IMG/VR virus record: IMGVR_UViG_3300017956_006678
Location: 1 to 64,000 of that record
DNA from: a virus
Length of the DNA stretch: 64,000 nt
Reading direction: 5' to 3' (one strand)
In this document: piece after piece, positions 1 to 64,000 of the stretch
How positions within the stretch are numbered: position 1 is the first letter of the stretch
How the letters are laid out: every line of letters begins with the position of its first letter
Notes under the pieces: model-generated
Told to the model about the DNA's origin: nothing
What the model saw: only the letters and a program-made list of their open reading frames with translations
The model's database searches: none
Translations under genes and position numbers: made by a program

Positions 1-18
1 AATGTTGAGTAGAATTAA

Positions 19-492
19 TTAAAAGTGTCTTGTTATTGATGATTCAACAACTAAATGATGCATAATATGACTTTTATCATGTTCTTCATGATCAACACCT
101 AGTGAGTGACCTATTTCATGAATTATAAGATCTAGATCTTGTGTATAGTTATTATCAATTTTAATTGTCGCTGCGTCAAGATAAAAATTGCCTCCAATTT
201 GATTGTAGTTACGATATGTCATACCATAATATCTTTTTATGTCTAAGTCTCTTTGTCCTGTGATTCTTATTTCATTGCTAACAAATTCTTCTTCGCATGA
301 TTTTTTGATAATTTCTTTATTAAGTTTAAATCCTAAGTTTTTCCAAAAATTTATTGCTGTTTTGATATTGTTTTCAGGTATATGTGAATCATTGCAAAGT
401 ACAATTTGTGGTTCGTTGTACCAGTGATGTTGTGTATTCATATCATTTTTTGTGTATGCATTGCAAATGTTTGTAATTAAAAATAACAGCAT
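19..492 (-). CDS. Matrixin-like secreted zinc metalloprotease
   Basis: A 157-residue protein with the full metzincin zinc-binding motif HEIGHSLGVDH at about residues 125-135 (three His ligands and the catalytic Glu). A Met-turn-like segment, SHIMHH, follows about 6 residues later. The first 12 or so residues are hydrophobic (MLLFLITNICNA), which fits a short signal peptide, so the enzyme probably acts in the periplasm or outside the cell. The start is supported by an AAAGGAG ribosome site and a TATACT box about 31 bases upstream. It is much smaller than animal matrixins and looks like a bare catalytic domain. Family assignment is firm from the motif; the substrate is unknown. A role in entry, exit or host envelope modification is inference. 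Confidence 0.82.
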   Translation of the reverse strand: MLLFLITNICNAYTKNDMNTQHHWYNEPQIVLCNDSHIPENNIKTAINFWKNLGFKLNKEIIKKSCEEEFVSNEIRITGQRDLDIKRYYGMTYRNYNQIGGNFYLDAATIKIDNNYTQDLDLIIHEIGHSLGVDHEEHDKSHIMHHLVVESSITRHF

Positions 493-522
493 TGTGTAAC
501 TCCTTTTTATCTTTATATTAAT

Positions 523-528
523 AGTATA
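523..528 (-). promoter_or_regulatory. Candidate -10 box (TATACT) for the matrixin-like gene
   Basis: Minus-strand TATACT followed by ATTA, 31 bases upstream of the start codon at 492. The same TATACT(A/T)TA word lies upstream of two other genes in the window (6096-6101 minus and 6258-6263 plus). No good -35 box is visible. The surrounding gap (493-625) also holds an 8-bp inverted repeat (583-590 with 606-613), which in such AT-rich DNA may be chance. Confidence 0.35.
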
Positions 529-625
529 ACATGAAATTTATAAGTTTGCACGTGTAGTGATAGTTACTTAGTGGGGGTTATTATATATTGTGTATTATTG
601 ATATGCAATATATTTTATTTAATTT

Positions 626-880
626 ATGAATGGAATGACATTTATTCTTATCGTATTTGTTGTTATTGTTTTTTCTACTACTGTAATTTTAAATAAATGG
701 ATTGATTTTGCAGATAAAGAAAAAGAAAGGCGTGAGAAGAAACATGTTGATAATAATACACCTAAATTCAACTTTACAAAGTTTAATAAAGATAATATAA
801 TAATAGATGTCGACTGTGAAATTATAGAAGAAACTAATGATCGAAGAAAATACTTATCTATAGAAAATAAAGATCATTAG
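626..880 (+). CDS. Small single-span membrane protein, unknown function
   Basis: An 84-residue protein with one hydrophobic segment at about residues 4-22 (ILIVFVVIVFSTTVIL), then a highly charged Lys/Glu/Asp-rich cytoplasm-type tail. The layout suggests a single N-terminal membrane anchor with a soluble tail. No conserved family motif was recognised. There is no clear Shine-Dalgarno site before ATG 626; an in-frame ATG at 635 is an equally possible start. It lies 12 bases upstream of the next gene and is probably cotranscribed with it. It might be a holin/spanin-like or other accessory membrane protein, but nothing in the sequence decides this. Confidence 0.6.
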   Translation: MNGMTFILIVFVVIVFSTTVILNKWIDFADKEKERREKKHVDNNTPKFNFTKFNKDNIIIDVDCEIIEETNDRRKYLSIENKDH

Positions 881-892
881 GAGACTTGATTA

Positions 893-1597
893 ATGAGAAA
901 GCAAAAAGTTTTTAAATCTGATTTAGTTGAATTAATTAGTAATCAGACAGGAATGAGTATTTATGAATCTCATCAAGCAGCAAATAAATTTCTTTTAGAA
1001 GCAGAAAGTAAATCATTAGCAGATATGATATACAGTCAAATAGCAAATCCTGTTATTGACGCTGCTAAACAAAGAGTTGCAACAGCAATATTATCACAAA
1101 TTGGATTAGATCCGGATAAGATATTAGGAAGAATTATTATTAACTCAATTGAAGAAATGGATTTTTTGCAAATTAAAAAATACTTTGATCAGTGGGAAGA
1201 AGGTGCATGTGAAGCTTGGTTAGATGTGATATTAAATGGAGTTGTTGAAGCAATTGCTGAATATTTTATTGATAAAATGGTAGGTCATTTCAAACAATCG
1301 ATAGCACCAACCGCAAAATCAGAATTAGGAATAAGTGACAAATTCATGGACAATATTCAAGGTGTTTTAGGCGGTGAAGAAGGTATTGATGCTGAGGCTT
1401 TATTAACTATGGTTACCAGCGTTATTAGAGAAAAGATCTTTGATGTTATTTTTACAGAAGAAATAAGGCAAAAAACAGTTGAGACATTATGTGATGCAAT
1501 GAGTAATATGGGTGATAATTTAAATATATCGAGTACCTTATCAGGAATAACAGATAGTGTAAGTGGTATATTTAGTGACGACGAAGAAGAGGAATAA
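893..1597 (+). CDS. Unknown protein with acidic C-terminus
   Basis: A 234-residue protein, predicted mostly helical, ending in a very acidic tail (SDDEEEE). The start has a good AGGAG site at 879-883. The middle contains amphipathic helices rich in Ile/Ala/Val, but there is no clear membrane segment and no catalytic motif. Its stop codon is separated by one base from the start of the following 1000-residue protein, so the two are translationally coupled and probably act together. Virion or prohead association is possible from that pairing, but this is inference. I do not recognise the family. Confidence 0.7.
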   Translation: MRKQKVFKSDLVELISNQTGMSIYESHQAANKFLLEAESKSLADMIYSQIANPVIDAAKQRVATAILSQIGLDPDKILGRIIINSIEEMDFLQIKKYFDQWEEGACEAWLDVILNGVVEAIAEYFIDKMVGHFKQSIAPTAKSELGISDKFMDNIQGVLGGEEGIDAEALLTMVTSVIREKIFDVIFTEEIRQKTVETLCDAMSNMGDNLNISSTLSGITDSVSGIFSDDEEEE

Positions 1598-1598
1598 A

Positions 1599-4500
1599 AT
1601 GTTAACAGAAAAAATGATTAGAAAAATTATATCTAATAGAATCAAAGCTAAAATTGAAGAAGGATTACAGCCTGGTAGTGCAGCTCATGCTGCTGTTAAT
1701 GTTGCGCCTGCTACGCCTGCAACAGCAACAAGTACAACAACTGCAGGATCAGTTGTACCTGGATCATCAGGAACTGTGGGTGCATCAAGAATAATTTATT
1801 CCCAACCTACAGATGATACTTCCTTCCCAAAATTAGGTCATAGTGATAAACAAGAATTTGATGCTTTGGCTAATATATTAGAAATAGAAAGAAATAATAT
1901 AACTGGATTCGATCCAAGTGAACCTTCACTTGAAAATGACATAATGCAAGCAATCATGAAAAAAATTAACGATGATGAAGATGCTGCTAGAGGTGCTGAA
2001 GAAATATTTGGAGATCCGGGAGGTATCGAAGCAAAGCTTAGATCTTTTTACACTAAAGATATTACACCTAAAGATCTTTTTGGTGCATCTGATCCTGATG
2101 TTCAAACAGCATTAACAGGATTTACAGCTGCTTTGCCTTATAATCCTACTATAACTTCAACTACAAAGTGGATGTCTGGTGATCCTGTTCGAAATAATAA
2201 TTATCGTCCTTTTTATTGGATTAAGTTCATGGTTGAAAAGAACTTTGATTTATCAGGACTTAAAGCTACTTCTGTTAAGTATGATAATAAAGGACGTCCT
2301 ATTTTTGATGCAAAGAATTTAGATGATTTTTCATCGCAAACAGAAGAAGTTTTTGGTGAGCTGTATGATATATTTGAAACACAATATCGAGAAATTACCG
2401 TTGATGTTTATCAAGGTGGTGGAATGAGAGGCGTTTTAGGATATTTAGATGATAATGAAGTATTAGCTTATTCTGTTTTATTAAAAAAATTAATTGAGAA
2501 TGATATAGACTCTGAAAAACTACCAATGACTCGTATGTTTTTTGCATATTTAGGTGCGTCAGAATGGTTAGGTGATGCATCTTTGGGTGGTGTCAAACAA
2601 GAAGCATTAGGAATCTATGCAGTTGGTGAAGATGGAAGATATGTAGAAGCTTTTAATAATCGCACAATTGATATTACTAATGTTGATAGCGCAACTGTTG
2701 CTAGTGGAGATATAATTTCAGATGATGCACAACAGTTCTATAAAATGGCATATGACATGACAAAAGAAGCAGGAAGTCTTCTTTCTCGTGCAATGAGGCT
2801 ACCTGCAGATGTTGATGATTCTATAAAAAATCAGCAACTAGTTGTAAGAAAAATTTTAGAAAGAACTCCGGGTTATAATGCATCGTTAGCCATTAAAGAT
2901 TTAGATATAAAGTCGGGTAATATAAAAGCATATAAAGAACAAATTGAAGTTGATTTAGGATCTTTTGAAGTATTATTAAAAGGTAAAAAAGAAGAGTATG
3001 GTTCTTTAAACGAGTCATATATCCGCAGTGAAATACAAAAAATATTATCAGAGAAAAAGAAAACAAAGAGCAATAAATATCAAGGTGTTAAGTTAGATGC
3101 AACATTTACAAACATGCCTGATGCTAACGGTTATGTATTAATATACCCAAGACCTCAACCATCTGTGGACATGATTACTCTTCCTAGAATTCATACTAGT
3201 ACCACAGATACAAAAGGATCACAACCTAAAACTGCGTATGAATTAGCTTGGTATGCTAGTTTTTGGGAAACAAATGCAACAGCAATTAGTAATAAATATT
3301 TTATGAGTACAAATGATCCAGATTTTCCTGAGCAAATGGCTAGACACATTCATGCACTATATAGTTCTTCGAATGTGTCAGAATTTAATTTGGAAAAAGT
3401 TATTGTTGTTAAAGCAACTGATTTATTTAGGTTAAGTAAAAAATTAAATGCTGGTACGCCTCCGTCAGGTTTAGCCATAACTCCTGGTGTTACTCCCGGA
3501 ACAATAAGTGCGACAGATATTAATACATTCAACACATGGTTTTATAGTCAAGATTTTATTTTGGAATTTAATGCATGCAAAGAATCTTTTAATTCACTTA
3601 ACTTAGGGATACTTCAATTTATGAAGAAAAAAGATCCTATGGGTAAAGATCTTTATGATTATATGTCTTTCAATAAAGATAAATTTAATATAGGCAAAGA
3701 CATGGGTACAAAATATGGAGATGCATTAAAAATTCCTAGTGCAGATACTGTTGATCCTGTTGAGGCTAAAAAATTAGAAGATATTAGAGATGCTATCAAT
3801 AAAATGTATGAATATTTCAAAGGTATGGATGGTTTTGATGCTGGAGCTAGAAACACTGCATTAGAAAAAGAAAGAGATGATGCAGATAAAAAAATTGAAT
3901 TTGCAATTAAGTCACCTGATATGCAGAAAAATCACCCTACATTCGTGCAAGCTCTTCAAACTTTAGCATTAAGAAAATTTAATAAAAATAGTGCATCTTT
4001 CAAAGATGTTGTGGGATTATCTACAAACTTTCATACGTTTGGTCCTAGATTTGGTTATAAACCACAAGTCCATGGACCGGGTTTGTTAAAATTAGTTATG
4101 GACTTAGCATCTATGTCTGAAGTTAATCCTCGAGATAAAATTAAATCAACTGCAGTTTATTCTGGTGCAGTAATAGACTTAGGTGACTTTGTTACAAAAA
4201 TTATTCAAAACCCAGATACAGTGCTAGTCCCAGCATATATTCCTACATCACCTAACTATACTGTAAATCCAACTCGAGCAGAGAATGCATTGTCAGAATT
4301 TTCTAATCTATTGAAAGACAGTAGTAATACTTTGAATCAGCCTATTAAAATTAAATTAGATGTTTCTGGTGGTATAACTGGATTAAAATTAGATAAAATT
4401 GAGGGACGATTAGGTGGAAATATCAAAATTGGTCTTAGAAGATGGGTTAAGAGAAGTTTAATACCTTCATTTACTGCGATCGATCCGGCATGTACACAGA

Positions 4501-4601
4501 TGGAAATTGTAATGCCAGTAGGTAAATATGTTAGCAAGTTAAGTGAAAATAAATCTAAAACAGCTAAAGAAATAATAACAGCGATTAAAAAACTGATTTA
4601 G
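1599..4601 (+). CDS. Large unknown protein (1000 aa), probable virion or head-associated protein
   Basis: The open frame extends upstream to 1563, but ATG 1599 immediately follows the previous stop and is the likely start (1000 residues). The N-terminus is a short basic amphipathic helix (MLTEKMIRKIISNRIKAKI), followed by an Ala/Pro/Thr-rich linker at about residues 25-65. The rest is a mixed, soluble, multi-domain sequence with no recognised catalytic motif. A second basic helix of similar type (SYIRSEIQKIL) occurs near residue 470. Size, linker and coupling to the preceding gene suggest a structural or packaged protein, but no family is recognised. The 3' end overlaps the convergent gene at 4585-5007 by 17 bases, leaving no room for a classical terminator. 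Confidence 0.7.
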   Translation: MLTEKMIRKIISNRIKAKIEEGLQPGSAAHAAVNVAPATPATATSTTTAGSVVPGSSGTVGASRIIYSQPTDDTSFPKLGHSDKQEFDALANILEIERNNITGFDPSEPSLENDIMQAIMKKINDDEDAARGAEEIFGDPGGIEAKLRSFYTKDITPKDLFGASDPDVQTALTGFTAALPYNPTITSTTKWMSGDPVRNNNYRPFYWIKFMVEKNFDLSGLKATSVKYDNKGRPIFDAKNLDDFSSQTEEVFGELYDIFETQYREITVDVYQGGGMRGVLGYLDDNEVLAYSVLLKKLIENDIDSEKLPMTRMFFAYLGASEWLGDASLGGVKQEALGIYAVGEDGRYVEAFNNRTIDITNVDSATVASGDIISDDAQQFYKMAYDMTKEAGSLLSRAMRLPADVDDSIKNQQLVVRKILERTPGYNASLAIKDLDIKSGNIKAYKEQIEVDLGSFEVLLKGKKEEYGSLNESYIRSEIQKILSEKKKTKSNKYQGVKLDATFTNMPDANGYVLIYPRPQPSVDMITLPRIHTSTTDTKGSQPKTAYELAWYASFWETNATAISNKYFMSTNDPDFPEQMARHIHALYSSSNVSEFNLEKVIVVKATDLFRLSKKLNAGTPPSGLAITPGVTPGTISATDINTFNTWFYSQDFILEFNACKESFNSLNLGILQFMKKKDPMGKDLYDYMSFNKDKFNIGKDMGTKYGDALKIPSADTVDPVEAKKLEDIRDAINKMYEYFKGMDGFDAGARNTALEKERDDADKKIEFAIKSPDMQKNHPTFVQALQTLALRKFNKNSASFKDVVGLSTNFHTFGPRFGYKPQVHGPGLLKLVMDLASMSEVNPRDKIKSTAVYSGAVIDLGDFVTKIIQNPDTVLVPAYIPTSPNYTVNPTRAENALSEFSNLLKDSSNTLNQPIKIKLDVSGGITGLKLDKIEGRLGGNIKIGLRRWVKRSLIPSFTAIDPACTQMEIVMPVGKYVSKLSENKSKTAKEIITAIKKLI

Positions 4602-5007
4602 ATTTTCTAATTGATTCGTAAATTCTTTTTCTATCGTCGCTACTTTTTGCAAATAATTTAAGAAGTTCTCCTGCTCGAGCATTTGCTTGATCTTCATGAA
4701 AACCCCCGGCATCTTGAATATGACCTATAAGTAAGCCTGTTTGATCTTGCATCATATGGGTCATTTCATGTGCAATACTTCTCATAATGTCAGGAAGAGC
4801 TCTTCCTTTACCGTATACGCGACATGTATTGTTTCCGACTTCGTAAAGTGCTGTTGTTGTTATTCCATGTTTAGGTCTATCAGTTACTACATAGACATTG
4901 AAAGATCCATTTATAGGTAATTCTGATGCACAGAAATTACAAAATTCACCGAGGTAATTTAATTGCTGATCGTCTATATTTAGTGATTTATCAACGAACA
5001 ATTTCAT
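4585..5007 (-). CDS. HExxH zinc peptidase (minigluzincin-like)
   Basis: A 140-residue protein with the zinc-binding motif HEMTH at residues 80-84, inside an aliphatic helix (SIAHEMTHMM). A downstream Glu-rich segment (HEDQANARAGE, about 104-114) could supply the third ligand. No signal peptide is seen, so it is likely cytoplasmic or virion-packaged. It resembles small phage and bacterial minigluzincin or SprT-like peptidases, but the exact family is uncertain. Its start overlaps the 3' end of the 73-residue gene upstream on the same strand (ATGA), part of a three-gene minus-strand unit that also encodes a serine protease. A virion maturation role is possible but unproven. Confidence 0.68.
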   Translation of the reverse strand: MKLFVDKSLNIDDQQLNYLGEFCNFCASELPINGSFNVYVVTDRPKHGITTTALYEVGNNTCRVYGKGRALPDIMRSIAHEMTHMMQDQTGLLIGHIQDAGGFHEDQANARAGELLKLFAKSSDDRKRIYESIRKSKSVF

Positions 5008-5225
5008 TTTTGAAGTTCCTCTGCTAGTATTTTTTCACCTTCTTCTTTTGAGAAGGTTACTTTTTGTTTGGATCCATCTTCAGCTTCATATTCTTCTTCA
5101 CCTTTTGATGCAGCGTCAGCATGTGCAATTCTATCTTGTTTTTGTGAAGGTGTCATTTCTTCATTAACAAATTTTTCATTGTTATAGTATCTTTTAATAA
5201 AGTTCCTGATATCAGATCTTTTCAT
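5004..5225 (-). CDS. Small charged protein, unknown function
   Basis: A 73-residue highly charged protein with a basic N-terminal helix (MKRSDIRNFIKRYY) followed by a Glu/Lys-rich, probably disordered body. The IRxxI-type N-terminus is similar in style to that of the 1000-residue protein at 1599-4601. It overlaps both neighbours by four bases, so it is translated as the middle gene of a coupled unit between a trypsin-like lipoprotein and an HExxH peptidase. A role as an inhibitor, pro-peptide or targeting partner for one of those proteases is a guess from context only. Confidence 0.55.
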   Translation of the reverse strand: MKRSDIRNFIKRYYNNEKFVNEEMTPSQKQDRIAHADAASKGEEEYEAEDGSKQKVTFSKEEGEKILAEELQK

Positions 5226-6046
5226 AAGTTTTCCTTTAAAAATTGTTTAATTGCTTCTGGCTTTGGACCTACTGCTAGATTGTTAAAGTCGACAGCAGCT
5301 TTAGCTATTATACTAACTATCTCGCCTTTTCCATTAATGACTGAACTTCCTGAGCTTCCAAATGTTGCTGGTATTGTAAAACTACATTCATGACTATTAC
5401 AACCTGCAAATTTGCCTTGATAATGTTGTCTTATTTCATCTTCATGTGACCATTGTGGTGCTGAGATTGCATAAATTTCTTCTCCAATATCTGGGGCTTT
5501 ATTTGCTACTTTCATATTTTTTGCATATTTATAAAATTTTGATTCGAATTCAATTAGACATAGATCATCTTTTTCATTCATGATAGGTTTTTTCTCTATT
5601 AGATAATCGTTACCCATAAATGTTGCATACATTCCAACTAAAGGGTCTTTTTCAAAGATTAATCCTGTAGCGTCCATTATATCTTCTGTGTTTAGAGTTT
5701 TACACCAATGAGCCGCTGTTAATACATTAATTTTTTCTTTGTTAACATTTACTACATAACCTGAGGCTGATGTAAGTGGAACTAAAGGATCATAGCATAG
5801 ATCACTTTTATCTTCATCTACATAACAGATTGAGTTGAAGTTATTACTGTCTCTTGTCATGACAAAAGAAGTTAGAAACACAAAGTTTTGATTGTGAAGA
5901 ATTTTATTTTTGTTTTTTAATTTAAAATTTAAATATTCAGCATTTAGTACGTCTTTTGGTTTGCTATATTTGTTATTGACACAACATCCTACTTGTACGA
6001 CAAATAAGAAACTTATCATAGCCAAACCTATAATTTTTTTAAACAT
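5222..6046 (-). CDS. Trypsin-like serine protease, exported lipoprotein
   Basis: A 274-residue protein starting with a basic and hydrophobic signal sequence that ends in a lipobox-like VQVGC, with the lipidated Cys at residue 21. The S1-type catalytic triad is readable: His113 in LTAAHWC, Asp161 in DDLCLIEF, and Ser232 in FGSSGSS. It should therefore be an active endopeptidase anchored to the envelope facing the periplasm. AGGGGT provides a ribosome site. It is first in a three-gene minus-strand unit with a small charged protein and a zinc peptidase. An exported lipid-anchored serine protease is unusual for a phage; the target could be a host envelope protein or a superinfecting phage, but this is inference. 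Confidence 0.8.
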   Translation of the reverse strand: MFKKIIGLAMISFLFVVQVGCCVNNKYSKPKDVLNAEYLNFKLKNKNKILHNQNFVFLTSFVMTRDSNNFNSICYVDEDKSDLCYDPLVPLTSASGYVVNVNKEKINVLTAAHWCKTLNTEDIMDATGLIFEKDPLVGMYATFMGNDYLIEKKPIMNEKDDLCLIEFESKFYKYAKNMKVANKAPDIGEEIYAISAPQWSHEDEIRQHYQGKFAGCNSHECSFTIPATFGSSGSSVINGKGEIVSIIAKAAVDFNNLAVGPKPEAIKQFLKENL

Positions 6047-6058
6047 AATTTACCCCTA

Positions 6059-6066
6059 TATAAATA
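6059..6066 (+). promoter_or_regulatory. TATAAATA late-promoter-like octamer
   Basis: An exact match to the T4 late promoter word TATAAATA, lying in an intergenic gap. It is of interest because the window encodes a gp55-like sigma (40718-41485). However, the next plus-strand start is over 200 bases away and the DNA is extremely AT-rich, so chance is likely. It is embedded in a small inverted repeat, CCTAT-ATAA-ATAGG. Confidence 0.2.
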
Positions 6067-6095
6067 GGTATGTTTAAAAATTATAATTTACTAAT

Positions 6096-6101
6096 AGTAT
6101 A
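6096..6101 (-). promoter_or_regulatory. Candidate -10 box (TATACT) for the serine protease unit
   Basis: Minus-strand TATACT followed by ATTA, 50 bases upstream of the lipoprotein start at 6046. It is the same word as at 523-528 and close to that at 6258-6263. No convincing -35 element is seen. Confidence 0.33.
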
Positions 6102-6210
6102 TCCTGATTGATAGAGTTGAATTATTAATAGAGAGAGATAGTAGATTATTAATATAATATAAAGTATATGTTATTAATTACAAAAATTGTAAATTATAAT
6201 TTATCTTTAA

Positions 6211-6229
6211 TATAGTACATTACTATAAT
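6211..6229. promoter_or_regulatory. Dyad overlapping a TATAAT box, operator-like
   Basis: A perfect 7-bp inverted repeat, TATAGTA-cat-TACTATA (6211-6217 and 6221-6227), overlaps a TATAAT hexamer at 6224-6229 on the plus strand. It sits in the 238-base divergent gap between the protease unit and the YhbH-SpoVR-PrkA operon, 56 bases before the latter. This is the geometry expected of a repressor site over a promoter, but AT-rich chance repeats are common, so support is modest. Confidence 0.33.
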
Positions 6230-6257
6230 ACTTTATTTAACTTTATGAATAATAGAG

Positions 6258-6263
6258 TATACT
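6258..6263 (+). promoter_or_regulatory. Candidate -10 box (TATACT) for the YhbH-SpoVR-PrkA operon
   Basis: TATACT followed by AATA, 22 bases upstream of ATG 6285, with an AGAGGA ribosome site in between. It matches the word found upstream of two other transcription units in the window. The -35 region (around 6235-6241) has no TTGACA-like sequence. Confidence 0.38.
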
Positions 6264-6284
6264 AATAGTAGAGGATAATTAATA

Positions 6285-7454
6285 ATGTCAATTTTTAAAG
6301 AACATAAATCTTCAGCAGATCGCTCAGCAACTGATAGAAGAAGACATAAAGAAAAGATTGAAAGAGCTATCAAAGATGGAATTCATGATATAGTTGCGGA
6401 AGAAAGCATAATTGGACAAGACGGGAAAAAGAGAATAAAAATACCAGTAAGAGGTATTAAAGAATATCAGTTTATTTATGGGAAAAATAATCCTAGAGTT
6501 GGATCTGCACAAGGTAAAGATGTGAGAAAAGGTCAGCAAGTTTCTCCTCCTAAAAATAAAAAGAAAAATGGAGGTCAGCCTGATAAACCTGGGAACACAG
6601 CAGGTGAAGAATTTTATGAAGTTGATATATCTTTAGATGAATTAGCAAAATATCTTTTTGATGATTTAAATCTTCCCGATTTAGAAAAGAAAAGTTTTCC
6701 TAATATATTCAATAACACTATTAAGAGAAAAGGTTATAGAAAAGAAGGAATAAGACCTAGATTATCTAAAAAAGAAACTATTAAAAGAAAAATAAGGCGT
6801 AAGAAAGCGTCTATTAAAGCAGGAACTTATGATCCTGAAAGTGGAGAACGTTTTCCATTTCATAAAGATGATTTAAAATACAAGCATATTGAAATAACTA
6901 AAAAGAATGTCACAAATGCTGTTATATTTTTTATTATGGATACTTCAGGATCTATGACAAAATCAAAAAAGTTTAAAGCACGTTCGTTCTTTTTCTTACT
7001 ATATCAATTTATTAGATATCGTTACGATAAAACAGATATTGTATTTATTTCACACACAACTGAAGCTAAAGAAACAAATGAAGATGAGTTTTTTGGAAGA
7101 GGTTCAAGTGGTGGAACTTATATAAGTTCTGGTATAGAAAAAGCAGTTGATATTATGGAAAAAAGATATCCACCTACTAGTTGGAATTTATATACTTTTC
7201 ATTGTTCTGATGGAGATAATTGGATTGAAGATAATGATAAGGCATTGGATATAAGTAAGAAGCTAATTGATATGTGTCAATTATATAGTTTTATAGAAAT
7301 AACTGATGGAAGAAAAGGAACAGCAGGTTGGGGTGAACCTATGTCTGAAGTCTATAAACCTTTAGAATGTAAGAATTTTAAAATTGTTGAAATAGATTCT
7401 AAGGAAGATATATGGGAAGAATTTAAAAAACTTTTTGGAAGTAATAATGACTAA
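6285..7454 (+). CDS. yhbH: DUF444 family VWA-domain protein (YhbH/YeaH-like)
   Basis: A 389-residue protein matching the DUF444 family. It has a Lys/Arg-rich N-terminal half, including a family-typical basic stretch around residues 150-185. A von Willebrand A-type domain follows, with the metal-site signature DTSGSM at about residue 219 and a conserved SDGDNW further on. In bacteria this protein (YeaH in Escherichia coli, YhbH in Bacillus) is encoded with the AAA+ protein PrkA/YeaG and linked to stationary-phase, starvation or sporulation physiology. Here it heads an operon with SpoVR and PrkA, its usual cellular partners. Length is slightly below the roughly 390-430 of cellular forms and key motifs are intact, so it is likely functional. 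Confidence 0.9.
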   Translation: MSIFKEHKSSADRSATDRRRHKEKIERAIKDGIHDIVAEESIIGQDGKKRIKIPVRGIKEYQFIYGKNNPRVGSAQGKDVRKGQQVSPPKNKKKNGGQPDKPGNTAGEEFYEVDISLDELAKYLFDDLNLPDLEKKSFPNIFNNTIKRKGYRKEGIRPRLSKKETIKRKIRRKKASIKAGTYDPESGERFPFHKDDLKYKHIEITKKNVTNAVIFFIMDTSGSMTKSKKFKARSFFFLLYQFIRYRYDKTDIVFISHTTEAKETNEDEFFGRGSSGGTYISSGIEKAVDIMEKRYPPTSWNLYTFHCSDGDNWIEDNDKALDISKKLIDMCQLYSFIEITDGRKGTAGWGEPMSEVYKPLECKNFKIVEIDSKEDIWEEFKKLFGSNND

Positions 7455-8790
7455 AAAATATACAGAACATTGGAATTTTAGTGAGCTCAAAGAGTGGGAT
7501 GAAATAATCTGTAAAAAAGCTAAAGAATTTGGTTTAGATTGGCATCCAATTAATTATGAAGTTTGTGATTATTTCGAAATGATTGGTCACATGTCATATC
7601 ATGGTATGCCTAGTCATTATAATCATTGGAGTTATGGTAAGTCTTTTGAGGTAACACACCAACAGTATAATATGGGAATGCAAGGACTTCCTTATGAATT
7701 AATTATTAATAGCAATCCTTCAATTGCTTATCTTATGAGAGAGAATCCTCTTTATCTTCAGATTCTTATTATGGCACACTGTATTGGTCATAGTGATTTT
7801 TTTAAAAATAATAGAACTTTTAGAAATACATCACCTGAAAATATTGTATCAAAAATGCGTAATGCAAAAAGACGTATATATGAATATTCAGAAGATCCTA
7901 TGATAGGTGCAGAAAAGGTAGAAAGTTTTTTAGATGCATTACATACAATTAGGTTTCAAACTGAAAGATATGAAATGCCTAGATTGACTCCTGAAGAAAA
8001 ACAAAATAATTTTATTAAAAAGATTAATAAGAGTAATTTTGTACAAGAAAAAAGAAATAAATATGTTGATATGATTCGTAAAAAGTCATTTATTGGAACA
8101 GATAGAGACTTATTAGGATTTTTATTAGATTATGGTGAATATGAAAATTGGCAATTAGATTTAATTAATATTGTTAGAGACGAATCACATTATTTTATAC
8201 CACAAATTAAAACAAAAATTCTTAATGAGGGATGGGCATCTTTTTGGCATTACAAATTACTGCATGAATTAGAAATACCTCAAAAATTTCATATTCCTTT
8301 TTTGAAAATGCATAATGCTGTTGTTAGGCCTCATATTGGTGGAGTTAATCCATATCATTTGGGATTTTATTTATTCCAAAAAATAGAGAGAGAACAAGGA
8401 TTAGAAGAATGCTTTTTTATAAGAGAAATACATGATGATGAATCAGCATTAAGAATGTATTTGCAAGAAGAAGATATGGTTGAGTTAAACTTTTTTGAAT
8501 ATCAACGTAATGCAAAGTCTGGAGGTGCTAAAGTTACTGAAGTTTCAGATAAAGATGGTTGGAAAAAAGTAAAACACCAGTTAATAAAAAACACAGGAAT
8601 TAATTCAATACCTTTGATTTATGTTAGCGATTTAGATAAGAAAAATAAAATTTTAGAATTAAAACATGAACATGATGGAAGAGATTTAGAGTTAAAATAT
8701 GCTGAAGAAGTAGTTAAAAGTATTAAACAAATATGGGATGGCGAGGTAAAACTATTTACGATCGTCGAAGAAGAGATGTGGGAAATTTAA
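7447..8790 (+). CDS. spoVR: SpoVR family protein
   Basis: A 447-residue protein matching the SpoVR/YcgB family along its length. It shows the family-typical His-rich N-terminal half with GHMSYHGMPSHYNHWSYGK at about residues 54-72, a histidine-rich segment near residue 115 (MAHCIGHSDF), and EGWASFWHY near residue 262. The start at ATG 7447 overlaps the end of the DUF444 gene by 8 bases and is preferred over an upstream TTG at 7435, which would lie over the ribosome site. SpoVR is involved in spore cortex formation in Bacillus, but its homologues in non-sporulating bacteria accompany PrkA and YeaH. The biochemical activity is not established. The phage copy is close to full cellular length (about 460-510). 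Confidence 0.9.
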   Translation: MTKKYTEHWNFSELKEWDEIICKKAKEFGLDWHPINYEVCDYFEMIGHMSYHGMPSHYNHWSYGKSFEVTHQQYNMGMQGLPYELIINSNPSIAYLMRENPLYLQILIMAHCIGHSDFFKNNRTFRNTSPENIVSKMRNAKRRIYEYSEDPMIGAEKVESFLDALHTIRFQTERYEMPRLTPEEKQNNFIKKINKSNFVQEKRNKYVDMIRKKSFIGTDRDLLGFLLDYGEYENWQLDLINIVRDESHYFIPQIKTKILNEGWASFWHYKLLHELEIPQKFHIPFLKMHNAVVRPHIGGVNPYHLGFYLFQKIEREQGLEECFFIREIHDDESALRMYLQEEDMVELNFFEYQRNAKSGGAKVTEVSDKDGWKKVKHQLIKNTGINSIPLIYVSDLDKKNKILELKHEHDGRDLELKYAEEVVKSIKQIWDGEVKLFTIVEEEMWEI

Positions 8791-8804
8791 ACATAGGAGC
8801 TTAA

Positions 8805-10739
8805 ATGAGTCAGAAAAAATTTCTAGAGTTGATTAAAAATCAACGTGAAAATAGTAAAACAGAAAAATTTAAAGGAACTTTTTTAGATTATTTGGAAGTT
8901 CTAAGCGAAAATAAAAATATTGTTATGTTAGCACATAAAAGATTGCATGATACAATAGATAAACAAGGTGTTTCTACGCTTGATGTAGGCGATGAGAATT
9001 ATAGAAATTATTTCAATGGTGAAAAGATTAAAAAATATCAGTACTTTGAAAAAGAATTTTTTGGAATGGAATCTGTAATTCACAAATTAATGAGATTCTT
9101 AAAATCAGCAGCATTAAAAGGTGAAGAAAGTAGACAAGTTCTTCTTTTAATGGGACCGGTTGGTGCTGGTAAATCTGCTTTGGTTGAACATGTTAAAAGT
9201 TCTTTAGAGATGGCAGATAGAATATATCATCTTGAAGGATGTCCAGTACGTGAGGAACCTTTGCATCTTTTACCTAGAAACCTAAGGGGCCAGTTTGAAG
9301 AGATGCTAGGAATACATATAGAGGGCGATCTATGTCCTATATGTCGTCATAGATTGATGGATGAATTTAATGGTGAATACGAAAAATTTCCAATAGTTCA
9401 ATCATCATTTTCACAAAGAGGTAGAAGAGGTATCTCAGTAGTTCCGCCTATGGATGCTAATAGTCAAGATGTATCAGTCCTTATTGGTACAGAAGATATT
9501 AGTAAGCTAGATCTTTATCCTGAAGATGATCCACGTGTACTTTCACTTAATGGTGCATTTAATGTGGGTAATCGTGGAATTGTAGAATTTGTTGAAGTAT
9601 TTAAAAATGAAATTGAATTTCTACATACAATGTTGACAGCAACACAAGAAAAACGTGTACCTTCGCCAGGTAAGAATGATATGCTTTATTTTGATGGGGT
9701 TATATTATCCCATTGTAATGAATCAGAGTGGAACAGATTTAAAGCAGAACACACTAATGAGGCTATTTTGGACAGGGTTTTAAAGATAGAAGTTCCCTAT
9801 GTTCTAGAATTAGATCAGGAGATGAAAATTTATCAAAAAATGATTAATCGATCTGATTTTAAGTCGGCTCATATTGCTCCCCACACTATTAAAATCGCAT
9901 CTATGTTTAGTATCATGAGTCGACTTAAACCCTCTGCTAAGTGTGATCTTCTTACCAAGCTTAAGATATACAATGGTGAAAGTGTTATAGAAAAAGGAAG
10001 AGTTAAAAATATTGATATTAAAGATTTGCGTGAAGAAGCAAGACGTGAAGGTATGGAAGGTATATCTACAAGATTCATTATGAAGTCACTAGATCGTGCA
10101 TTATCAGACTCAGATAAAAATATGATCACTCCTATTAATGCTATTGATAGTTTGGTAAAACAAGTTAAAGAACAAATTATTGATGATAATACACGTGAGC
10201 ATTATTTAGAAATACTACAAGATATTATCAGAGAAGAGTATCTTAGAATACTTGAAACAGAAATTGCTAAGGCATTTATCACTGCTTACGAAGAACAAGC
10301 ACAGTCGTTATTTGATTCTTATCTAGATAATGCAGAATCTTATACAACTAGATCTAAAGTAAAAGATAAAATTACTCGAGAAGAAAGAGAACCTGATGAA
10401 AAATTCATGAAGTCAATTGAAGAAATGATTGGTGTTGTAGGTTCTGCAAAAGATGGATTTAGAAATGATGTTACAGCTTATATGTTTGCTAAATTAAGAA
10501 AACAAGAAACTGTTGATTATCGATCTTATGGGCCTCTTAAAGAAGCAATAGAACAATATTTGATAACTTCAGTAAAAGATATATCGCGTATTGTTACCAA
10601 GTCAAAGTCTAGAGACGACAAACAAAAGAAAAAATATTCAAATATGATTGAAACGCTTATTGAAGAATACGGTTATAATGAAAATAGTGCAGAAGAAATT
10701 TTAACTTATGCAGCTAATAATCTTTGGAGAGACTCATAG
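8805..10739 (+). CDS. prkA: PrkA/YeaG family AAA+ serine protein kinase
   Basis: A 644-residue protein, the same size as cellular PrkA/YeaG (about 630-645). The N-terminal AAA+ domain has a Walker A motif GPVGAGKS at about residues 116-123. A CPICRH motif near residue 178 and the conserved family C-terminal region complete the PrkA architecture. ATG 8805 has an AGGAG site 5 bases upstream. In bacteria PrkA acts with YeaH/YhbH in starvation and stationary-phase responses; kinase activity and, for some members, ATP-dependent proteolysis have been proposed. Here it follows YhbH and SpoVR by 14 bases and precedes a GroEL-like protein by 4 bases. Full length and intact motifs argue for an active enzyme rather than a decaying capture. 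Confidence 0.92.
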   Translation: MSQKKFLELIKNQRENSKTEKFKGTFLDYLEVLSENKNIVMLAHKRLHDTIDKQGVSTLDVGDENYRNYFNGEKIKKYQYFEKEFFGMESVIHKLMRFLKSAALKGEESRQVLLLMGPVGAGKSALVEHVKSSLEMADRIYHLEGCPVREEPLHLLPRNLRGQFEEMLGIHIEGDLCPICRHRLMDEFNGEYEKFPIVQSSFSQRGRRGISVVPPMDANSQDVSVLIGTEDISKLDLYPEDDPRVLSLNGAFNVGNRGIVEFVEVFKNEIEFLHTMLTATQEKRVPSPGKNDMLYFDGVILSHCNESEWNRFKAEHTNEAILDRVLKIEVPYVLELDQEMKIYQKMINRSDFKSAHIAPHTIKIASMFSIMSRLKPSAKCDLLTKLKIYNGESVIEKGRVKNIDIKDLREEARREGMEGISTRFIMKSLDRALSDSDKNMITPINAIDSLVKQVKEQIIDDNTREHYLEILQDIIREEYLRILETEIAKAFITAYEEQAQSLFDSYLDNAESYTTRSKVKDKITREEREPDEKFMKSIEEMIGVVGSAKDGFRNDVTAYMFAKLRKQETVDYRSYGPLKEAIEQYLITSVKDISRIVTKSKSRDDKQKKKYSNMIETLIEEYGYNENSAEEILTYAANNLWRDS

Positions 10740-10743
10740 GATT

Positions 10744-12030
10744 ATGAATAATAGCGAAAAATACATTGATTTAATTAAAGAAAATTCGCTTAAAAATTCA
10801 TTTGTGAAGAATATCAGTGAGTTTAAGAATAATCATCTAAATAAAGTAACACTTTATGATAACGTAGATATTAAAAATAACTCACTGAACTTTTTTAACT
10901 ATAAGTTTGATGATAATTCTAAGACCCTTAAAAGAGTAATAGACTATGAACTTGCAAGAATAGAATTAAATTCTAAAGATTTAGGTTCACTATTAACCGA
11001 GTGGCTAGTTGATTTTTATGTAAAACACCCATATCAGGCTTATGCTTTAGATAGAGAAGTATGTAAAGATTTTATAACAGAAAATATTTTAAATAAGTTG
11101 AATAATTTAGTAGAAAGACCGAATAAAAATCATTTAAATGAAATAATAAAAAATATTGAAAGTAAAAAAAATAAAAACATTATTAAGAGTTTAATTAAAA
11201 ATATTGACGCAGATGACACTGTTTTTGTAAAAGAATCATTCAATGAAAAAACTTTTATTAAAAAAACAGATCAAATTAAATTTAATTTTGAATTTGACAA
11301 TTCTTTTTTACTTGACAAAAAAGAATGGCATGCAGAAAATTACAAATATATTATTATAGATGGGTTTATTGACTCTGTAGGTGAAATACATCACCTACTT
11401 CAAAAGTCTTATGAAGATAAAGAATGTTATGTTGTTTTTTGCAAGGGAATGCATGAAGAAGTTAAGGCAACAATACTTCAGAATCTTAAAAGAAAAACAA
11501 TCAATGTTATGCCTGTTTCTCTAAAAGTAAATGAAGAAAATGTGAATATTCTAAATGATATTGCTGCATGTCACGATAATGATATTATATCTGCACACAA
11601 AGGAGATGTAATATCAATTGCAGTAAAAAGAGAGCTTAAGAGAGGTAAGCGAATAACTATTGATAGTGATGGTATTGTATTACAATATAAAGACAAAAGA
11701 TTGAAAGATAAACAATTAGAATATTTAACCCAAAAAGTAAACGATACAATAATTGGTGATCCTAATATTGATTATTTAAATAAGAGAATTAAAAATTTAA
11801 ATTCTAAAAAAGTTGAAATTTTTTTAGATTCAAGATTTACTAAAAGAGAAAGAACAGAATTGGATGCTTATTTAAGATCTATAAACTATATTAAATCAGG
11901 AGCAGTATTTTTTAAAGATAATAAAAGAATATTAAATTATAGAGAATTGATTGTAGGAATAGTAAAGTTTACAAGTTTAATAAAGACAATAGAAAGTTTT
12001 GGTTGTGCTTTAGTTGAGGAAAATAAATGA
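10744..12030 (+). CDS. Divergent GroEL/HSP60-like chaperonin, truncated
   Basis: A 428-residue protein from ATG 10744 (an upstream in-frame start at 10708 lies inside prkA). From about residue 175 onward it can be aligned by eye with GroEL segment by segment. YKYIIIDGFIDSVGEI matches the apical-domain ILLADKKISNIREM strand and helix. EEVKATILQNLKRKTINV matches EALATLVVNTMRGIVKV. LNDIAACHDNDIIS matches LQDIATLTGGTVIS. RGKRITIDSD matches QAKRVVINKD, and YLNKRIKNLNSKKVEIFL matches the intermediate-domain KLQERVAKLAGGVAVIKV. The DGTTT nucleotide motif and the GGG hinge are not conserved, and most of the C-terminal equatorial domain is missing (GroEL is about 548 residues). It may bind substrates or poison or adapt the host chaperonin rather than fold by ATP cycling. 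Assignment is by eye and needs a profile search. Confidence 0.65.
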   Translation: MNNSEKYIDLIKENSLKNSFVKNISEFKNNHLNKVTLYDNVDIKNNSLNFFNYKFDDNSKTLKRVIDYELARIELNSKDLGSLLTEWLVDFYVKHPYQAYALDREVCKDFITENILNKLNNLVERPNKNHLNEIIKNIESKKNKNIIKSLIKNIDADDTVFVKESFNEKTFIKKTDQIKFNFEFDNSFLLDKKEWHAENYKYIIIDGFIDSVGEIHHLLQKSYEDKECYVVFCKGMHEEVKATILQNLKRKTINVMPVSLKVNEENVNILNDIAACHDNDIISAHKGDVISIAVKRELKRGKRITIDSDGIVLQYKDKRLKDKQLEYLTQKVNDTIIGDPNIDYLNKRIKNLNSKKVEIFLDSRFTKRERTELDAYLRSINYIKSGAVFFKDNKRILNYRELIVGIVKFTSLIKTIESFGCALVEENK

Positions 12031-12524
12031 AAGTTTTAAATAGTGTTAAGCATTTATTGGAATGTCATTGTACTCTTAAAATATATGAAAATAAAGATAA
12101 AAATTTAGATAATCATTTATTTCACAAATTTCCTGTGTATTCTAAATACGACAATGAAACAGGGAAGTTTATAGAGAAAATAGTACAATGTAATAATTGT
12201 CAAACATTGCATAAAGTTATTGATGTTTGTAAATCTGAAATCATTCCAGGAGGAAAAGATACAGATATGACGCTATCAACTATAGAAGATATGGAACTTC
12301 AACTACCGAGTAAATTATATAATTTTCTTGTAGGTCAAAATACTGATATAACAACTTTTGAACATGCATTAGATGTTATTGATAATGAATGTTGGGGATC
12401 TCAAATAGTAATTGCTAGAGAATTAATCGATTTTAAATATCACATTAAAGTTTTAGAAATTAATGGCGAAAACAAATTTAAAATTATTAAAAAAGTCATT
12501 GAAGATGAAATTAACTTAGGATAA
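12027..12524 (+). CDS. Unknown protein with CxC/CxxC putative zinc site
   Basis: A 165-residue protein whose N-terminal half contains CHC near residue 14 and CNNC near residue 58, a spacing that could form a zinc ribbon. A HKFPVYSKYDNETGKFIEK-like segment lies between. The C-terminal half is mixed alpha/beta with no recognised motif. It overlaps the GroEL-like gene by four bases (ATGA), so it is translated with it. The Cys pairs resemble those of small phage metal-binding or DNA-replication accessory proteins, but no family is recognised. Its position in the PrkA operon is the only functional hint. Confidence 0.6.
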   Translation: MKVLNSVKHLLECHCTLKIYENKDKNLDNHLFHKFPVYSKYDNETGKFIEKIVQCNNCQTLHKVIDVCKSEIIPGGKDTDMTLSTIEDMELQLPSKLYNFLVGQNTDITTFEHALDVIDNECWGSQIVIARELIDFKYHIKVLEINGENKFKIIKKVIEDEINLG

Positions 12525-12528
12525 AGAA

Positions 12529-12807
12529 ATGAATATAGGAAAAACAGATACAGAACTAGAAGTCGATAAAATGATTGAATGTCGACAAATAGTAAAAAAT
12601 CTCATAAAATTTGGTCTATCTGAAAAACAGAAAGTACAAATCATGAGATTGTTAGCAATAGAGTTAGAATCTAGAGATGCTATGAATATTATCATAGAAG
12701 CTGTAGAAAAAATCAAATCTTTAGACGAAAATGTTAAATTTAGTTTAACAGAAGATAAAATTGATTATAATAATAATAAGCAAAGTAAAAAGCTTTTAGA
12801 CATCTAA
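12529..12807 (+). CDS. Small helical protein, unknown function
   Basis: A 92-residue protein, apparently all alpha-helical (LEVDKMIECRQIVKNLIKFG and the following helices), with a polar Asn/Lys-rich C-terminus. ATG 12529 follows the previous stop by four bases. No motif or family is recognised. It lies between the Cys-pair protein and the Hc1-like histone in the same transcription unit. Confidence 0.6.
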   Translation: MNIGKTDTELEVDKMIECRQIVKNLIKFGLSEKQKVQIMRLLAIELESRDAMNIIIEAVEKIKSLDENVKFSLTEDKIDYNNNKQSKKLLDI

Positions 12808-12825
12808 AACACATTGGAGGATAAT

Positions 12826-13026
12826 ATGTCAGAAGTAAGAAGTGATTTGGAACAAAAATGGCAAGAACTTAAAGTACTTATTGAAACACTTGAAGTTGAT
12901 ATTCAAAAAAATATTAAAGGAAATAAATCAGCAGGTGTTCGAGCACGTAAAGGTCTTAGACTACTAAAAACAAATGCCAGTGATATTGTTAAAGTATCAC
13001 TAGCAGCTGATAAAGATTCTGAATAA
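12826..13026 (+). CDS. Histone H1-like (Hc1 family) nucleoid protein
   Basis: A 66-residue protein matching the short Hc1-like histone family of bacteria and phages. An N-terminal helix (WQELKVLIETLEVDIQ) precedes the signature KGNKSAGVRARKGLRLLK at residues 31-48, and the tail is slightly acidic instead of the long Lys/Ala-rich tail of chlamydial Hc1. The start is ATG 12826, because TTGGAGG at 12814-12820 is the ribosome site and not the start. It probably binds DNA non-specifically and may compact or protect phage or host DNA. It is the last gene of the operon that begins at 6285 and is followed by a terminator. Confidence 0.75.
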   Translation: MSEVRSDLEQKWQELKVLIETLEVDIQKNIKGNKSAGVRARKGLRLLKTNASDIVKVSLAADKDSE

Positions 13027-13049
13027 TAAAATAAGATTTAATCTTAAAT

Positions 13050-13289
13050 TTAATTAAGAGAGAGTGATTCTGTTACTCTCTTTTTTATTTTTTCGATAAT
13101 CTTTTTTTCTATTTGACAGACTCTCATTCTTGTTATATTATAAATCTCTCCGATGTCTTGAAGAGTTTTATTACCTGAATTAGAAGCGGCAACACAACAA
13201 TTGCCGTCATTTTTTGAATTAATCCAGTACCTGCATTTTTTTTGTTGACAGGTTTTACTTTGTTTATTATAAAATTCGTAACACTTCAT
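13050..13289 (-). CDS. Cys-rich sigma-70 region 4-like HTH protein
   Basis: A 79-residue protein. The N-terminal part is Cys-rich (C3, C14, C19, C31, C32), suggesting a small zinc-binding knuckle. The C-terminal part, TLQDIGEIYNITRMRVCQIE, is a helix-turn-helix typical of sigma-70 region 4, which contacts -35 promoter DNA. There is no region 2, so it cannot act as a full sigma factor; it could be an anti-sigma, a promoter appropriator or a transcription activator. Proteins of this style occur in phages. It is transcribed divergently from the PhoH gene across a 67-base gap, and its 3' end contains the terminator of the convergent operon. Confidence 0.72.
   Translation of the reverse strand: MKCYEFYNKQSKTCQQKKCRYWINSKNDGNCCVAASNSGNKTLQDIGEIYNITRMRVCQIEKKIIEKIKKRVTESLSLN
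13057..13087 (+). terminator. Rho-independent terminator of the PrkA operon
   Basis: A perfect 7-bp stem AGAGAGT/ACTCTCT (13059-13065 and 13075-13081) with a 9-base loop, extended by A-T pairs and followed by a run of T (TTTTTTATTTTTT). It lies 30 bases after the Hc1-like stop codon, so it should end the plus-strand operon that starts at 6285. It overlaps the last codons of the convergent minus-strand gene. Confidence 0.72.
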
Positions 13290-13356
13290 ATTTATATTCG
13301 TCTCCTATATCATATATTAAATAGTGTAGACATAAATTACAAAATTTGGAGTAAAT

Positions 13357-14670
13357 GTGCGTAAAACTTTTATACTTGACACGAGCGTCCTCTTATACGA
13401 TAAAACATCAATTCATTCTTTTCCAGAAAATGATGTTGTATTACCTATAGTTTCATTAGACGAATTAGATAGATTTAAGTCTAAGAAAGGAATTATAGGA
13501 GAAAATGCAAGATATGTCAATAGATACTTAGATGATTTGAGAAAAGAAGGTGGGTCAATACACGAAGGTGTTGAATTAGAAAATGGTCAGACAATAAGAG
13601 TTGCGCTAGAAGGTTATTCTGACATTCCTAACGGTCTTAATGGTGATGATGCTGATAATAAGATGATAGCGCTAGCTAAAAAAATGACTTTAGAATCTGA
13701 CAAGTCTGTAGTTATGATTACAAAAGACATTAATTTTAGAGTTAAATGTGATGCTGTAGGTGTTAAATCTGAAGATTATTACAAGGATCAGATTATTGAT
13801 GACAATGATAAATCTTACAAGGGTTTTGTTGAATTAGATCTAGGACAAGACTTAAGTCACTTAATTGATATGCTTTATAATGAAGAGGATGATTTAACAC
13901 AAGACATTGAAGACTTAATTGGTAGAAAAACCTTTCCTAATGAATTTATATGTCTTAAATCAGGAAGTCAATCCATTTTAGCACAAAATAAAAGAGGAAT
14001 CATTAAAAAAATGGAAAAGCTTTCATTAGAAGACTTTATGGGAATCAAAGCAAGAAATAGAGAGCAGAGTTTTGCTTTAAATCTTTTGCTTGATGACAAC
14101 GTTCCTTTGGTTTCTTTGACCGGTATTGCTGGGTCTGGTAAAACTTTTTTAACATTAATGGCGGGAATCGAGGGTATAAATAAAGGAAAATACAAAAGAA
14201 TCGTAATTACACGTAATATTCAACCTGTAGGTAGGGATATTGGTTTTTTGCCAGGTGATGCTGATGATAAAATGTTACCTTGGATTGCACCAATTATGGA
14301 TAATTTTAGACAAGGTATGAAAGATAAAGACTTGTCTTATTTTGAAGCAATGAGAAGAACTGGTCAAATAGAAATTGCACCATTAGCTTTTATGAGAGGA
14401 AGAACATTTTCTGAAACATTTTTAATTATAGATGAATCTCAAAATAGTTCTATTCATGAACTAAAAACAGTCATAACAAGAATTGGAGAAGATTCAAAGG
14501 TAATTCTTCTTGGTGATACAGATCAAGTTGATACTCCTTATATTGATTCACTCTCAAACGGTTTGACCATAGTTTCAGAAAAATTTAAAGATCAAGAAAT
14601 GGCAGGACATATCCAGCTTCAAAAAGGTGAAAGATCTAAATTGTCATTTTTGGCATCAAAAATACTTTAA
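13357..14670 (+). CDS. phoH: PIN domain-PhoH ATPase fusion protein
   Basis: A 437-residue protein with an N-terminal PIN-type nuclease domain (FILDTSVLLYD at residues 4-14, ILDTS acidic start, and further acidic residues before about residue 150). A C-terminal PhoH-type RecA/SF1-like ATPase follows, with Walker A GIAGSGKT near residue 258 and Walker B LIIDESQN near residue 360. This is the PhoH2-type architecture, associated with RNA unwinding and cleavage; PhoH genes are common in marine phages. The start is GTG 13357 preceded by TTGGAG. It is the last gene before the glycan island. Motifs look intact, so both RNase and ATPase activities are plausible. Confidence 0.9.
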   Translation: MRKTFILDTSVLLYDKTSIHSFPENDVVLPIVSLDELDRFKSKKGIIGENARYVNRYLDDLRKEGGSIHEGVELENGQTIRVALEGYSDIPNGLNGDDADNKMIALAKKMTLESDKSVVMITKDINFRVKCDAVGVKSEDYYKDQIIDDNDKSYKGFVELDLGQDLSHLIDMLYNEEDDLTQDIEDLIGRKTFPNEFICLKSGSQSILAQNKRGIIKKMEKLSLEDFMGIKARNREQSFALNLLLDDNVPLVSLTGIAGSGKTFLTLMAGIEGINKGKYKRIVITRNIQPVGRDIGFLPGDADDKMLPWIAPIMDNFRQGMKDKDLSYFEAMRRTGQIEIAPLAFMRGRTFSETFLIIDESQNSSIHELKTVITRIGEDSKVILLGDTDQVDTPYIDSLSNGLTIVSEKFKDQEMAGHIQLQKGERSKLSFLASKIL

Positions 14671-14721
14671 AGTTTTATTAATGATTGTTGAGCAGTATTA
14701 TTATCTCAAAAAGAGGTGATA

Positions 14722-16635
14722 ATGTTTAACAAAAATATATTTGATACTAAACAAGACAATAATCAATTAATTTTAAATTCTGATATTGTTGTAGTTTCTG
14801 ACTTATACGCTGATGAATATCTTGGAGGTGCTGAATTAACTTCTGAGGTATTCATCAATTCTTTAATTGATGCAGGTTATAAAGTTTGTAAAATTAAAAG
14901 CAATGAATTGGATATGAAAAATATTGAAACAGGAGAAATGAAAAGTTGGATATTTTTTAATTACTCTGCAATCAATATGAATTTAATACCTACAATTGTA
15001 GCAAATGTGAATTATTCAATTGTAGAATACGATTATAAATTTTGTCAATATAGATCAACAGAAAAACATAAAGAAGTAGAAAATAATGATTGTGATTGTC
15101 ATGAAAAACCATTAGGTAAATTAATATCTGCATTTATGTTTGGAGCAAAAAATTTAATGTGGATGTCAGAAGGGCAAAGAGACTTTTACATTCAACGCTT
15201 TCCTTTTCTCAAAAGTAAAGATAACTACATAATAAGCTCAGCGTTTACAGATAAAACATTTAAAAATTTAAGTGAAAATAGAAAAAATAAAAAAAGAAAT
15301 GACAAAGCACTGATAATACAGTCTAATTCGTGGATTAAAGGCGTAGAAGATTCTATAGAATATTGTAAATCAAAAAATATTAAATACGATCTAATCGGTA
15401 ATGTTTCACATTCTGAAATAATAAAGGCGATGAGCGAATATTCTCATTTTGTTTTTATGCCTAAAGGTAAAGACACATGTCCTAGAATCTTAATAGAAGC
15501 AAAATTATCAGGAATGCATATTCATACCAATAATAATTGTCAACACACATCAGAAAAATGGTGGAGTTATAATCTAGAAGAAATAGAATCATATCTTAAA
15601 AATTCTAAAAAAAGATTCTTAAATGCTATAGATCATCAAATTAAAAAAATAGAAACAATTAGCGGTTACACAACAACAAAAGATTGTATATCACAAGAAT
15701 ATCCATACATCCAAGCAATTAAATCAATGTTAAATTTTTGTGATCAAGTAGTTGTTGTTGATGGAGGTTCTACAGATGGGACGTGGGAGTCACTGGTTGA
15801 ACTTTCTAAAAAAGATGATAGAATTATCATTGAACAAAAGAAAAGGGACTGGTCACATCCACGTTTTGCCGTATTTGATGGTTTGCAAAAGGCTTATGCA
15901 AGAAGTTTATGTACTAGTGATTGGTGCTGGCAAATGGATTCAGATGAAATCGTTCATGAGGAAGATTATGAAAAAATTAAACAATTGATTAAGCGTATTC
16001 CTAAATCGATGCATTTACTGGCATTACCTGTAATAGAATATTGGGGTGGGTCTGAAAAAGTAAGAATTGATGTCAATCCTTGGAAATGGAGATTGAGTAG
16101 AAATCATAAACATATAACACACGGTATACCTAAACAGCTTAGAGCTGAGGATGAAAATGGAGATCTTTACGCTTTACAGGGAACAGATGGTTGTGATTAT
16201 ATTGATGCTAATTCATATGAAATAATACCTTGTATGAATTTTTATGATCAAAATATTCATAATTTAAGGATACAAGCATTATCAGGTAATGAAGACGCAG
16301 TTGAAGCTTATGAAAATTGGTTTAATAATTTAGTAGAAAATTTACCTGGCGTTCATCATTATAGCTGGATGGATTTAGAAAGAAAAATTAAAACATATAA
16401 GAATTATTGGTCTAAGCATTGGCAAAGTATGTATAATATATCTCAAGAAGATACGCCTGAAAACAATATGTTTTTTAATAAGAAATGGGAAGATGTTACA
16501 GATGAAGAAATAAAAGATCTTGCAAAAAAATTAAAAGATAAAATGGGAGGATGGATATTTCATAATCGCGTTGATTTTGAAAAACCTACACCTCATGTTT
16601 ATATTGAAAGAGGTGAACCTGAGGTGATGAAATAA
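14722..16635 (+). CDS. Two-domain glycosyltransferase (GT-B-like plus GT2)
   Basis: A 637-residue fusion. The first half (about residues 20-310) looks like a GT-B glycosyltransferase, with SDLYADEYLGGAEL near the N-terminus and a C-terminal PKGKDTCPRILIEAKLSG segment typical of retaining GT4-type enzymes. The second half (from about residue 315) is a GT-A family 2 domain with VVVDGGSTDGTW near residue 345 and a DSDE metal-binding motif near residue 412. It therefore probably adds two sugars, or one half is regulatory. ATG 14722 is chosen over GTG 14716 because AAGAGGTG is the ribosome site. It is the first gene of the 22 kb glycan island. Confidence 0.82.
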   Translation: MFNKNIFDTKQDNNQLILNSDIVVVSDLYADEYLGGAELTSEVFINSLIDAGYKVCKIKSNELDMKNIETGEMKSWIFFNYSAINMNLIPTIVANVNYSIVEYDYKFCQYRSTEKHKEVENNDCDCHEKPLGKLISAFMFGAKNLMWMSEGQRDFYIQRFPFLKSKDNYIISSAFTDKTFKNLSENRKNKKRNDKALIIQSNSWIKGVEDSIEYCKSKNIKYDLIGNVSHSEIIKAMSEYSHFVFMPKGKDTCPRILIEAKLSGMHIHTNNNCQHTSEKWWSYNLEEIESYLKNSKKRFLNAIDHQIKKIETISGYTTTKDCISQEYPYIQAIKSMLNFCDQVVVVDGGSTDGTWESLVELSKKDDRIIIEQKKRDWSHPRFAVFDGLQKAYARSLCTSDWCWQMDSDEIVHEEDYEKIKQLIKRIPKSMHLLALPVIEYWGGSEKVRIDVNPWKWRLSRNHKHITHGIPKQLRAEDENGDLYALQGTDGCDYIDANSYEIIPCMNFYDQNIHNLRIQALSGNEDAVEAYENWFNNLVENLPGVHHYSWMDLERKIKTYKNYWSKHWQSMYNISQEDTPENNMFFNKKWEDVTDEEIKDLAKKLKDKMGGWIFHNRVDFEKPTPHVYIERGEPEVMK

Positions 16636-17375
16636 TGGAAGAAACCAGATTTGTATTTTTAATACCTGCATATAATTGTGAAAAAGAAATTAAACAAACA
16701 TTAATGTCTGTGTTTGCACAATCTTATCAAAATTGGAGAGTAATTCTTATTGATGATGTGTCTACAGATAATACATTACAATTCTCAAAAAATTTGGTCG
16801 AATCGCTTTGTTGTAGAGAAAAATTTATATTTGTTAGAAGAGAAGAAAAATATGGAGAAGTGAGAAATACAGTTGAAGAAATAGAATATATCGATAATGA
16901 TGAAGTTGTTGTTAGGCTAGATGCTGGAGATTGGTTGACAGAAAATGACACTTTGTATTATTTAGATAAGATATATAGTGAACATAATCCTGCTGTTTGT
17001 TGGACTGCACAAAGATGGGCTTATACAAACTATGGAATATCAAAACAAATGAAACTACAACCAAATCAGAGCGTCTATCAGCATCCCTGGGTATCTAGTC
17101 ATTTAAAAACTTTTAGAGCTTCTGCACTTAAAAAGGTGAATCCTAAAAATTTTTATGACGACGATGGAAATTGGATTATGATTGCATGTGATCAGGCAGT
17201 TTTCTTGCCAATGATGCATTTAGCTATAAAAGAAAAATTACCTCTTGTATTTCTTCCAATCGTGTGTTACCATTATAATATTGATCTAGAAAGGCCAGAA
17301 CTTTTTACTGAAGATCGATCGATAAAACAAAAGCAAAGTGCTGAATGGATAAGAGAGAGGGGATATGTTGAGTGA
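16635..17375 (+). CDS. GT2 family glycosyltransferase
   Basis: A 246-residue GT-A fold glycosyltransferase: VFLIPAYNCEKEIKQTLMSV at the N-terminus, IDDVSTDNT at about residues 39-47 for nucleotide binding, and RLDAGDWL near residue 94 in the place of the usual DxD. It overlaps the preceding gene by one base (TAATG), so it is translationally coupled. It transfers a sugar from a nucleotide donor to an unknown acceptor in the cytoplasm. The single-Asp DAGD metal site is a variant but is common in GT2 enzymes. Confidence 0.82.
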   Translation: MEETRFVFLIPAYNCEKEIKQTLMSVFAQSYQNWRVILIDDVSTDNTLQFSKNLVESLCCREKFIFVRREEKYGEVRNTVEEIEYIDNDEVVVRLDAGDWLTENDTLYYLDKIYSEHNPAVCWTAQRWAYTNYGISKQMKLQPNQSVYQHPWVSSHLKTFRASALKKVNPKNFYDDDGNWIMIACDQAVFLPMMHLAIKEKLPLVFLPIVCYHYNIDLERPELFTEDRSIKQKQSAEWIRERGYVE

Positions 17376-17733
17376 AACAGGTAAACATATAAGTGAATGT
17401 GAGAAAGTAGATAAACCTTGGGGTTACGAGGTAATTTGGGCAAAAACAAAAGATTATGTTGCAAAAATGATGAGTATTAGCCCAAACCAAAGAATGAGTT
17501 TGCAATATCATAACAAAAAAGAAGAAACACTATATGTAATGTCAGGTGTTTTAATATTGTGGGAAGGTGAAGAGGAAAATGGCTTTAAGCATTTACCTCC
17601 AGGATCTGTGTATCACGTCAATCCTAAACAAATACATAGGTTTGGTGCTGGCTCGAGCCCAGTTATGCTAATTGAAGTTAGTACAAATCACCTTGATGAT
17701 GTTGTTAGAATTAAGGATGATTACGATAGATGA
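17365..17733 (+). CDS. Cupin, mannose-6-phosphate isomerase type II-like
   Basis: A 122-residue single cupin domain beginning DKPWGYEVIW, a hallmark of the C-terminal isomerase part of GDP-mannose pyrophosphorylase/phosphomannose isomerase enzymes. Metal-binding residues are visible in QYHNKKEETLYV and in IHRFGAG. It is the isolated cupin domain without a nucleotidyltransferase part. It would interconvert fructose-6-phosphate and mannose-6-phosphate or act as another sugar isomerase, feeding a mannose-derived precursor into the island. It starts within the end of the previous gene (11-base overlap), with AGAGAGGGG as ribosome site. Confidence 0.78.
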   Translation: MLSETGKHISECEKVDKPWGYEVIWAKTKDYVAKMMSISPNQRMSLQYHNKKEETLYVMSGVLILWEGEEENGFKHLPPGSVYHVNPKQIHRFGAGSSPVMLIEVSTNHLDDVVRIKDDYDR

Positions 17734-18641
17734 AAGTATTTACACATAATTTTAATCCGAGTTCAAATAGCGGACCTAATAAATTTACTAGAACTTTATT
17801 TAATCAATTAATTAAAGATAATAAAGTTATATTAAGCAGCCAAGAAGAAGCTGACGTTGAATTCTGTTTAATACAGCAACAGCTACATAAGGTTAAACCT
17901 ATGGTTCTTCGTTTAGATGGAATCTGGTTTAATTCTGAACAAGATTATAATAGACAAAATGCACCTATTGTTTTTTCATATCAGAATGCAGACGCTGTAG
18001 TTTTCCAATCAAATTTTAATAAGAAATTAACAGAAAGTTGGTTTGGTGCACACAAAAATTCTTATGTGATCCACAATGCCGCAGATTTAAATTTAATTAA
18101 AGCAGCTAATTTAAATTTCTGGGATAATAAGTTTGGCAAAGATACAGAAGTGTGGTCATGTGCATCTTCTTGGCGACCACATAAAAGATTAAATGAGAAT
18201 ATTAGATACTTTTTAGAATTTGCACCAAAAGATGCAATTTTTGCTATAGCAGGTGCACTTACAATGGACGATGCTAAAAAAATACCAAAGAATGAGAGGA
18301 TATTTCTTATGGGAGACTTAGACTACATGAGTTTACTTTCACTTTATAAGCGATCATCAACATTTGTTCATTTAGCTTATCTTGATCATTGTCCTAATGT
18401 TGTTGTAGATGCGCAGGCATCAGGTTGTAAAATAGTTTGTAGTTCGACAGGAGGCACACAAGAAATTGTGCACGATGGAATTATAGTTCAGGAAGAATCT
18501 TGGGATTTTAAACCAACAAAATTATACGAACCGCCTAGTATGAAATGGAATTTAGTAGAAAAAAATAATAAAAAGACAAAGATTGATTCAATAGAGACGT
18601 GTTCAAAAATCTATTTTAAAATAATGAAGGGGTTGATTTGA
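17730..18641 (+). CDS. GT-B (GT4/GT1-like) glycosyltransferase
   Basis: A 303-residue protein with the C-terminal donor-binding half of GT4 enzymes: HLAYLDHCPNVVVDAQASGC near residue 212, matching the usual EGxPxxxxEAxAxG consensus, then SSTGGTQEIV. The N-terminal half (NPSSNSGPNKFTRTLFNQL) is the acceptor-binding Rossmann half. It overlaps the cupin gene by four bases and the next gene by four bases. Function is sugar transfer, with unknown donor and acceptor. Confidence 0.8.
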   Translation: MKVFTHNFNPSSNSGPNKFTRTLFNQLIKDNKVILSSQEEADVEFCLIQQQLHKVKPMVLRLDGIWFNSEQDYNRQNAPIVFSYQNADAVVFQSNFNKKLTESWFGAHKNSYVIHNAADLNLIKAANLNFWDNKFGKDTEVWSCASSWRPHKRLNENIRYFLEFAPKDAIFAIAGALTMDDAKKIPKNERIFLMGDLDYMSLLSLYKRSSTFVHLAYLDHCPNVVVDAQASGCKIVCSSTGGTQEIVHDGIIVQEESWDFKPTKLYEPPSMKWNLVEKNNKKTKIDSIETCSKIYFKIMKGLI

Positions 18642-19570
18642 AAATATTTTGTCATGTACCTAGAGAAAATTGGATTGTAGACAGAATGGGTAATGAATTT
18701 TTACAACATTCTTCGCATGATGTTTCTTTAGATAGAATAGAAGAAGATACGGAATTAATATGGTTATTTGCTTCGTGGTGTTGGAATCAAATACCAATTG
18801 AAATACTTGCTAGAAAAAAAGTTGTGTGTACAGTTCATCATGAAGTACCTGAAAAATTTGATCTAAAAAGAAAACAAAACTTTTTAATAAGAGACAAATT
18901 AGTCAATTATTATCACACCTATACGAAAGAAACTAAAGATTTGATAGAATCTTTATCATCAAAACCGGTTAAAATTATTCCTCATTGGGTAAATAATAAA
19001 ATATGGATTAAAGAAGATAAGCATAAATGTAGAGAAATATTAAACTTACCTAAAGATAAATTTCTAATAGGCAGCTTTCAAAGAGATACAGAAGGATCTG
19101 ATCTTAAGACTCCTAAATTAGAAAAAGGACCAGACATATTTGTTGAAAAAATTAAAGATATATGTCGTTTTAGAAAAGATGTACATGTTGTTCTGAGTGG
19201 CTGGAGAAGACAATACGTGATAAATAGATTAAATAATGAAGGTATTAAATTTACATATATTGAATTACCTGATCAGCAAACAATTAATAAATTGTATAAT
19301 TCACTTGATTTGTATATTGTAAGTTCTAGATGCGAAGGAGGACCTCAGTCAGTATTCGAATGTGCACAATTAAAAATACCTGTAATATCAACAAAAGTAG
19401 GACAGTCATTTTTTCTTCATGAAAATTGTATTTATAATCATGATCAAAAAATAAATAATGAAATAATAAATTTATCTTCTGCATCAACTATGTATAATTT
19501 CAATAATATTAAAGATCTTTCTATTGATAATTGTATTGATCTTTACGATAATTTTTTGAGAGAGGTTTGA
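18638..19570 (+). CDS. GT-B (GT4-like) glycosyltransferase
   Basis: A 310-residue glycosyltransferase. The C-terminal half has a GSFQRD segment near residue 147 and a donor-site motif, SSRCEGGPQSVFECAQLKIPV, around residues 229-249. The N-terminal part contains TVHHEVPEKF, similar to acceptor loops in GT4 enzymes. It is coupled to its neighbours (4-base overlap upstream, 2-base gap downstream). It is one of several consecutive transferases that probably build one oligosaccharide. Confidence 0.8.
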   Translation: MKIFCHVPRENWIVDRMGNEFLQHSSHDVSLDRIEEDTELIWLFASWCWNQIPIEILARKKVVCTVHHEVPEKFDLKRKQNFLIRDKLVNYYHTYTKETKDLIESLSSKPVKIIPHWVNNKIWIKEDKHKCREILNLPKDKFLIGSFQRDTEGSDLKTPKLEKGPDIFVEKIKDICRFRKDVHVVLSGWRRQYVINRLNNEGIKFTYIELPDQQTINKLYNSLDLYIVSSRCEGGPQSVFECAQLKIPVISTKVGQSFFLHENCIYNHDQKINNEIINLSSASTMYNFNNIKDLSIDNCIDLYDNFLREV

Positions 19571-19572
19571 AC

Positions 19573-20280
19573 ATGAAAAAAATAATGATTAAAGAAAAGT
19601 TAAAAAACATGGACGTTGAATTAGAAGACGTTGTCATGGGTGACTTTGATATTATTGGTGAATATACAGCAAAAAAGAGTAGAACAAGAGACAAAGATCA
19701 GTATAGAAAAGCAGGTTGTTTTTTTAGACCTAACTATGAAAGAGGTATACTAATGTATTATCTTGTTAGAAAAAAAGAAATTGAGTCTGTATTAGAAATA
19801 GGTTTTGGAAGAGGATACTCTGTTTTTTGCATGGCAAAGGCAATGTGTGATCATGGTATCGATGGCAAAATAACAACAGTTGATCCTAATTTAGATGAAA
19901 ACTTTTTAAATAATTTAGCAAAAATATTTCCAAAAGAATGGTTTGATAAAATAGAATTTGTCAAAAGTACTTCAGACACATATTTTTCTGAAAATAAAGA
20001 AAAAGAATTTGATTTTATTTATATAGACGGCGATCATAGATACGAAGCTGTTAAAAAAGATTGGGAAAACTCTAAAGACAAGTTTAAAAAAGCACTTTTG
20101 TTTGATGACTATCACATGCCTTCAAAAAGACAAAAAGATATTGAATGTTCAAAAGTAATTGACGATATTACAGAATTTGAAAAAGAACTAATAATAATGG
20201 ATAGAAGAATATTTTTTGATGATAGAAGAATAGCTGATGAAGATATTGATTATGGACAAGTCCTCATAGAAAAGGAATGA
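19573..20280 (+). CDS. Class I SAM-dependent methyltransferase
   Basis: A 235-residue methyltransferase with motif I VLEIGFGRGYSVF at about residues 74-86, an acidic motif II (TTVDPN), and FDFIYIDGDHRYEAV, typical of the Methyltransf_24 type seen in sugar and cephalosporin hydroxylase-like enzymes. ATG 19573 follows an AGAGAGG ribosome site; the frame upstream to 19567 uses a TTG inside that site. It probably O-methylates a sugar or other island product. Confidence 0.8.
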   Translation: MKKIMIKEKLKNMDVELEDVVMGDFDIIGEYTAKKSRTRDKDQYRKAGCFFRPNYERGILMYYLVRKKEIESVLEIGFGRGYSVFCMAKAMCDHGIDGKITTVDPNLDENFLNNLAKIFPKEWFDKIEFVKSTSDTYFSENKEKEFDFIYIDGDHRYEAVKKDWENSKDKFKKALLFDDYHMPSKRQKDIECSKVIDDITEFEKELIIMDRRIFFDDRRIADEDIDYGQVLIEKE

Positions 20281-20286
20281 CATGTC

Positions 20287-20982
20287 ATGTATACAAATTT
20301 TTATAAAAAAGGCATAGTTGATATTGATTTTCATAATGAAAAAATAGATTTAATATTAAAAGATATATTAGATCTCAAAATAAAAAATAATTATTTTCTT
20401 AAAACTAAATATCAAAAAACTTATGATTTGAGACCTGATGTATATACTTATGATCCTTGTTTTTTGAACGTTCTTAAAGAAAATAACATTAAAGAATTAA
20501 TAAGGAAGTATACTTTAAGAAATCTAACACTATCACATGTGCAAGTAAGAGTTGTAGAAGATGAAAATAGCTACATGAACTGGCATAGGGATACATACTA
20601 TAACCAACGGGGAGACCTGGTAGGACAAGCACCTTCAGGTATAAAAATAATATATTATCCCAAGTTCAATGAGAATGAAAAAGAATTTGGAAGACTTGCT
20701 TATTTAGAAGGATCAAATAGAATACTTTTTCCAACAAATGCATACGATAATCAACTTTTTGGAATACTCAAACAAAATATAGTTAAAGCTAGATCTGGCA
20801 AAGCTATATTATTTGACACTGCAGGACTTCATGCAGTTATTCCAGAAAATAAAGGTGAAAAGTCTATAAGGTTAATTTATAGCTTTCTTGAGAAAGAGCA
20901 AGTAAATGCAATATCTACAGATAAAAAAAATATACATCAAAAAACTTCCTTAGAATATGAAAAATGGATGCAAAATGTTTAA
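20287..20982 (+). CDS. Phytanoyl-CoA dioxygenase-like 2OG-Fe(II) oxygenase
   Basis: A 231-residue protein with the facial triad of the PhyH family: MNWHRDTYY (HxD, about residues 97-103) and a distal His in FDTAGLHAVIP near residue 185, followed by Arg in SIRLIYSF for 2-oxoglutarate. It should hydroxylate or otherwise oxidise a small substrate using iron and 2-oxoglutarate. It is the first of three such oxygenases in the island. It sits between a methyltransferase and a glycosyltransferase-like gene, so a sugar or sugar-linked group is the likely substrate (inference). Confidence 0.78.
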   Translation: MYTNFYKKGIVDIDFHNEKIDLILKDILDLKIKNNYFLKTKYQKTYDLRPDVYTYDPCFLNVLKENNIKELIRKYTLRNLTLSHVQVRVVEDENSYMNWHRDTYYNQRGDLVGQAPSGIKIIYYPKFNENEKEFGRLAYLEGSNRILFPTNAYDNQLFGILKQNIVKARSGKAILFDTAGLHAVIPENKGEKSIRLIYSFLEKEQVNAISTDKKNIHQKTSLEYEKWMQNV

Positions 20983-21913
20983 AGCTTATTATTGCAAAGA
21001 AAGATTTAAATTTATTCATAATGATTTATTAGGAACTAATTTAATAAAAGAATATTCAAACAAATTTTTAATACCCAAAACAGGATGTTTTTATTCTGAT
21101 CATTTAAATTTTTACATTGATACTTCTGATGGTGTCAATGATGATTTAGAGATATATGAGTATTGTGGTAGAATTAAAAGAGTAGTCCAAGACTGTAAAG
21201 GGAAACCATTTCTTTTTTTTAAGTCTGCTTATTCTAAAAAATGGTCAAAAAATATAGAAAAAATAGCAGAAGAAAATAATGGAAAAATCATACCTTTTTT
21301 TAAATGGTCTTTTAATAATAAATTCTATAGTGACTTGTACCAAAAGCGTGAATTGTTTTTAGAAAAATATGAGAACGTTAAAAAAGAATATGACATCGGA
21401 ATATTTTTTGATTCTAAAAAATACAGATACCCCTTACCTAGTGAAACAGATGAATTTATATCTTGGAGTGATCATGAAAAATTTGGATTAGCAGGTAAAA
21501 GTAGAAATATGGGATATCAGAATATTAATTCTAGAAAAAATATTATTGATAAACTTAATAACTCAAAATTTAATGTATTACACAGTTGGTCATCTTATAA
21601 AGATTACATCGATCAAAGTTTTAAATGTAAGATAATAATTAATCCACCCGGCATTGGAGAATACACTTCTAGAATGGTTGATCAAACATACCTGGGTAAT
21701 TGCATAGTTTTAAGAAAGAATTCATACGATAATGGTTTAAGCTGGAAAAAACATATTCCTGAAGTTGACTTCATCAGCTCAGATTGGGAGAATACAATAG
21801 AAAATATTATTTCAAAATATAAGCATCATGGTAAAAATTGTAGAGAATATTATGAAAATTTCTGGACACCAAATGCAATCGTTAACTACTTAATAGGAAA
21901 AATAAATGATTGA
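20975..21913 (+). CDS. Glycosyltransferase-like protein (GT-B/exostosin-type)
   Basis: A 312-residue protein with a C-terminal half resembling GT-B donor domains of exostosin-like enzymes: KIIINPPGIGEYTSRMVDQ followed by GNCIVLRKN and a C-terminal helix with FWTPNAIVNYL. The N-terminal half has no clear motif. ATG 20975 is preferred; an upstream in-frame ATG at 20957 is deeper in the previous gene. Assignment to glycosyltransferases rests on fold-like patterns and on the neighbours. Confidence 0.6.
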   Translation: MFKAYYCKERFKFIHNDLLGTNLIKEYSNKFLIPKTGCFYSDHLNFYIDTSDGVNDDLEIYEYCGRIKRVVQDCKGKPFLFFKSAYSKKWSKNIEKIAEENNGKIIPFFKWSFNNKFYSDLYQKRELFLEKYENVKKEYDIGIFFDSKKYRYPLPSETDEFISWSDHEKFGLAGKSRNMGYQNINSRKNIIDKLNNSKFNVLHSWSSYKDYIDQSFKCKIIINPPGIGEYTSRMVDQTYLGNCIVLRKNSYDNGLSWKKHIPEVDFISSDWENTIENIISKYKHHGKNCREYYENFWTPNAIVNYLIGKIND

Positions 21914-22541
21914 ATTATTTGATTTTAAAAAACTCGAATCGATTAGAAATAAAAAAATTATTTTTTTAGATTTAGGTGCAAATGTTGGAAAGGTAACAGA
22001 AAAATTATTAGAAATTGATAATATCACAAAAATATACTGTTTTGAACCTGTTATAGAAAATTTTAAAATTTTAGAAAGAAAATTTGGAAAAAATGATAAA
22101 ATAAAATTAGAAAATAAAATAGTTTGGAATCAAAAAGGAAAAGTTAATTTTTCTGTAGGATCTAAAAATTGTCATACAAACTCTAAAATAACTAAAATTA
22201 TTAATGAAAGAAATTATGACAAAAGAAAATATATTAAACAATATGAAATTGATTGTATCGACATATACGATTTTATAGAAAGTTTAAACATAAACAATGA
22301 AGAACAATATTTAGTAATTAAAATGGATATTGAAGGTGCAGAATATGAAGTATTACCTCGTATGATTGAGAAAAATTCTATCCAAAAAGTTGACATTCTT
22401 CTTGTTGAATTTCATAAAGAACCGATACCTGGCAAATCTAAAAAAAGTATAATAGAAAATATTTTTAAAAATAAAGAAAAAATTTTACTATATGAAGAGC
22501 AAACCCCGGGTACATTTAAAAAATGTGATTATAAAAGATGA
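21906..22541 (+). CDS. FkbM family methyltransferase
   Basis: A 211-residue protein with FkbM signatures: FLDLGANVGKVTE (motif I, about residues 20-32), IYCFEPVIENF (acidic motif), and KMDIEGAEYEVLP near residue 142. FkbM enzymes O-methylate sugars and polyketides. Overlaps with both neighbours (8 and 4 bases) show it is read as part of the island. It probably caps or modifies a glycan with a methyl group. Confidence 0.88.
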   Translation: MIELFDFKKLESIRNKKIIFLDLGANVGKVTEKLLEIDNITKIYCFEPVIENFKILERKFGKNDKIKLENKIVWNQKGKVNFSVGSKNCHTNSKITKIINERNYDKRKYIKQYEIDCIDIYDFIESLNINNEEQYLVIKMDIEGAEYEVLPRMIEKNSIQKVDILLVEFHKEPIPGKSKKSIIENIFKNKEKILLYEEQTPGTFKKCDYKR

Positions 22542-23593
22542 ATTTCCTAAAATCCAATAAAGTCCTTAATCATCCAAAAAAATACGCACAATGGTTTGAT
22601 ATTGGCGATACTCTTGGTCCTATAACTGTAAAAATAGATTTAACCAATGTTTGTAATCATGATTGTCCGGGATGTATAGATTATGAATTAATTCACAATG
22701 ATAACAATAGTTTAAATTTTGATTTGTTTGAAGATTTACTAAACTCTCTAAAAAAGTGTGGTGTCAGAGGAATAAACTATACCGGGGGAGGAGAACCCAC
22801 AACACACAAGCAATTTGATAAAATTATAGAATTGACAAATAAAAAAGGTTTTAAAATTGGGTTGATATGCAACGGATCAATGTTTCACAAGTGGAATATG
22901 AGAATATTATTACCTATGTTCACATGGATACGTGTTTCTTTAGATGCTTATAGTGTAGCAACACACAAAAAGACACACGGAAAAACAGCTGATTTTAATA
23001 GAACAGTAAAAAATTTAAAATTACTCTCTACTTTAAAAAGAATGTACAGGTATAACACCACAATAGGCGCAGGTTATATAACAAATCAATACCCGGAGAT
23101 GGATAGAGAACTCTACAAATTTATTGAAATTTGTAAGAACTCAAAAATAGATTATGCCCAACTTAGACCAAGTTTTGGTTTTTTATATGATTATAAATCA
23201 GTCAATCCGGAAGAACTAAGTGAGATATTTAAAAAAGCTAGGTCATATGAAGATGAAAAATTCAGTGTAATTATAGATGAAGGGAAATATAGTAAGATTT
23301 TAGAAGGGAAAGGAACATGCAGAAGCTATAATATATGTCATGCACAATCTTTTAAAGCAACTACTATCACTGCAACAGGTGATGTTTACATATGCTGTTC
23401 TTTAACAGGAAACAAAGAAGGTTGGATAGGTAATATCAAAAAAGAAAACTTTTATAATATCTGGCATGGCGATAAAAGAAAAGAAACATTAGAAAATCTA
23501 AATGTTCATAAGTGTCCACACCTTTGTGTAGGTGATAGTTTGAATGAATTTTTAGATAAAATTAAAAATGCACATCACCCGGAGTTTTTGTAG
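22538..23593 (+). CDS. Radical SAM protein with SPASM-like C-terminus
   Basis: A 351-residue protein with the radical SAM cluster motif CNHDCPGC (C39, C43, C46) preceded by VKIDLTNV, then NYTGGGEPTTH, the SAM-binding GGE motif. The C-terminal region has further cysteines (CRSYNICHA, CCS, CPHLC), consistent with a SPASM-type auxiliary iron-sulfur cluster. Such enzymes carry out radical chemistry on peptides, sugars or cofactors. In a glycan island it may epimerise, dehydrate or deaminate a sugar, but peptide modification cannot be excluded. Confidence 0.85.
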   Translation: MNFLKSNKVLNHPKKYAQWFDIGDTLGPITVKIDLTNVCNHDCPGCIDYELIHNDNNSLNFDLFEDLLNSLKKCGVRGINYTGGGEPTTHKQFDKIIELTNKKGFKIGLICNGSMFHKWNMRILLPMFTWIRVSLDAYSVATHKKTHGKTADFNRTVKNLKLLSTLKRMYRYNTTIGAGYITNQYPEMDRELYKFIEICKNSKIDYAQLRPSFGFLYDYKSVNPEELSEIFKKARSYEDEKFSVIIDEGKYSKILEGKGTCRSYNICHAQSFKATTITATGDVYICCSLTGNKEGWIGNIKKENFYNIWHGDKRKETLENLNVHKCPHLCVGDSLNEFLDKIKNAHHPEFL

Positions 23594-24480
23594 TGAAAGT
23601 TTTAATCAATAGAAAACCTGTTGAAGGTCCTTGGGGAGGTGGTAATCTATTCGTAAAGTCTATGTGCGAAATAATGCCTAGTTTAGGGCATAAAATTGTT
23701 CATGAAATCCAAGATAACATAGATGTATTTTTTATAATAAATCCAAGATACGATAAGACAAATATATCAATTAACGAAGCTATACAATACAAAAATAATT
23801 TCCCTAATACAAAGATAATTCAAAGAATTAATGACTGTGATGCAAGAAAAGGAACAAATCAAGTCGATAACATGCTAATTGAGTGTAGCAAGTACTTAGA
23901 TTCAACAATATTTGTTTCAGAGTGGATGAAACAATACTATGTAGAAAAAGGTTGGCGATGTGAGAATAATTTTGTAGTAATTAACGGTGTCGAAACAGGA
24001 GATGAAAAATCAAAAAAGATTAAAAACGGAAAAATAAACATTGTAACACATCATTGGTCTGATAATTACTTGAAAGGATTTGACATATATGATCAATTAG
24101 ATAATTTTGTGAGAGATAATGAAGAATATAGTTTTACTTATATAGGAAGAGAAAGAGGTACTTTTAAGAACACACATATAATAAAACCTCTGCATGGAAA
24201 AAAATTATACGATCAATTAAAAAAATATGACGTCTATGTAAGCGCTTCAAGGTTTGATCCCGGTCCTAATCACATACTAGAGAGTTTGTCTTGTGGATTA
24301 CCTACGTATGTTCACGCTGACGGTGGTGGCTGTGTAGAATTTGCAGGAAAAGATAATAGCTTTAAAAATTTTGACGATTTATTACAAAGAATATTATCTA
24401 AAGAATTTGTAAAAAATAAAATTAGTCTATATAATTGGCATAGATGTATGATAAAATTAAATGAAATTATAAAAAGGTAG
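23593..24480 (+). CDS. GT-B (GT4-like) glycosyltransferase
   Basis: A 295-residue protein starting at a GTG that overlaps the previous stop by one base. It has an N-terminal GPWGGGNLFVKSM loop typical of GT4 acceptor domains. The C-terminal donor site is SASRFDPGPNHILESLSCGLP around residues 217-237, followed by YVHADGGGCVEF. It should be a retaining-type sugar transferase. Donor and acceptor are unknown. Confidence 0.82.
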   Translation: MKVLINRKPVEGPWGGGNLFVKSMCEIMPSLGHKIVHEIQDNIDVFFIINPRYDKTNISINEAIQYKNNFPNTKIIQRINDCDARKGTNQVDNMLIECSKYLDSTIFVSEWMKQYYVEKGWRCENNFVVINGVETGDEKSKKIKNGKINIVTHHWSDNYLKGFDIYDQLDNFVRDNEEYSFTYIGRERGTFKNTHIIKPLHGKKLYDQLKKYDVYVSASRFDPGPNHILESLSCGLPTYVHADGGGCVEFAGKDNSFKNFDDLLQRILSKEFVKNKISLYNWHRCMIKLNEIIKR

Positions 24481-24484
24481 CGAC

Positions 24485-25054
24485 ATGGCACATAAAGAAC
24501 AATGGATATTTTGTGAAAAAGTAAAAAAATTATATCCTGAAAAATTTAAAGATGTAGAAGTATTAGACATAGGTTCTTTTGACGTTAATGGTAACGCCAA
24601 ATTCTTGTTTGAAAACTCGAACTATGTAGGTTTAGATATAGGTCCAGGAGAAGGTGTTGATATTATATGCCCTGCACAAGATTATAATGCTCCTGATTGT
24701 TACTATGACACAATAATTTCTAATGAATGTTGGGAACATAACCCTTATTATGCAGAGTCAATAATAAATGCTGTTAGAATGCTTAAAAAAGGTGGTTTGT
24801 TTTTATTTACATGCGCAACAACAGGGAGACCGGTTCATGGTATTAAAGATTTAGAAAAATATTGTTCACAACAACATGAAAATTGGAAAACAATGCCTAA
24901 TGTTTCTAGAGAAGATTGGGATAATAACTATTATAAAAACTTAGAAGAGAAAGATATAAGAGCAGTGCTAGATATTGAAAAAATATTTAGTAATTTTTCT
25001 TTTGAAGTAGAATTAAATCATTGTGATCTATATTTTTGGGGAATTAAGAAATGA
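24485..25054 (+). CDS. SAM-dependent methyltransferase (Methyltransf_11 type)
   Basis: A 189-residue class I methyltransferase. Motif I is VLDIGSFDVNGNAKF near residue 26, followed by the acidic VGLDIGPGEGVDI, and TIISNECWEHNPYY plus MLKKGGLFLFTCATTG correspond to later motifs. It is separated from the preceding gene by four bases and overlaps the next by four. It probably methylates a sugar residue; small-molecule specificity cannot be read. Confidence 0.8.
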   Translation: MAHKEQWIFCEKVKKLYPEKFKDVEVLDIGSFDVNGNAKFLFENSNYVGLDIGPGEGVDIICPAQDYNAPDCYYDTIISNECWEHNPYYAESIINAVRMLKKGGLFLFTCATTGRPVHGIKDLEKYCSQQHENWKTMPNVSREDWDNNYYKNLEEKDIRAVLDIEKIFSNFSFEVELNHCDLYFWGIKK

Positions 25055-25872
25055 AAGACCATATTGCATTTTCTTATTTATGTTATATTAATAAAAGTAA
25101 TATTGATAGAAGAATTGATAATTTTACTAAAAGCTTAGAAAGTATGTCTCTCTTAAAAAAACAAGAAAAGTGTACTGTATATGCAATAGACAATAATTGT
25201 CTAGAAAGTATTTCTAGAAAAATTAAAAATCAAGAAGGGATTGATTTTCACGTAAAGATGAACAAAAACTTTTTTGATATAGCATCTGTATATTCATGTT
25301 CAAAAATTGCTAAAATTAAAAATTTTAAATATTGCGGTTACTTATTTGATGATTTTGTAATCTATAATAAACAATTTGTAAGAGATTGTATTGATTTTTT
25401 AAATACGCATGAGGATGTAGGTTGTATAAGAATTCCAAAATATAGTTTTGATAATATGGAAAATTATGATTCTCAAAAAACACCAAAATCAATTAACCCT
25501 GAGTCAGTAAGACATTATAGTAATAATCATATTGATAGAAAAGAATTGGTTTGGGAAGGACCTTATGATTTAAAAAATAGTAGATTCTATAAAAATAACT
25601 GGCATTATAGTTCGAGACCTGCAATCTGGAGAACAGACTTGTTATATTCTTTTTTCGATAAAAAAATACCTGTTATGCAAAAATTTGAATATGTTGCAGC
25701 AAAAAAGTTTTATAATTCAGGATTTAAAACAGGCGTTTTAGATGGAGGAGCTATGTATACATTTTTAGAAAGTGAAAGACTAGCTGGCGGCGCTGCTAGC
25801 AATGCTAGATTTGATAATATACTTGTTGATAAATTAGATATAGACAGTATTTTAGAAAAGGAAGTTGTATAA
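25051..25872 (+). CDS. Putative GT-A-like glycosyltransferase
   Basis: A 273-residue protein. Near residue 97 it has YCGYLFDDFVIYNKQFV, which looks like the DxD-type metal site and following helix of GT-A enzymes, and a conserved-looking SSRPAIWRTDLLY near residue 189, as found in GT2 C-terminal regions. The nucleotide-binding motif at the N-terminus is weak (TVYAIDNNCLES). Assignment depends partly on context. Confidence 0.55.
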   Translation: MKDHIAFSYLCYINKSNIDRRIDNFTKSLESMSLLKKQEKCTVYAIDNNCLESISRKIKNQEGIDFHVKMNKNFFDIASVYSCSKIAKIKNFKYCGYLFDDFVIYNKQFVRDCIDFLNTHEDVGCIRIPKYSFDNMENYDSQKTPKSINPESVRHYSNNHIDRKELVWEGPYDLKNSRFYKNNWHYSSRPAIWRTDLLYSFFDKKIPVMQKFEYVAAKKFYNSGFKTGVLDGGAMYTFLESERLAGGAASNARFDNILVDKLDIDSILEKEVV

Positions 25873-25873
25873 A

Positions 25874-26650
25874 ATGAAAGAAGAATATTTAAATAAAACA
25901 TTGGTTGTTACTTTTGCTCAAAATGAGAGAACATTAAATCTATGTAATTACTGCTATGAAAAGCTAGGATTTAAAAATATTGTAACTTTAAATTCTCCTG
26001 GAGGTTTTCATGACAAATATATTGAATTTTCTGATATTGTCAATAATACAAAATACGATTATTATTTAAGAAACGATGCAGATAGATTAGTATTCGATGG
26101 TATAAATGAATTATTTGATTTAATGGAAAAAGATAAAGAATTACAATGGGTAACCGGTGAATATTTTGACTATATAATGAATAGATTTAGAGGTGGTACT
26201 CCTACTTTACACAGGAGAGAACCACTTGTATATTTAAACAAAAACAAACATCTAATGAAAGATGTACAAAAACCAGAAGCAACCTTCGCAACAACAATAA
26301 AGAATAAATTTAAAATGAAAACAGTCAAAGTGTTCACTAATTTGCATGAGTATGATCAATACCCAAGTAAGGTTTGTAACGCTTTTTTAAATAGATTAGG
26401 TAGAAATCACTACCCTAGGCTTTACGATAAAAAATATTTAGATAATTTACCTAAAGATTATAAAAAAGCAATTGATTTAGCTTTTGAGTCATTTAACAAA
26501 CAAGGTGGTAGTAAAAACTCTATGGTGTTTGAAAATTTTGACTATCTAGATAAAAATTTTAAACCAATAATTGATCTAGATTCAAAATATAATTATTATA
26601 AAGACCTATATAACGAACTAATGAAAAACTATAGTAGGCGCAAAGATTAA
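25874..26650 (+). CDS. Putative GT-A-like glycosyltransferase
   Basis: A 258-residue protein with TLVVTFAQNERTLNLCNYC at the N-terminus and YYLRNDADRLVFDGINELF near residue 58, resembling the nucleotide and DxD motifs of GT-A enzymes. ATG 25874 lies one base after the previous stop; the upstream TTG at 25865 is inside that gene. No DUF or family name can be given with confidence. It neighbours two other transferase-like genes. Confidence 0.5.
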   Translation: MKEEYLNKTLVVTFAQNERTLNLCNYCYEKLGFKNIVTLNSPGGFHDKYIEFSDIVNNTKYDYYLRNDADRLVFDGINELFDLMEKDKELQWVTGEYFDYIMNRFRGGTPTLHRREPLVYLNKNKHLMKDVQKPEATFATTIKNKFKMKTVKVFTNLHEYDQYPSKVCNAFLNRLGRNHYPRLYDKKYLDNLPKDYKKAIDLAFESFNKQGGSKNSMVFENFDYLDKNFKPIIDLDSKYNYYKDLYNELMKNYSRRKD

Positions 26651-26655
26651 TTAAA

Positions 26656-27696
26656 ATGAGAGCTTTTTATATTTTTGGAATTACAGACTTTCAAGATATG
26701 ACAACTTCCATAGTCGAATCTTTAAATTACTGTAATGTTTGGGTCGTGATATTTAATTGTTTGGAAAAGAAAAACCAGTTTTATTATTATAAAAAAGAAG
26801 AAATAATCAAATACATCAATTCAATTTGCAAAAATAATAATAATAAAAATAACTTAGAAGTTTCTTACTACTCTAAGTCATGCCAGACAATTTACGAAAA
26901 AGATTTTAAAGATAGAAAACCTAGTATAATATTTATGCAGGGTATTTTTCACAAGTATCCTTTTTGGATTCCAAAAATTTTAGACACGCCTGTTGTTCAT
27001 TATGCTTGGGGTGCAGATGGTTTAAACAATTTAAATAAAAGCAAATATAAGAATAATATCTGCTTAAATGTTTTGAGACACAAAGAAGACTTAAAATTAT
27101 TTAAAGAAAAAACAAAAATACCGGCAATGTATTTTGGTAATTTTGGACTAGATAGTTTGAATTTTATGTACACTGGGTATGAAAAAATTAACAGTTTGAA
27201 TGGTAAAAAGATATTGTTTATGCCTGAAACATGGTTAAAAAAAGAAAATATCAAGTGGGATAAAAGATCTGTACAGAAATGCATTGACCCTATTGTAAAA
27301 ATCGCAAAAGAATTGGGATATTATATAATTCTTAAAAGAAGAGAGAAAGGATATCCTACGGATAAAAATGCGGGATATTCAAATTTACTAAAATATAAGG
27401 ATGAGATAGACATGATAATAAATAAAGATTTGTTTTTTCCTTCGTCATTATATGGAGTCCCGATCTTAGCAAAAAAAACGATATTAGCTGGTCATATGAC
27501 GCAAGGAACGCAAGAATTAATAAACTGTTACAAAAAAATAGGATCTATTGATTTTATGTATGTAAATGAAGACAATTACAATAAGAAAAAAATTGAAAAT
27601 TTTATGAAATTAGAAAGTATAGAAAAAGGTCAAATTAAAATTAAAGATAAAATCACAAAAAAACTCATGAGGTACTTAGATGATAATTTATGTTGA
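26656..27696 (+). CDS. Putative GT-B-type transferase
   Basis: A 346-residue protein with an alternating alpha/beta pattern suggesting a GT-B fold. VVHYAWGADGLNNL near residue 112 resembles polar loops of Fuc4NAc- or glycerophosphate-transferase-type enzymes, and LFFPSSLYGVPILAKKT lies near residue 255. No diagnostic motif is present. The 3' end overlaps the HAD gene by 17 bases. Function as a sugar or polyol-phosphate transferase is inferred mostly from context. Confidence 0.5.
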   Translation: MRAFYIFGITDFQDMTTSIVESLNYCNVWVVIFNCLEKKNQFYYYKKEEIIKYINSICKNNNNKNNLEVSYYSKSCQTIYEKDFKDRKPSIIFMQGIFHKYPFWIPKILDTPVVHYAWGADGLNNLNKSKYKNNICLNVLRHKEDLKLFKEKTKIPAMYFGNFGLDSLNFMYTGYEKINSLNGKKILFMPETWLKKENIKWDKRSVQKCIDPIVKIAKELGYYIILKRREKGYPTDKNAGYSNLLKYKDEIDMIINKDLFFPSSLYGVPILAKKTILAGHMTQGTQELINCYKKIGSIDFMYVNEDNYNKKKIENFMKLESIEKGQIKIKDKITKKLMRYLDDNLC

Positions 27697-27976
27697 TATA
27701 GATGAAACTATATGCAATTATGAAAATGTTGAGAGAAAGTATAAAAATGCTAAACCGGTTTATGAAAATATTAAAAAAATTAACAATCTGTATAATGCTG
27801 GCAATAATATAATATACTGGACAGCAAGAGGCACAGTAACAAAAATAGATTACTATGAATTAACAAAATCACAACTAAAAAATTGGGGATGCAAGTATCA
27901 TGATCTAATTGTGGGAGAAAAACCACACTATGATCTTCTAATATGTGATAAATCTAAGAGAATTGAGGAAATATGA
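27680..27976 (+). CDS. Small HAD-like phosphatase
   Basis: A 98-residue HAD superfamily protein: motif I IYVDIDETIC at residues 3-12, WTARG at about residues 47-51 (motif II region), and YDLLICDKS near the C-terminus (motif IV region). It lacks a cap domain and matches the short capsule-biosynthesis phosphatase type. It immediately precedes NeuB with a 4-base overlap, so it may dephosphorylate a sugar-phosphate such as a nonulosonate-9-phosphate or other intermediate. The substrate is inferred. Confidence 0.75.
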   Translation: MIIYVDIDETICNYENVERKYKNAKPVYENIKKINNLYNAGNNIIYWTARGTVTKIDYYELTKSQLKNWGCKYHDLIVGEKPHYDLLICDKSKRIEEI

Positions 27977-28800
27977 AAAAAACTTATATAATAGCTGAAA
28001 TAGGAATAAATCATAACGGAGAATTAAAGAATGCATTAAGACTAATAGACTTAGCTAAAGTGGCTGGTTGTGATGCAGTTAAATTCCAAAAAAGAAACCC
28101 AGATGTTTGTGTTCCAGATCATCAAAAAATGAAAATTAGGAAAACTCCTTGGGGTGAAATGACTTATATTGATTATAAGCACAGAGTTGAATTTGGGAAA
28201 AAAGAATATGACATAATAGACAAATATTGCAAAGAGAAAGATATAGCATGGTCAGCTTCTCCATGGGATATTGATAGCTTAAATTTTTTAATGAATTATG
28301 ATATACCTTGGATAAAAGTCCCTTCAGCAATGATAACAAATGAAAAACTAATGAGAGAATGTGCAAAATCGGGAAAGAGAATAATATTCTCAACAGGAAT
28401 GTCTACATATGAAGAAATTGATAATGCAGTTAAATTTTTAGAAGGATCTGAGATTGTAATGCTACATTGTAACTCTTCATACCCAGCTGCTTTAGAAGAT
28501 TTAAATTTACTCTGTATAAAAACTCTTAAAGATAGATATAATTGTGAGGTAGGATATAGTGGCCATGAGTTTAGATTAGGAACCACAGTTTCTGCAATAT
28601 ATTTAGGAGCCACATATATTGAAAGGCATATAACTTTAGATAGAACTATGTGGGGATCTGATCACATGGCTTCAGTCGAACCACAAGGTTTAATTAAAAT
28701 GGTTCGCGGTATAAGAGAATTAGAAATAGCTCTTGGTGATGGAATAAAGCGAGTAACAGAAAGTGAATTACCTATAAGGAAAAAATTAAGAGGTACCTAG
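27973..28800 (+). CDS. neuB: NeuB-like nonulosonic acid synthase, lacking SAF domain
   Basis: A 275-residue NeuB-type TIM-barrel: IIAEIGINHNGEL at residues 6-18, DAVKFQKRNP, KVPSAMITNE, FSTGMSTYEEI, LHCNSSYPA, GYSGHEFRLG and ERHITLDRTMWGSDH are all recognisable family motifs. It condenses phosphoenolpyruvate with a hexosamine derivative to make a sialic, legionaminic or pseudaminic-type acid. Cellular NeuB is about 330-350 residues and ends in an antifreeze-like SAF domain that is absent here. That domain normally contributes to the neighbouring active site, so activity may be altered or require a separate partner. Confidence 0.9.
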   Translation: MKKTYIIAEIGINHNGELKNALRLIDLAKVAGCDAVKFQKRNPDVCVPDHQKMKIRKTPWGEMTYIDYKHRVEFGKKEYDIIDKYCKEKDIAWSASPWDIDSLNFLMNYDIPWIKVPSAMITNEKLMRECAKSGKRIIFSTGMSTYEEIDNAVKFLEGSEIVMLHCNSSYPAALEDLNLLCIKTLKDRYNCEVGYSGHEFRLGTTVSAIYLGATYIERHITLDRTMWGSDHMASVEPQGLIKMVRGIRELEIALGDGIKRVTESELPIRKKLRGT

Positions 28801-28801
28801 G

Positions 28802-29485
28802 ATGAAAAACATTAATGACGTCGCAATTATTGTACAGGCACGACTTAATTCGCAAAGACTACCTAAGAAAATGTTAAAAGAATTTTGTGAAAGTAATTTA
28901 TTTGAAATACTTCTAACAAAGTTAAAAAGTTCAAAAATCATTAATGAAAAAAACGTATATTTGTCAATACACGAAAAAGAATTAATAGATGTTTCAAAGA
29001 AGTTTAATTTTAATGTTTATCTAAGAAGTAAAAAGTCTGCAAACGAAGATAATGATATAAAAGTTATTTATGAATGGTATAATAAACTTCCTTATAAATA
29101 CTGTGTCTTAATAAGTGCTTGTAATCCTTTATTAAAAATTGAAACTATAGACAATTTTATTTCTAACTATCTCAAGTCAGAAAAAGAAGGTGCCTTTGCT
29201 GTCTTTGAAAAAAAGACATATTACTGGAATAAAGAAGGGAAAGCTATTACAGACTGGGGTAGTCAAAAAATAATGAATACAAAAGAAGTTACACCTGTAT
29301 ACGAAGCTGCTCATTGTCTCTATGGCAGTAGATTAAGTTTTCTAGAAAACGAATATTGGATGGATAAAAAAACGCCTCCCGAACCTATGCTTTTTACAAT
29401 GAATGAAATAGAAGCTTTTGATATTGATTACCCGTGGCAATTTGAGATTGCAAAAAAGCTATACGAGGACCAAAAAAATGAATGA
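28802..29485 (+). CDS. CMP-sugar synthetase / SpsF-like cytidylyltransferase
   Basis: A 227-residue protein with the nucleotidyltransferase signature IIVQARLNSQRLPKKML at residues 9-25, a typical CTP_transf_3/SpsF motif, and ISACNPLL near residue 103. The C-terminal half carries FDIDYPWQFEIAKKL. Directly behind NeuB it most likely activates the nonulosonic acid as CMP-sugar (NeuA-type role). SpsF-type proteins are related but less well defined, so the exact substrate is open. Confidence 0.78.
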   Translation: MKNINDVAIIVQARLNSQRLPKKMLKEFCESNLFEILLTKLKSSKIINEKNVYLSIHEKELIDVSKKFNFNVYLRSKKSANEDNDIKVIYEWYNKLPYKYCVLISACNPLLKIETIDNFISNYLKSEKEGAFAVFEKKTYYWNKEGKAITDWGSQKIMNTKEVTPVYEAAHCLYGSRLSFLENEYWMDKKTPPEPMLFTMNEIEAFDIDYPWQFEIAKKLYEDQKNE

Positions 29486-30323
29486 TTTAAATTATCTTAC
29501 CGAAAAAGTATTGGATGCAAAAATACATACTGAACCTTTTGATCATATTATTATTGATAATTTTTTATCCGATCATGACTTAAAAATAATATTAAATGAC
29601 AAACAAATACATTTTGACACGTGTCAAAATACTAAAGATTTAATTAATACTCTACATGAAAAAAATTACAGTATACAGAGTTTTCCCGGATGTAGTACAG
29701 ATATAAAAGATTATCTAGATAAATATAAAAATAAGGTTTGGCCTAATGAAAGAAACGGTACACCTGTAGAAACATTTGGGCTAACATTTCGACTAAAAGA
29801 TTACGACAATCCTAGAATAGAAGAAATTGTTAAATACATGAGCTCAGAAAATTTTCAAAATGCAATTTCTAAAAAGTTTAATTTGAGTAAAAAAACTTAT
29901 GCAATAACTGCTATCCAAAAAAATCTTTCCTATTATGAAATAAGCCCACACCCAGATACAAGAAGAAAAGCAGCAACTTACTTGTTAAATATAAACAAAA
30001 ATGATGAAGCTGAAAAACTAGATGTTCACACACATCTTCTAAAATTTAAAGAAAATTATAATGATATTTATAGAATTTGGAAAGAAGAAGATCATTTTGA
30101 TAGATGTTGGGTACCCTGGGATTGGTGCACCACAGAAAAAATGATTAGAAAAAATAATACTATTGTAATATTTCCGACAACAAATAAAAGTTTACATGCT
30201 GTTAGATTAGATTATGACCATTGTAAATTTCAGAGAACACAAGTCTACGGTAATTTAATGTATGAGAACACAAATAGAGTACCTCAAAGAAATTATAAAA
30301 AGTTAAAGGAAAATATAAAATGA
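29478..30323 (+). CDS. 2OG-Fe(II) oxygenase-like protein
   Basis: A 281-residue protein from ATG 29478 (the longer frame from 29418 lies wholly inside the previous gene). It contains SPHPDTRRKAATYLLNIN near residue 157 (HxD iron ligands), and SLHAVRLDYDHCKFQRTQVYG near residue 237, supplying the distal His and the 2-oxoglutarate-binding Arg. This matches a prolyl-hydroxylase-like double-stranded beta helix. It overlaps the CMP-sugar synthetase by eight bases. The substrate is probably glycan-linked. Confidence 0.7.
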   Translation: MNDLNYLTEKVLDAKIHTEPFDHIIIDNFLSDHDLKIILNDKQIHFDTCQNTKDLINTLHEKNYSIQSFPGCSTDIKDYLDKYKNKVWPNERNGTPVETFGLTFRLKDYDNPRIEEIVKYMSSENFQNAISKKFNLSKKTYAITAIQKNLSYYEISPHPDTRRKAATYLLNINKNDEAEKLDVHTHLLKFKENYNDIYRIWKEEDHFDRCWVPWDWCTTEKMIRKNNTIVIFPTTNKSLHAVRLDYDHCKFQRTQVYGNLMYENTNRVPQRNYKKLKENIK

Positions 30324-31021
30324 GCTATAAGGATCTTAATTTTAAAATGCAAAAAGATTTTAAATTTTTAATCGATTCTGGATTGAAAACTACTTCTACT
30401 TTTTTAGATGTTGGTTGTGGCAGAGGTAGATTAGCACATGCAATTCATTATTTGCAAAATAAAAGTTATTATGGTTTTGATAAAGAGGATTATGTTTTAA
30501 GTTTTAAAAAGAAGATTAAAAATAATAGTAGATTATATCAGAAAAAGTCTCCTCAAATATTTAAATCAGAAATGAATAATTTTTTTGAAAACATCCCGTC
30601 AGATAAGTATTTTGATTTTATCTATGGATATTCGGTTTTTACACATGTAACTTTGGAATCAAAATTAAATTTTTTCATTAATATGAAAAAACATATACAC
30701 AAAGACACTAAAATTTACTTAACTTTTTTAATTTCAAAAAATAAATGTTTCTCTGGAAGTCTTCACAAAGACAGAAAAAATGAATTTAATGGAGTTTGGA
30801 ATACGGAAGAAAAAATTAAAAATTTTTTTAAAAATTTAAATTTTAATGCACAGTGGATTGGTTCTATAGAAAAAAATTGGGAAAATTCACTTAGACCTGA
30901 AAATATCTATAGATATAATGAAGAAGTATATTCACCTTTTGAAAATGGAGAGAAAACTTTTGTTGGAGACTATGGTCATCAAGATTTATTCTATATAACA
31001 CCTATGGATGATAAAATATGA
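30320..31021 (+). CDS. SAM-dependent methyltransferase
   Basis: A 233-residue class I methyltransferase with motif I FLDVGCGRGRLAHA at about residues 28-41, acidic YYGFDKEDY, and FDFIYGYSVFTHV near residue 95 (motif IV), typical of Methyltransf_11/25 enzymes. It overlaps both neighbours by four bases. It is the fourth methyltransferase of the island. Specificity is not readable. Confidence 0.8.
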   Translation: MSYKDLNFKMQKDFKFLIDSGLKTTSTFLDVGCGRGRLAHAIHYLQNKSYYGFDKEDYVLSFKKKIKNNSRLYQKKSPQIFKSEMNNFFENIPSDKYFDFIYGYSVFTHVTLESKLNFFINMKKHIHKDTKIYLTFLISKNKCFSGSLHKDRKNEFNGVWNTEEKIKNFFKNLNFNAQWIGSIEKNWENSLRPENIYRYNEEVYSPFENGEKTFVGDYGHQDLFYITPMDDKI

Positions 31022-32133
31022 AAAAAATACTACATTTAGGAGCTTTTGATCGTAATATTGGTGACAATATAGCATTGATCAATGCACAAAAATTATGGAA
31101 AAAGAATATCAAAGAAGAAATACAATTTAAAAATTTTGATATAGGTAATTTTTGGAAAAATAATAATGATATTAATGCTTCAAAAAAAATATTTTCGAAA
31201 ATTAGCAAAGAATACGATTGTATTCTTGTTGGAGGGGGAGGTCTAGTTGAGTGTCAAGATCACCATGCAACAGGGTGGAAATTACCTTTTAATAAAAAAG
31301 TATTTCAAAGTATAAGTATTCCAACATTTTTCCAAGGTGTAGGTATTAATTGTTTTAGAGGCGGTTCTGAATACACAGATAAAGCTAAGAATTCACTAAG
31401 CGAAACGATTGACAACGCATCAGTTTTTTCTGTACGGAATGATGGTTCAAAGTCAAAGCTTGATAATTGGATTGGAATTAAAAATAAAAAAGTTATAGAA
31501 GTTCCTGATCCGGGTTTAATGCATTATAATGATCATGATATAAAACTAGAAAAATTAGAAAATCTAAATGTTAAAATTTTTGGAATCCAACCCGCGTGGA
31601 ACGGAGGTGGTGATCTTAAACCTGGAATTAACTTAGGAAGATTTATAAATCAAGATAATATCGACTTTATAAAATCATTAACTTCTAATATGAAAGTTTA
31701 TCCACATACAGGTAAAGATTTTAATAGATTAAAAGGAAAAACAATTGTCTCTCTAGAAGAATTTAAGACAAAATATCGATACATTAAAAATACTTATGAT
31801 TTTATTAACAAATACAATGAAGTGGATTGTGTTATTGCAATGAGAGGGCATGGTCAACTTATAACAATAGGAATGAATTTACCGGGAATATATTTAAGTA
31901 CTCAGGATAAAGTAAGAGATTTTTCCTTATTGAATGGTTTTGAAGATTACAATGTTGACATTCTTGAAGATAATTGGCAAGATAAATTAAAAAATTATAT
32001 TTATCTAATGAAAAACGAAGAAGAATACGTTAAAAATTGGTTTAATATTAGAAAAAATAAAATTAAAAAGTGGAAAAATCAAGATAGTGACTTTATTAAT
32101 GAATGCATGAGAGTATTAAAATGGAATGTGTAG
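31018..32133 (+). CDS. Polysaccharide pyruvyl transferase family protein
   Basis: A 371-residue protein with family features: LGAFDRNIGDNIALINAQKLW at residues 6-26, the glycine-rich ILVGGGGLVECQDHHATGW near residue 70, FFQGVGINCFRGG, and AMRGHGQLITIGMNLPGI near residue 276. Members transfer a ketal-linked pyruvate from phosphoenolpyruvate to sugars of capsules or teichoic-type polymers. It would give the glycan a negative charge. Length is normal and motifs look intact. Confidence 0.85.
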   Translation: MKKILHLGAFDRNIGDNIALINAQKLWKKNIKEEIQFKNFDIGNFWKNNNDINASKKIFSKISKEYDCILVGGGGLVECQDHHATGWKLPFNKKVFQSISIPTFFQGVGINCFRGGSEYTDKAKNSLSETIDNASVFSVRNDGSKSKLDNWIGIKNKKVIEVPDPGLMHYNDHDIKLEKLENLNVKIFGIQPAWNGGGDLKPGINLGRFINQDNIDFIKSLTSNMKVYPHTGKDFNRLKGKTIVSLEEFKTKYRYIKNTYDFINKYNEVDCVIAMRGHGQLITIGMNLPGIYLSTQDKVRDFSLLNGFEDYNVDILEDNWQDKLKNYIYLMKNEEEYVKNWFNIRKNKIKKWKNQDSDFINECMRVLKWNV

Positions 32134-32831
32134 TATGTAGCTCAACCACTCATCAGATAAAAAAAGACATATATGAGTGTAAAGATTGTGGTCATATATA
32201 TGTGAACTATATGGGTGACGGATTAGATTATCACAAAAACACACATAGAAGAGACAAAAAAAGTGGAATTAGAGGGAACAATGAGATTGATGGTGAAACA
32301 TTTACGCAAGCTTTTCACGATAGACGAAAAATTATATGTGATAATAGAAAAAAATATATAAAACCTTATATTGAAAACTTGAATAGTATTTTAGACATAG
32401 GCGCTGGAGGGGGAACTTTTTTAAATCACGTATCTAAATCATTTAATACACTGCATAGTACTGAAATAAGCACTATATGTATAAATAATTTAAAAAAACA
32501 AGGTTACTATGTTTATGAAGGAAACTTTTCTGATTTAAAAATTATTAAAAAATATGATGTTGTTACATGTTGGCACGTTTTAGAACATGTCAAGGAGATG
32601 AATTCTTTTATTGATAAGTTAAGTCTCGTAACAGGAAATTATCTTTTTTTAGAAGTACCTACTAAGCGTGGTTTAATTAATGATGTACAAGAAAATTTTG
32701 ATGGCCATTATCATTATTTTTCTAAAAATTCTTTAAAAATAAAACTAGAAAAAAATTTTAAAATAGTTAAAATTGAAGAACCAGGAATACAGAAACCCTC
32801 TATAACCGTAGTAGCTGTACCTAAATCATGA
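32121..32831 (+). CDS. Zinc-ribbon methyltransferase
   Basis: A 236-residue protein from ATG 32121 (an upstream in-frame ATG at 32103 is within the previous gene). The N-terminus carries a zinc ribbon CVVCSS...CKDCGH. A class I methyltransferase follows, with motif I ILDIGAGGGTFLNHV near residue 92, and TCWHVLEHVKEMNSFI near residue 149. This combination (Methyltransf_13-23-type, as in NovU-like sugar C-methyltransferases) is often found in deoxysugar pathways. It overlaps neighbours by 13 and 4 bases. Confidence 0.82.
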   Translation: MECVVCSSTTHQIKKDIYECKDCGHIYVNYMGDGLDYHKNTHRRDKKSGIRGNNEIDGETFTQAFHDRRKIICDNRKKYIKPYIENLNSILDIGAGGGTFLNHVSKSFNTLHSTEISTICINNLKKQGYYVYEGNFSDLKIIKKYDVVTCWHVLEHVKEMNSFIDKLSLVTGNYLFLEVPTKRGLINDVQENFDGHYHYFSKNSLKIKLEKNFKIVKIEEPGIQKPSITVVAVPKS

Positions 32832-33652
32832 TTAATTACGAAAAATATTTTAAAAAATGTCAAGAAATTTTTACCGGTAACAAACCTAGTAGAAACAGTT
32901 CTCTTTTTATTGATAATCTAGGTTGTGAAATATTCAATCCGGAAAAGAAAAATAAAATTTTTAAATTTTATAAAAGTTATAATGATGACGTACATGAAGC
33001 TTTTATTTATTCAGACAATAAAATTAAAAATCGTGTCGATCTTTTTGATACTAATCATAAAAACATAATCAAGGTAGATAATTGGAAAGATTGTCCTGCA
33101 ATTTATAGATTAGGTAATTTTTGTGCACGTGTAGCTGAAGAAAATATATATGGTAGTAATGCAATTGTAGAGTCTATTTTAATTTATAAGAATTTACTTG
33201 GTGGTCCAAAAAGATCTTCGTGGTTATGGCACTATGACGATAACGTACACCAGCAAATTAAAATTATGATTTATTTAAATGACGTCACTGATAAGACAGG
33301 TGCCATGCAAGTATTAAAAAAAGAGGATGGAACTTCTACAAAATTTTTATCGTCAAAAATAAGCCCAATTAAAACTGACAAGTCAAAACAGCTATTTGGT
33401 ACTAGTCGCTTACCTGAACAATTTATTGAACAACAAGAAATAATAACAATTTCAGGAAAAAAAGGAACTTTTATTGTTTTTGATCCTAATACTCCTCATA
33501 GAGCTACTTTAGCTTCTAATAAAGAGACACGTATGTGTGTAGTTTTTAATTTAAGACCTTATCATAAAAATAAAAATAAAAAAATTGATCGATCAACAAA
33601 AACTTGGAGTACACTAGGTAATGTAAAAAAATTTAGCACCAGTATGGATTAA
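32828..33652 (+). CDS. Phytanoyl-CoA dioxygenase-like 2OG-Fe(II) oxygenase
   Basis: A 274-residue PhyH-type protein: SWLWHYDDNVHQQIKIMIYLND near residue 130 (HxD ligands), TGAMQVL, and TFIVFDPNTPHRATLASNKETR near residue 216, giving the distal His and Arg. This is the third 2-oxoglutarate oxygenase of the island. It is likely to hydroxylate a sugar or a lipid-linked group. It is coupled to the zinc-ribbon methyltransferase by a four-base overlap. Confidence 0.78.
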   Translation: MINYEKYFKKCQEIFTGNKPSRNSSLFIDNLGCEIFNPEKKNKIFKFYKSYNDDVHEAFIYSDNKIKNRVDLFDTNHKNIIKVDNWKDCPAIYRLGNFCARVAEENIYGSNAIVESILIYKNLLGGPKRSSWLWHYDDNVHQQIKIMIYLNDVTDKTGAMQVLKKEDGTSTKFLSSKISPIKTDKSKQLFGTSRLPEQFIEQQEIITISGKKGTFIVFDPNTPHRATLASNKETRMCVVFNLRPYHKNKNKKIDRSTKTWSTLGNVKKFSTSMD

Positions 33653-33653
33653 G

Positions 33654-34385
33654 ATGTTAATATACAATACACACAACATGACAAAACTAACAAATAATGT
33701 TAATAAAAAAAATATTCTTATTTTAGGATCAGGACCTTCAGCAAGAGAGGTTGATTGGGAAAGTATAGATTTTGATACAGTAATTACAACAAGTTTTTTT
33801 TACTTGAATGAAAAAGTTTTAGAAAAATCAATATGTCACATAAGCTTATCAAAATTAGTAGATCTAGAAAATCCAAAACTTTTAGATTATTTGAGAAAAA
33901 ATAAAAATTGTACTATTTCTTTTGAACCTAAAATAAGTAAACATTTAAAAAATAAAAAAGGTCAAAAAGAAGAAGAAATAATACGATTTGTAAATAGTTC
34001 TCATAAATTTTATACCACAAAAGTTTTTAATAAATTTTATAAAGAATTCTCAGATAGAATATTTTTTTATAGAGCAGAAGGAGGTTTAGAAGGATTGGCA
34101 GGAAGAATATTTTGGCCGACTATTTTAGGTCATCCTAATAAAATATATTTTTGCGGTTTAGATGGTGTTTCAAAAAATACAAATTTAGACCCAAGAAACT
34201 ATTTTCGAAAACACAAGGGAACAACTGACAAACATTACTCATATGAAGAATATAAAAAATCTTTTGAAAATTATGCACAAAGAATGTATAATGCTGCTAA
34301 AGATAAAAAAATTAAAGTAATTAACTTAGGTAAAGGAAAGAATTATAATTTAATGACAAACATTAGTATAATCTATGAGACATAA
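33654..34385 (+). CDS. Putative glycosyltransferase/MptE-like Rossmann protein
   Basis: A 243-residue protein with ILILGSGPSAREVDWESI near residue 20, a nucleotide-binding style motif seen in DUF115/MptE-like proteins and in sialyltransferase-type (GT29/GT42-like) enzymes. PTILGHPNKIYFCGLDG near residue 158 is a second family-like feature. Since NeuB and a CMP-sugar synthetase lie upstream, a sialyltransferase-like role is attractive but unproven. ATG 33654 is used; ATG 33678 is an alternative. Confidence 0.55.
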   Translation: MLIYNTHNMTKLTNNVNKKNILILGSGPSAREVDWESIDFDTVITTSFFYLNEKVLEKSICHISLSKLVDLENPKLLDYLRKNKNCTISFEPKISKHLKNKKGQKEEEIIRFVNSSHKFYTTKVFNKFYKEFSDRIFFYRAEGGLEGLAGRIFWPTILGHPNKIYFCGLDGVSKNTNLDPRNYFRKHKGTTDKHYSYEEYKKSFENYAQRMYNAAKDKKIKVINLGKGKNYNLMTNISIIYET

Positions 34386-34403
34386 GATAGAGGGAGGATA
34401 TTA

Positions 34404-35225
34404 ATGAAAATTAAAAAAATAATTTTAGGAAAAGGTAAAGTATCATCTGTGATTACTGATAAAGAGAGTGTTGTTTTAGATAAAAAACAATGTAATATAT
34501 TAAATATTAATGATTTAAATAACGTCATTAATAAATACAAACCTGAAATAATAATAAACTGTGCTGCAAAAACTAATTTAGAATATTGTCAAGAAAATAA
34601 AATAGATTGCTTTGAAAGTAATACTCGTGGTGTTTTAAATTTAATTGAAATATGCTCTTTAAAAAAAATAAAACTAGTTCATATTAGTAGTGGTTGTTTA
34701 TTTGATGGTAATGAGTTTATCGCAAATGAAAAGACACACGTTTCACCTAAGGTTTGGTATACATGGACAAAAGCATGGGCAGATCAAATAATAGAAAATT
34801 ATGGTTACGAAAATTATCTAATATTGAGACCTAGACAACTCATATCCTGCAAACCACATCCAACAAATATGTTAACAAAGTTTTCTAAAATGAAAAAAAT
34901 ACCTGCAATCAAAGAACCGAATTCAATTACATGTCTAGAAGACTTTAAAGAAATCATTAATCATTTAATAAAAATAGATGCTGTTGGAATTTACAATTGT
35001 GCTAATGAAGGGGTTGTAACGCCTTATGATATTGCAATAGGAGTAAAAGAAAAAATTAATCCATCGCTAGTCGTTGTAAAAGAAACATATGAAAATCTAT
35101 TAAAACAGCTACCTAACAGAAGAGTCAATACAATACTTAGCATTACAAAACTTAAAAATTCTGGGTATACACCTAGATCAGCCAAAGATGCACTTAACTG
35201 GTGTTTAGAAAACTATGGAAAATAA
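34404..35225 (+). CDS. RmlD-like sugar nucleotide reductase (SDR)
   Basis: A 273-residue extended SDR protein. INCAAKTNLEYCQ at about residues 51-63, VHISSGCLFDG near residue 92 and the YTWTK catalytic Tyr/Lys pair near residue 120 all match dTDP-4-dehydrorhamnose reductase-type enzymes. The N-terminal NADPH-binding loop is IILGKGKVSS instead of the usual GxxGxxG, so cofactor binding is altered or weaker. It has its own strong AGGGAGG ribosome site after an 18-base gap, the longest gap in the island. Confidence 0.75.
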   Translation: MKIKKIILGKGKVSSVITDKESVVLDKKQCNILNINDLNNVINKYKPEIIINCAAKTNLEYCQENKIDCFESNTRGVLNLIEICSLKKIKLVHISSGCLFDGNEFIANEKTHVSPKVWYTWTKAWADQIIENYGYENYLILRPRQLISCKPHPTNMLTKFSKMKKIPAIKEPNSITCLEDFKEIINHLIKIDAVGIYNCANEGVVTPYDIAIGVKEKINPSLVVVKETYENLLKQLPNRRVNTILSITKLKNSGYTPRSAKDALNWCLENYGK

Positions 35226-36165
35226 TTGTTATAACATATTACTAACAGGATGTGCAGGCTTTATAGGCAGTCATGCAGCAGAGTGTTTTGTTAAAGATAA
35301 AAGATATTTAGTCGCAGGGGTTGATAAAATGACCTATGCATCGGATCAAAAAAATATTAAAATGCTATCAAATTATGATAATTTTAATTTTTACAAAGGT
35401 GATATATGCGACAAAATGTTAATTGAAAATATTGTAAAAAAATATAATATTAGATGGATAATAAATTTTGCTGCTGAAACACACGTTGATAATTCAATTG
35501 AAGATGCTACTGATTTTTTAAAATCAAACTTTTTAGGTGTACATAATCTTCTTGAAATTTGTAAAAATAAAAAGATAAAACTTTTTCAAATTTCAACAGA
35601 TGAGGTTTATGGAGAAGCTAAAGAATATTCTTACAAAGAAAATAATATGTTAGATCCAAGAAATCCTTATTCAGCTAGCAAAGCAGCTGCAGAACACTTA
35701 ATTAATTCTTATGCAAATACATATCAAGTTGAATATATCATAGCTAGACCGTCTAATAATTACGGCCCTAGGCAACATAAAGAAAAGTTCATACCTAAAA
35801 TACTTATGAATTTAAAGAATCGTAAAAAAGTACCTGTGTATGGATCAGGATTACAAATTAGAGAATGGACATATGTCAAAGATACAGTTAACGCTATAAA
35901 ATTTATATTAGAACATTCTGATTTAAATGAATGTTATAATATTTCATCTAATATTGAAATGAAAAACTTGGAAGTCTTAGATTTAATATGTGAAAAAACA
36001 AATAATGACGCGTCGAAAGTTATTAAATTTGTTAAAGATAGAAAAGGGCATGACAATCGATATTCAATTAATAGCGATAAATTGAATAAGTTAGGTTATA
36101 AAAATTATTTAGACTTTAAGTCAGGTTTAAATAATACAATTAAATATTATTTGGAGAAAAAATGA
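35215..36165 (+). CDS. rmlB: dTDP-glucose 4,6-dehydratase-like SDR
   Basis: A 316-residue extended SDR with all RmlB hallmarks: GCAGFIGSHAAE (residues 11-22), VDKMTYASDQKN, the substrate loop ISTDEVYGE near residue 122, YSASKAA catalytic Tyr/Lys near residue 146, and RPSNNYGPRQH. It converts an NDP-glucose to the 4-keto-6-deoxy sugar. With the RmlD-like protein upstream it can supply a deoxysugar. No RmlA or RmlC was found in the island, so the activated sugar must come from the host or another phage gene. Confidence 0.88.
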   Translation: MENNCYNILLTGCAGFIGSHAAECFVKDKRYLVAGVDKMTYASDQKNIKMLSNYDNFNFYKGDICDKMLIENIVKKYNIRWIINFAAETHVDNSIEDATDFLKSNFLGVHNLLEICKNKKIKLFQISTDEVYGEAKEYSYKENNMLDPRNPYSASKAAAEHLINSYANTYQVEYIIARPSNNYGPRQHKEKFIPKILMNLKNRKKVPVYGSGLQIREWTYVKDTVNAIKFILEHSDLNECYNISSNIEMKNLEVLDLICEKTNNDASKVIKFVKDRKGHDNRYSINSDKLNKLGYKNYLDFKSGLNNTIKYYLEKK

Positions 36166-37004
36166 ATATTGGAATTATAGGGCAAGGATTTGTGGGTTCT
36201 GCAATAAGAGAAGGTTTAAAAAACTTTTATAAAATAAGAACATACGATATCGATTCTTCTAAATGTAATAGCACACATAGAAAAGTTTGCTTAGAATCAG
36301 ATATTATTTTTATGTGTTTGCCTACACCAATGCGTAAAAATGGATCTTGCGATACAAGAATATTAGAATCAGCAATTCAAAAAGTTGACATAACTGTCGA
36401 CCAACGTGATAGCCGACCAATTATAGTTATAAAGTCAACAGTTCCACCAGGTACTACAGAAAGACTAAGTGACATCGTGAACCACTGTGATGTCTGTTTT
36501 AGCCCAGAATTTTTAACAGAAGCAAATTCTTTTGATGACTTTAAAAATCAAAGTAGAATTATTATTGGAGGACCTAGACCTGCAACAGGTAAAGTAAAGC
36601 AAATGTTTAGAAAAGCTTTTCCAACAATACCGATCGTAAAAACAGGTACAAAGACAGCAGAAATGACAAAATACTTCATAAACTGTTTTCTTGCGTCAAA
36701 AGTAACTTTTGCAAATCAAATGTATCAAATTTGTGCGAATAATAATATAGACTACGACAAGGTATGTGAATATGCTTTGTATGATCAAAGAATTGGAAAG
36801 AGTCACTTAGCTGTACCCGGTCCAGATGGAGACTTAGGTTTTGGTGGACATTGTTTCCCTAAAGATCTAGCTGCAATGATTAATTTTGGCGTGAATAATG
36901 AGGGAGACACTGATTTTCTCAAAGCAATTGAAGATTTTAATAATAAATGTAGAAGATTTAAAGACTGGGAGCAAATGAAAGGAAGAGCTGTAAGTGAAGA
37001 TTAG
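36162..37004 (+). CDS. UDP-glucose/GDP-mannose dehydrogenase-like, C-terminally short
   Basis: A 280-residue protein with the NAD-binding IGIIGQGFVGSAIREGL at the N-terminus, FMCLPTPM near residue 50, KSTVPPGTTERL near residue 91, and the catalytic Cys in GFGGHCFPKDL near residue 230. Full-length UDP-glucose dehydrogenases are about 390-440 residues; the C-terminal UDP-binding domain is missing here and a 40-residue unrelated tail is present. It could make a uronic acid if the dimer still binds UDP-sugar, or act on another substrate. It is the last gene of the island. Confidence 0.8.
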   Translation: MNIGIIGQGFVGSAIREGLKNFYKIRTYDIDSSKCNSTHRKVCLESDIIFMCLPTPMRKNGSCDTRILESAIQKVDITVDQRDSRPIIVIKSTVPPGTTERLSDIVNHCDVCFSPEFLTEANSFDDFKNQSRIIIGGPRPATGKVKQMFRKAFPTIPIVKTGTKTAEMTKYFINCFLASKVTFANQMYQICANNNIDYDKVCEYALYDQRIGKSHLAVPGPDGDLGFGGHCFPKDLAAMINFGVNNEGDTDFLKAIEDFNNKCRRFKDWEQMKGRAVSED

Positions 37005-37026
37005 TGTAAATAAATAATAAGCTATG

Positions 37027-37032
37027 TATAAT
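37027..37032 (+). promoter_or_regulatory. Candidate -10 box (TATAAT)
   Basis: TATAAT directly preceded by TG in the 45-base gap between the glycan island and the RecB-like nuclease gene, 18 bases from ATG 37050 with AGGAG in between. No TTGACA-like -35 element is visible at the proper distance. AT-richness makes chance matches common. Confidence 0.28.
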
Positions 37033-37049
37033 CATATTAGGAGATTAAT

Positions 37050-37895
37050 ATGAATGAAAACAATGCCCAATTCCCAACAGGTAAACCACATATTTCATTT
37101 TCAGAAATCAAACAATGGAAAGAATGTGGATATCGTCACAAACTAGTCTATATAGATAAAATTGACACTTTTGAAGATTCACCTTATCTTCATTTTGGAA
37201 CAGCAGTTCACGAAGGATGCGAGAGCTTATTAGAGACAAAGAAAATCGACCGTGATAAAATACTAGGGGTTATGAAAGAAAGTTGGCAGAAAGCTGGATT
37301 TGAGAACCCAGCGTGGTATTCTAAGCAACCTTCTTGGTATAAGCATGAACCTGTTGAAACATGGGAAACTTGGGCTAATAATATGTGGGATGAAGTTATA
37401 ACTTTTCTAGATAAAGAATTGACAGGTTGGGAATGTTTTAAAGCAGAAGAAGAATTGTATGAGCCTATTGAGAATCTTAAAAAACCTTTATCCTTTAAAG
37501 GATTTATTGATGGTGTTCTTAAAGTACCTAAAAAGAGAGGTCAGGGTCATGAATACTGGATTATTGACTGGAAAACAGCAGGTCCAGGTGGTTGGAGAAG
37601 AGATAAAAAACAAGATTTAGGTATGACAGCACAATTAATTCTTTATAAACATTTTTGGGCAAAGAAACACAACATTCCACTTAAAGATGTTAGATGTGCT
37701 TTTATATTATTGAAGCGGGGTGCTAAACAAGGAAAAGTATGTGATATTGTTAAAGTTTCTGTAGGACCTAAAACATATATCAAAGGAATTAAACTTATGA
37801 GAAATATGATAAAGACAGTTAGAAAAGGAATGTTTCTTAAAAATAGAAATAGTTGTAAATTTTGTCCTTATGAAAATACAGAACATTGCACATAA
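37050..37895 (+). CDS. RecB-like PD-(D/E)XK nuclease (Cas4-like)
   Basis: A 281-residue PD-(D/E)XK nuclease. It begins with ISFSEIKQWKECGYRHKL at residues 13-30, typical of RecB/Cas4-type exonucleases, then LHFGTAVHEG, and the catalytic FIDGVL/IIDWKTAG segments at about residues 151 and 174. The C-terminal CKFCPYENTEHC together with C27 could coordinate a 4Fe-4S cluster as in Cas4 and AddB. It likely processes DNA ends during phage recombination or replication, or degrades host DNA. AGGAG precedes ATG 37050. Confidence 0.87.
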   Translation: MNENNAQFPTGKPHISFSEIKQWKECGYRHKLVYIDKIDTFEDSPYLHFGTAVHEGCESLLETKKIDRDKILGVMKESWQKAGFENPAWYSKQPSWYKHEPVETWETWANNMWDEVITFLDKELTGWECFKAEEELYEPIENLKKPLSFKGFIDGVLKVPKKRGQGHEYWIIDWKTAGPGGWRRDKKQDLGMTAQLILYKHFWAKKHNIPLKDVRCAFILLKRGAKQGKVCDIVKVSVGPKTYIKGIKLMRNMIKTVRKGMFLKNRNSCKFCPYENTEHCT

Positions 37896-37950
37896 ATGTT
37901 TACTTTAATGGTCTGTAAGATAAAATTATCTCTAATTAAAGAGGTAATTG

Positions 37951-39204
37951 ATGGAAGAAAATAAAAAATTTAAAGTTGTTATTCTTGCAGATCACGCACT
38001 TTCTACTAGCGGCGTAGGTACTCAAACTAGACATTTGGTTGAAGGCCTTTTGAAAAAAGGTTGTTGGTCGTTTAGACAATTTGGGGCTGCTTTAAAACAT
38101 GCAGACTATAGAACTGTTGTTGTTAATGAAGATTTTGTCATTAAACCTATTGATGGATTTGGTAATCCTGAACTTATAAGAGTTACATTAGCAACTGAAA
38201 AACCTGATCTTATTTTTATTTTTACTGATCCTAGATTTTTTGTGTGGCTATTTGAGATGGAAGATGAAATACATCAGGTTTGTCCGATTGTTTGGTGGCA
38301 TGTTTGGGATAATTATCCGTACCCTAAGTTTAATACGCCTTTTTATGAATCAACAGATCTAATTAATTGTCATTCACATATGACTTACACTATGATTAAA
38401 GATAAGTTCCCAGCTAAAACAAATTTTATACCTCATGCTCTGCCAGAAAATATTTTTCACCCAATTACAAAAAATGAAAAAATTAATTATAAAAATGAAA
38501 TACTAGGAAACGAAAAGGCAGACTATTTCACAACAATTTGGGTAAATAGAAATGCTAAAAGAAAAAGACCTAGTGACGTTTTAGCATCTTGGAAGATGTT
38601 TTTAGAAAAACTTAAAAAAGAAAAAGGACACCAAAAAGCAACCTTAATTATGCACACTGACCCATACGATCAAGAAGGTCCTAATTTAATAGCAGTATCT
38701 GAAAACTTAGGAATACAAGATACAGTTATATTCTCTAGAGAGAGGATAGATTTTGCAAAGATGAATATACTGTACAATATTTCTGATTGCTGCATTAGTA
38801 TGTCCTATGCTGAAGGTTTTGGACTGTCAACTCTAGAATCAATGATGACAGGGACACCTATTATTGCACCAAAAACTGGAGGATTAACTAGACAAGTTGT
38901 TGATCATCGAGATGAAAGTCACAATGGTGTTGCTTTAGATATATCAATGAAAACCCTGGTAGGAAGTCAATCTGTACCTTATATTTATGAAGACTATGCG
39001 TCATGTGAAGATGCATCAGAAGCACTTTATAAAATGTATAGTTTGTCTGCAAAAGAAAAAGAAAAATTATCAGAAAAAGTATTAGAATATGCACACACCC
39101 AATTTGGAATGCAAAATACTATTGATAAGTGGCATGATTCAATGATTGATATAATCAAAAATTGGAAAAACAATTATCAAAGATTAGATGTACAAGAAAT
39201 ATAA
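37951..39204 (+). CDS. GT4 family glycosyltransferase
   Basis: A 417-residue glycosyltransferase. N-terminal TSGVGTQTRHLVEGLLKKG at about residues 23-41 is the GT4 acceptor-domain start, and SMSYAEGFGLSTLESMMTGTPI near residue 288 gives the EGFGLxxxE donor-binding motif. ATG 37951 follows a GAGG ribosome site after a 55-base gap containing the inverted repeat GATAAAATTATC. It pairs with the GT4 gene at 39218. These two lie outside the main island, separated from it by the RecB-like gene, and could act on phage DNA or another target as well as on glycans. Confidence 0.85.
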   Translation: MEENKKFKVVILADHALSTSGVGTQTRHLVEGLLKKGCWSFRQFGAALKHADYRTVVVNEDFVIKPIDGFGNPELIRVTLATEKPDLIFIFTDPRFFVWLFEMEDEIHQVCPIVWWHVWDNYPYPKFNTPFYESTDLINCHSHMTYTMIKDKFPAKTNFIPHALPENIFHPITKNEKINYKNEILGNEKADYFTTIWVNRNAKRKRPSDVLASWKMFLEKLKKEKGHQKATLIMHTDPYDQEGPNLIAVSENLGIQDTVIFSRERIDFAKMNILYNISDCCISMSYAEGFGLSTLESMMTGTPIIAPKTGGLTRQVVDHRDESHNGVALDISMKTLVGSQSVPYIYEDYASCEDASEALYKMYSLSAKEKEKLSEKVLEYAHTQFGMQNTIDKWHDSMIDIIKNWKNNYQRLDVQEI

Positions 39205-39217
39205 TAAGAGGACAATA

Positions 39218-40390
39218 ATGAAAGTTTTACTTAGAGCACCTTTGCTTTCTTTATCAGGTTATGGAATACATTCTAGACAAATATTTGAATGGTTAGAAAC
39301 AATTCCAGGAATAGAATTAACTGTTGAAATATTACAATGGGGAACAACAACTTGGTTAGTTAATGAGTCTACACAAAATGGTTTGATTGGTAGAATTATG
39401 GAAAAATCAAGAGAGTTACAGACACCTTATGATGTTACATTTCAAGTTCAACTTCCTGATGAATGGGATACTAAATTAGGAAAAATCAACATAGGTGTTT
39501 CAGCTTATGTTGAAACAAATAAATGTTCACAAAAATGGTTAGATGCGACAAACAAAATGGATCACATTATAGTGCCTTCTAATTTTACTAAAAATGTTAT
39601 TTTAAAGTCAGGGAATGTAAAGCCTGAAATCTCAGTTGTTCCAGAGTGGTTTAATCAAGAAATAGAAAATAATAAAAAGTCTAAACCTAAGTTACATTTT
39701 AACAAAAAGTTTAATTTCTTAATGATTGGAACAGTTACTTCTAGAAATCCGGATGATGATAGAAAAAATATGCTGTATGGAATTAAATGGTTTTGTGAAA
39801 CATTTAAAGACAATAAAAACGTAGGTCTTATTTTAAAAACATCATTTGGTAAAGGTACAATGATTGATAGACATCTAACACTTAATACTGTTAAGGGTGT
39901 TTTAAAAGAAGTAAGGAAAGGAGATTACCCTAAAGTAACTGTTGTACATGGTAATATGACACAGAAAGAAATTGCTGACTTATATAAACATTCAAGAGTA
40001 AAATGTTTAATATCACCTACAAGAGGTGAAGGATACGGATTACCCCTTGTAGAGGCTGCAGCTTCAGGTTTGCCGGTAATGGCAACCAACTGGTCCGGTC
40101 ATTTAGATTTTTTAGAAGATAAATTTATTAAAATAGACTATGACTTAGTAAACATAAATAAGTCAAGAATTGATAATAGAATATTTGTTGAAGGCACCAA
40201 GTGGGCAATGCCTAATGAATTACAATTTAAAAGAAAACTTAAAGAAGTATACGAAAATATTGAAAAATTCGAAAACAATTCAAAAGTTTTAAAGAAAAAT
40301 GTTTTAAAAAATTTCTCTAAGAAAAGTATTATAAAGATATATGATGAAGTATTTGAGAAAATAAAAATTAAAAATTCAATAGAAGGATAA
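39218..40390 (+). CDS. GT4 family glycosyltransferase
   Basis: A 390-residue glycosyltransferase from ATG 39218 (preceded by AAGAGGAC; the longer frame from 39188 overlaps the previous gene). It has LLSLSGYGIHSRQIFEWL near the N-terminus, FLMIGTVTSRNPDDDRKN near residue 166, and SPTRGEGYGLPLVEAAASGLP near residue 266, the donor-site EGYGLPxxEA motif. It is a retaining GT-B enzyme with unknown substrates, adjacent to and probably cotranscribed with the GT4 gene upstream. Confidence 0.85.
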   Translation: MKVLLRAPLLSLSGYGIHSRQIFEWLETIPGIELTVEILQWGTTTWLVNESTQNGLIGRIMEKSRELQTPYDVTFQVQLPDEWDTKLGKINIGVSAYVETNKCSQKWLDATNKMDHIIVPSNFTKNVILKSGNVKPEISVVPEWFNQEIENNKKSKPKLHFNKKFNFLMIGTVTSRNPDDDRKNMLYGIKWFCETFKDNKNVGLILKTSFGKGTMIDRHLTLNTVKGVLKEVRKGDYPKVTVVHGNMTQKEIADLYKHSRVKCLISPTRGEGYGLPLVEAAASGLPVMATNWSGHLDFLEDKFIKIDYDLVNINKSRIDNRIFVEGTKWAMPNELQFKRKLKEVYENIEKFENNSKVLKKNVLKNFSKKSIIKIYDEVFEKIKIKNSIEG

Positions 40391-40401
40391 TAGGTATTCA
40401 A

Positions 40402-40743
40402 ATGTCTGTAATTACAATTGGAATAATTGTATTTTTATTATTGTTAAGTTGCGTTACAAGTTATTATGCGATTAAGTTTGGTATGATATTACTTAATGTG
40501 CAGGATTCTATTAATGATTCTTTGGATGAATTAGATGAAAGCTATATTAAGATTAAAGAAATTTCAGAAAAGCCAATCTTTTTCGACTCAGTTGAAGTTA
40601 GACAGTGTATCAATGAAATTATTAACGTGAGAAACACTGTTATTAAAATAGCTACTAGATTAACTAATATTGGAACAGTAGGAGTAATTGGTAGTAATAG
40701 CAATCCAGGAGACGCAATTGAAAGGCAAGAAGAAAACAATTAA
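40402..40743 (+). CDS. Single-span membrane protein, unknown function
   Basis: A 113-residue protein with one N-terminal transmembrane segment at about residues 4-24 (ITIGIIVFLLLLSCVTSYYA), followed by a helical soluble region with a possible coiled coil (NVQDSINDSLDELDESYIKIKEI). Proteins with this layout are common in T4-like marine phages next to the gp55 gene; the role is unknown. Its 3' end overlaps the start of the sigma factor gene by 26 bases. Confidence 0.65.
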   Translation: MSVITIGIIVFLLLLSCVTSYYAIKFGMILLNVQDSINDSLDELDESYIKIKEISEKPIFFDSVEVRQCINEIINVRNTVIKIATRLTNIGTVGVIGSNSNPGDAIERQEENN

Positions 40744-41485
40744 TTTAAATAGTACTACAAAAACAACTAAACCTAAGAAAAAGAGAAAATCAAAAAGATT
40801 ATATTTTGGGCCTGAAACTGATCAGGCAATTGTAGATTATCAAAGTACTGATTGCATTGAAGAAAAATCACAATTATATCACGATATTATTCAACCAAGC
40901 TTTTCTAAACTGTCTGAAAATTTAATTTTTATTCATGGATTTGCAAAAAATCATCATAGTTATGAAGCCCTAAAAGGTGATTGTGTTTCATTTTTATTTG
41001 AAACACTTCAAAAATTTGATACATCAAGAGGGTCTAAAGCTTTTAGTTATTTTAACGTCGTAGCTAAAAACTGGTTAATTATTCAAAGTAAAAAGCGTGT
41101 CAAAAATAAAACAAGACACATAAGCATGAGCAACTTTAAAGAATTTAAAACACAAGATAAAGAAATGATTGAAATGCACAATCACGTACCTTCACAAGAT
41201 ATTCGAGTCATCGCAAAAGAAAATTACAAAATATTAGATGAAATATTTGTAAAAATTAAAAGAAAAATTAACAATCCAAATGAAGAAGCATGCATGCATG
41301 CAATTGAGACTTTGTTTAACAGAATAGATGACTTAGATTTTCTTAACAAAAGAGCTATTTTTGTTTACATGAGAGACATATCAGGTTTGACACCTAAACA
41401 GCTTTCTGTTGCAATGTCAAACATTCGAAGACATTATAGAGATATTAAAGGAACTGATGTGGAATATTTTTCTCTCTTTTTTTAG
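40718..41485 (+). CDS. 55: T4 gp55-like late sigma factor
   Basis: A 255-residue protein. The start is most likely TTG 40718, six bases after AGGAG (40707-40711); an earlier TTG at 40688 has no ribosome site. The N-terminus is very basic. The core SENLIFIHGF, followed by CVSFLFETLQKFDTSRGSKAFSYFNVVAKNWLI, corresponds to the sigma region 2-like part of T4 gp55, where a helix ending in FD..KG..AFAYF is typical of the family. gp55 directs RNA polymerase to TATAAATA late promoters. A short spacing and overlap with the preceding gene suggest translational coupling. Assignment is by motif and context. Confidence 0.75.
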   Translation: MKGKKKTINLNSTTKTTKPKKKRKSKRLYFGPETDQAIVDYQSTDCIEEKSQLYHDIIQPSFSKLSENLIFIHGFAKNHHSYEALKGDCVSFLFETLQKFDTSRGSKAFSYFNVVAKNWLIIQSKKRVKNKTRHISMSNFKEFKTQDKEMIEMHNHVPSQDIRVIAKENYKILDEIFVKIKRKINNPNEEACMHAIETLFNRIDDLDFLNKRAIFVYMRDISGLTPKQLSVAMSNIRRHYRDIKGTDVEYFSLFF

Positions 41486-41504
41486 TTAACCTACGGAGAA
41501 TTTT

Positions 41505-41870
41505 ATGACAAAAAATATCGATAGAGAAATGAAAAAAGCAAAGTCTCAAAAAACAAAAATTGAACAATTCAGTGACTTACTTGATAGTTTGACAAATACA
41601 GAAGATAAAAAGAAAATGCTTTGGAAAGAAGCATATGAAAATGCTATCTATGATAGAGAAAACGCTAATATTCTTTTAACAGACTTACTTTTACAAGTTA
41701 AGGGAAGCGTTCCACTTCATACATCGTTAGGGTCAATAATGTCTAAGTATTTAGAAAGAATGTCAAAATCAAATGATCAAATACTTAGACTAGCTGAATT
41801 AATTGCAAAAGAAGAAGAAAAGAACGAAATTTCTGCGGACGACATATTTAATCAAATAACAGGAGATTAA
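41505..41870 (+). CDS. Possible small terminase subunit (gp16-like)
   Basis: A 121-residue, fully helical protein. The segment NANILLTDLLLQVKGSVPLH and the following YLERMSKSNDQILRLAELI resemble the central helices of T4 gp16 (AKIFLETA...H...LM..M..TN..ILKL), which forms the terminase regulatory ring. An acidic C-terminal tail (ISADDIFNQITGD) is also typical of phage small terminases. It follows the gp55-like gene and directly precedes the baseplate hub gene (stop and start adjacent). No large terminase is in the window. The resemblance is weak at the sequence level. Confidence 0.42.
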   Translation: MTKNIDREMKKAKSQKTKIEQFSDLLDSLTNTEDKKKMLWKEAYENAIYDRENANILLTDLLLQVKGSVPLHTSLGSIMSKYLERMSKSNDQILRLAELIAKEEEKNEISADDIFNQITGD

Positions 41871-43301
41871 ATGTTTGCAAATACGAAAGATCGTCGTCTT
41901 TCTAGACATGGAAGCAATATAATTGAGTCTGAAGAAAGAGATCAAATAGGATCCGGTCTTTTAAGAAAAAGCAAGACCATTTTTGATACTGCAATTGTTG
42001 TTGACTTCGTATCAAACCCTGTAGAATTTTTATCACAAAAAATTGAAGTTATTAAAGTAGATAAAAGAAGAATTGGTAATGCTAAAGAAAAAGTAGGATC
42101 GATTGTTGATAAAGCAAAAGAAAATTTAAAAAAGATTAATAAATTTAGTTCTACCAGTTTGATACAATCAACAGCTAATCAATTAGGAATGAACACAGAA
42201 GAAGTTGATTATCTTTTAAACTTTGGTCAAACACAAAATTTATCTAGATTAGATGCATTTACACAGCAAGATAGCTCTGCTCTTGTTGTTAATCCTGAAT
42301 TAGTTAGTATAATGCCCAGGAATAGTATTTTAGCAATCAATATTTCAAATGAAGATAGATTAGATAAAACAAAAGCAGAAGTATTTTTTCCTTTTTTCCC
42401 ACAACATTTATCTTTACCTGTTAAAGCAGGTGAACATGTTTGGTGTTTTTATGAAAACATTAATGGTAAAAAAATTGGTTATTGGGTTTCTAGAAAGTCT
42501 GCAACTTTGCCTGTTGATGATTTAAATTACACACATCTAGACAGAAATGTTTTAATTAATACAGCAGTTGGAATACTTAAATCAAAAACATCATCAAGAA
42601 ATAAAGAAACAGCATTAACTGAACTTTTTAAAACCTTTCCTAATGCGTCTAATTCTATAAATAAAAAATCAAAAACACTTAATGAATTAGAATATGATGA
42701 CATATTAAATAATTCAAAAAGTTACAGAGAGGAATTTGTAGGACAAGCAGTTCCTAGGTACAATAAAAAATGCTCTGATTTAGTACTGCAAGGATCAAAT
42801 AATACCTTAATAACAATGACCCACGATGGTCTTCCTAATTCCGGAAAAATATCTATAATCGCAGGAAGAAGCTTGAATAATATACCTGTTGTAAAAAATA
42901 AAAGAGATAAATTTAAAAATTACGAGCATGAAGAAATTGATAAATCAAAAGACATTCTAGTTACTGAAAACATTAGCGTGATTAACCTAGGTCAGTTTGA
43001 AAATAATATGAATGCAGCGTCTATAGAAGTTTCTGAAACAGGCAGAATTGAAATTAAAAATAAATCAGGTGCAGCAATTATTTTAGATCAAAATGGCGAT
43101 GTAATAATTCAACCTAGTGTGACAGGGCTGCTTAAGTTAGGCGGTGAAGACGCGGATCAAGCTATATTAGGGACTCGAGGCACTGAATCTGTACCTGGCA
43201 ACGTTTTGGCTCCGGCAATAATTTCAACAATGGGTGGTGCCTTAGGCGTGCCCGGGTCTTTGCCGACAGGTGCTTTTGCAACAAAGATTTTGGTGAAATA
43301 A
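41871..43301 (+). CDS. 5: Baseplate hub protein with gp5/VgrG-like OB fold
   Basis: A 476-residue protein. The segment VFFPFFPQHLSLPVKAGEHVWCFYEN at about residues 170-195 followed by GYWVSRK matches the OB-fold of gp5/gpV-type baseplate spike proteins. Towards the C-terminus are spike-like features: a repeat-rich beta region (SEQ style GRIEIKNKSGAAIILDQNGDVIIQP near residue 390), then Gly-rich linker sequence. No lysozyme domain is apparent, unlike T4 gp5. It opens the baseplate cassette, with its stop overlapping the start of the next gene by one base. Confidence 0.72.
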   Translation: MFANTKDRRLSRHGSNIIESEERDQIGSGLLRKSKTIFDTAIVVDFVSNPVEFLSQKIEVIKVDKRRIGNAKEKVGSIVDKAKENLKKINKFSSTSLIQSTANQLGMNTEEVDYLLNFGQTQNLSRLDAFTQQDSSALVVNPELVSIMPRNSILAINISNEDRLDKTKAEVFFPFFPQHLSLPVKAGEHVWCFYENINGKKIGYWVSRKSATLPVDDLNYTHLDRNVLINTAVGILKSKTSSRNKETALTELFKTFPNASNSINKKSKTLNELEYDDILNNSKSYREEFVGQAVPRYNKKCSDLVLQGSNNTLITMTHDGLPNSGKISIIAGRSLNNIPVVKNKRDKFKNYEHEEIDKSKDILVTENISVINLGQFENNMNAASIEVSETGRIEIKNKSGAAIILDQNGDVIIQPSVTGLLKLGGEDADQAILGTRGTESVPGNVLAPAIISTMGGALGVPGSLPTGAFATKILVK

Positions 43302-44437
43302 TGAGCATCTATAGTAAGAAAGCACCAGACGGGATAGGACTTTTAGACGATGATGGTAATTTAGCCCCAAATACAAAAGAAAAATTGCTGAACAAGGTTA
43401 TAGAAAAAGCAAATAACTTACCGCCTAAGATTAGTTTGGCGGGATTAGATATCAATATTGAAGAACTCAGTAGTATGGTTTCAGATGAAAATACTTTAAA
43501 GCATTTTGAACCTACAGACGGTATAGAAGCACATAGGGAAAAATACCCACAGTATCACTCATTATACATGGATACACTGTACGTTGGATGCGTTAAAGCA
43601 TTAGATTTGCCGCCAAATGCTCAACTTAAACCCATAGGTCTGGTTGATCCAACAATCCCTGTTTTGATAATTTTTGATGTAATTGCAGAATTTACTGAAG
43701 GATTGCTAGACTTTGTTGGAGACGTGAAAGCATATATCACTTCTAAAATACACATTGTACTATCTAAAATTAAAGATATAATAGAATTTATAGCAAAATT
43801 TTTATTAACATTTACTATTGATTTAAGTTTTATTAAAGAACTAATAAGGGCACTGCTAGCAGACTTTGTCGAAGAAAAAATACAACCTGTAATAGATAAA
43901 GTAGACGAGAAGGCTGATGAAATAAAATCAATGATTATTGATAAATTAACGGCTGTACTTGAAAAACTGTTAGGCTCTTCACCTTTTCCGATTGAAATAC
44001 CCTTTATTCCTTTTGAATTAGACTTTTTTGATTTTAATTTAGGTTTTGATTTTAGTTTTCCATGGTTTGACTTAAGCATATTCCAACTTGATCTACCCTT
44101 AGGCATAATAACATTGATTGTTGAATTTTTAAAGGGTGTAGTCACGATTGCGCAAGATGTGATTGCAGCTATAGTAAGTTCTGTCGATGCATTTATCGAA
44201 GCATTATCTAGTGGAATTCAAGCCATTTTAGAATTTATGGTTAATTTAGTTTTGGATCCACTAATTAGATTGCTAAAGAGAATTTGGCCAGATATTGAAA
44301 AATATACTATACCTGCTGCTCATTTTATTGCAATGTTCGAACAAGTGGTACCTCTTTTAATAGTTGCCATAGTTGGAGTTTTAATAGGGCCGGGTTTAAT
44401 TACATTTGGCTTAGCAACCGCTTTATCATTGATTTAG
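43301..44437 (+). CDS. Hydrophobic amphipathic virion-cassette protein
   Basis: A 378-residue protein unlike its neighbours. After a polar N-terminal 100 residues it is made of long amphipathic and hydrophobic helices, a Phe/Pro-rich middle (SPFPIEIPFIPFELDFF near residue 228) and a strongly hydrophobic C-terminus (VVPLLIVAIVGVLIGPGLITF). It lies between the gp5-like and gp25-like genes. The composition suggests a membrane-interacting protein carried in the baseplate or tail, for example a membrane-penetrating tip or tape-like protein, but it matches no family that I recognise. Confidence 0.65.
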   Translation: MSIYSKKAPDGIGLLDDDGNLAPNTKEKLLNKVIEKANNLPPKISLAGLDINIEELSSMVSDENTLKHFEPTDGIEAHREKYPQYHSLYMDTLYVGCVKALDLPPNAQLKPIGLVDPTIPVLIIFDVIAEFTEGLLDFVGDVKAYITSKIHIVLSKIKDIIEFIAKFLLTFTIDLSFIKELIRALLADFVEEKIQPVIDKVDEKADEIKSMIIDKLTAVLEKLLGSSPFPIEIPFIPFELDFFDFNLGFDFSFPWFDLSIFQLDLPLGIITLIVEFLKGVVTIAQDVIAAIVSSVDAFIEALSSGIQAILEFMVNLVLDPLIRLLKRIWPDIEKYTIPAAHFIAMFEQVVPLLIVAIVGVLIGPGLITFGLATALSLI

Positions 44438-44452
44438 TAGAAAGGAGACTTA

Positions 44453-44962
44453 ATGACAAATTTTAATTTTAAAAGTTCAGGTAAGAAATTTGGTAGATCA
44501 GAAAATAACAAAACAACAATTAAAAATAACATTGATGATGAATTAGAACCCTTTGGAATACTGACACCACTTCAGCTTTCTCAAGATGATAAAAGTTCTC
44601 TCTTTAAAATGAGTTTTGATATTACTGAACAAATCAGAGATAATTTAAGAAATTTACTTTTAACTTCACCTGGAGAGCGACTAGGAAGATACGATTATGG
44701 TGCAGGATTAAGAGACTTAACTTTTGAAATGATTGCACAAAATGATGATTATGAATCTAAAATTATGGAAGTAATATCTGAAAATGTTGGCAAATATATG
44801 CCTTATGTTAATCTTAAGACGCTAACAACTGAAGACGTTAAAATAGAAACAATGTCAAGTGACAGACCTTTAGCTAAATTAATATTAGAAATAAAATATG
44901 AAGTGCCTGCTTTATCATTAACGAATCAAAAAATTGTTCTCGTATTATATGTAGCAGGATAA
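44453..44962 (+). CDS. 25: gp25-like baseplate wedge protein (GPW/gp25 family)
   Basis: A 169-residue protein with the GPW_gp25 domain: an N-terminal extension of about 35 residues, then DITEQIRDNLRNLLLTSPGERLGRYDYGAGLRDL at about residues 63-96, the family hallmark (LLTxPGERxxxPxFGxxL). gp25 is a conserved sheath-initiator and wedge component of contractile tails. It is 15 bases downstream of the preceding gene and 31 bases before the gp6-like gene, with AGGAG before the start. Confidence 0.92.
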   Translation: MTNFNFKSSGKKFGRSENNKTTIKNNIDDELEPFGILTPLQLSQDDKSSLFKMSFDITEQIRDNLRNLLLTSPGERLGRYDYGAGLRDLTFEMIAQNDDYESKIMEVISENVGKYMPYVNLKTLTTEDVKIETMSSDRPLAKLILEIKYEVPALSLTNQKIVLVLYVAG

Positions 44963-44993
44963 TTAATTTTAAATCTAAGGAAAGGGAAATAAA

Positions 44994-46835
44994 ATGGCGA
45001 CAAATGTTAAGAAAGATTTAAAAAAAGCTAGAGATTTAAGTTATCTCAATAAAGATTTTGACAGTTTTAGATCAGACTTATTAGAATATTCTAAGATTCA
45101 TTACAGTGATGTTATTAAAGATTTTAGTGAGGCAGGTCTAGGTGGTTTATTCTTAGATATGGCAGCTTACGTAGGTGATGTTATGTCATTTTATCTAGAT
45201 CACCAATTTAGCGAATTGAGTTTGGAAACTGCGATAGAAGATAAAAACATTATCCAGCATATTAAAGATGCAGGAGTAAAAATAAGAGGGGCTAGCCCTA
45301 GTTTTTGTGAAGTCGAATTAATACTTTCAATAGCAGCAGAAATTAAAAATGGAGTTTATAGACCAGCTGAAGCACAGCTTCCTATAATTAAAGCAGGTAC
45401 AATTGTATCGTCAATTGATGGTATTGATTTTGAAGTTTTGGAGGATATTGATTTTTCTGAAACTGATATATACGGCAATCTTAAAGCAGAATATGTTGTT
45501 GACTTTGTTGATGGTCAAAATAATCCGACAATTTACTTGGTAAAAAGGAATGCTGTTGTATCGAGCGGGAAAACCAATACAGAAACTTTCACATTAGGCA
45601 CATATGTTCCGTTTAGAACAATAACTTTAAGTAATTCAGACGTCACAGAGATATTATCAGTAAAAGACAGCGAAGGAAACATATACTATGAAGTAGATAA
45701 TCTTTCTCATGATATTGTTTTTAATGCAATACCTAACAAAGAGGAGGATGAAGACAAGTCAGGCTTCAGTTTGACTTTAGATCCAGCGCCTAGAAGATTT
45801 ATTACAGAAGTTAATTATGAAACCGGTTTGTCTAAAATTAGATTTGGGTCAGGGAAATCAGAATACGAAGATGAGGAAGTAATTGAAGACCCGACAGACT
45901 ATGCACTACCTCTCTATGGAGAACGTTTGAATTTTAAAATTAATGCAGTAGATCCAGGTAATTTATTAGAAACAAAAACTTTAGGGATATCCCCCCAAAA
46001 TACTACGTTAACTGTAAGATATAGATATGGTGGAGGCGTTAATCACAATGTTACGCCTAGATCGATCAATACAGTTAAAACAGCAATTATGGAATATAAA
46101 ATTAATACTTCACCAATTATTCAAAATTCTGTGACTAACTCTTTAATAGTTAATAATCCTAGAAGCGCTAAAGGTGGAGAATCTAGACCGTCTTTAGAAG
46201 AATTAAGAAATATAGCATTTAGTGCTAAGTCTAGTCAAGCAAGAATTGTAAATGTCCAAGATTTACTTTATAGAGTGTACACAATGCCAGCAAAATTTGG
46301 AAAAGTCTACAGAGTTGGTGTTTCAAAAAATCCAGTATCCAATAGCGTATTAATACATGTTGTAAGTAGAGATAATAGAGAAAAGTTAACATTAGCCAAT
46401 GATACACTCAAAGATAATATTGCACTTTATATTAATCAATACAGGCTGATATCTGACAGTTATGATATTGTCGACGCAGCAATTACAAATATATCGATCG
46501 AATATATTATATCTGTAGAAAATGGATATAACAGTAACGAAGTAATATCTAGATGTAATTTATTTTTAAGAAATTATTTAGATACCAAGAATATGCATAT
46601 TGATATGCCGATCAATAAAACCGATTTGACAAATTTGATAATTAACGCAGAAGGTGTTGAATCTTTAGCCGGTATTCGCGTTATAAATAAACGAGGGTCA
46701 CAAGAAGGTAGGGTTTATTCAAATGTATCATTTAGCCCAAATGAAAACACAAGAAGACAAAAAGTTTATCCACCCACAGGCGGGATATTTGAAGTAAGAT
46801 ATCCTGAAGCTGATATTAAAGGAGCAGTTTTATAA
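44994..46835 (+). CDS. 6: gp6/baseplate J-like wedge protein
   Basis: A 613-residue protein with the baseplate J/gp6 architecture. The N-terminal YLNKDFDSFRSDLLEYSKIHY is typical of T4-like gp6 proteins, DMAAYVGDVMSFYLDHQFSELSLETAI follows, and the central beta domain holds VRYRYGGGVNHNV. The C-terminal half contains FSAKSSQARIVNVQDLLYRVYTMPAKFGKVYRVGV, conserved in this family. It forms the inner iris of the baseplate with gp25. It overlaps the next gene by one base. Confidence 0.9.
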   Translation: MATNVKKDLKKARDLSYLNKDFDSFRSDLLEYSKIHYSDVIKDFSEAGLGGLFLDMAAYVGDVMSFYLDHQFSELSLETAIEDKNIIQHIKDAGVKIRGASPSFCEVELILSIAAEIKNGVYRPAEAQLPIIKAGTIVSSIDGIDFEVLEDIDFSETDIYGNLKAEYVVDFVDGQNNPTIYLVKRNAVVSSGKTNTETFTLGTYVPFRTITLSNSDVTEILSVKDSEGNIYYEVDNLSHDIVFNAIPNKEEDEDKSGFSLTLDPAPRRFITEVNYETGLSKIRFGSGKSEYEDEEVIEDPTDYALPLYGERLNFKINAVDPGNLLETKTLGISPQNTTLTVRYRYGGGVNHNVTPRSINTVKTAIMEYKINTSPIIQNSVTNSLIVNNPRSAKGGESRPSLEELRNIAFSAKSSQARIVNVQDLLYRVYTMPAKFGKVYRVGVSKNPVSNSVLIHVVSRDNREKLTLANDTLKDNIALYINQYRLISDSYDIVDAAITNISIEYIISVENGYNSNEVISRCNLFLRNYLDTKNMHIDMPINKTDLTNLIINAEGVESLAGIRVINKRGSQEGRVYSNVSFSPNENTRRQKVYPPTGGIFEVRYPEADIKGAVL

Positions 46836-48361
46836 TGTATAGAATTATTTCAGGAAGTAAAGACACATATATAACTAATAGAATAATCAATAATACATTT
46901 AGAGCGACTGATGCAAATGTAGGTTTGGCTGGGACATTAGATCTTTTCAAGCTTTATGATGAATCAACAATATCAGGAGAGACGTCACCTATTGAATTTT
47001 CTAGATTATTAATTAAGTTTGATTACGGTCCTATACAAACATTAATTAATAACGGTGAAATAGACATTGATAGTAATTCTTTTAATGTAACTTTAAAGCT
47101 TAAAGACGTTTATGGGGGTCAAACAACTCCTGCTAATTTTAAGATTATCGCAATGCCTTTAGCTAAAAATTTTGATGAAGGTAAAGGAAGGGATATAGTT
47201 AATTTTGCTGATGTTGGCGCTACAAATTTTATAACTGCATCATATTCAAATGGATCAGCAAATGCATGGGATATATCAGGTGCACGTGCTTCTGGAAGTT
47301 TAGGCTCTAGTAATTTAGATGTTTATATTAGTGGGAGTTTAGCTGGACCTAGTGGAACAAGTATTGTTAATTTAACTGCAGAAAAATATTTTGCGACAGG
47401 AAAAGAAGATTTAGAACTTGATATAACTACCGCGGTATCTGCTTCCCTCTCAGGGCAGATGACTAATCATGGATTTGTAATTGCATATTCCGGATCGTAT
47501 GAAACTGATGCAAAAACATATTTTGTAAAAAGATTTGGATCAATAAATGCGTCAAATATCTATGACAGACCTTCAATGATAGTAAAATATGATGATAGCA
47601 TATTAGATAATCATAGAAATTTTGTTTTTGATGTTACCGGATCCTTATTTTTAAATAATTTTCATAGAGGCGTAAGAAGTAATATTCTCTCAGGCACTAG
47701 TGCAACGCAAGTATCTGGTTTGGATTGCATGAAATTAATTCTCAAATCTGGTTCATATGCTAGTACGCATTCTGTATCACAACATAAAGTGGGCAATAAT
47801 TTTAAAACTGGAATATATTCAGCATCTTTTGCAATTAGCGAATACCATGCTGACTTAATTCATAATGCAAAGTCAGCCAGGTCAGCTTCATTTACACAAA
47901 TATGGTCATCAAATGATTTAACAATAGGTTATCTAACCGGATCTTTGATTATTGAATCTCCTTTTAGAAGTTCTTATGATGGATCGATAGAAAGAATTCT
48001 TGTAACATGTAAGAATCTTAAATCAAATTATAGAAAAAATGACAGAGTGAAAGTTAGAGTTTTTGTTGAAAATAGAAATGAAAAAGTTATATTTCAAAAA
48101 TTACCTACAGAAAAATTATCTGAAGTATACAATAACATGTATTTTAGAGTTGTTGATGTACAAAAAAATGAAGTAGTAATTCCATTTGATACGAATAGAA
48201 ACTCTACCAGGTTATCTTCTGACTCTGACGGTATGTTTTTTATGATTGATATGGATAGTTTAACTCCGGGAAGAGCATATAAGTTTGAATTTCTAATTAG
48301 AGACTTTGATAATGACTTTTTTGTTAACGATGCTTCTGGGAAATTTATTATTAACAATTAA
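46835..48361 (+). CDS. Virion protein with DNRLRE-like domain
   Basis: A 508-residue protein. The N-terminal part reads KDTYITNR...ANVGLAGTLDLFKLYDE followed by SRLLIKFDYG, which resembles the DNRLRE domain found in secreted and phage structural proteins. The rest is beta-rich, with many Ser/Gly/Thr and repeated SGS motifs, consistent with tail or baseplate periphery. It lies directly after gp6 and before the LamG-containing wedge-like protein, where T4 has gp7/gp8-type components. The domain match is by eye. Confidence 0.58.
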   Translation: MYRIISGSKDTYITNRIINNTFRATDANVGLAGTLDLFKLYDESTISGETSPIEFSRLLIKFDYGPIQTLINNGEIDIDSNSFNVTLKLKDVYGGQTTPANFKIIAMPLAKNFDEGKGRDIVNFADVGATNFITASYSNGSANAWDISGARASGSLGSSNLDVYISGSLAGPSGTSIVNLTAEKYFATGKEDLELDITTAVSASLSGQMTNHGFVIAYSGSYETDAKTYFVKRFGSINASNIYDRPSMIVKYDDSILDNHRNFVFDVTGSLFLNNFHRGVRSNILSGTSATQVSGLDCMKLILKSGSYASTHSVSQHKVGNNFKTGIYSASFAISEYHADLIHNAKSARSASFTQIWSSNDLTIGYLTGSLIIESPFRSSYDGSIERILVTCKNLKSNYRKNDRVKVRVFVENRNEKVIFQKLPTEKLSEVYNNMYFRVVDVQKNEVVIPFDTNRNSTRLSSDSDGMFFMIDMDSLTPGRAYKFEFLIRDFDNDFFVNDASGKFIINN

Positions 48362-48372
48362 GGATAAAAGTA

Positions 48373-51300
48373 ATGAAAAAGAGTTTAACATTAGGAAATA
48401 CAAAATTATTTGATCCTTCAGTTAAAAGAAATGAGAATTTTTTTAGTGATGAGGCTTTTTCAGATTTTGATTTTAAATCTGACAATGATCTTTTATTTGA
48501 ATCTAAAAGAGGTACCTCTAGATCAGGGCAATCATCAAAAACTTCGAAGTTTGGAAAAATATATTCAACTAGAGAATTAAATATTGATTTTTCTAAATTT
48601 GAAAATCATACTTTTTTTGATTCTGCTGTTTCTAAAACAAATATAGCATTTGATCGAGTCATCAATAAGTTTCCTTTTGATCAGAGAAAATCTGATATTG
48701 AAGATTTTAAAAATGACGGAACAGGTTATGAAAATTATGTTTATGATCAATTTCCAAAAAATAAAGGTTTTATTCATTTCATATCAGCATCAAATCAACA
48801 CATAGCCATCAAAGATTTGTCTGGGTATTTATATAGTACTGATAATGAAAAGAAAACCAATAATCCTGTATTCTCTCCGCTCAAAAGGGGTTTTACTACA
48901 GAATTTTGGTTAAGAGTCCCAGAAGAATCAAATCAAGAATCTATCGTATGTCAACTTATTGATACTAGTCGTGCAGGATTTTCTATATCTTTAAGCGGGT
49001 CATCTGATTCGGCAACAAATTGCAATTTAAGTTTTACTGTGATTAGCGGGTCTAATGCAGAGACAATTACCACTTCATTAAAAAAAGGTGAATTCAAGTT
49101 TATATCTGCAGTTTATGACAACAATAAGAAGAATTCACAAATTTATATAGATTCCCAACTTAAAGTTACTTCGTCATTTAGAGATTTTGATAACTTAGAA
49201 ATGAAATTGTCTGACTTTTTAATTGGATCAGGAAGTTCGTACACAGATGATGATGTTAATAGCACTACTTTTTTACCGCTAACAACCTTGTCAGGGGCAA
49301 TTGATGAATTTCGTTATTATCATGGTGCAAAAGGTATTACACAAATTCAAGATACACAATACACATCTACTTTTTTAGATGCAGAAGATAATCTAGATTT
49401 AATACTATATATGAAATTTAATGAACCTGCAGGATCATACACAGGTAATAGTATTGTTTTGGATTATTCAGGAAATAGTTTGCATTCTCAAATAACAAAT
49501 TTCAGTGTAGCAATGAGAAATTCAGGGTCAGTTGCTACTATTCCTATAAAAAAAGAAAAATTATCAGATTGTCCAGTACTTTTTGCTGATAATTCAAATG
49601 TAAAATCTTTAAATACAAACTTATTGACTTCTGCATCACTTTATGATGAATTTAATCCTAATTTAATTACAAAACTTGTCCCAGTACATTATTTTCTAGA
49701 AGGACAACAAGAAGAAGGTTTTTCTAACTTGACAGGAAGTTTAGGAAATTCTTATGTAGGCGGTAATTTACCTAATACGGGTAAGTTAGGTTCTGGGCAA
49801 CTATTAATGTCATTTCTTCTTATATGGGCAAAGTTTTTTGATGAAATAAAGATAAGTATTGATGCTATGGCGGATATACTTCATGTATCGTATGATGATT
49901 TTGAAGGTTCTTCACCAAATTTTTACAAATTAATTGCTGAAAATAGAGGAATTAGACTTCCTAATATCATTGATAGCAATATAAGTTTTGATAAATTCCA
50001 AGATGGAATTAATATTAATAACACAGGAACTACTTCTGTGTATTCTCTCAATGATTTTCAAAATGAAATCTGGAAGAGAATCCTTATCAATATCAGACAC
50101 ATTTATAAGGAAAAAGGAACAAGACGATCATTTCAATCATTGTTCAATACACTAGGTATTGATTTTGATAAGTACTTTTCTTTAAAAGAATACGGAGGTT
50201 CTAGATACCATTATTTAAGTGACTTAAGAAAAGAAGATAAGAAAGTTATTAAATTTATTGACTTAAGTGGTTCCTTTGCAGTTAGAAGTGATGCTGATAA
50301 AGCAGATATCGATGCGCAAGGTTTAAGCAAAGGTACCTCCGGAATTAATTCAGCACCTTATTTAATATCTCCTTTTTTATCTAGTTCTAGAATTGAAACC
50401 GGTTTTCCCGATATAGACGGAACATACGTTCAAAAAAATATATTTCCTCCGCATGGAATATCTAATGCAGTGTCAGATGGTTTGTTGACATCAGGATCAT
50501 TCACTTATGAAGGAATATACAAATTCGTAGGAAGTCACCATGTAACACAAAGTTTAGTTAGACTTCATGTAACAGGAACAGCTGCACCAAGTTCAACATC
50601 TGGAGGAGTCTTAACAAATCTAATTGCAATTAATGATGGTAATAATTCTAAAATCAAGCTTTACGTTAAACCTCATGTTTCTTCTGTTGAAAATGATTTT
50701 TTAGAAATGCAAATAACTAGTGCTAGTCTATTTGATGGTAACCCGTGGTATGTAAGTTTTGGAAAAATAAGAAATGATGACAATATATTTTATAATTCTG
50801 TTGATATTAAAAATACACCATCAAGTAGTTTCTTTTTAAGATGTGGAAGATTAGATAGCGGAAGAAAAAATGTTTATTTTACAACATCAAGTTTTTATAA
50901 TGAAAAATCAAGAAAGAATAATCAAACTAATTATTTTAATTCTATTGGCACAACTTTAAATGCAAGTGGTGCATACGCCTTAATAGGATCCCAATCAATC
51001 ACTGAGTCTCCTCGTTTTTTAAATTCTGATCAAGTTGAAAGTGAAGCCAGATATACAAATTTTTCTGGGCAAGTAAGTGGAATTAGATTCTATAGTAAAG
51101 CAATCACAAAAAAAGGTTTCAAAGAAAGAATAAACAATCCTTTTTCTTTGTCTGTAAAGGATCCTATAAGAAATTATAATCATACGACAAAATTAACCGG
51201 TTCTTTTGGAAAACTACGCTTAGATAATACAGTTACACGACAAATAACAACAAGTTCAAACGCTTCTGGCGAAATTTCTATATTTGACAATTCACAAAAT

Positions 51301-51909
51301 AATTTTAATTTTACCGGTAAAATGTTTGAAGCTTCAAAAAGAATATTGAAAACAGATCAAATTAAATTTACACGTGTTTCATATGACTTTGATCAAAGAA
51401 TATCTGATGACAAGGTAAGGGTAAGAAGTTACGAATTGCAAAAGAATTTAGAAAATTCTATATACTCAGTTAAAGCACCTCTATATGAGATACCTGAAAA
51501 AGATAAAAATGATAGTGATAAAAGAATTAGTATAGATTTGAGTGCAGTTAAAGCTCTTAATGAAGATATTGTTAAAATGTTTGAAAACTTAGAAGTTTTT
51601 GATGAATATTTAGGCGATCCTCGTGATGCTTTTGAAGATTCTTATATAGACTTAGAAAAAGCGAGAGAGGTGTATTTTAATGATCTTTTGCAAAAATTAG
51701 ATTTAGAAGCACATACTAAATTTTTTACATGGTTTGACAATAGTTTTACTGATCTTTTGCTTAGCTTGGTTCCTTTAGAAACAGTATTTTTAGGCGTAAA
51801 TTATGTTATCGAGCCACATATTTTGGAGAGAAATAAAATAAGATATAATTATAATCATCAATATTTGATAAATTCAAGAAATATTAGTGACGATAATCAA
51901 TTTGGATAA
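48373..51909 (+). CDS. Giant baseplate/tail protein with LamG domain and KGT motif
   Basis: A 1178-residue structural protein. A LamG/concanavalin-like domain at about residues 160-330 begins TTEFWLRVPEE and ends with SGAIDEFRYYHGAK. Near residue 575 is an EIWKRILINIRHIYKEKGT segment followed by FSLKEYGGSRY, a pattern known from wedge proteins of marine T4-like phages and probably involved in baseplate assembly. A second LamG-like region appears around residues 700-920 (YEGIYKFVGSHHV to GQVSGIRFYSKA). It may combine wedge assembly with glycan or host-surface binding. Confidence 0.65.
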   Translation: MKKSLTLGNTKLFDPSVKRNENFFSDEAFSDFDFKSDNDLLFESKRGTSRSGQSSKTSKFGKIYSTRELNIDFSKFENHTFFDSAVSKTNIAFDRVINKFPFDQRKSDIEDFKNDGTGYENYVYDQFPKNKGFIHFISASNQHIAIKDLSGYLYSTDNEKKTNNPVFSPLKRGFTTEFWLRVPEESNQESIVCQLIDTSRAGFSISLSGSSDSATNCNLSFTVISGSNAETITTSLKKGEFKFISAVYDNNKKNSQIYIDSQLKVTSSFRDFDNLEMKLSDFLIGSGSSYTDDDVNSTTFLPLTTLSGAIDEFRYYHGAKGITQIQDTQYTSTFLDAEDNLDLILYMKFNEPAGSYTGNSIVLDYSGNSLHSQITNFSVAMRNSGSVATIPIKKEKLSDCPVLFADNSNVKSLNTNLLTSASLYDEFNPNLITKLVPVHYFLEGQQEEGFSNLTGSLGNSYVGGNLPNTGKLGSGQLLMSFLLIWAKFFDEIKISIDAMADILHVSYDDFEGSSPNFYKLIAENRGIRLPNIIDSNISFDKFQDGININNTGTTSVYSLNDFQNEIWKRILINIRHIYKEKGTRRSFQSLFNTLGIDFDKYFSLKEYGGSRYHYLSDLRKEDKKVIKFIDLSGSFAVRSDADKADIDAQGLSKGTSGINSAPYLISPFLSSSRIETGFPDIDGTYVQKNIFPPHGISNAVSDGLLTSGSFTYEGIYKFVGSHHVTQSLVRLHVTGTAAPSSTSGGVLTNLIAINDGNNSKIKLYVKPHVSSVENDFLEMQITSASLFDGNPWYVSFGKIRNDDNIFYNSVDIKNTPSSSFFLRCGRLDSGRKNVYFTTSSFYNEKSRKNNQTNYFNSIGTTLNASGAYALIGSQSITESPRFLNSDQVESEARYTNFSGQVSGIRFYSKAITKKGFKERINNPFSLSVKDPIRNYNHTTKLTGSFGKLRLDNTVTRQITTSSNASGEISIFDNSQNNFNFTGKMFEASKRILKTDQIKFTRVSYDFDQRISDDKVRVRSYELQKNLENSIYSVKAPLYEIPEKDKNDSDKRISIDLSAVKALNEDIVKMFENLEVFDEYLGDPRDAFEDSYIDLEKAREVYFNDLLQKLDLEAHTKFFTWFDNSFTDLLLSLVPLETVFLGVNYVIEPHILERNKIRYNYNHQYLINSRNISDDNQFG

Positions 51910-51916
51910 GTAAAAA

Positions 51917-53011
51917 ATGACAACATCAATAGTAATCGGTACCAATAAACTTACTGAAAATAATCAAAGTGTATCACAAAAAGATAAGCAATTTAATGAA
52001 GACAGTACTACGTCTTTAGGTGTAAGCGTTGGAAGGAATATAACAATATCTAAACAATCAACGCAAAATGTGTCAGGAGTTAAACATGTGTTTTTTCCTG
52101 CATTAAATAACAATAACAGATACGGAGAATCAACATCAGTTGATGCTTTATCTATCGATGCAAATTTAGAATCCAAGTCTTCACAAGGAATTTCAGTTAA
52201 AAGATTTAATGACACGCAGGGTGATAACCTCCCTTATCTTTATATTGGAAATATGCCGTATCCAAACACAGTTCATGAAAGATTTACACCTTTCTGGAAA
52301 GCTGATATGTACGGAATTCAAGAGCATATTATAAAAAATGATCAATTTTTGGTTTTTGATGATTTAGTGCAAGAATATTCCAATCAAAATTATATAAATA
52401 AATCAAAAAGTGAGCAAAGTTATATTTATCCAGCATTGAGTGGATCTCGTTATTCTAGCGAATTTGATACAAATGCAACAATTGAAATATTAGAAATAAG
52501 ATCAGGATTGATTGGCCCGAAAAGGATAAATACGTTAATTGGAAGTAGCGATATAATTCACAGAGGATTTTTTAGTGGTATATCATGTGATTTAATGGGT
52601 GATAATGAACAATTAAAGAAAGGTGGGAATGTTATTATAGACAGCAAGATTGATGTTAAAGAATTAAACTTAGTAAATAATATTCCTTATAATGACTCAA
52701 AACAAAAAACTTTTTTAAACAATAAGCTCAAACCAATAAGTTACGATGGTTTATACACGAGGTCCTTGCAACCTTTTAATGACAAAAGATCAGAAGAATA
52801 TTTAGACAACAAATATGATTTTGCAGGAACAGATGATAGCATGAAAAATTTACTTTATGGAAATGGAATAGAAGCACCTTACTCTAGGATGAGTGAAATA
52901 GGCACAAGATATCAATCTGCTACGTCAGGTTTTGTTTATGATTCTACGACAATAGGAAGTACAACACTAGGAACAGATTCTATCGCATTTGGTGGATTGA
53001 AAGGAGGATAG
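51917..53011 (+). CDS. Structural cassette protein, unknown function
   Basis: A 364-residue protein with no recognised family motif. It is Ser/Asn/Gly-rich with beta-type sequence, consistent with a virion component. Its C-terminus ends STTLGTDSIAFGGLKGG, a flexible Gly-rich tail. It starts 7 bases after the giant LamG protein and stops three bases before the next giant protein, so it is translated as part of the tail cassette. Function is unknown. Confidence 0.62.
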   Translation: MTTSIVIGTNKLTENNQSVSQKDKQFNEDSTTSLGVSVGRNITISKQSTQNVSGVKHVFFPALNNNNRYGESTSVDALSIDANLESKSSQGISVKRFNDTQGDNLPYLYIGNMPYPNTVHERFTPFWKADMYGIQEHIIKNDQFLVFDDLVQEYSNQNYINKSKSEQSYIYPALSGSRYSSEFDTNATIEILEIRSGLIGPKRINTLIGSSDIIHRGFFSGISCDLMGDNEQLKKGGNVIIDSKIDVKELNLVNNIPYNDSKQKTFLNNKLKPISYDGLYTRSLQPFNDKRSEEYLDNKYDFAGTDDSMKNLLYGNGIEAPYSRMSEIGTRYQSATSGFVYDSTTIGSTTLGTDSIAFGGLKGG

Positions 53012-53014
53012 AAT

Positions 53015-56000
53015 ATGCCTAAAATTACAACAAGCACAACAACAAGTTTGGCCAAATCAATAAAAGCAAACGATACAACGAATGAAACACTTGGATTGGC
53101 TACAACATCCCTTTCGGGTTTTCCAACATCAACAATTAATGTTAATGGATTTACAGTATCTTTTTGGGTTAAACTAGACGGATCTAGCTCAGATGTAAGA
53201 CATGTTTATCATGACGATACAAGGTCAGGAGTGCATGGAGGTGTTTGGTTCCAAACAGCAAATCAGTTATATTTTAGAGCAGTTAATTCTGGAGGAGCGT
53301 ACGGTAGATATTGGTCAATTGATATTGCAGATTATCAGGAATGGGTTCATGTCGCAATAACTTGGGACGGCGACATGAACAATGGTGATACAGAATTGTT
53401 TGTTAACGGTGTTTCTCAGGGTGCAGGAACCAATGCACTCGGCACAGGGTCAGGAACAACTCAGGCAATAACTGACTTATACATTTATGATAAACAAGGT
53501 GTTTTAGATGGTTTTGAACTAAAAGGTGCCCTTGTCGACTTTGCAATGTGGAGTAAGGAATACACTAGCTCACAAATTCAAAACATTTATAATGGTGGCA
53601 TTTATAATGATTATTCAGAAATGGGAGGTGTATACACACCCAACCTAATATTATGGTATAGACTAGGTGAAGAATCAACAATTAGTAGTTTAACAACAGG
53701 CGATAGCTTAAGCGCAGGAACACAATTTGCTGCAGCACATACTAGATCAGGTGTTAGTGGCGCTACGCTTACAGCACAGTCTAATATAGATATGGAAATT
53801 GTAGAAGGTCCATACCAAGTAACAACAACGACAACAACAACTTTTTCCGGAATAACTAGTGATACGCCTAGAAGAACATTGAGAGCAAAGGATGCAGTAA
53901 GTGGACAATATCCTACTATCGCTAGAACTGGCGATTCTTCTAGAATGGGAAATTTTAATATTAATTTTGATGATAGGAATACAATTGTATTTGAAGAAAA
54001 TACTACACTTCTTGAATATCCGCATTTAGGACTTTATCAGTCTTCTCATCCCCTCTTAAAATCAAACGCTTCAGCACATTCTACAACAAATTCTGGAGTT
54101 ATAGTAACAACAGGAAGTTTGGTCAAGGGTATCTCTGATGATTACTTATTAAAGGGTGATAGGGTATTAATAGGGTCAAGGTTAGAAAATGATTTAATAG
54201 CCAACGGCGAAGCTCTATCAGGATCTGTCAATATTACTCCATTTGATGAAAGTAGAATTAATTTAGGAACTAGTACATTTTACATGACAGGAACTGCAGA
54301 AGACGTCTATCCTGGTTTTAGTAGTCGTCTTCACGACAAAACACAAATCGTCATTGATATGACAGCAAATGAGACGACATACTTTGGAAATACTAATAAA
54401 TCAAATGATTCTTCTAGTCCTTACTTATATCAGTCCGATACTTCAGATGTAAAACAACCTTATATGGGTTATTACAATCATATACTTAAAAGATGGGAAT
54501 CTATAGGTCAAGGTTTTGGAATGAACCAGACGTATGGTACAGAATCAAATTTAATCGATATAGTAAAAAAAGCTCAAATTGGATTTGATGGTTGTATTGC
54601 AAAAATAGCTACAGGATCAGATCAAACAGGTAATGATTATCGTCTTTTTAATAATGATACACTTAATAGTACAATGAGGCCTATTTCGACTTTTGGTTTT
54701 CCTTTTGATGGAAGATATCATGCAACTGGGAGTCAAATAATTGACATGAGTCAATATATTAATGCACCTTTTGTTGTTGAAAAAGTTGTTTTTGAATTTA
54801 ACGCACTTATAGAAACAGGTGATAGCCCAGGTACTGGTGATACTGACACAAATGGTTATAGATTAGGAGCAGGATATGGAGACCCGTCAGGCATAGGTAA
54901 TTCTACAGATAGTATTTTTACAAATGTTGAAATTAGAAACTATAACTTTTTCTTGTTAAGACAATTTGAAAGTAAATTTGAAAAAAGTTGGGAAATAATT
55001 ACAGGATCTGGAAGTCCTACTAATGAATCGGGTTTTCGATATGGAAAATTTACAGTAACAAGTAGTATTCCCGGGACTTTTGGGTTAGGAGGCGATAGTA
55101 GCACAATTACATTGGTTAAAGATGAAAGAGAATTAATCACATATGGACAACTTATTGATTATCATGTTGATGCATCAAACCCTCTTACAAATGGATCAGG
55201 TTTTACAAAACAAGACGTTTTAAATAGTCCTCTTATCGCTGGGAGGGATGCAATATTTGAAAGAGAAACAGCATCTTTCGGTCAAACATCAGGTTCATCT
55301 TTAACGGGAAGTTTTATTGTCCCTTGTAATGTTAGGCATACTGCAGGAATACTTCCTGCAAATAGAATGAGAGTTTACACAACAAAAGGGACAGTAACTG
55401 AACTAGCTTTATGGATGCAAAATAGATATTCTAGTAGAGGTAGAGATACTTTAGATAAGTCCTCTAGAGCTTTAGTTAATGGTCATGGTTCAGTTTATAA
55501 AGGAGTTACTGAGAGATTACAACCTTTTTCATCTACAGAAGAGGCATTTCCAATAACACCTTCAGCAGCTGAAACGCTGGATGATCATTCTCCCTACGTT
55601 TTGTTTCCGCAAGATAAAATCATTATAGGTTTTCAATATCCGCCACCTGAAAATTTAAAAACAGCTGGGGGTGTATTTGATGATGTTAGATTAAATAGAA
55701 TGGGTTTTAACGGACCAGGAAAAATTACATTATACGGATCGCAAATTAAAGAAAATAAAGAATTTCATGACACGTTAAATCAAAACTTGACAACCTTAGG
55801 TGTCCATGAGGCAATTCATTATGATAACCCAACATTAGATCAATTTTTAGTTGCAACAGAAGCTGAATACAGTGGAAGCTATATGGATACATATGTTAAG
55901 GGTGGCATTGGATCAGTTGCTAGAAGTATTGTGGGGACAGGCGGTAATGAAATTAGCGGATCTTTGCAGAGATTTAGAGGATTTGATAATAGACAACAGA

Positions 56001-56329
56001 GATATTATGATTCTGTGTTAATTGATATTGAATCTATGTTTAAAGCTGATGGTTATAAGATGTTAGATGGAACAGCAATAGGGTTGTCTGATCCAAGAAT
56101 TAGATTAGGGTCTATTACAACAGTAAGTTCTGGAGAATTTGTTCATAATTCTTGGCATGCAATATTTCCTTTTGAACCTCGTTATCATAATTCTGCTAAA
56201 AAAATATCACAAAAAATTTATCTTTATCATGTAGGAGCAGAAAATGATAGTACAGGAAATTTATTTAATCGCTCCAATTTTAGTTTTTTAGGAACAGATG
56301 TTACAACTGACGCAGATTTAGAAAAATGA
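53015..56329 (+). CDS. Giant LamG-domain virion protein, ends at an in-frame TGA
   Basis: A 1104-residue protein. After a Thr-rich N-terminus, a LamG domain spans about residues 45-225 (FTVSFWVKLDG to YTSSQIQNIYNGG), a fold used for carbohydrate binding. The remainder is beta-rich with no catalytic motif. The ORF stops at TGA 56327-56329, but the same frame remains open for 17 sense codons and then through 56381-56782. The continuation has sequence typical of the C-terminus of such phage proteins (RPKGFKYGIINALPQF). The intact product would be 1255 residues if the TGA is read through, or this is a split or broken gene. Confidence 0.7.
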   Translation: MPKITTSTTTSLAKSIKANDTTNETLGLATTSLSGFPTSTINVNGFTVSFWVKLDGSSSDVRHVYHDDTRSGVHGGVWFQTANQLYFRAVNSGGAYGRYWSIDIADYQEWVHVAITWDGDMNNGDTELFVNGVSQGAGTNALGTGSGTTQAITDLYIYDKQGVLDGFELKGALVDFAMWSKEYTSSQIQNIYNGGIYNDYSEMGGVYTPNLILWYRLGEESTISSLTTGDSLSAGTQFAAAHTRSGVSGATLTAQSNIDMEIVEGPYQVTTTTTTTFSGITSDTPRRTLRAKDAVSGQYPTIARTGDSSRMGNFNINFDDRNTIVFEENTTLLEYPHLGLYQSSHPLLKSNASAHSTTNSGVIVTTGSLVKGISDDYLLKGDRVLIGSRLENDLIANGEALSGSVNITPFDESRINLGTSTFYMTGTAEDVYPGFSSRLHDKTQIVIDMTANETTYFGNTNKSNDSSSPYLYQSDTSDVKQPYMGYYNHILKRWESIGQGFGMNQTYGTESNLIDIVKKAQIGFDGCIAKIATGSDQTGNDYRLFNNDTLNSTMRPISTFGFPFDGRYHATGSQIIDMSQYINAPFVVEKVVFEFNALIETGDSPGTGDTDTNGYRLGAGYGDPSGIGNSTDSIFTNVEIRNYNFFLLRQFESKFEKSWEIITGSGSPTNESGFRYGKFTVTSSIPGTFGLGGDSSTITLVKDERELITYGQLIDYHVDASNPLTNGSGFTKQDVLNSPLIAGRDAIFERETASFGQTSGSSLTGSFIVPCNVRHTAGILPANRMRVYTTKGTVTELALWMQNRYSSRGRDTLDKSSRALVNGHGSVYKGVTERLQPFSSTEEAFPITPSAAETLDDHSPYVLFPQDKIIIGFQYPPPENLKTAGGVFDDVRLNRMGFNGPGKITLYGSQIKENKEFHDTLNQNLTTLGVHEAIHYDNPTLDQFLVATEAEYSGSYMDTYVKGGIGSVARSIVGTGGNEISGSLQRFRGFDNRQQRYYDSVLIDIESMFKADGYKMLDGTAIGLSDPRIRLGSITTVSSGEFVHNSWHAIFPFEPRYHNSAKKISQKIYLYHVGAENDSTGNLFNRSNFSFLGTDVTTDADLEK

Positions 56330-56782
56330 TTTTTTAATTCGTCATTTGCTGCTTTTTCATTTGGATCCGGCCAAAGAAACATGTTTAAATTTGTTAATGG
56401 CACTACACGTTTACATCGTCCAAAAGGGTTTAAATATGGTATTATTAATGCATTACCACAATTTACCAAAAATATATATCGAGGTGATAAATTTGGTCAA
56501 AGAGCAGATATGTTAGAACAAGCACAGGATAGCAGGTTTTTAGTAGGTAGCAGTTTTACTTCTGATGGACCGCTAAGAATTAGATTTGTTTTAGATGATG
56601 ATGATAATGACCAATATGTTTATTTGAATGAAAATGAAATCATAAATAATACGTATGAATCATCAAATCTGAGCATATATGCAACTTCTTCACTTCCGTT
56701 TTTTGATGATGAAACACCTAGAAATAGAGATTATGATAATATAAGTTTACCTAGTAGTATTTTAGAAGTTGTATCAACTTAG
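56330..56782 (+). CDS. C-terminal continuation of the LamG virion protein after TGA
   Basis: In frame with the 53015 gene, codons 56330-56380 (FFNSSFAAFSFGSGQRN) lead into an open segment from ATG 56381 that encodes 133 residues, with RPKGFKYGIINALPQFTK and KFGQRADMLEQAQDSR, a motif type familiar from large tail proteins of marine T4-like phages. ATG 56381 has no Shine-Dalgarno site in front. This argues that the segment is not a free-standing gene but the tail end of the upstream protein, produced by readthrough or formerly fused to it. A restart as a separate 133-residue protein remains possible. Confidence 0.6.
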   Translation, partial: FFNSSFAAFSFGSGQRNMFKFVNGTTRLHRPKGFKYGIINALPQFTKNIYRGDKFGQRADMLEQAQDSRFLVGSSFTSDGPLRIRFVLDDDDNDQYVYLNENEIINNTYESSNLSIYATSSLPFFDDETPRNRDYDNISLPSSILEVVST

Positions 56783-56794
56783 AGGTAACGACTA

Positions 56795-59482
56795 ATGGCA
56801 AAGAAAAAAATTAGAGGAAAAACTATTAAATTAGCTGATGCAAATAAAGCTGATTATATAGTTCGAAAAAATGATGGCATCAATATTGACACTGTTACAT
56901 TTCCTAGCGACGTTCAAATTGGACTAGCTTCAGGAAAAAATAGTAATTTAACTGTCACGGGACAAATCAAAGGATCGATTCAAGAAACAAAAGATGGTTT
57001 GCCATATCTTGTTGCAGGTACAGGTATAACAATTGCCACAGGATCTAACGGTCAGGTGACAATAGAATCTTCTGGAGGTGGAGCATCAGGAGATATAACA
57101 AGTGTAATTGCTGGTAATGGTTTAACAGGAGGAGGGTTAACTGGAGATGTTACACTTAATGTTGGATCTGGAACAGGAATAGATGTAGGGGGAAATTCAA
57201 TCAGTGTTGATGTTTCTGATTTTATGTCTAATGGAGCAGCTAATAGAATACTGACAGCCACGGGCCCAGATACAATGCAAGCAGAGTCTTTGTTATTATT
57301 TGACGGGACAACACTATCTGTGCCTAATAAAATTAAAGTTTCTGGGGATGTACATTTAACCAACACTGATCCATTTCTTGTCACAAATAGCACAAATTTA
57401 AAAGTCCAGTCATCTGGAAGCATATGGGCACAAATTGATGATGGAGGAGATAAAACTTCAAGTTTCAGAATATATTCAGGCTCGCAAATAATAATGAATG
57501 TCGAAAGTAGTAACTTTTCAACAACGTTTCCTGCCGGAGATATTTTTATAACAAATAATAATGACTTAAGATTAAATACAGGCGGAACAATAGTCTTAGA
57601 TAATAATAGCGATTCTGAAGTATACCTCAGCTCTTCAAGTGGATTATCTTTGGACATTGACAGTAATAATATCCTTAATTTATACGCAGACAATAATATA
57701 ATTCATTATTTAGGAGATCATCAGGCTGGAACGTATTCTAGAAATTCTTTTAATGCAGGAAACAACACGTTTAACGTGGACAATGATGATATGGACTTTA
57801 GAGTGCATACAAGCAACTATGAAGGTACATTCTTTGTTGATGCCGGCGACGATACTGTAATAATAGGCGCACAAGATTTTGATTCAACCCCAGCAGCTTC
57901 AGAGCTTCTTTCAAAGGGTTATGGTAACGATGTTAAAATAATGTTGTCTGGGACTTATGACTCTAAGGACAGTTCGACCCGAGGTGTTGTTTTAATGACA
58001 GGTGACACAACAGTTTCCGGAAACTTGTATATAGCAGGAGACACTTCCGCAAAAAGAAAAATCTCATCGATCGGATCAATGGAAATTAGGTCTATAGATG
58101 GGACAACTTCTGTTGTCGGAGATAACAATGTTAATGTTTGGATTGGTTATGATGGAGCAGGTTCAAATCAATCATTTTCCATTTATAAGGGCACGGGAGG
58201 TTATGAGCAAATATTTGTTGTTAGTGAAGACAAATCAGTTAGAATATTTGGTGAACTAGATGTTGAAAGTAATTTAGTTGTTCATTTAGATTACGACTCT
58301 GATAATTCAAATTCTTATTTTGGAACTAAAAATGGAGGCGGAACTTTTAATCAGGTTTTTTATGAAGATGGAAGAGCTTATTTTAATTATAGTAGACAGT
58401 CAACAGGAAATTTTATAGTCAATGGAGATAATGATTATGGATTAATATTTGTAGATGCTGGAGAGGACGCTGTTGCTTTAGGTAGTGCAATAGATATAAA
58501 TCCTAATTGGTCTGAACTTACAGAAACCGGAACAGATGTTAAAGTATTATTATCAGGAACAATCGGTTCCAAAGATGGTTCAACACGAGGGGTTACATTA
58601 GCAGCGGGTGATTTTGCTGCTTCTGGGAGCATATACACGGGAGGCAACTTACTTTCACTAGATAGTACATTGGCTTTAAATGCTAGTTCTGAAGTTAGTT
58701 CTTTTGTATCTTCAAATAAAAATGCCACATATTCAAGTGCAACTGAGTTTAATACAAATCGAGCTGATGTTGATTTTGAAGTTAATACAGATGATTATTA
58801 TGGTACATTTTTTATTGATGGTAATGACAATACAATAATAATAGGACATGAACTATTTGACAGTTCCCCATCAGCATCAGAAGTTTCCGGATATGGTAAT
58901 GATGTTAAAATTATGTTATCTGGATCTGCCGGATCAAAAGATACTTCTAATAGAGGTGTTGTTTTAGTGACAGGTGATTTAGTTGTCTCAGGGACTACTC
59001 ATTTAACTAATTTAACCAGCCCGGGAAGCATATTATCATTTAGAAATTTTAATACAGTAAATGCAGAAGACTTTGATGTGCCTACAAGTTTTAACTTTAT
59101 AGAAGGGATCACTTCTGGAAAGGCATACATAACATTTGATGCACCTTCAACAGGAAACGTTGAGTTAGAATTTAGTGTCTACGTTGAACAAACTGGTGCT
59201 GGCGCTGACTTGTTTATGGCATTATCAACAAATGGATCTACATGGACAACTATTTCAAATACAGATGTAAAAGTTTTTGATGGAGATGAGAATGACGATG
59301 GATATCGAACATTTAAATGGATTCTTACCGGTCTAACCTCTGGAACTTCTTATACATATTATTTTGGGGCAGAGTCTAATAGTAGTACTGGTATTGACCT
59401 TAATTGGGGAAAAGCTTCTGCTGCTATTGGTTACCCACCTTTAATAATGAAAGCAACATCACTTCCAAATACTATTACGTAG
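56795..59482 (+). CDS. Tail fibre-like protein with three internal repeats
   Basis: An 895-residue protein. The N-terminal segment TSVIAGNGLTGGGLTGDVTL near residue 105 is typical of phage tail fibres and marine phage fibre-like proteins. Three repeats of about 90 residues lie at about 322-415, 530-615 and 648-735. Each has an FVDAGDDTVIIG-type strand, a VKIMLSG strand and an STRGVVL-type strand. A C-terminal beta-sandwich-like region includes ITSGKAYITFDAPSTGNVELEF. An AGAGG ribosome site precedes ATG 56795. It is probably a trimeric fibre or receptor-binding protein. Confidence 0.72.
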   Translation: MAKKKIRGKTIKLADANKADYIVRKNDGINIDTVTFPSDVQIGLASGKNSNLTVTGQIKGSIQETKDGLPYLVAGTGITIATGSNGQVTIESSGGGASGDITSVIAGNGLTGGGLTGDVTLNVGSGTGIDVGGNSISVDVSDFMSNGAANRILTATGPDTMQAESLLLFDGTTLSVPNKIKVSGDVHLTNTDPFLVTNSTNLKVQSSGSIWAQIDDGGDKTSSFRIYSGSQIIMNVESSNFSTTFPAGDIFITNNNDLRLNTGGTIVLDNNSDSEVYLSSSSGLSLDIDSNNILNLYADNNIIHYLGDHQAGTYSRNSFNAGNNTFNVDNDDMDFRVHTSNYEGTFFVDAGDDTVIIGAQDFDSTPAASELLSKGYGNDVKIMLSGTYDSKDSSTRGVVLMTGDTTVSGNLYIAGDTSAKRKISSIGSMEIRSIDGTTSVVGDNNVNVWIGYDGAGSNQSFSIYKGTGGYEQIFVVSEDKSVRIFGELDVESNLVVHLDYDSDNSNSYFGTKNGGGTFNQVFYEDGRAYFNYSRQSTGNFIVNGDNDYGLIFVDAGEDAVALGSAIDINPNWSELTETGTDVKVLLSGTIGSKDGSTRGVTLAAGDFAASGSIYTGGNLLSLDSTLALNASSEVSSFVSSNKNATYSSATEFNTNRADVDFEVNTDDYYGTFFIDGNDNTIIIGHELFDSSPSASEVSGYGNDVKIMLSGSAGSKDTSNRGVVLVTGDLVVSGTTHLTNLTSPGSILSFRNFNTVNAEDFDVPTSFNFIEGITSGKAYITFDAPSTGNVELEFSVYVEQTGAGADLFMALSTNGSTWTTISNTDVKVFDGDENDDGYRTFKWILTGLTSGTSYTYYFGAESNSSTGIDLNWGKASAAIGYPPLIMKATSLPNTIT

Positions 59483-59510
59483 TTTTTTTAGCAGGGTATA
59501 ATTATAAATT

Positions 59511-60560
59511 ATGGGAATACTAAACAAAAAAGAGAGAATAATGGATACGATCATAACTGTTGAAGGACGTCGACAGTTTGGGCGTGGTAATTTTAGACCT
59601 GAATTTGCATCTTTCACAGATGGGCAAGCGTTTTACGAAACTGATGTAGTGAGTGGTTCTACAGATGCTAGAGATAGAATACTTTTTGAAGCAGTCAGCT
59701 TACCAGCAGATAAAATATTTTTAGAGTATGATGATTCAGGTAGACTACTAGGAAGTCCTGATGTTAAAATTAATATTGCAGGTAATTCCGGAATATTTCT
59801 CAGAGATGATAACGGAAATTATAATTTAGCGAACAATAGCAATTTTACAACGTTAGCAGAAACAATGGTAACAGGTGCAATTGATAATTTAAATAGACAT
59901 CAGCTACTTGGTTCTTATAAACCTAATGATGTTAATGATTTTTCTTTTGATCTAACAGAAGAAAATATTGATTTTGTAATTGACAACATAACGCCTTTTG
60001 GTAATCTACCTAATAAAAACTCTAAAGAAATAGACGCAATGCAACCTTTCCTTTATGACAAAAGGTTGAATCATTTACCACAATTCCAATTTTTGCCGCC
60101 TGTTAGATCTTCAGATAATAAATTAGTAAGCCTTTATGATGATTTAAATGATCGATCAATAATAACTTTTCAAGACTTAATTAATGATATCGGTGAGTTA
60201 CCATTAGAAAATAAAAATACAGAATCTGAAAAAGATTTATTAAGTCAATTTGGAAATTTAGAAGATTCTTTTGTTAATGCTGCTAAACAAAATACTAATC
60301 CAAACATAGGATACCCAAGAGAATCAGTTAAGTTTGTTGATACAACATTATCAAACAATATTTTTGCTCAATGTTTTGAAATTAGATCAGAAAATAATGA
60401 AAACTACTTGGAAAAGTTAAGTGTTATTGATTTCGGAACTTTTAGAGATAATTCAGACAAAAATAGACCTGACAAACATGTGTTTTTTGTGGGCAAAGTT
60501 AAAGACGGTGTTGGTAATATGCCTACTTTTATTAATTTATTTACTTTGGTATTTGACTAA
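59511..60560 (+). CDS. Virion protein of the MGxLNK...GRxxFGxGNF type
   Basis: A 349-residue protein. The N-terminus IMDTIITVEGRRQFGRGNFRP with FASFTDGQAFYE resembles a family found in large marine myophages near tail fibre genes (pattern GRxxLxxGxF...F.D). ATG 59511 fits the MGILNKKERI start typical of the family. ATG 59541, preceded by AGAGAG, has the better ribosome site and is the alternative. A TATAAATT octamer lies at 59503-59510 just before the first ATG. The function is unknown; it is likely a fibre-associated or assembly protein. Confidence 0.62.
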   Translation: MGILNKKERIMDTIITVEGRRQFGRGNFRPEFASFTDGQAFYETDVVSGSTDARDRILFEAVSLPADKIFLEYDDSGRLLGSPDVKINIAGNSGIFLRDDNGNYNLANNSNFTTLAETMVTGAIDNLNRHQLLGSYKPNDVNDFSFDLTEENIDFVIDNITPFGNLPNKNSKEIDAMQPFLYDKRLNHLPQFQFLPPVRSSDNKLVSLYDDLNDRSIITFQDLINDIGELPLENKNTESEKDLLSQFGNLEDSFVNAAKQNTNPNIGYPRESVKFVDTTLSNNIFAQCFEIRSENNENYLEKLSVIDFGTFRDNSDKNRPDKHVFFVGKVKDGVGNMPTFINLFTLVFD

Positions 60561-60586
60561 AGATAGAATTTTGGAGAAAATAATTA

Positions 60587-63500
60587 ATGCCTATTCGAGT
60601 TAAATTTAATCAAAGCGTTATAAACAAAAATAATAGAAAGTTAATTCTTACGCCTAATGAGACTAATGAGCATGTTGTTGTTTTTCTTAATAAAAATAAC
60701 AAATACGAATTTTTAATTCCATTAAGAGTAGATTTAAAAGAAAGTATAAATAAGAACTTTACTTTTGAAATGGAAATACAAAATAATTTACAACTTAAAA
60801 AACCAACGATTGTTAATGAATCAAGTTTAAGTCCATCAACAGAACATTTAGATAAGTTTGGAATGCTACCTGGTCAAATTAATCAAAATTCTAGAACTGT
60901 TGAACGAATTAAAAAGCGTAAAGAAAAATTAGAAAGATATGAAGGAATTAACAATTCAAAAGGAAGAGATAAAAATTTAGGAGAAAATAGTTTAAGATCT
61001 AATTCTGACAGAAAATTTCAAGGAAAATATGGATCTAATGACAAAGTTAAGCAAAAAATTAAAAAAGATATAATATTAAATAATGTTCATGAAGCTCAAA
61101 AAGTGCAACGTGATATTGTTTTATTGAATAAAGCTAAAACGATTAAAAAGAAAAAAATCGACTATACAAAAAAAATATCTAATAAAAAAGTAAAAAATAT
61201 TGTTCGTAAAGATAAATCAGATGATGAAATATTTGGTTATAAAAAGTCTTATAAACTAGGTAAGCCTAACAATCCTGGTATTGACATGTCGTCCCCTATT
61301 TATATTTCAAATATCGACATAGGCGGTAATATAACAAATACCGGTCAAAATAATATTAATAATAATCCGGATATTAAAAACAATAACATAAAAAATCAGT
61401 CCACAGAAGTTTTATTAAATAATCAATATCTTAAAAAACAAGATCCCGCTGTTCTTTTTGAAGGCGTACCAACACATCGTTCTGTAAAAAATGTTGATCG
61501 AGGTACAAAACCAAAATTAGGTGTTAAAAGCTCTGGTAAGAAAAGAACAACTTTAGATAAAATTAACGTTTCTAAATCTTTAAAAGATAACACAAAACCA
61601 CCTGGGCTTGATCTAGTTAATCGAGCTGTAGGTAGCGGTAATCGTTCTATAAGAACAGGAATTAAAGGCACAGGAAGCTTTGATATTACAGGAAGAAAAA
61701 ATAAAAAAGTCAAAAATAATCAAAAACCATTTGTTTATTCACAAAAAGAAATTAATAGAAAAACACTGATTTATATGAATTATGTTTTAGAAGATGATCA
61801 TCTCTTTGGTGAAAAAGTAAATCTTGTTTTTAAGTGTATTAATAGAAAAGGTTTAGTCCTTATGGATAAAATCTTTACACTAAATGCATTAGACATTATT
61901 GACAAGCAAACATCAATACCAGATTTTATGCCGAGCTTAAGTGTGACGAAAAATAGACACGCAAATTTTGCGCGTGTTGAAGTTTTTAATAAGTCATCTA
62001 ATGATATAAGATACAAAATTTATAGAAAAGTCCTAGAACCATCAAAAAGTATTCAATCTTTAAATTATTCGCTAATATTAGAAGGAACTGTCAAAGCAAA
62101 GTCGTCAAATAGAGAAAAAATCGATCAGTATCACAACTTAGATTGTTTGTATCGAATGACATATGAAATATTTGGAAAAGAAGACAGCATAGAATACGCA
62201 AATTTTTCAAATGATGTTTCGTTAATGGCACACCCGGCAAATAGTTCTAGATATGTCGTTCTAGAAGCAGCAGTTACAAATGTAGAATCTAATGAGTCAA
62301 TTGAAGTTGAAATTAGACATCTACCTCCTGACACAGATAGTGTAAAACTTTTAAGAAAATCTGTTAGTAATGTTAATAGTCCTAATAAGATGCAAAAAAT
62401 GGAATATGTCAGAGATCCTAATGATGATAATAGAGTCCAAATTAAAAAGCCTAGTTTAGATAGAATGGTTTCTTTTGTTGATAGAGGCGTTGTTGACGGT
62501 ACCACTTATGAATATCGTGCTGAAATTCTTTTAAAAAGAGGTACAAAACATGTAAGTACTAATTGTATTAGAGAAAAATTTGAGGAAAAAACAGACATAT
62601 TTAAGCCAAAATTGGGTGTGTCAGATCAAATAGAAAATAATGATTTAACAGTAAATATAAACAGCTTACAAAACGTATTTACAAACGTAGATTCTCTTAA
62701 AGCCTTAAGTGATCAACAAAAAATTAAAAGTGTTCCTGTTCTTAAATTAGAAAAAAGAAAAACAATAGCTGACGATTTAATTGACAAGCTATCAGCAAAA
62801 GGCGAAACATTTACCGAAGATCTAAAAAAGATTAAGCAAGCATCAAACGTACAAGGTGGCGCATCAATTACTTTAATTAATAAGACAGATGGTGGACGTT
62901 TTCATTTAGGGGACATTAAAGAAGGAGAACCTATAATAACTGGTAATCTTAATTTAGAAGGATCCTCAGTTAAAAAGAATTGCGAATATGCAATAAAAAT
63001 TGAACCTTACGAAATATCAACAAAAGACACAATAGATAAAATATCTAAAGTTTTGTCTAATGCTAATAGTTTAGCAAATGCATCAGAAGTCGTTAATAAG
63101 TTTTCTTCAATAAGAAGATCAGCATTAGCAGATATTAAAAGAAGTAGCAGACAAAATGCTACTAGTCAAAAAGATCGATCTAAATTCTTTAGTAAGCGAC
63201 GTTTAAAAAGAGGATCGATTGAACCAGCAGATCGCGCAAAATCTTTAGCTAAGTCCACAATTAAATCAGATTTTATTGATTTAGATTATACAGGAGATAT
63301 TATCAATATTCCTTTCAATACCAATGTTAGAAGAGAATTTTCAGCTGTATTTGTTGATACATATGTGTCGCCTTATCACAATGTTATTTTAACGTTTAAA
63401 GTTGCAGGATCATTGCAGGATATAGACTTTATTATAATTAGTGCAAAAAAAGATGACGAGTATTATCCTGTAGGATCAGCACATTGTGATAAAGAAAATG

Positions 63501-63670
63501 AAATATATAATTTTTTAGATTATACAAATTCTGATTATTTAGGAAGAATTGAATATTATGCACAAGCTGTTTATGAGTCAGGTGAAATTGATACGCAACG
63601 TCATAAAATAGGCGAAGCAATATTAGTTAATAAATTTGATGATGAATTCTTAATTAAAAATAAAAAATAG
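60587..63670 (+). CDS. Large unknown virion protein
   Basis: A 1027-residue protein, Lys/Asn/Asp/Ser-rich. The first 450 residues are low-complexity and basic with repeated KxxKK and NN tracts, and resemble a disordered arm. The second half has beta-sandwich-like segments (ARVEVFNKSSNDIRYKIYRKV near residue 464, TYEYRAEILLKRGTKHVS near residue 639), suggestive of Ig/FnIII-like domains, and ends with folded sequence. TTGGAG precedes ATG 60587. It is part of the tail cassette, but no function can be stated. Confidence 0.6.
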   Translation: MPIRVKFNQSVINKNNRKLILTPNETNEHVVVFLNKNNKYEFLIPLRVDLKESINKNFTFEMEIQNNLQLKKPTIVNESSLSPSTEHLDKFGMLPGQINQNSRTVERIKKRKEKLERYEGINNSKGRDKNLGENSLRSNSDRKFQGKYGSNDKVKQKIKKDIILNNVHEAQKVQRDIVLLNKAKTIKKKKIDYTKKISNKKVKNIVRKDKSDDEIFGYKKSYKLGKPNNPGIDMSSPIYISNIDIGGNITNTGQNNINNNPDIKNNNIKNQSTEVLLNNQYLKKQDPAVLFEGVPTHRSVKNVDRGTKPKLGVKSSGKKRTTLDKINVSKSLKDNTKPPGLDLVNRAVGSGNRSIRTGIKGTGSFDITGRKNKKVKNNQKPFVYSQKEINRKTLIYMNYVLEDDHLFGEKVNLVFKCINRKGLVLMDKIFTLNALDIIDKQTSIPDFMPSLSVTKNRHANFARVEVFNKSSNDIRYKIYRKVLEPSKSIQSLNYSLILEGTVKAKSSNREKIDQYHNLDCLYRMTYEIFGKEDSIEYANFSNDVSLMAHPANSSRYVVLEAAVTNVESNESIEVEIRHLPPDTDSVKLLRKSVSNVNSPNKMQKMEYVRDPNDDNRVQIKKPSLDRMVSFVDRGVVDGTTYEYRAEILLKRGTKHVSTNCIREKFEEKTDIFKPKLGVSDQIENNDLTVNINSLQNVFTNVDSLKALSDQQKIKSVPVLKLEKRKTIADDLIDKLSAKGETFTEDLKKIKQASNVQGGASITLINKTDGGRFHLGDIKEGEPIITGNLNLEGSSVKKNCEYAIKIEPYEISTKDTIDKISKVLSNANSLANASEVVNKFSSIRRSALADIKRSSRQNATSQKDRSKFFSKRRLKRGSIEPADRAKSLAKSTIKSDFIDLDYTGDIINIPFNTNVRREFSAVFVDTYVSPYHNVILTFKVAGSLQDIDFIIISAKKDDEYYPVGSAHCDKENEIYNFLDYTNSDYLGRIEYYAQAVYESGEIDTQRHKIGEAILVNKFDDEFLIKNKK

Positions 63671-63681
63671 GATAATATAAA

Positions 63682-64000
63682 ATGGGCGGATTTAATTTAA
63701 CGACCCTTGACAGCAATGTTAGTTTCCAACCTGGAAAATTAACAGTGTCAGGAATCAATGCTGAAGAAGAAGAAACAAATACTGCAGTTATTAGTAATAC
63801 AGAAGTTGCATTAGAAACTAGTCCGGATCCTGCTTATGAACCACCTCCTACATCTTCAACATATGTTTCTCAAGAAGTAAAAGATTTAAACCCAGAAGTT
63901 GAACAAGATCCTTTTGACACTGTAGGGGAAACAGAAGAATTTTACAATGAAGTTGAAATCTACGACCCTCTAAACAAAGGAGGCGGAGAAAGTGCACGAA
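63682..64000 (+). CDS. Partial acidic protein, cut by window edge
   Basis: A gene beginning at ATG 63682, preceded by AGGATA, open through the end of the window (at least 106 codons). The visible part starts MGGFNLTTLDSNVSFQPGKL and continues with an acidic, Pro/Glu-rich, probably disordered stretch (EEEETN, EPPPTSS, VEQDPFD). It is the next gene of the tail cassette. Family unknown and C-terminus not in the window. Confidence 0.6.
   Translation, partial: MGGFNLTTLDSNVSFQPGKLTVSGINAEEEETNTAVISNTEVALETSPDPAYEPPPTSSTYVSQEVKDLNPEVEQDPFDTVGETEEFYNEVEIYDPLNKGGGESAR

Follow-up and report, generated by a model that had tools for sequence, protein, structure and literature searches.

Genes for PrkA, SpoVR, and DUF444 proteins are widespread and linked, and they are associated with stress, while the biochemical job of their products is disputed. 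In bacteria, the prkA-DUF444 (yeaH/yhbH)-spoVR cluster, represented by yeaG-yeaH of E. coli and by loci in Clostridia and deltaproteobacteria, places three full-length families adjacent to each other and in the same orientation. The cellular YeaG/YeaH proteins have a role in E. coli nitrogen starvation (PMC4664914). Whether PrkA acts as a kinase, a protease, or a remodelling factor is disputed, and the literature is conflicting: PrkA of B. anthracis is AAA+-like, with undetectable kinase and negligible protease activity (PMC13001217), while the same paper cites reports of B. subtilis PrkA as a protease and, at an earlier date, as a kinase, which would imply another mode of action. AAA+ ATPases paired with vWA proteins, such as RavA-ViaA and NorQ-NorD, act as protein-remodelling chaperones (PMC9976466, PMC10585395).

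A phage-borne trio of these genes is not new, since the Thermus phage phiYS40 and uncultured huge phages already have one. The GenBank record of phiYS40 lists SpoVR, a 'serine kinase', and a 'conserved bacterial protein' matching DUF444, and the Thermus phages phiYS40, YS40_Isch, MN1, and Lalka8 share the order DUF444-SpoVR-PrkA, with SpoVR and PrkA separated by an additional gene in phiYS40 and YS40_Isch. All four uncultured huge phages LR756502, LR745206, LR756504, and LR756511 carry PrkA, DUF444, and SpoVR. In the Ralstonia jumbo phage RsoM2USA, SpoVR (ORF28) and PrkA (ORF30) have been published two ORFs apart (PMC8504454); its likeness to the locus described here rests on these two genes, and its order is of the bacterial type. 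Moreover, spoVR has been noted in marine oxygen-minimum-zone viromes (PMC8940887).

The locus analyzed here lies within a stretch of 64,000 nucleotides (the window) that is part of a 74,587-bp virus record in IMG/VR. Its features are compiled in Table 1.

Table 1. Positions of the trio genes, their neighbours, and further features of the window
Feature	Position	Strand	Length (aa)	Evidence or remark
DUF444 / YhbH-type vWA protein	6285..7454	+	389	Pfam DUF444 E 4e-112; MIDAS-type residues intact
SpoVR	7447..8790	+	447	Pfam SpoVR E 6e-113 plus SpoVR_C
PrkA	8805..10739	+	644	Pfam AAA_PrkA E 2e-141; PrkA C-terminal domain E 2e-75
g4, divergent GroEL-like protein (putative pseudo-chaperonin)	10744..12030	+	428	Profiles, hhalign, AF2/Foldseek
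g5	12027..12524	+	165	Neighbour in 76/80 viral loci and in 0 bacterial trio loci
g6, small protein	12529..12807	+	92	Conserved in part of the relatives
PIN-PhoH protein	13357..14670	+		Pfam PhoH E 4e-51; PHROG 2765 E 1e-102
TATAAATA, T4 late-promoter-like	6059..6066	+		226 nt upstream of the trio
Divergent upstream genes	4585-6046	-		140-aa protein with HEMTH (HExxH) metalloprotease-like motif; trypsin-like protein with lipoprotein-type signal
Long surface-glycan cluster	14716-40390			Several glycosyltransferases, NeuB, GDP-mannose dehydratase/epimerase types, polysaccharide pyruvyl transferase, methyltransferase, radical SAM/SPASM
Baseplate-wedge genes (T4-type)	44453 and 44994
Tail region	53015-56329		1104	Protein with LamG/concanavalin-like domain; possible host-binding protein

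All three trio genes are full length, score far above their Pfam cut-offs, and are adjacent on the plus strand. SpoVR, for instance, reaches 378 bits (SpoVR) and 32.1 bits (SpoVR_C) against cut-offs of 27 and 27.6. Its start codon is the ATG at 7447, which overlaps the DUF444 stop codon (ATGA); a TTG at 7435 is a mechanical ORF start only and was rejected. Together with a gap of 14 nt between SpoVR and PrkA, this overlap indicates that the trio is tightly coupled. In PrkA, the Walker A motif GPVGAGKS is unbroken, and P118, G120, K123, and S124 are invariant compared to the E. coli and Thermus-phage homologues. The same comparison leaves the MIDAS-type D-x-S-x-S / T / D residues of DUF444 unchanged (D219, S221, S223, T278, and D309), while H111, H115, E159, E261, H268, and H289 of SpoVR are invariant among 43 phage and bacterial sequences. 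Thus, the original prediction of a complete and coupled DUF444-SpoVR-PrkA unit with intact motifs is borne out by Pfam matches, the ATGA overlap, and the invariant Walker A and MIDAS residues.

Family assignment is clear-cut for PrkA, in which Pfam and alignment find the AAA_PrkA domain, the PrkA C-terminal domain, and an intact Walker A motif, and which matches PDB entry 9xip ('Serine protein kinase') in phmmer with E 3e-100. The best NCBIfam model for DUF444 is TIGR02877 (spore_yhbH) with 415.8 bits, below the equivalog cut-off of 467.95; by its sequence, the window protein is best regarded as YhbH-like and not as a strict TIGR02877 equivalog. The AF2 model of SpoVR has a pLDDT of 87.5, and its fold search against the PDB gave no match at E<=0.001.

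A direct scan returned 24 viral contigs with a PrkA 68-100% identical to that of the window, of which 23 hold the whole trio; in the 24th (L024), the trio is incomplete and interrupted by the contig end. If one near-identical contig is set aside, no gene of the neighbourhood is better conserved among the relatives than PrkA (68-94% identity). A profile-guided scan found PrkA relatives encoded on 530 viral contigs. The order DUF444>SpoVR>PrkA is present in 78 of the best 80 of these, so that the co-occurrence of all three genes on one viral contig, proposed earlier as a check, is confirmed; the other two read SpoVR>PrkA, with the match near the contig end. Bacterial loci differ: PrkA>DUF444>SpoVR is found at 59 of 80 loci from the genome collection and the rotated phage order at only one, located in the 'Methylococcaceae' MAG TMED69 (L117 / G014:C5; NHDW01000006, 305,838 bp). 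This contig carries gp23, the trio, and GroEL, and the presence of gp23 indicates a phage contig binned into the MAG, i.e., contamination of a reference genome.

The T4 capsid gene gp23 is also present on 12 of 13 long viral relatives (104-293 kb), and the window itself contains T4-type baseplate-wedge genes; on this basis, the window clade consists of T4-like (gp23) jumbo phages. Scans with gp23 or baseplate markers returned mostly fragments. Among the gp23-selected records, that of 273 kb, the only one above 200 kb, has PrkA, and those of 157 kb and 124 kb are without it, as is a distant 205 kb phage found via the baseplate marker. The trio is likely a core gene set of the clade.

These data also bear on whether the trio could be bacterial DNA that entered the data through mis-binning or chimeric assembly. 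Artefacts of this kind may exist, as the record of Enterobacter phage LAU1 (L034, MN688132) has yeaGH at its edge. The LAU1 YeaG-YeaH is of the enterobacterial type and probably represents host DNA at a prophage edge. For the window trio, however, dozens of contigs obtained from different samples show the same order flanked by phage genes, the long contigs carry a capsid gene, the phage copies have their own clade and gene order, and in the sole 'bacterial' genome with this order the trio shares its contig with gp23. Given the order shared by 78 of 80 contigs, gp23 on 12 of 13 long relatives, and the separate clade, we reject chimera, contamination, and chance, and regard host DNA as having virtually no likelihood as the source.

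In the PrkA, DUF444, and SpoVR trees, the phage copies form a single clade (SH-aLRT 100, 99, and 100, respectively), which settles for all three genes whether they group on their own, as the original prediction proposed to check. This clade is placed near homologues from Clostridia, deltaproteobacteria, and Flammeovirga, and the nearest cellular PrkAs are 54-61% identical. Each of the three trees also contains the same close subgroups, such as that of the window, L003, and L004, indicating that the trio mostly travels together. In the PrkA tree, the sequences of three of the four LR-series huge phages group with gammaproteobacterial homologues and the Thermus phages occupy a separate long branch; the trees are quick searches with SH-aLRT support, in which long-branched sequences (L030 and the Thermus phages) are unsurely placed. 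The three separate placements argue for at least three acquisitions by phages, namely by the T4-like clade, of the gammaproteobacterial type, and of the Thermus type.

Gene order and neighbourhood distinguish the other phage lineages from the window clade. The LR-series huge phages, three of which thus represent a separate acquisition, have the bacterial gene order and no adjoining g4, and in LR756502 SpoVR lies far away. The Thermus PrkAs are only ~33% identical, and no chaperonin gene adjoins the trio. That these phages (L031-L033, L035) share the rotated order despite their separate PrkA branch may reflect convergent rearrangement or a very old common source. Further large viral records (L229-L308; 113-415 kb) form a second group, which has an E. 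coli-type PrkA. There, the trio is complete and in bacterial order at 66 of the 80 loci scanned, no g4 was found in the DNA around the trio at these 80 loci, and a T4-type terminase domain occurs in 9 of 11 long records.

The trio is under strong purifying selection, with dN/dS of ~0.03-0.10 for pairs with estimable dS, where synonymous sites are near saturation and absolute values are rough. In the same pairs, g4 reaches 0.13-0.47, and between the window and L003, PrkA is 94% identical, whereas g4 retains 36%. The trio is a vertically inherited phage gene module. Neither a chimera nor a recent single-host origin with decaying motifs, the two outcomes against which the original prediction was set, is what we find.

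The conserved unit extends beyond position 10739 into g4 and g5. As a single sequence, g4 has no Pfam or PHROG match, and its matches to NCBIfam GroEL models are weak (E 4.8e-10) and do not come near the model cut-offs; standard annotation largely misses it. The PHROG 'chaperonin groEL', in turn, is matched by 37 of 48 g4 family members, and the family profile finds solved GroELs in the PDB (E 4e-34). In hhalign, g4 aligns to residues 150-414 of E. coli GroEL, comprising part of the intermediate and the apical domain (98.7%, E 4.6e-16). Control profiles with shuffled columns score at most 3.8 bits, compared to 61-120 for the g4 profiles. The AF2 model (pLDDT 90) matches GroEL chains in Foldseek with E 1e-21 and reaches a TM of 0.70 with GroES/Hsp10-bound GroEL conformations, i.e., the overall predicted fold is alike. 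By profiles and predicted structure, g4 is a chaperonin (GroEL/Cpn60) homologue.

The nucleotide-binding site of g4 differs substantially from that of GroEL. The ATP-site residues D87, T89-91, D398, G414-416, and D495 are lost in essentially all 48 g4s, but retained by full-length GroELs of the same phages. Moreover, the C-terminal equatorial part is missing, and most hydrophobic residues of the apical domain that bind GroES and clients are replaced. From its residues, g4 is predicted to be ATPase-dead and does not qualify as a functional GroEL. A full-length GroEL is encoded elsewhere in the genome in all six viral records >=176 kb examined. Full-length GroEL without detectable GroES was observed in G001-G005, G011, and G014:C5; a GroES search of the phage records found none, and g6 has no sequence resemblance to GroES.

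The position of g4 is strikingly constant. It lies behind the trio in 79 of 80 viral loci, downstream and on the same strand as PrkA at all 79 loci where both are seen, while the bacterial trio loci scanned contain neither g4 nor a chaperonin nearby. In the window and many relatives, g4 begins directly at the end of PrkA or overlaps it. Still, the tie between trio and chaperonin is purely one of gene order, and g4 may be a mere syntenic neighbour of a trio that works by itself, its operon surroundings being frozen by shared phage ancestry. The order of g5, g6, and PhoH is conserved too, PIN-PhoH being syntenic in most relatives with enough flank, and part of the relatives have 200-1800 nt between PrkA and the g4 start. 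We consider mere synteny unlikely given the invariant strand and position of g4, often directly at the PrkA end, and the far greater variation among upstream neighbours, of which the trypsin-like gene occurs in 26 and the 140-aa gene in 27 of 80 relatives. The late-promoter-like TATAAATA is found at a similar distance in the two closest relatives and is absent from most others; just upstream of gp23 it was not found.

The trio, inherited and well preserved, and the g4 behind it do not look like stray host genes and suggest a machine for protein handling that belongs to the phage. Among the explanations weighed, we tentatively favour, at somewhat less than even chances, a phage protein-remodelling (AAA+/vWA) module that works with an ATPase-dead chaperonin paralogue. 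PrkA would serve as the ATP-driven AAA+ engine and DUF444 as its vWA adaptor, docking clients via the MIDAS metal site, with SpoVR as a third partner or client-handling subunit. During infection, they might jointly remodel specific proteins, much as the MoxR-AAA+/vWA pairs RavA-ViaA and NorQ-NorD do; in these pairs, an AAA+ ATPase gene likewise lies beside a MIDAS-bearing vWA gene. This likeness is one of working mode and not of membership: by Pfam, the ATPase is PrkA-type, from another AAA+ family that has a C-terminal domain of its own, and SpoVR has no counterpart in MoxR systems. g4 could act as a passive, ATP-independent client binder or adaptor that passes clients to or from the PrkA engine, and it possibly mixes with the phage's own full-length GroEL. 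The purpose might be the maturation of phage proteins or the targeted removal or remodelling of host proteins.

A bolder version is possible but rather doubtful. In it, the four genes would encode a new hybrid machine that combines the AAA+/vWA/SpoVR remodeller with an ATPase-dead, fast-evolving, client-selecting chaperonin paralogue, apart from the phage GroEL, and its clients might be phage capsid and tail proteins or host defence proteins. As to the favoured remodelling model, the fast evolution of g4 and the slow evolution of PrkA fit a fixed motor bearing a variable part that faces the clients, although frequent recombination of g4 would look the same. Against this model, the trio functions in bacteria with no chaperonin linked to it, and the other phage lineages (Thermus phages, LR-series huge phages, and E. 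coli-type jumbo records) carry it without adjoining g4, which indicates that the trio alone suffices for phage retention.

The main rival to protein remodelling is that the phage trio supplies or boosts host PrkA, SpoVR, and DUF444 function and thereby keeps a cell that is starved, stationary, or short of oxygen either productive or in controlled arrest during replication of this large phage. The original prediction of a starving or dormant host is of this kind, and it is possible by analogy, its basis being the role of the cellular homologues; B. anthracis PrkA, for example, is required for sporulation and osmotic-stress survival (PMC13001217). Yet the phage trio is one deep clade with no recent host exchange, SpoVR and PrkA are not spore-specific but present in non-sporing bacteria such as E. 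coli, and the constant pseudo-GroEL is left unexplained, which makes us doubt such a takeover of the stress programme. Less probable still, with perhaps an outside chance, is a counter-defence role, in which the trio would suppress host toxin-antitoxin or other abortive responses in infection. YeaG does repress the toxin-antitoxin genes mqsRA and dinJ-yafQ during E. coli nitrogen starvation (PMC4664914), and g4 evolves much faster than its neighbours, as an arms-race component would. PrkA, DUF444, and SpoVR, however, evolve slowly, unlike typical anti-defence proteins, and PADLOC gave no match except a weak similarity between PrkA and DolB (E 6e-5).

Our literature search found no paper joining 'auxiliary metabolic gene' with PrkA and, judged by title, no relevant paper on DUF444 and phage. 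Neither a module of rotated order in a large T4-like clade nor its link to a pseudo-chaperonin thus seems to have been described, a weakly supported statement as subscription papers and preprints lay outside the search. The uptake of the trio by phages at least three times implies that the label 'sporulation AMG' given to SpoVR in virome surveys is probably misleading. The strong conservation of the trio beside a degenerate chaperonin in a large phage clade provides a natural clue, namely protein remodelling, to the contested biochemical function of these linked stress genes, and trio and g4 together offer a compact four-gene set for testing it.
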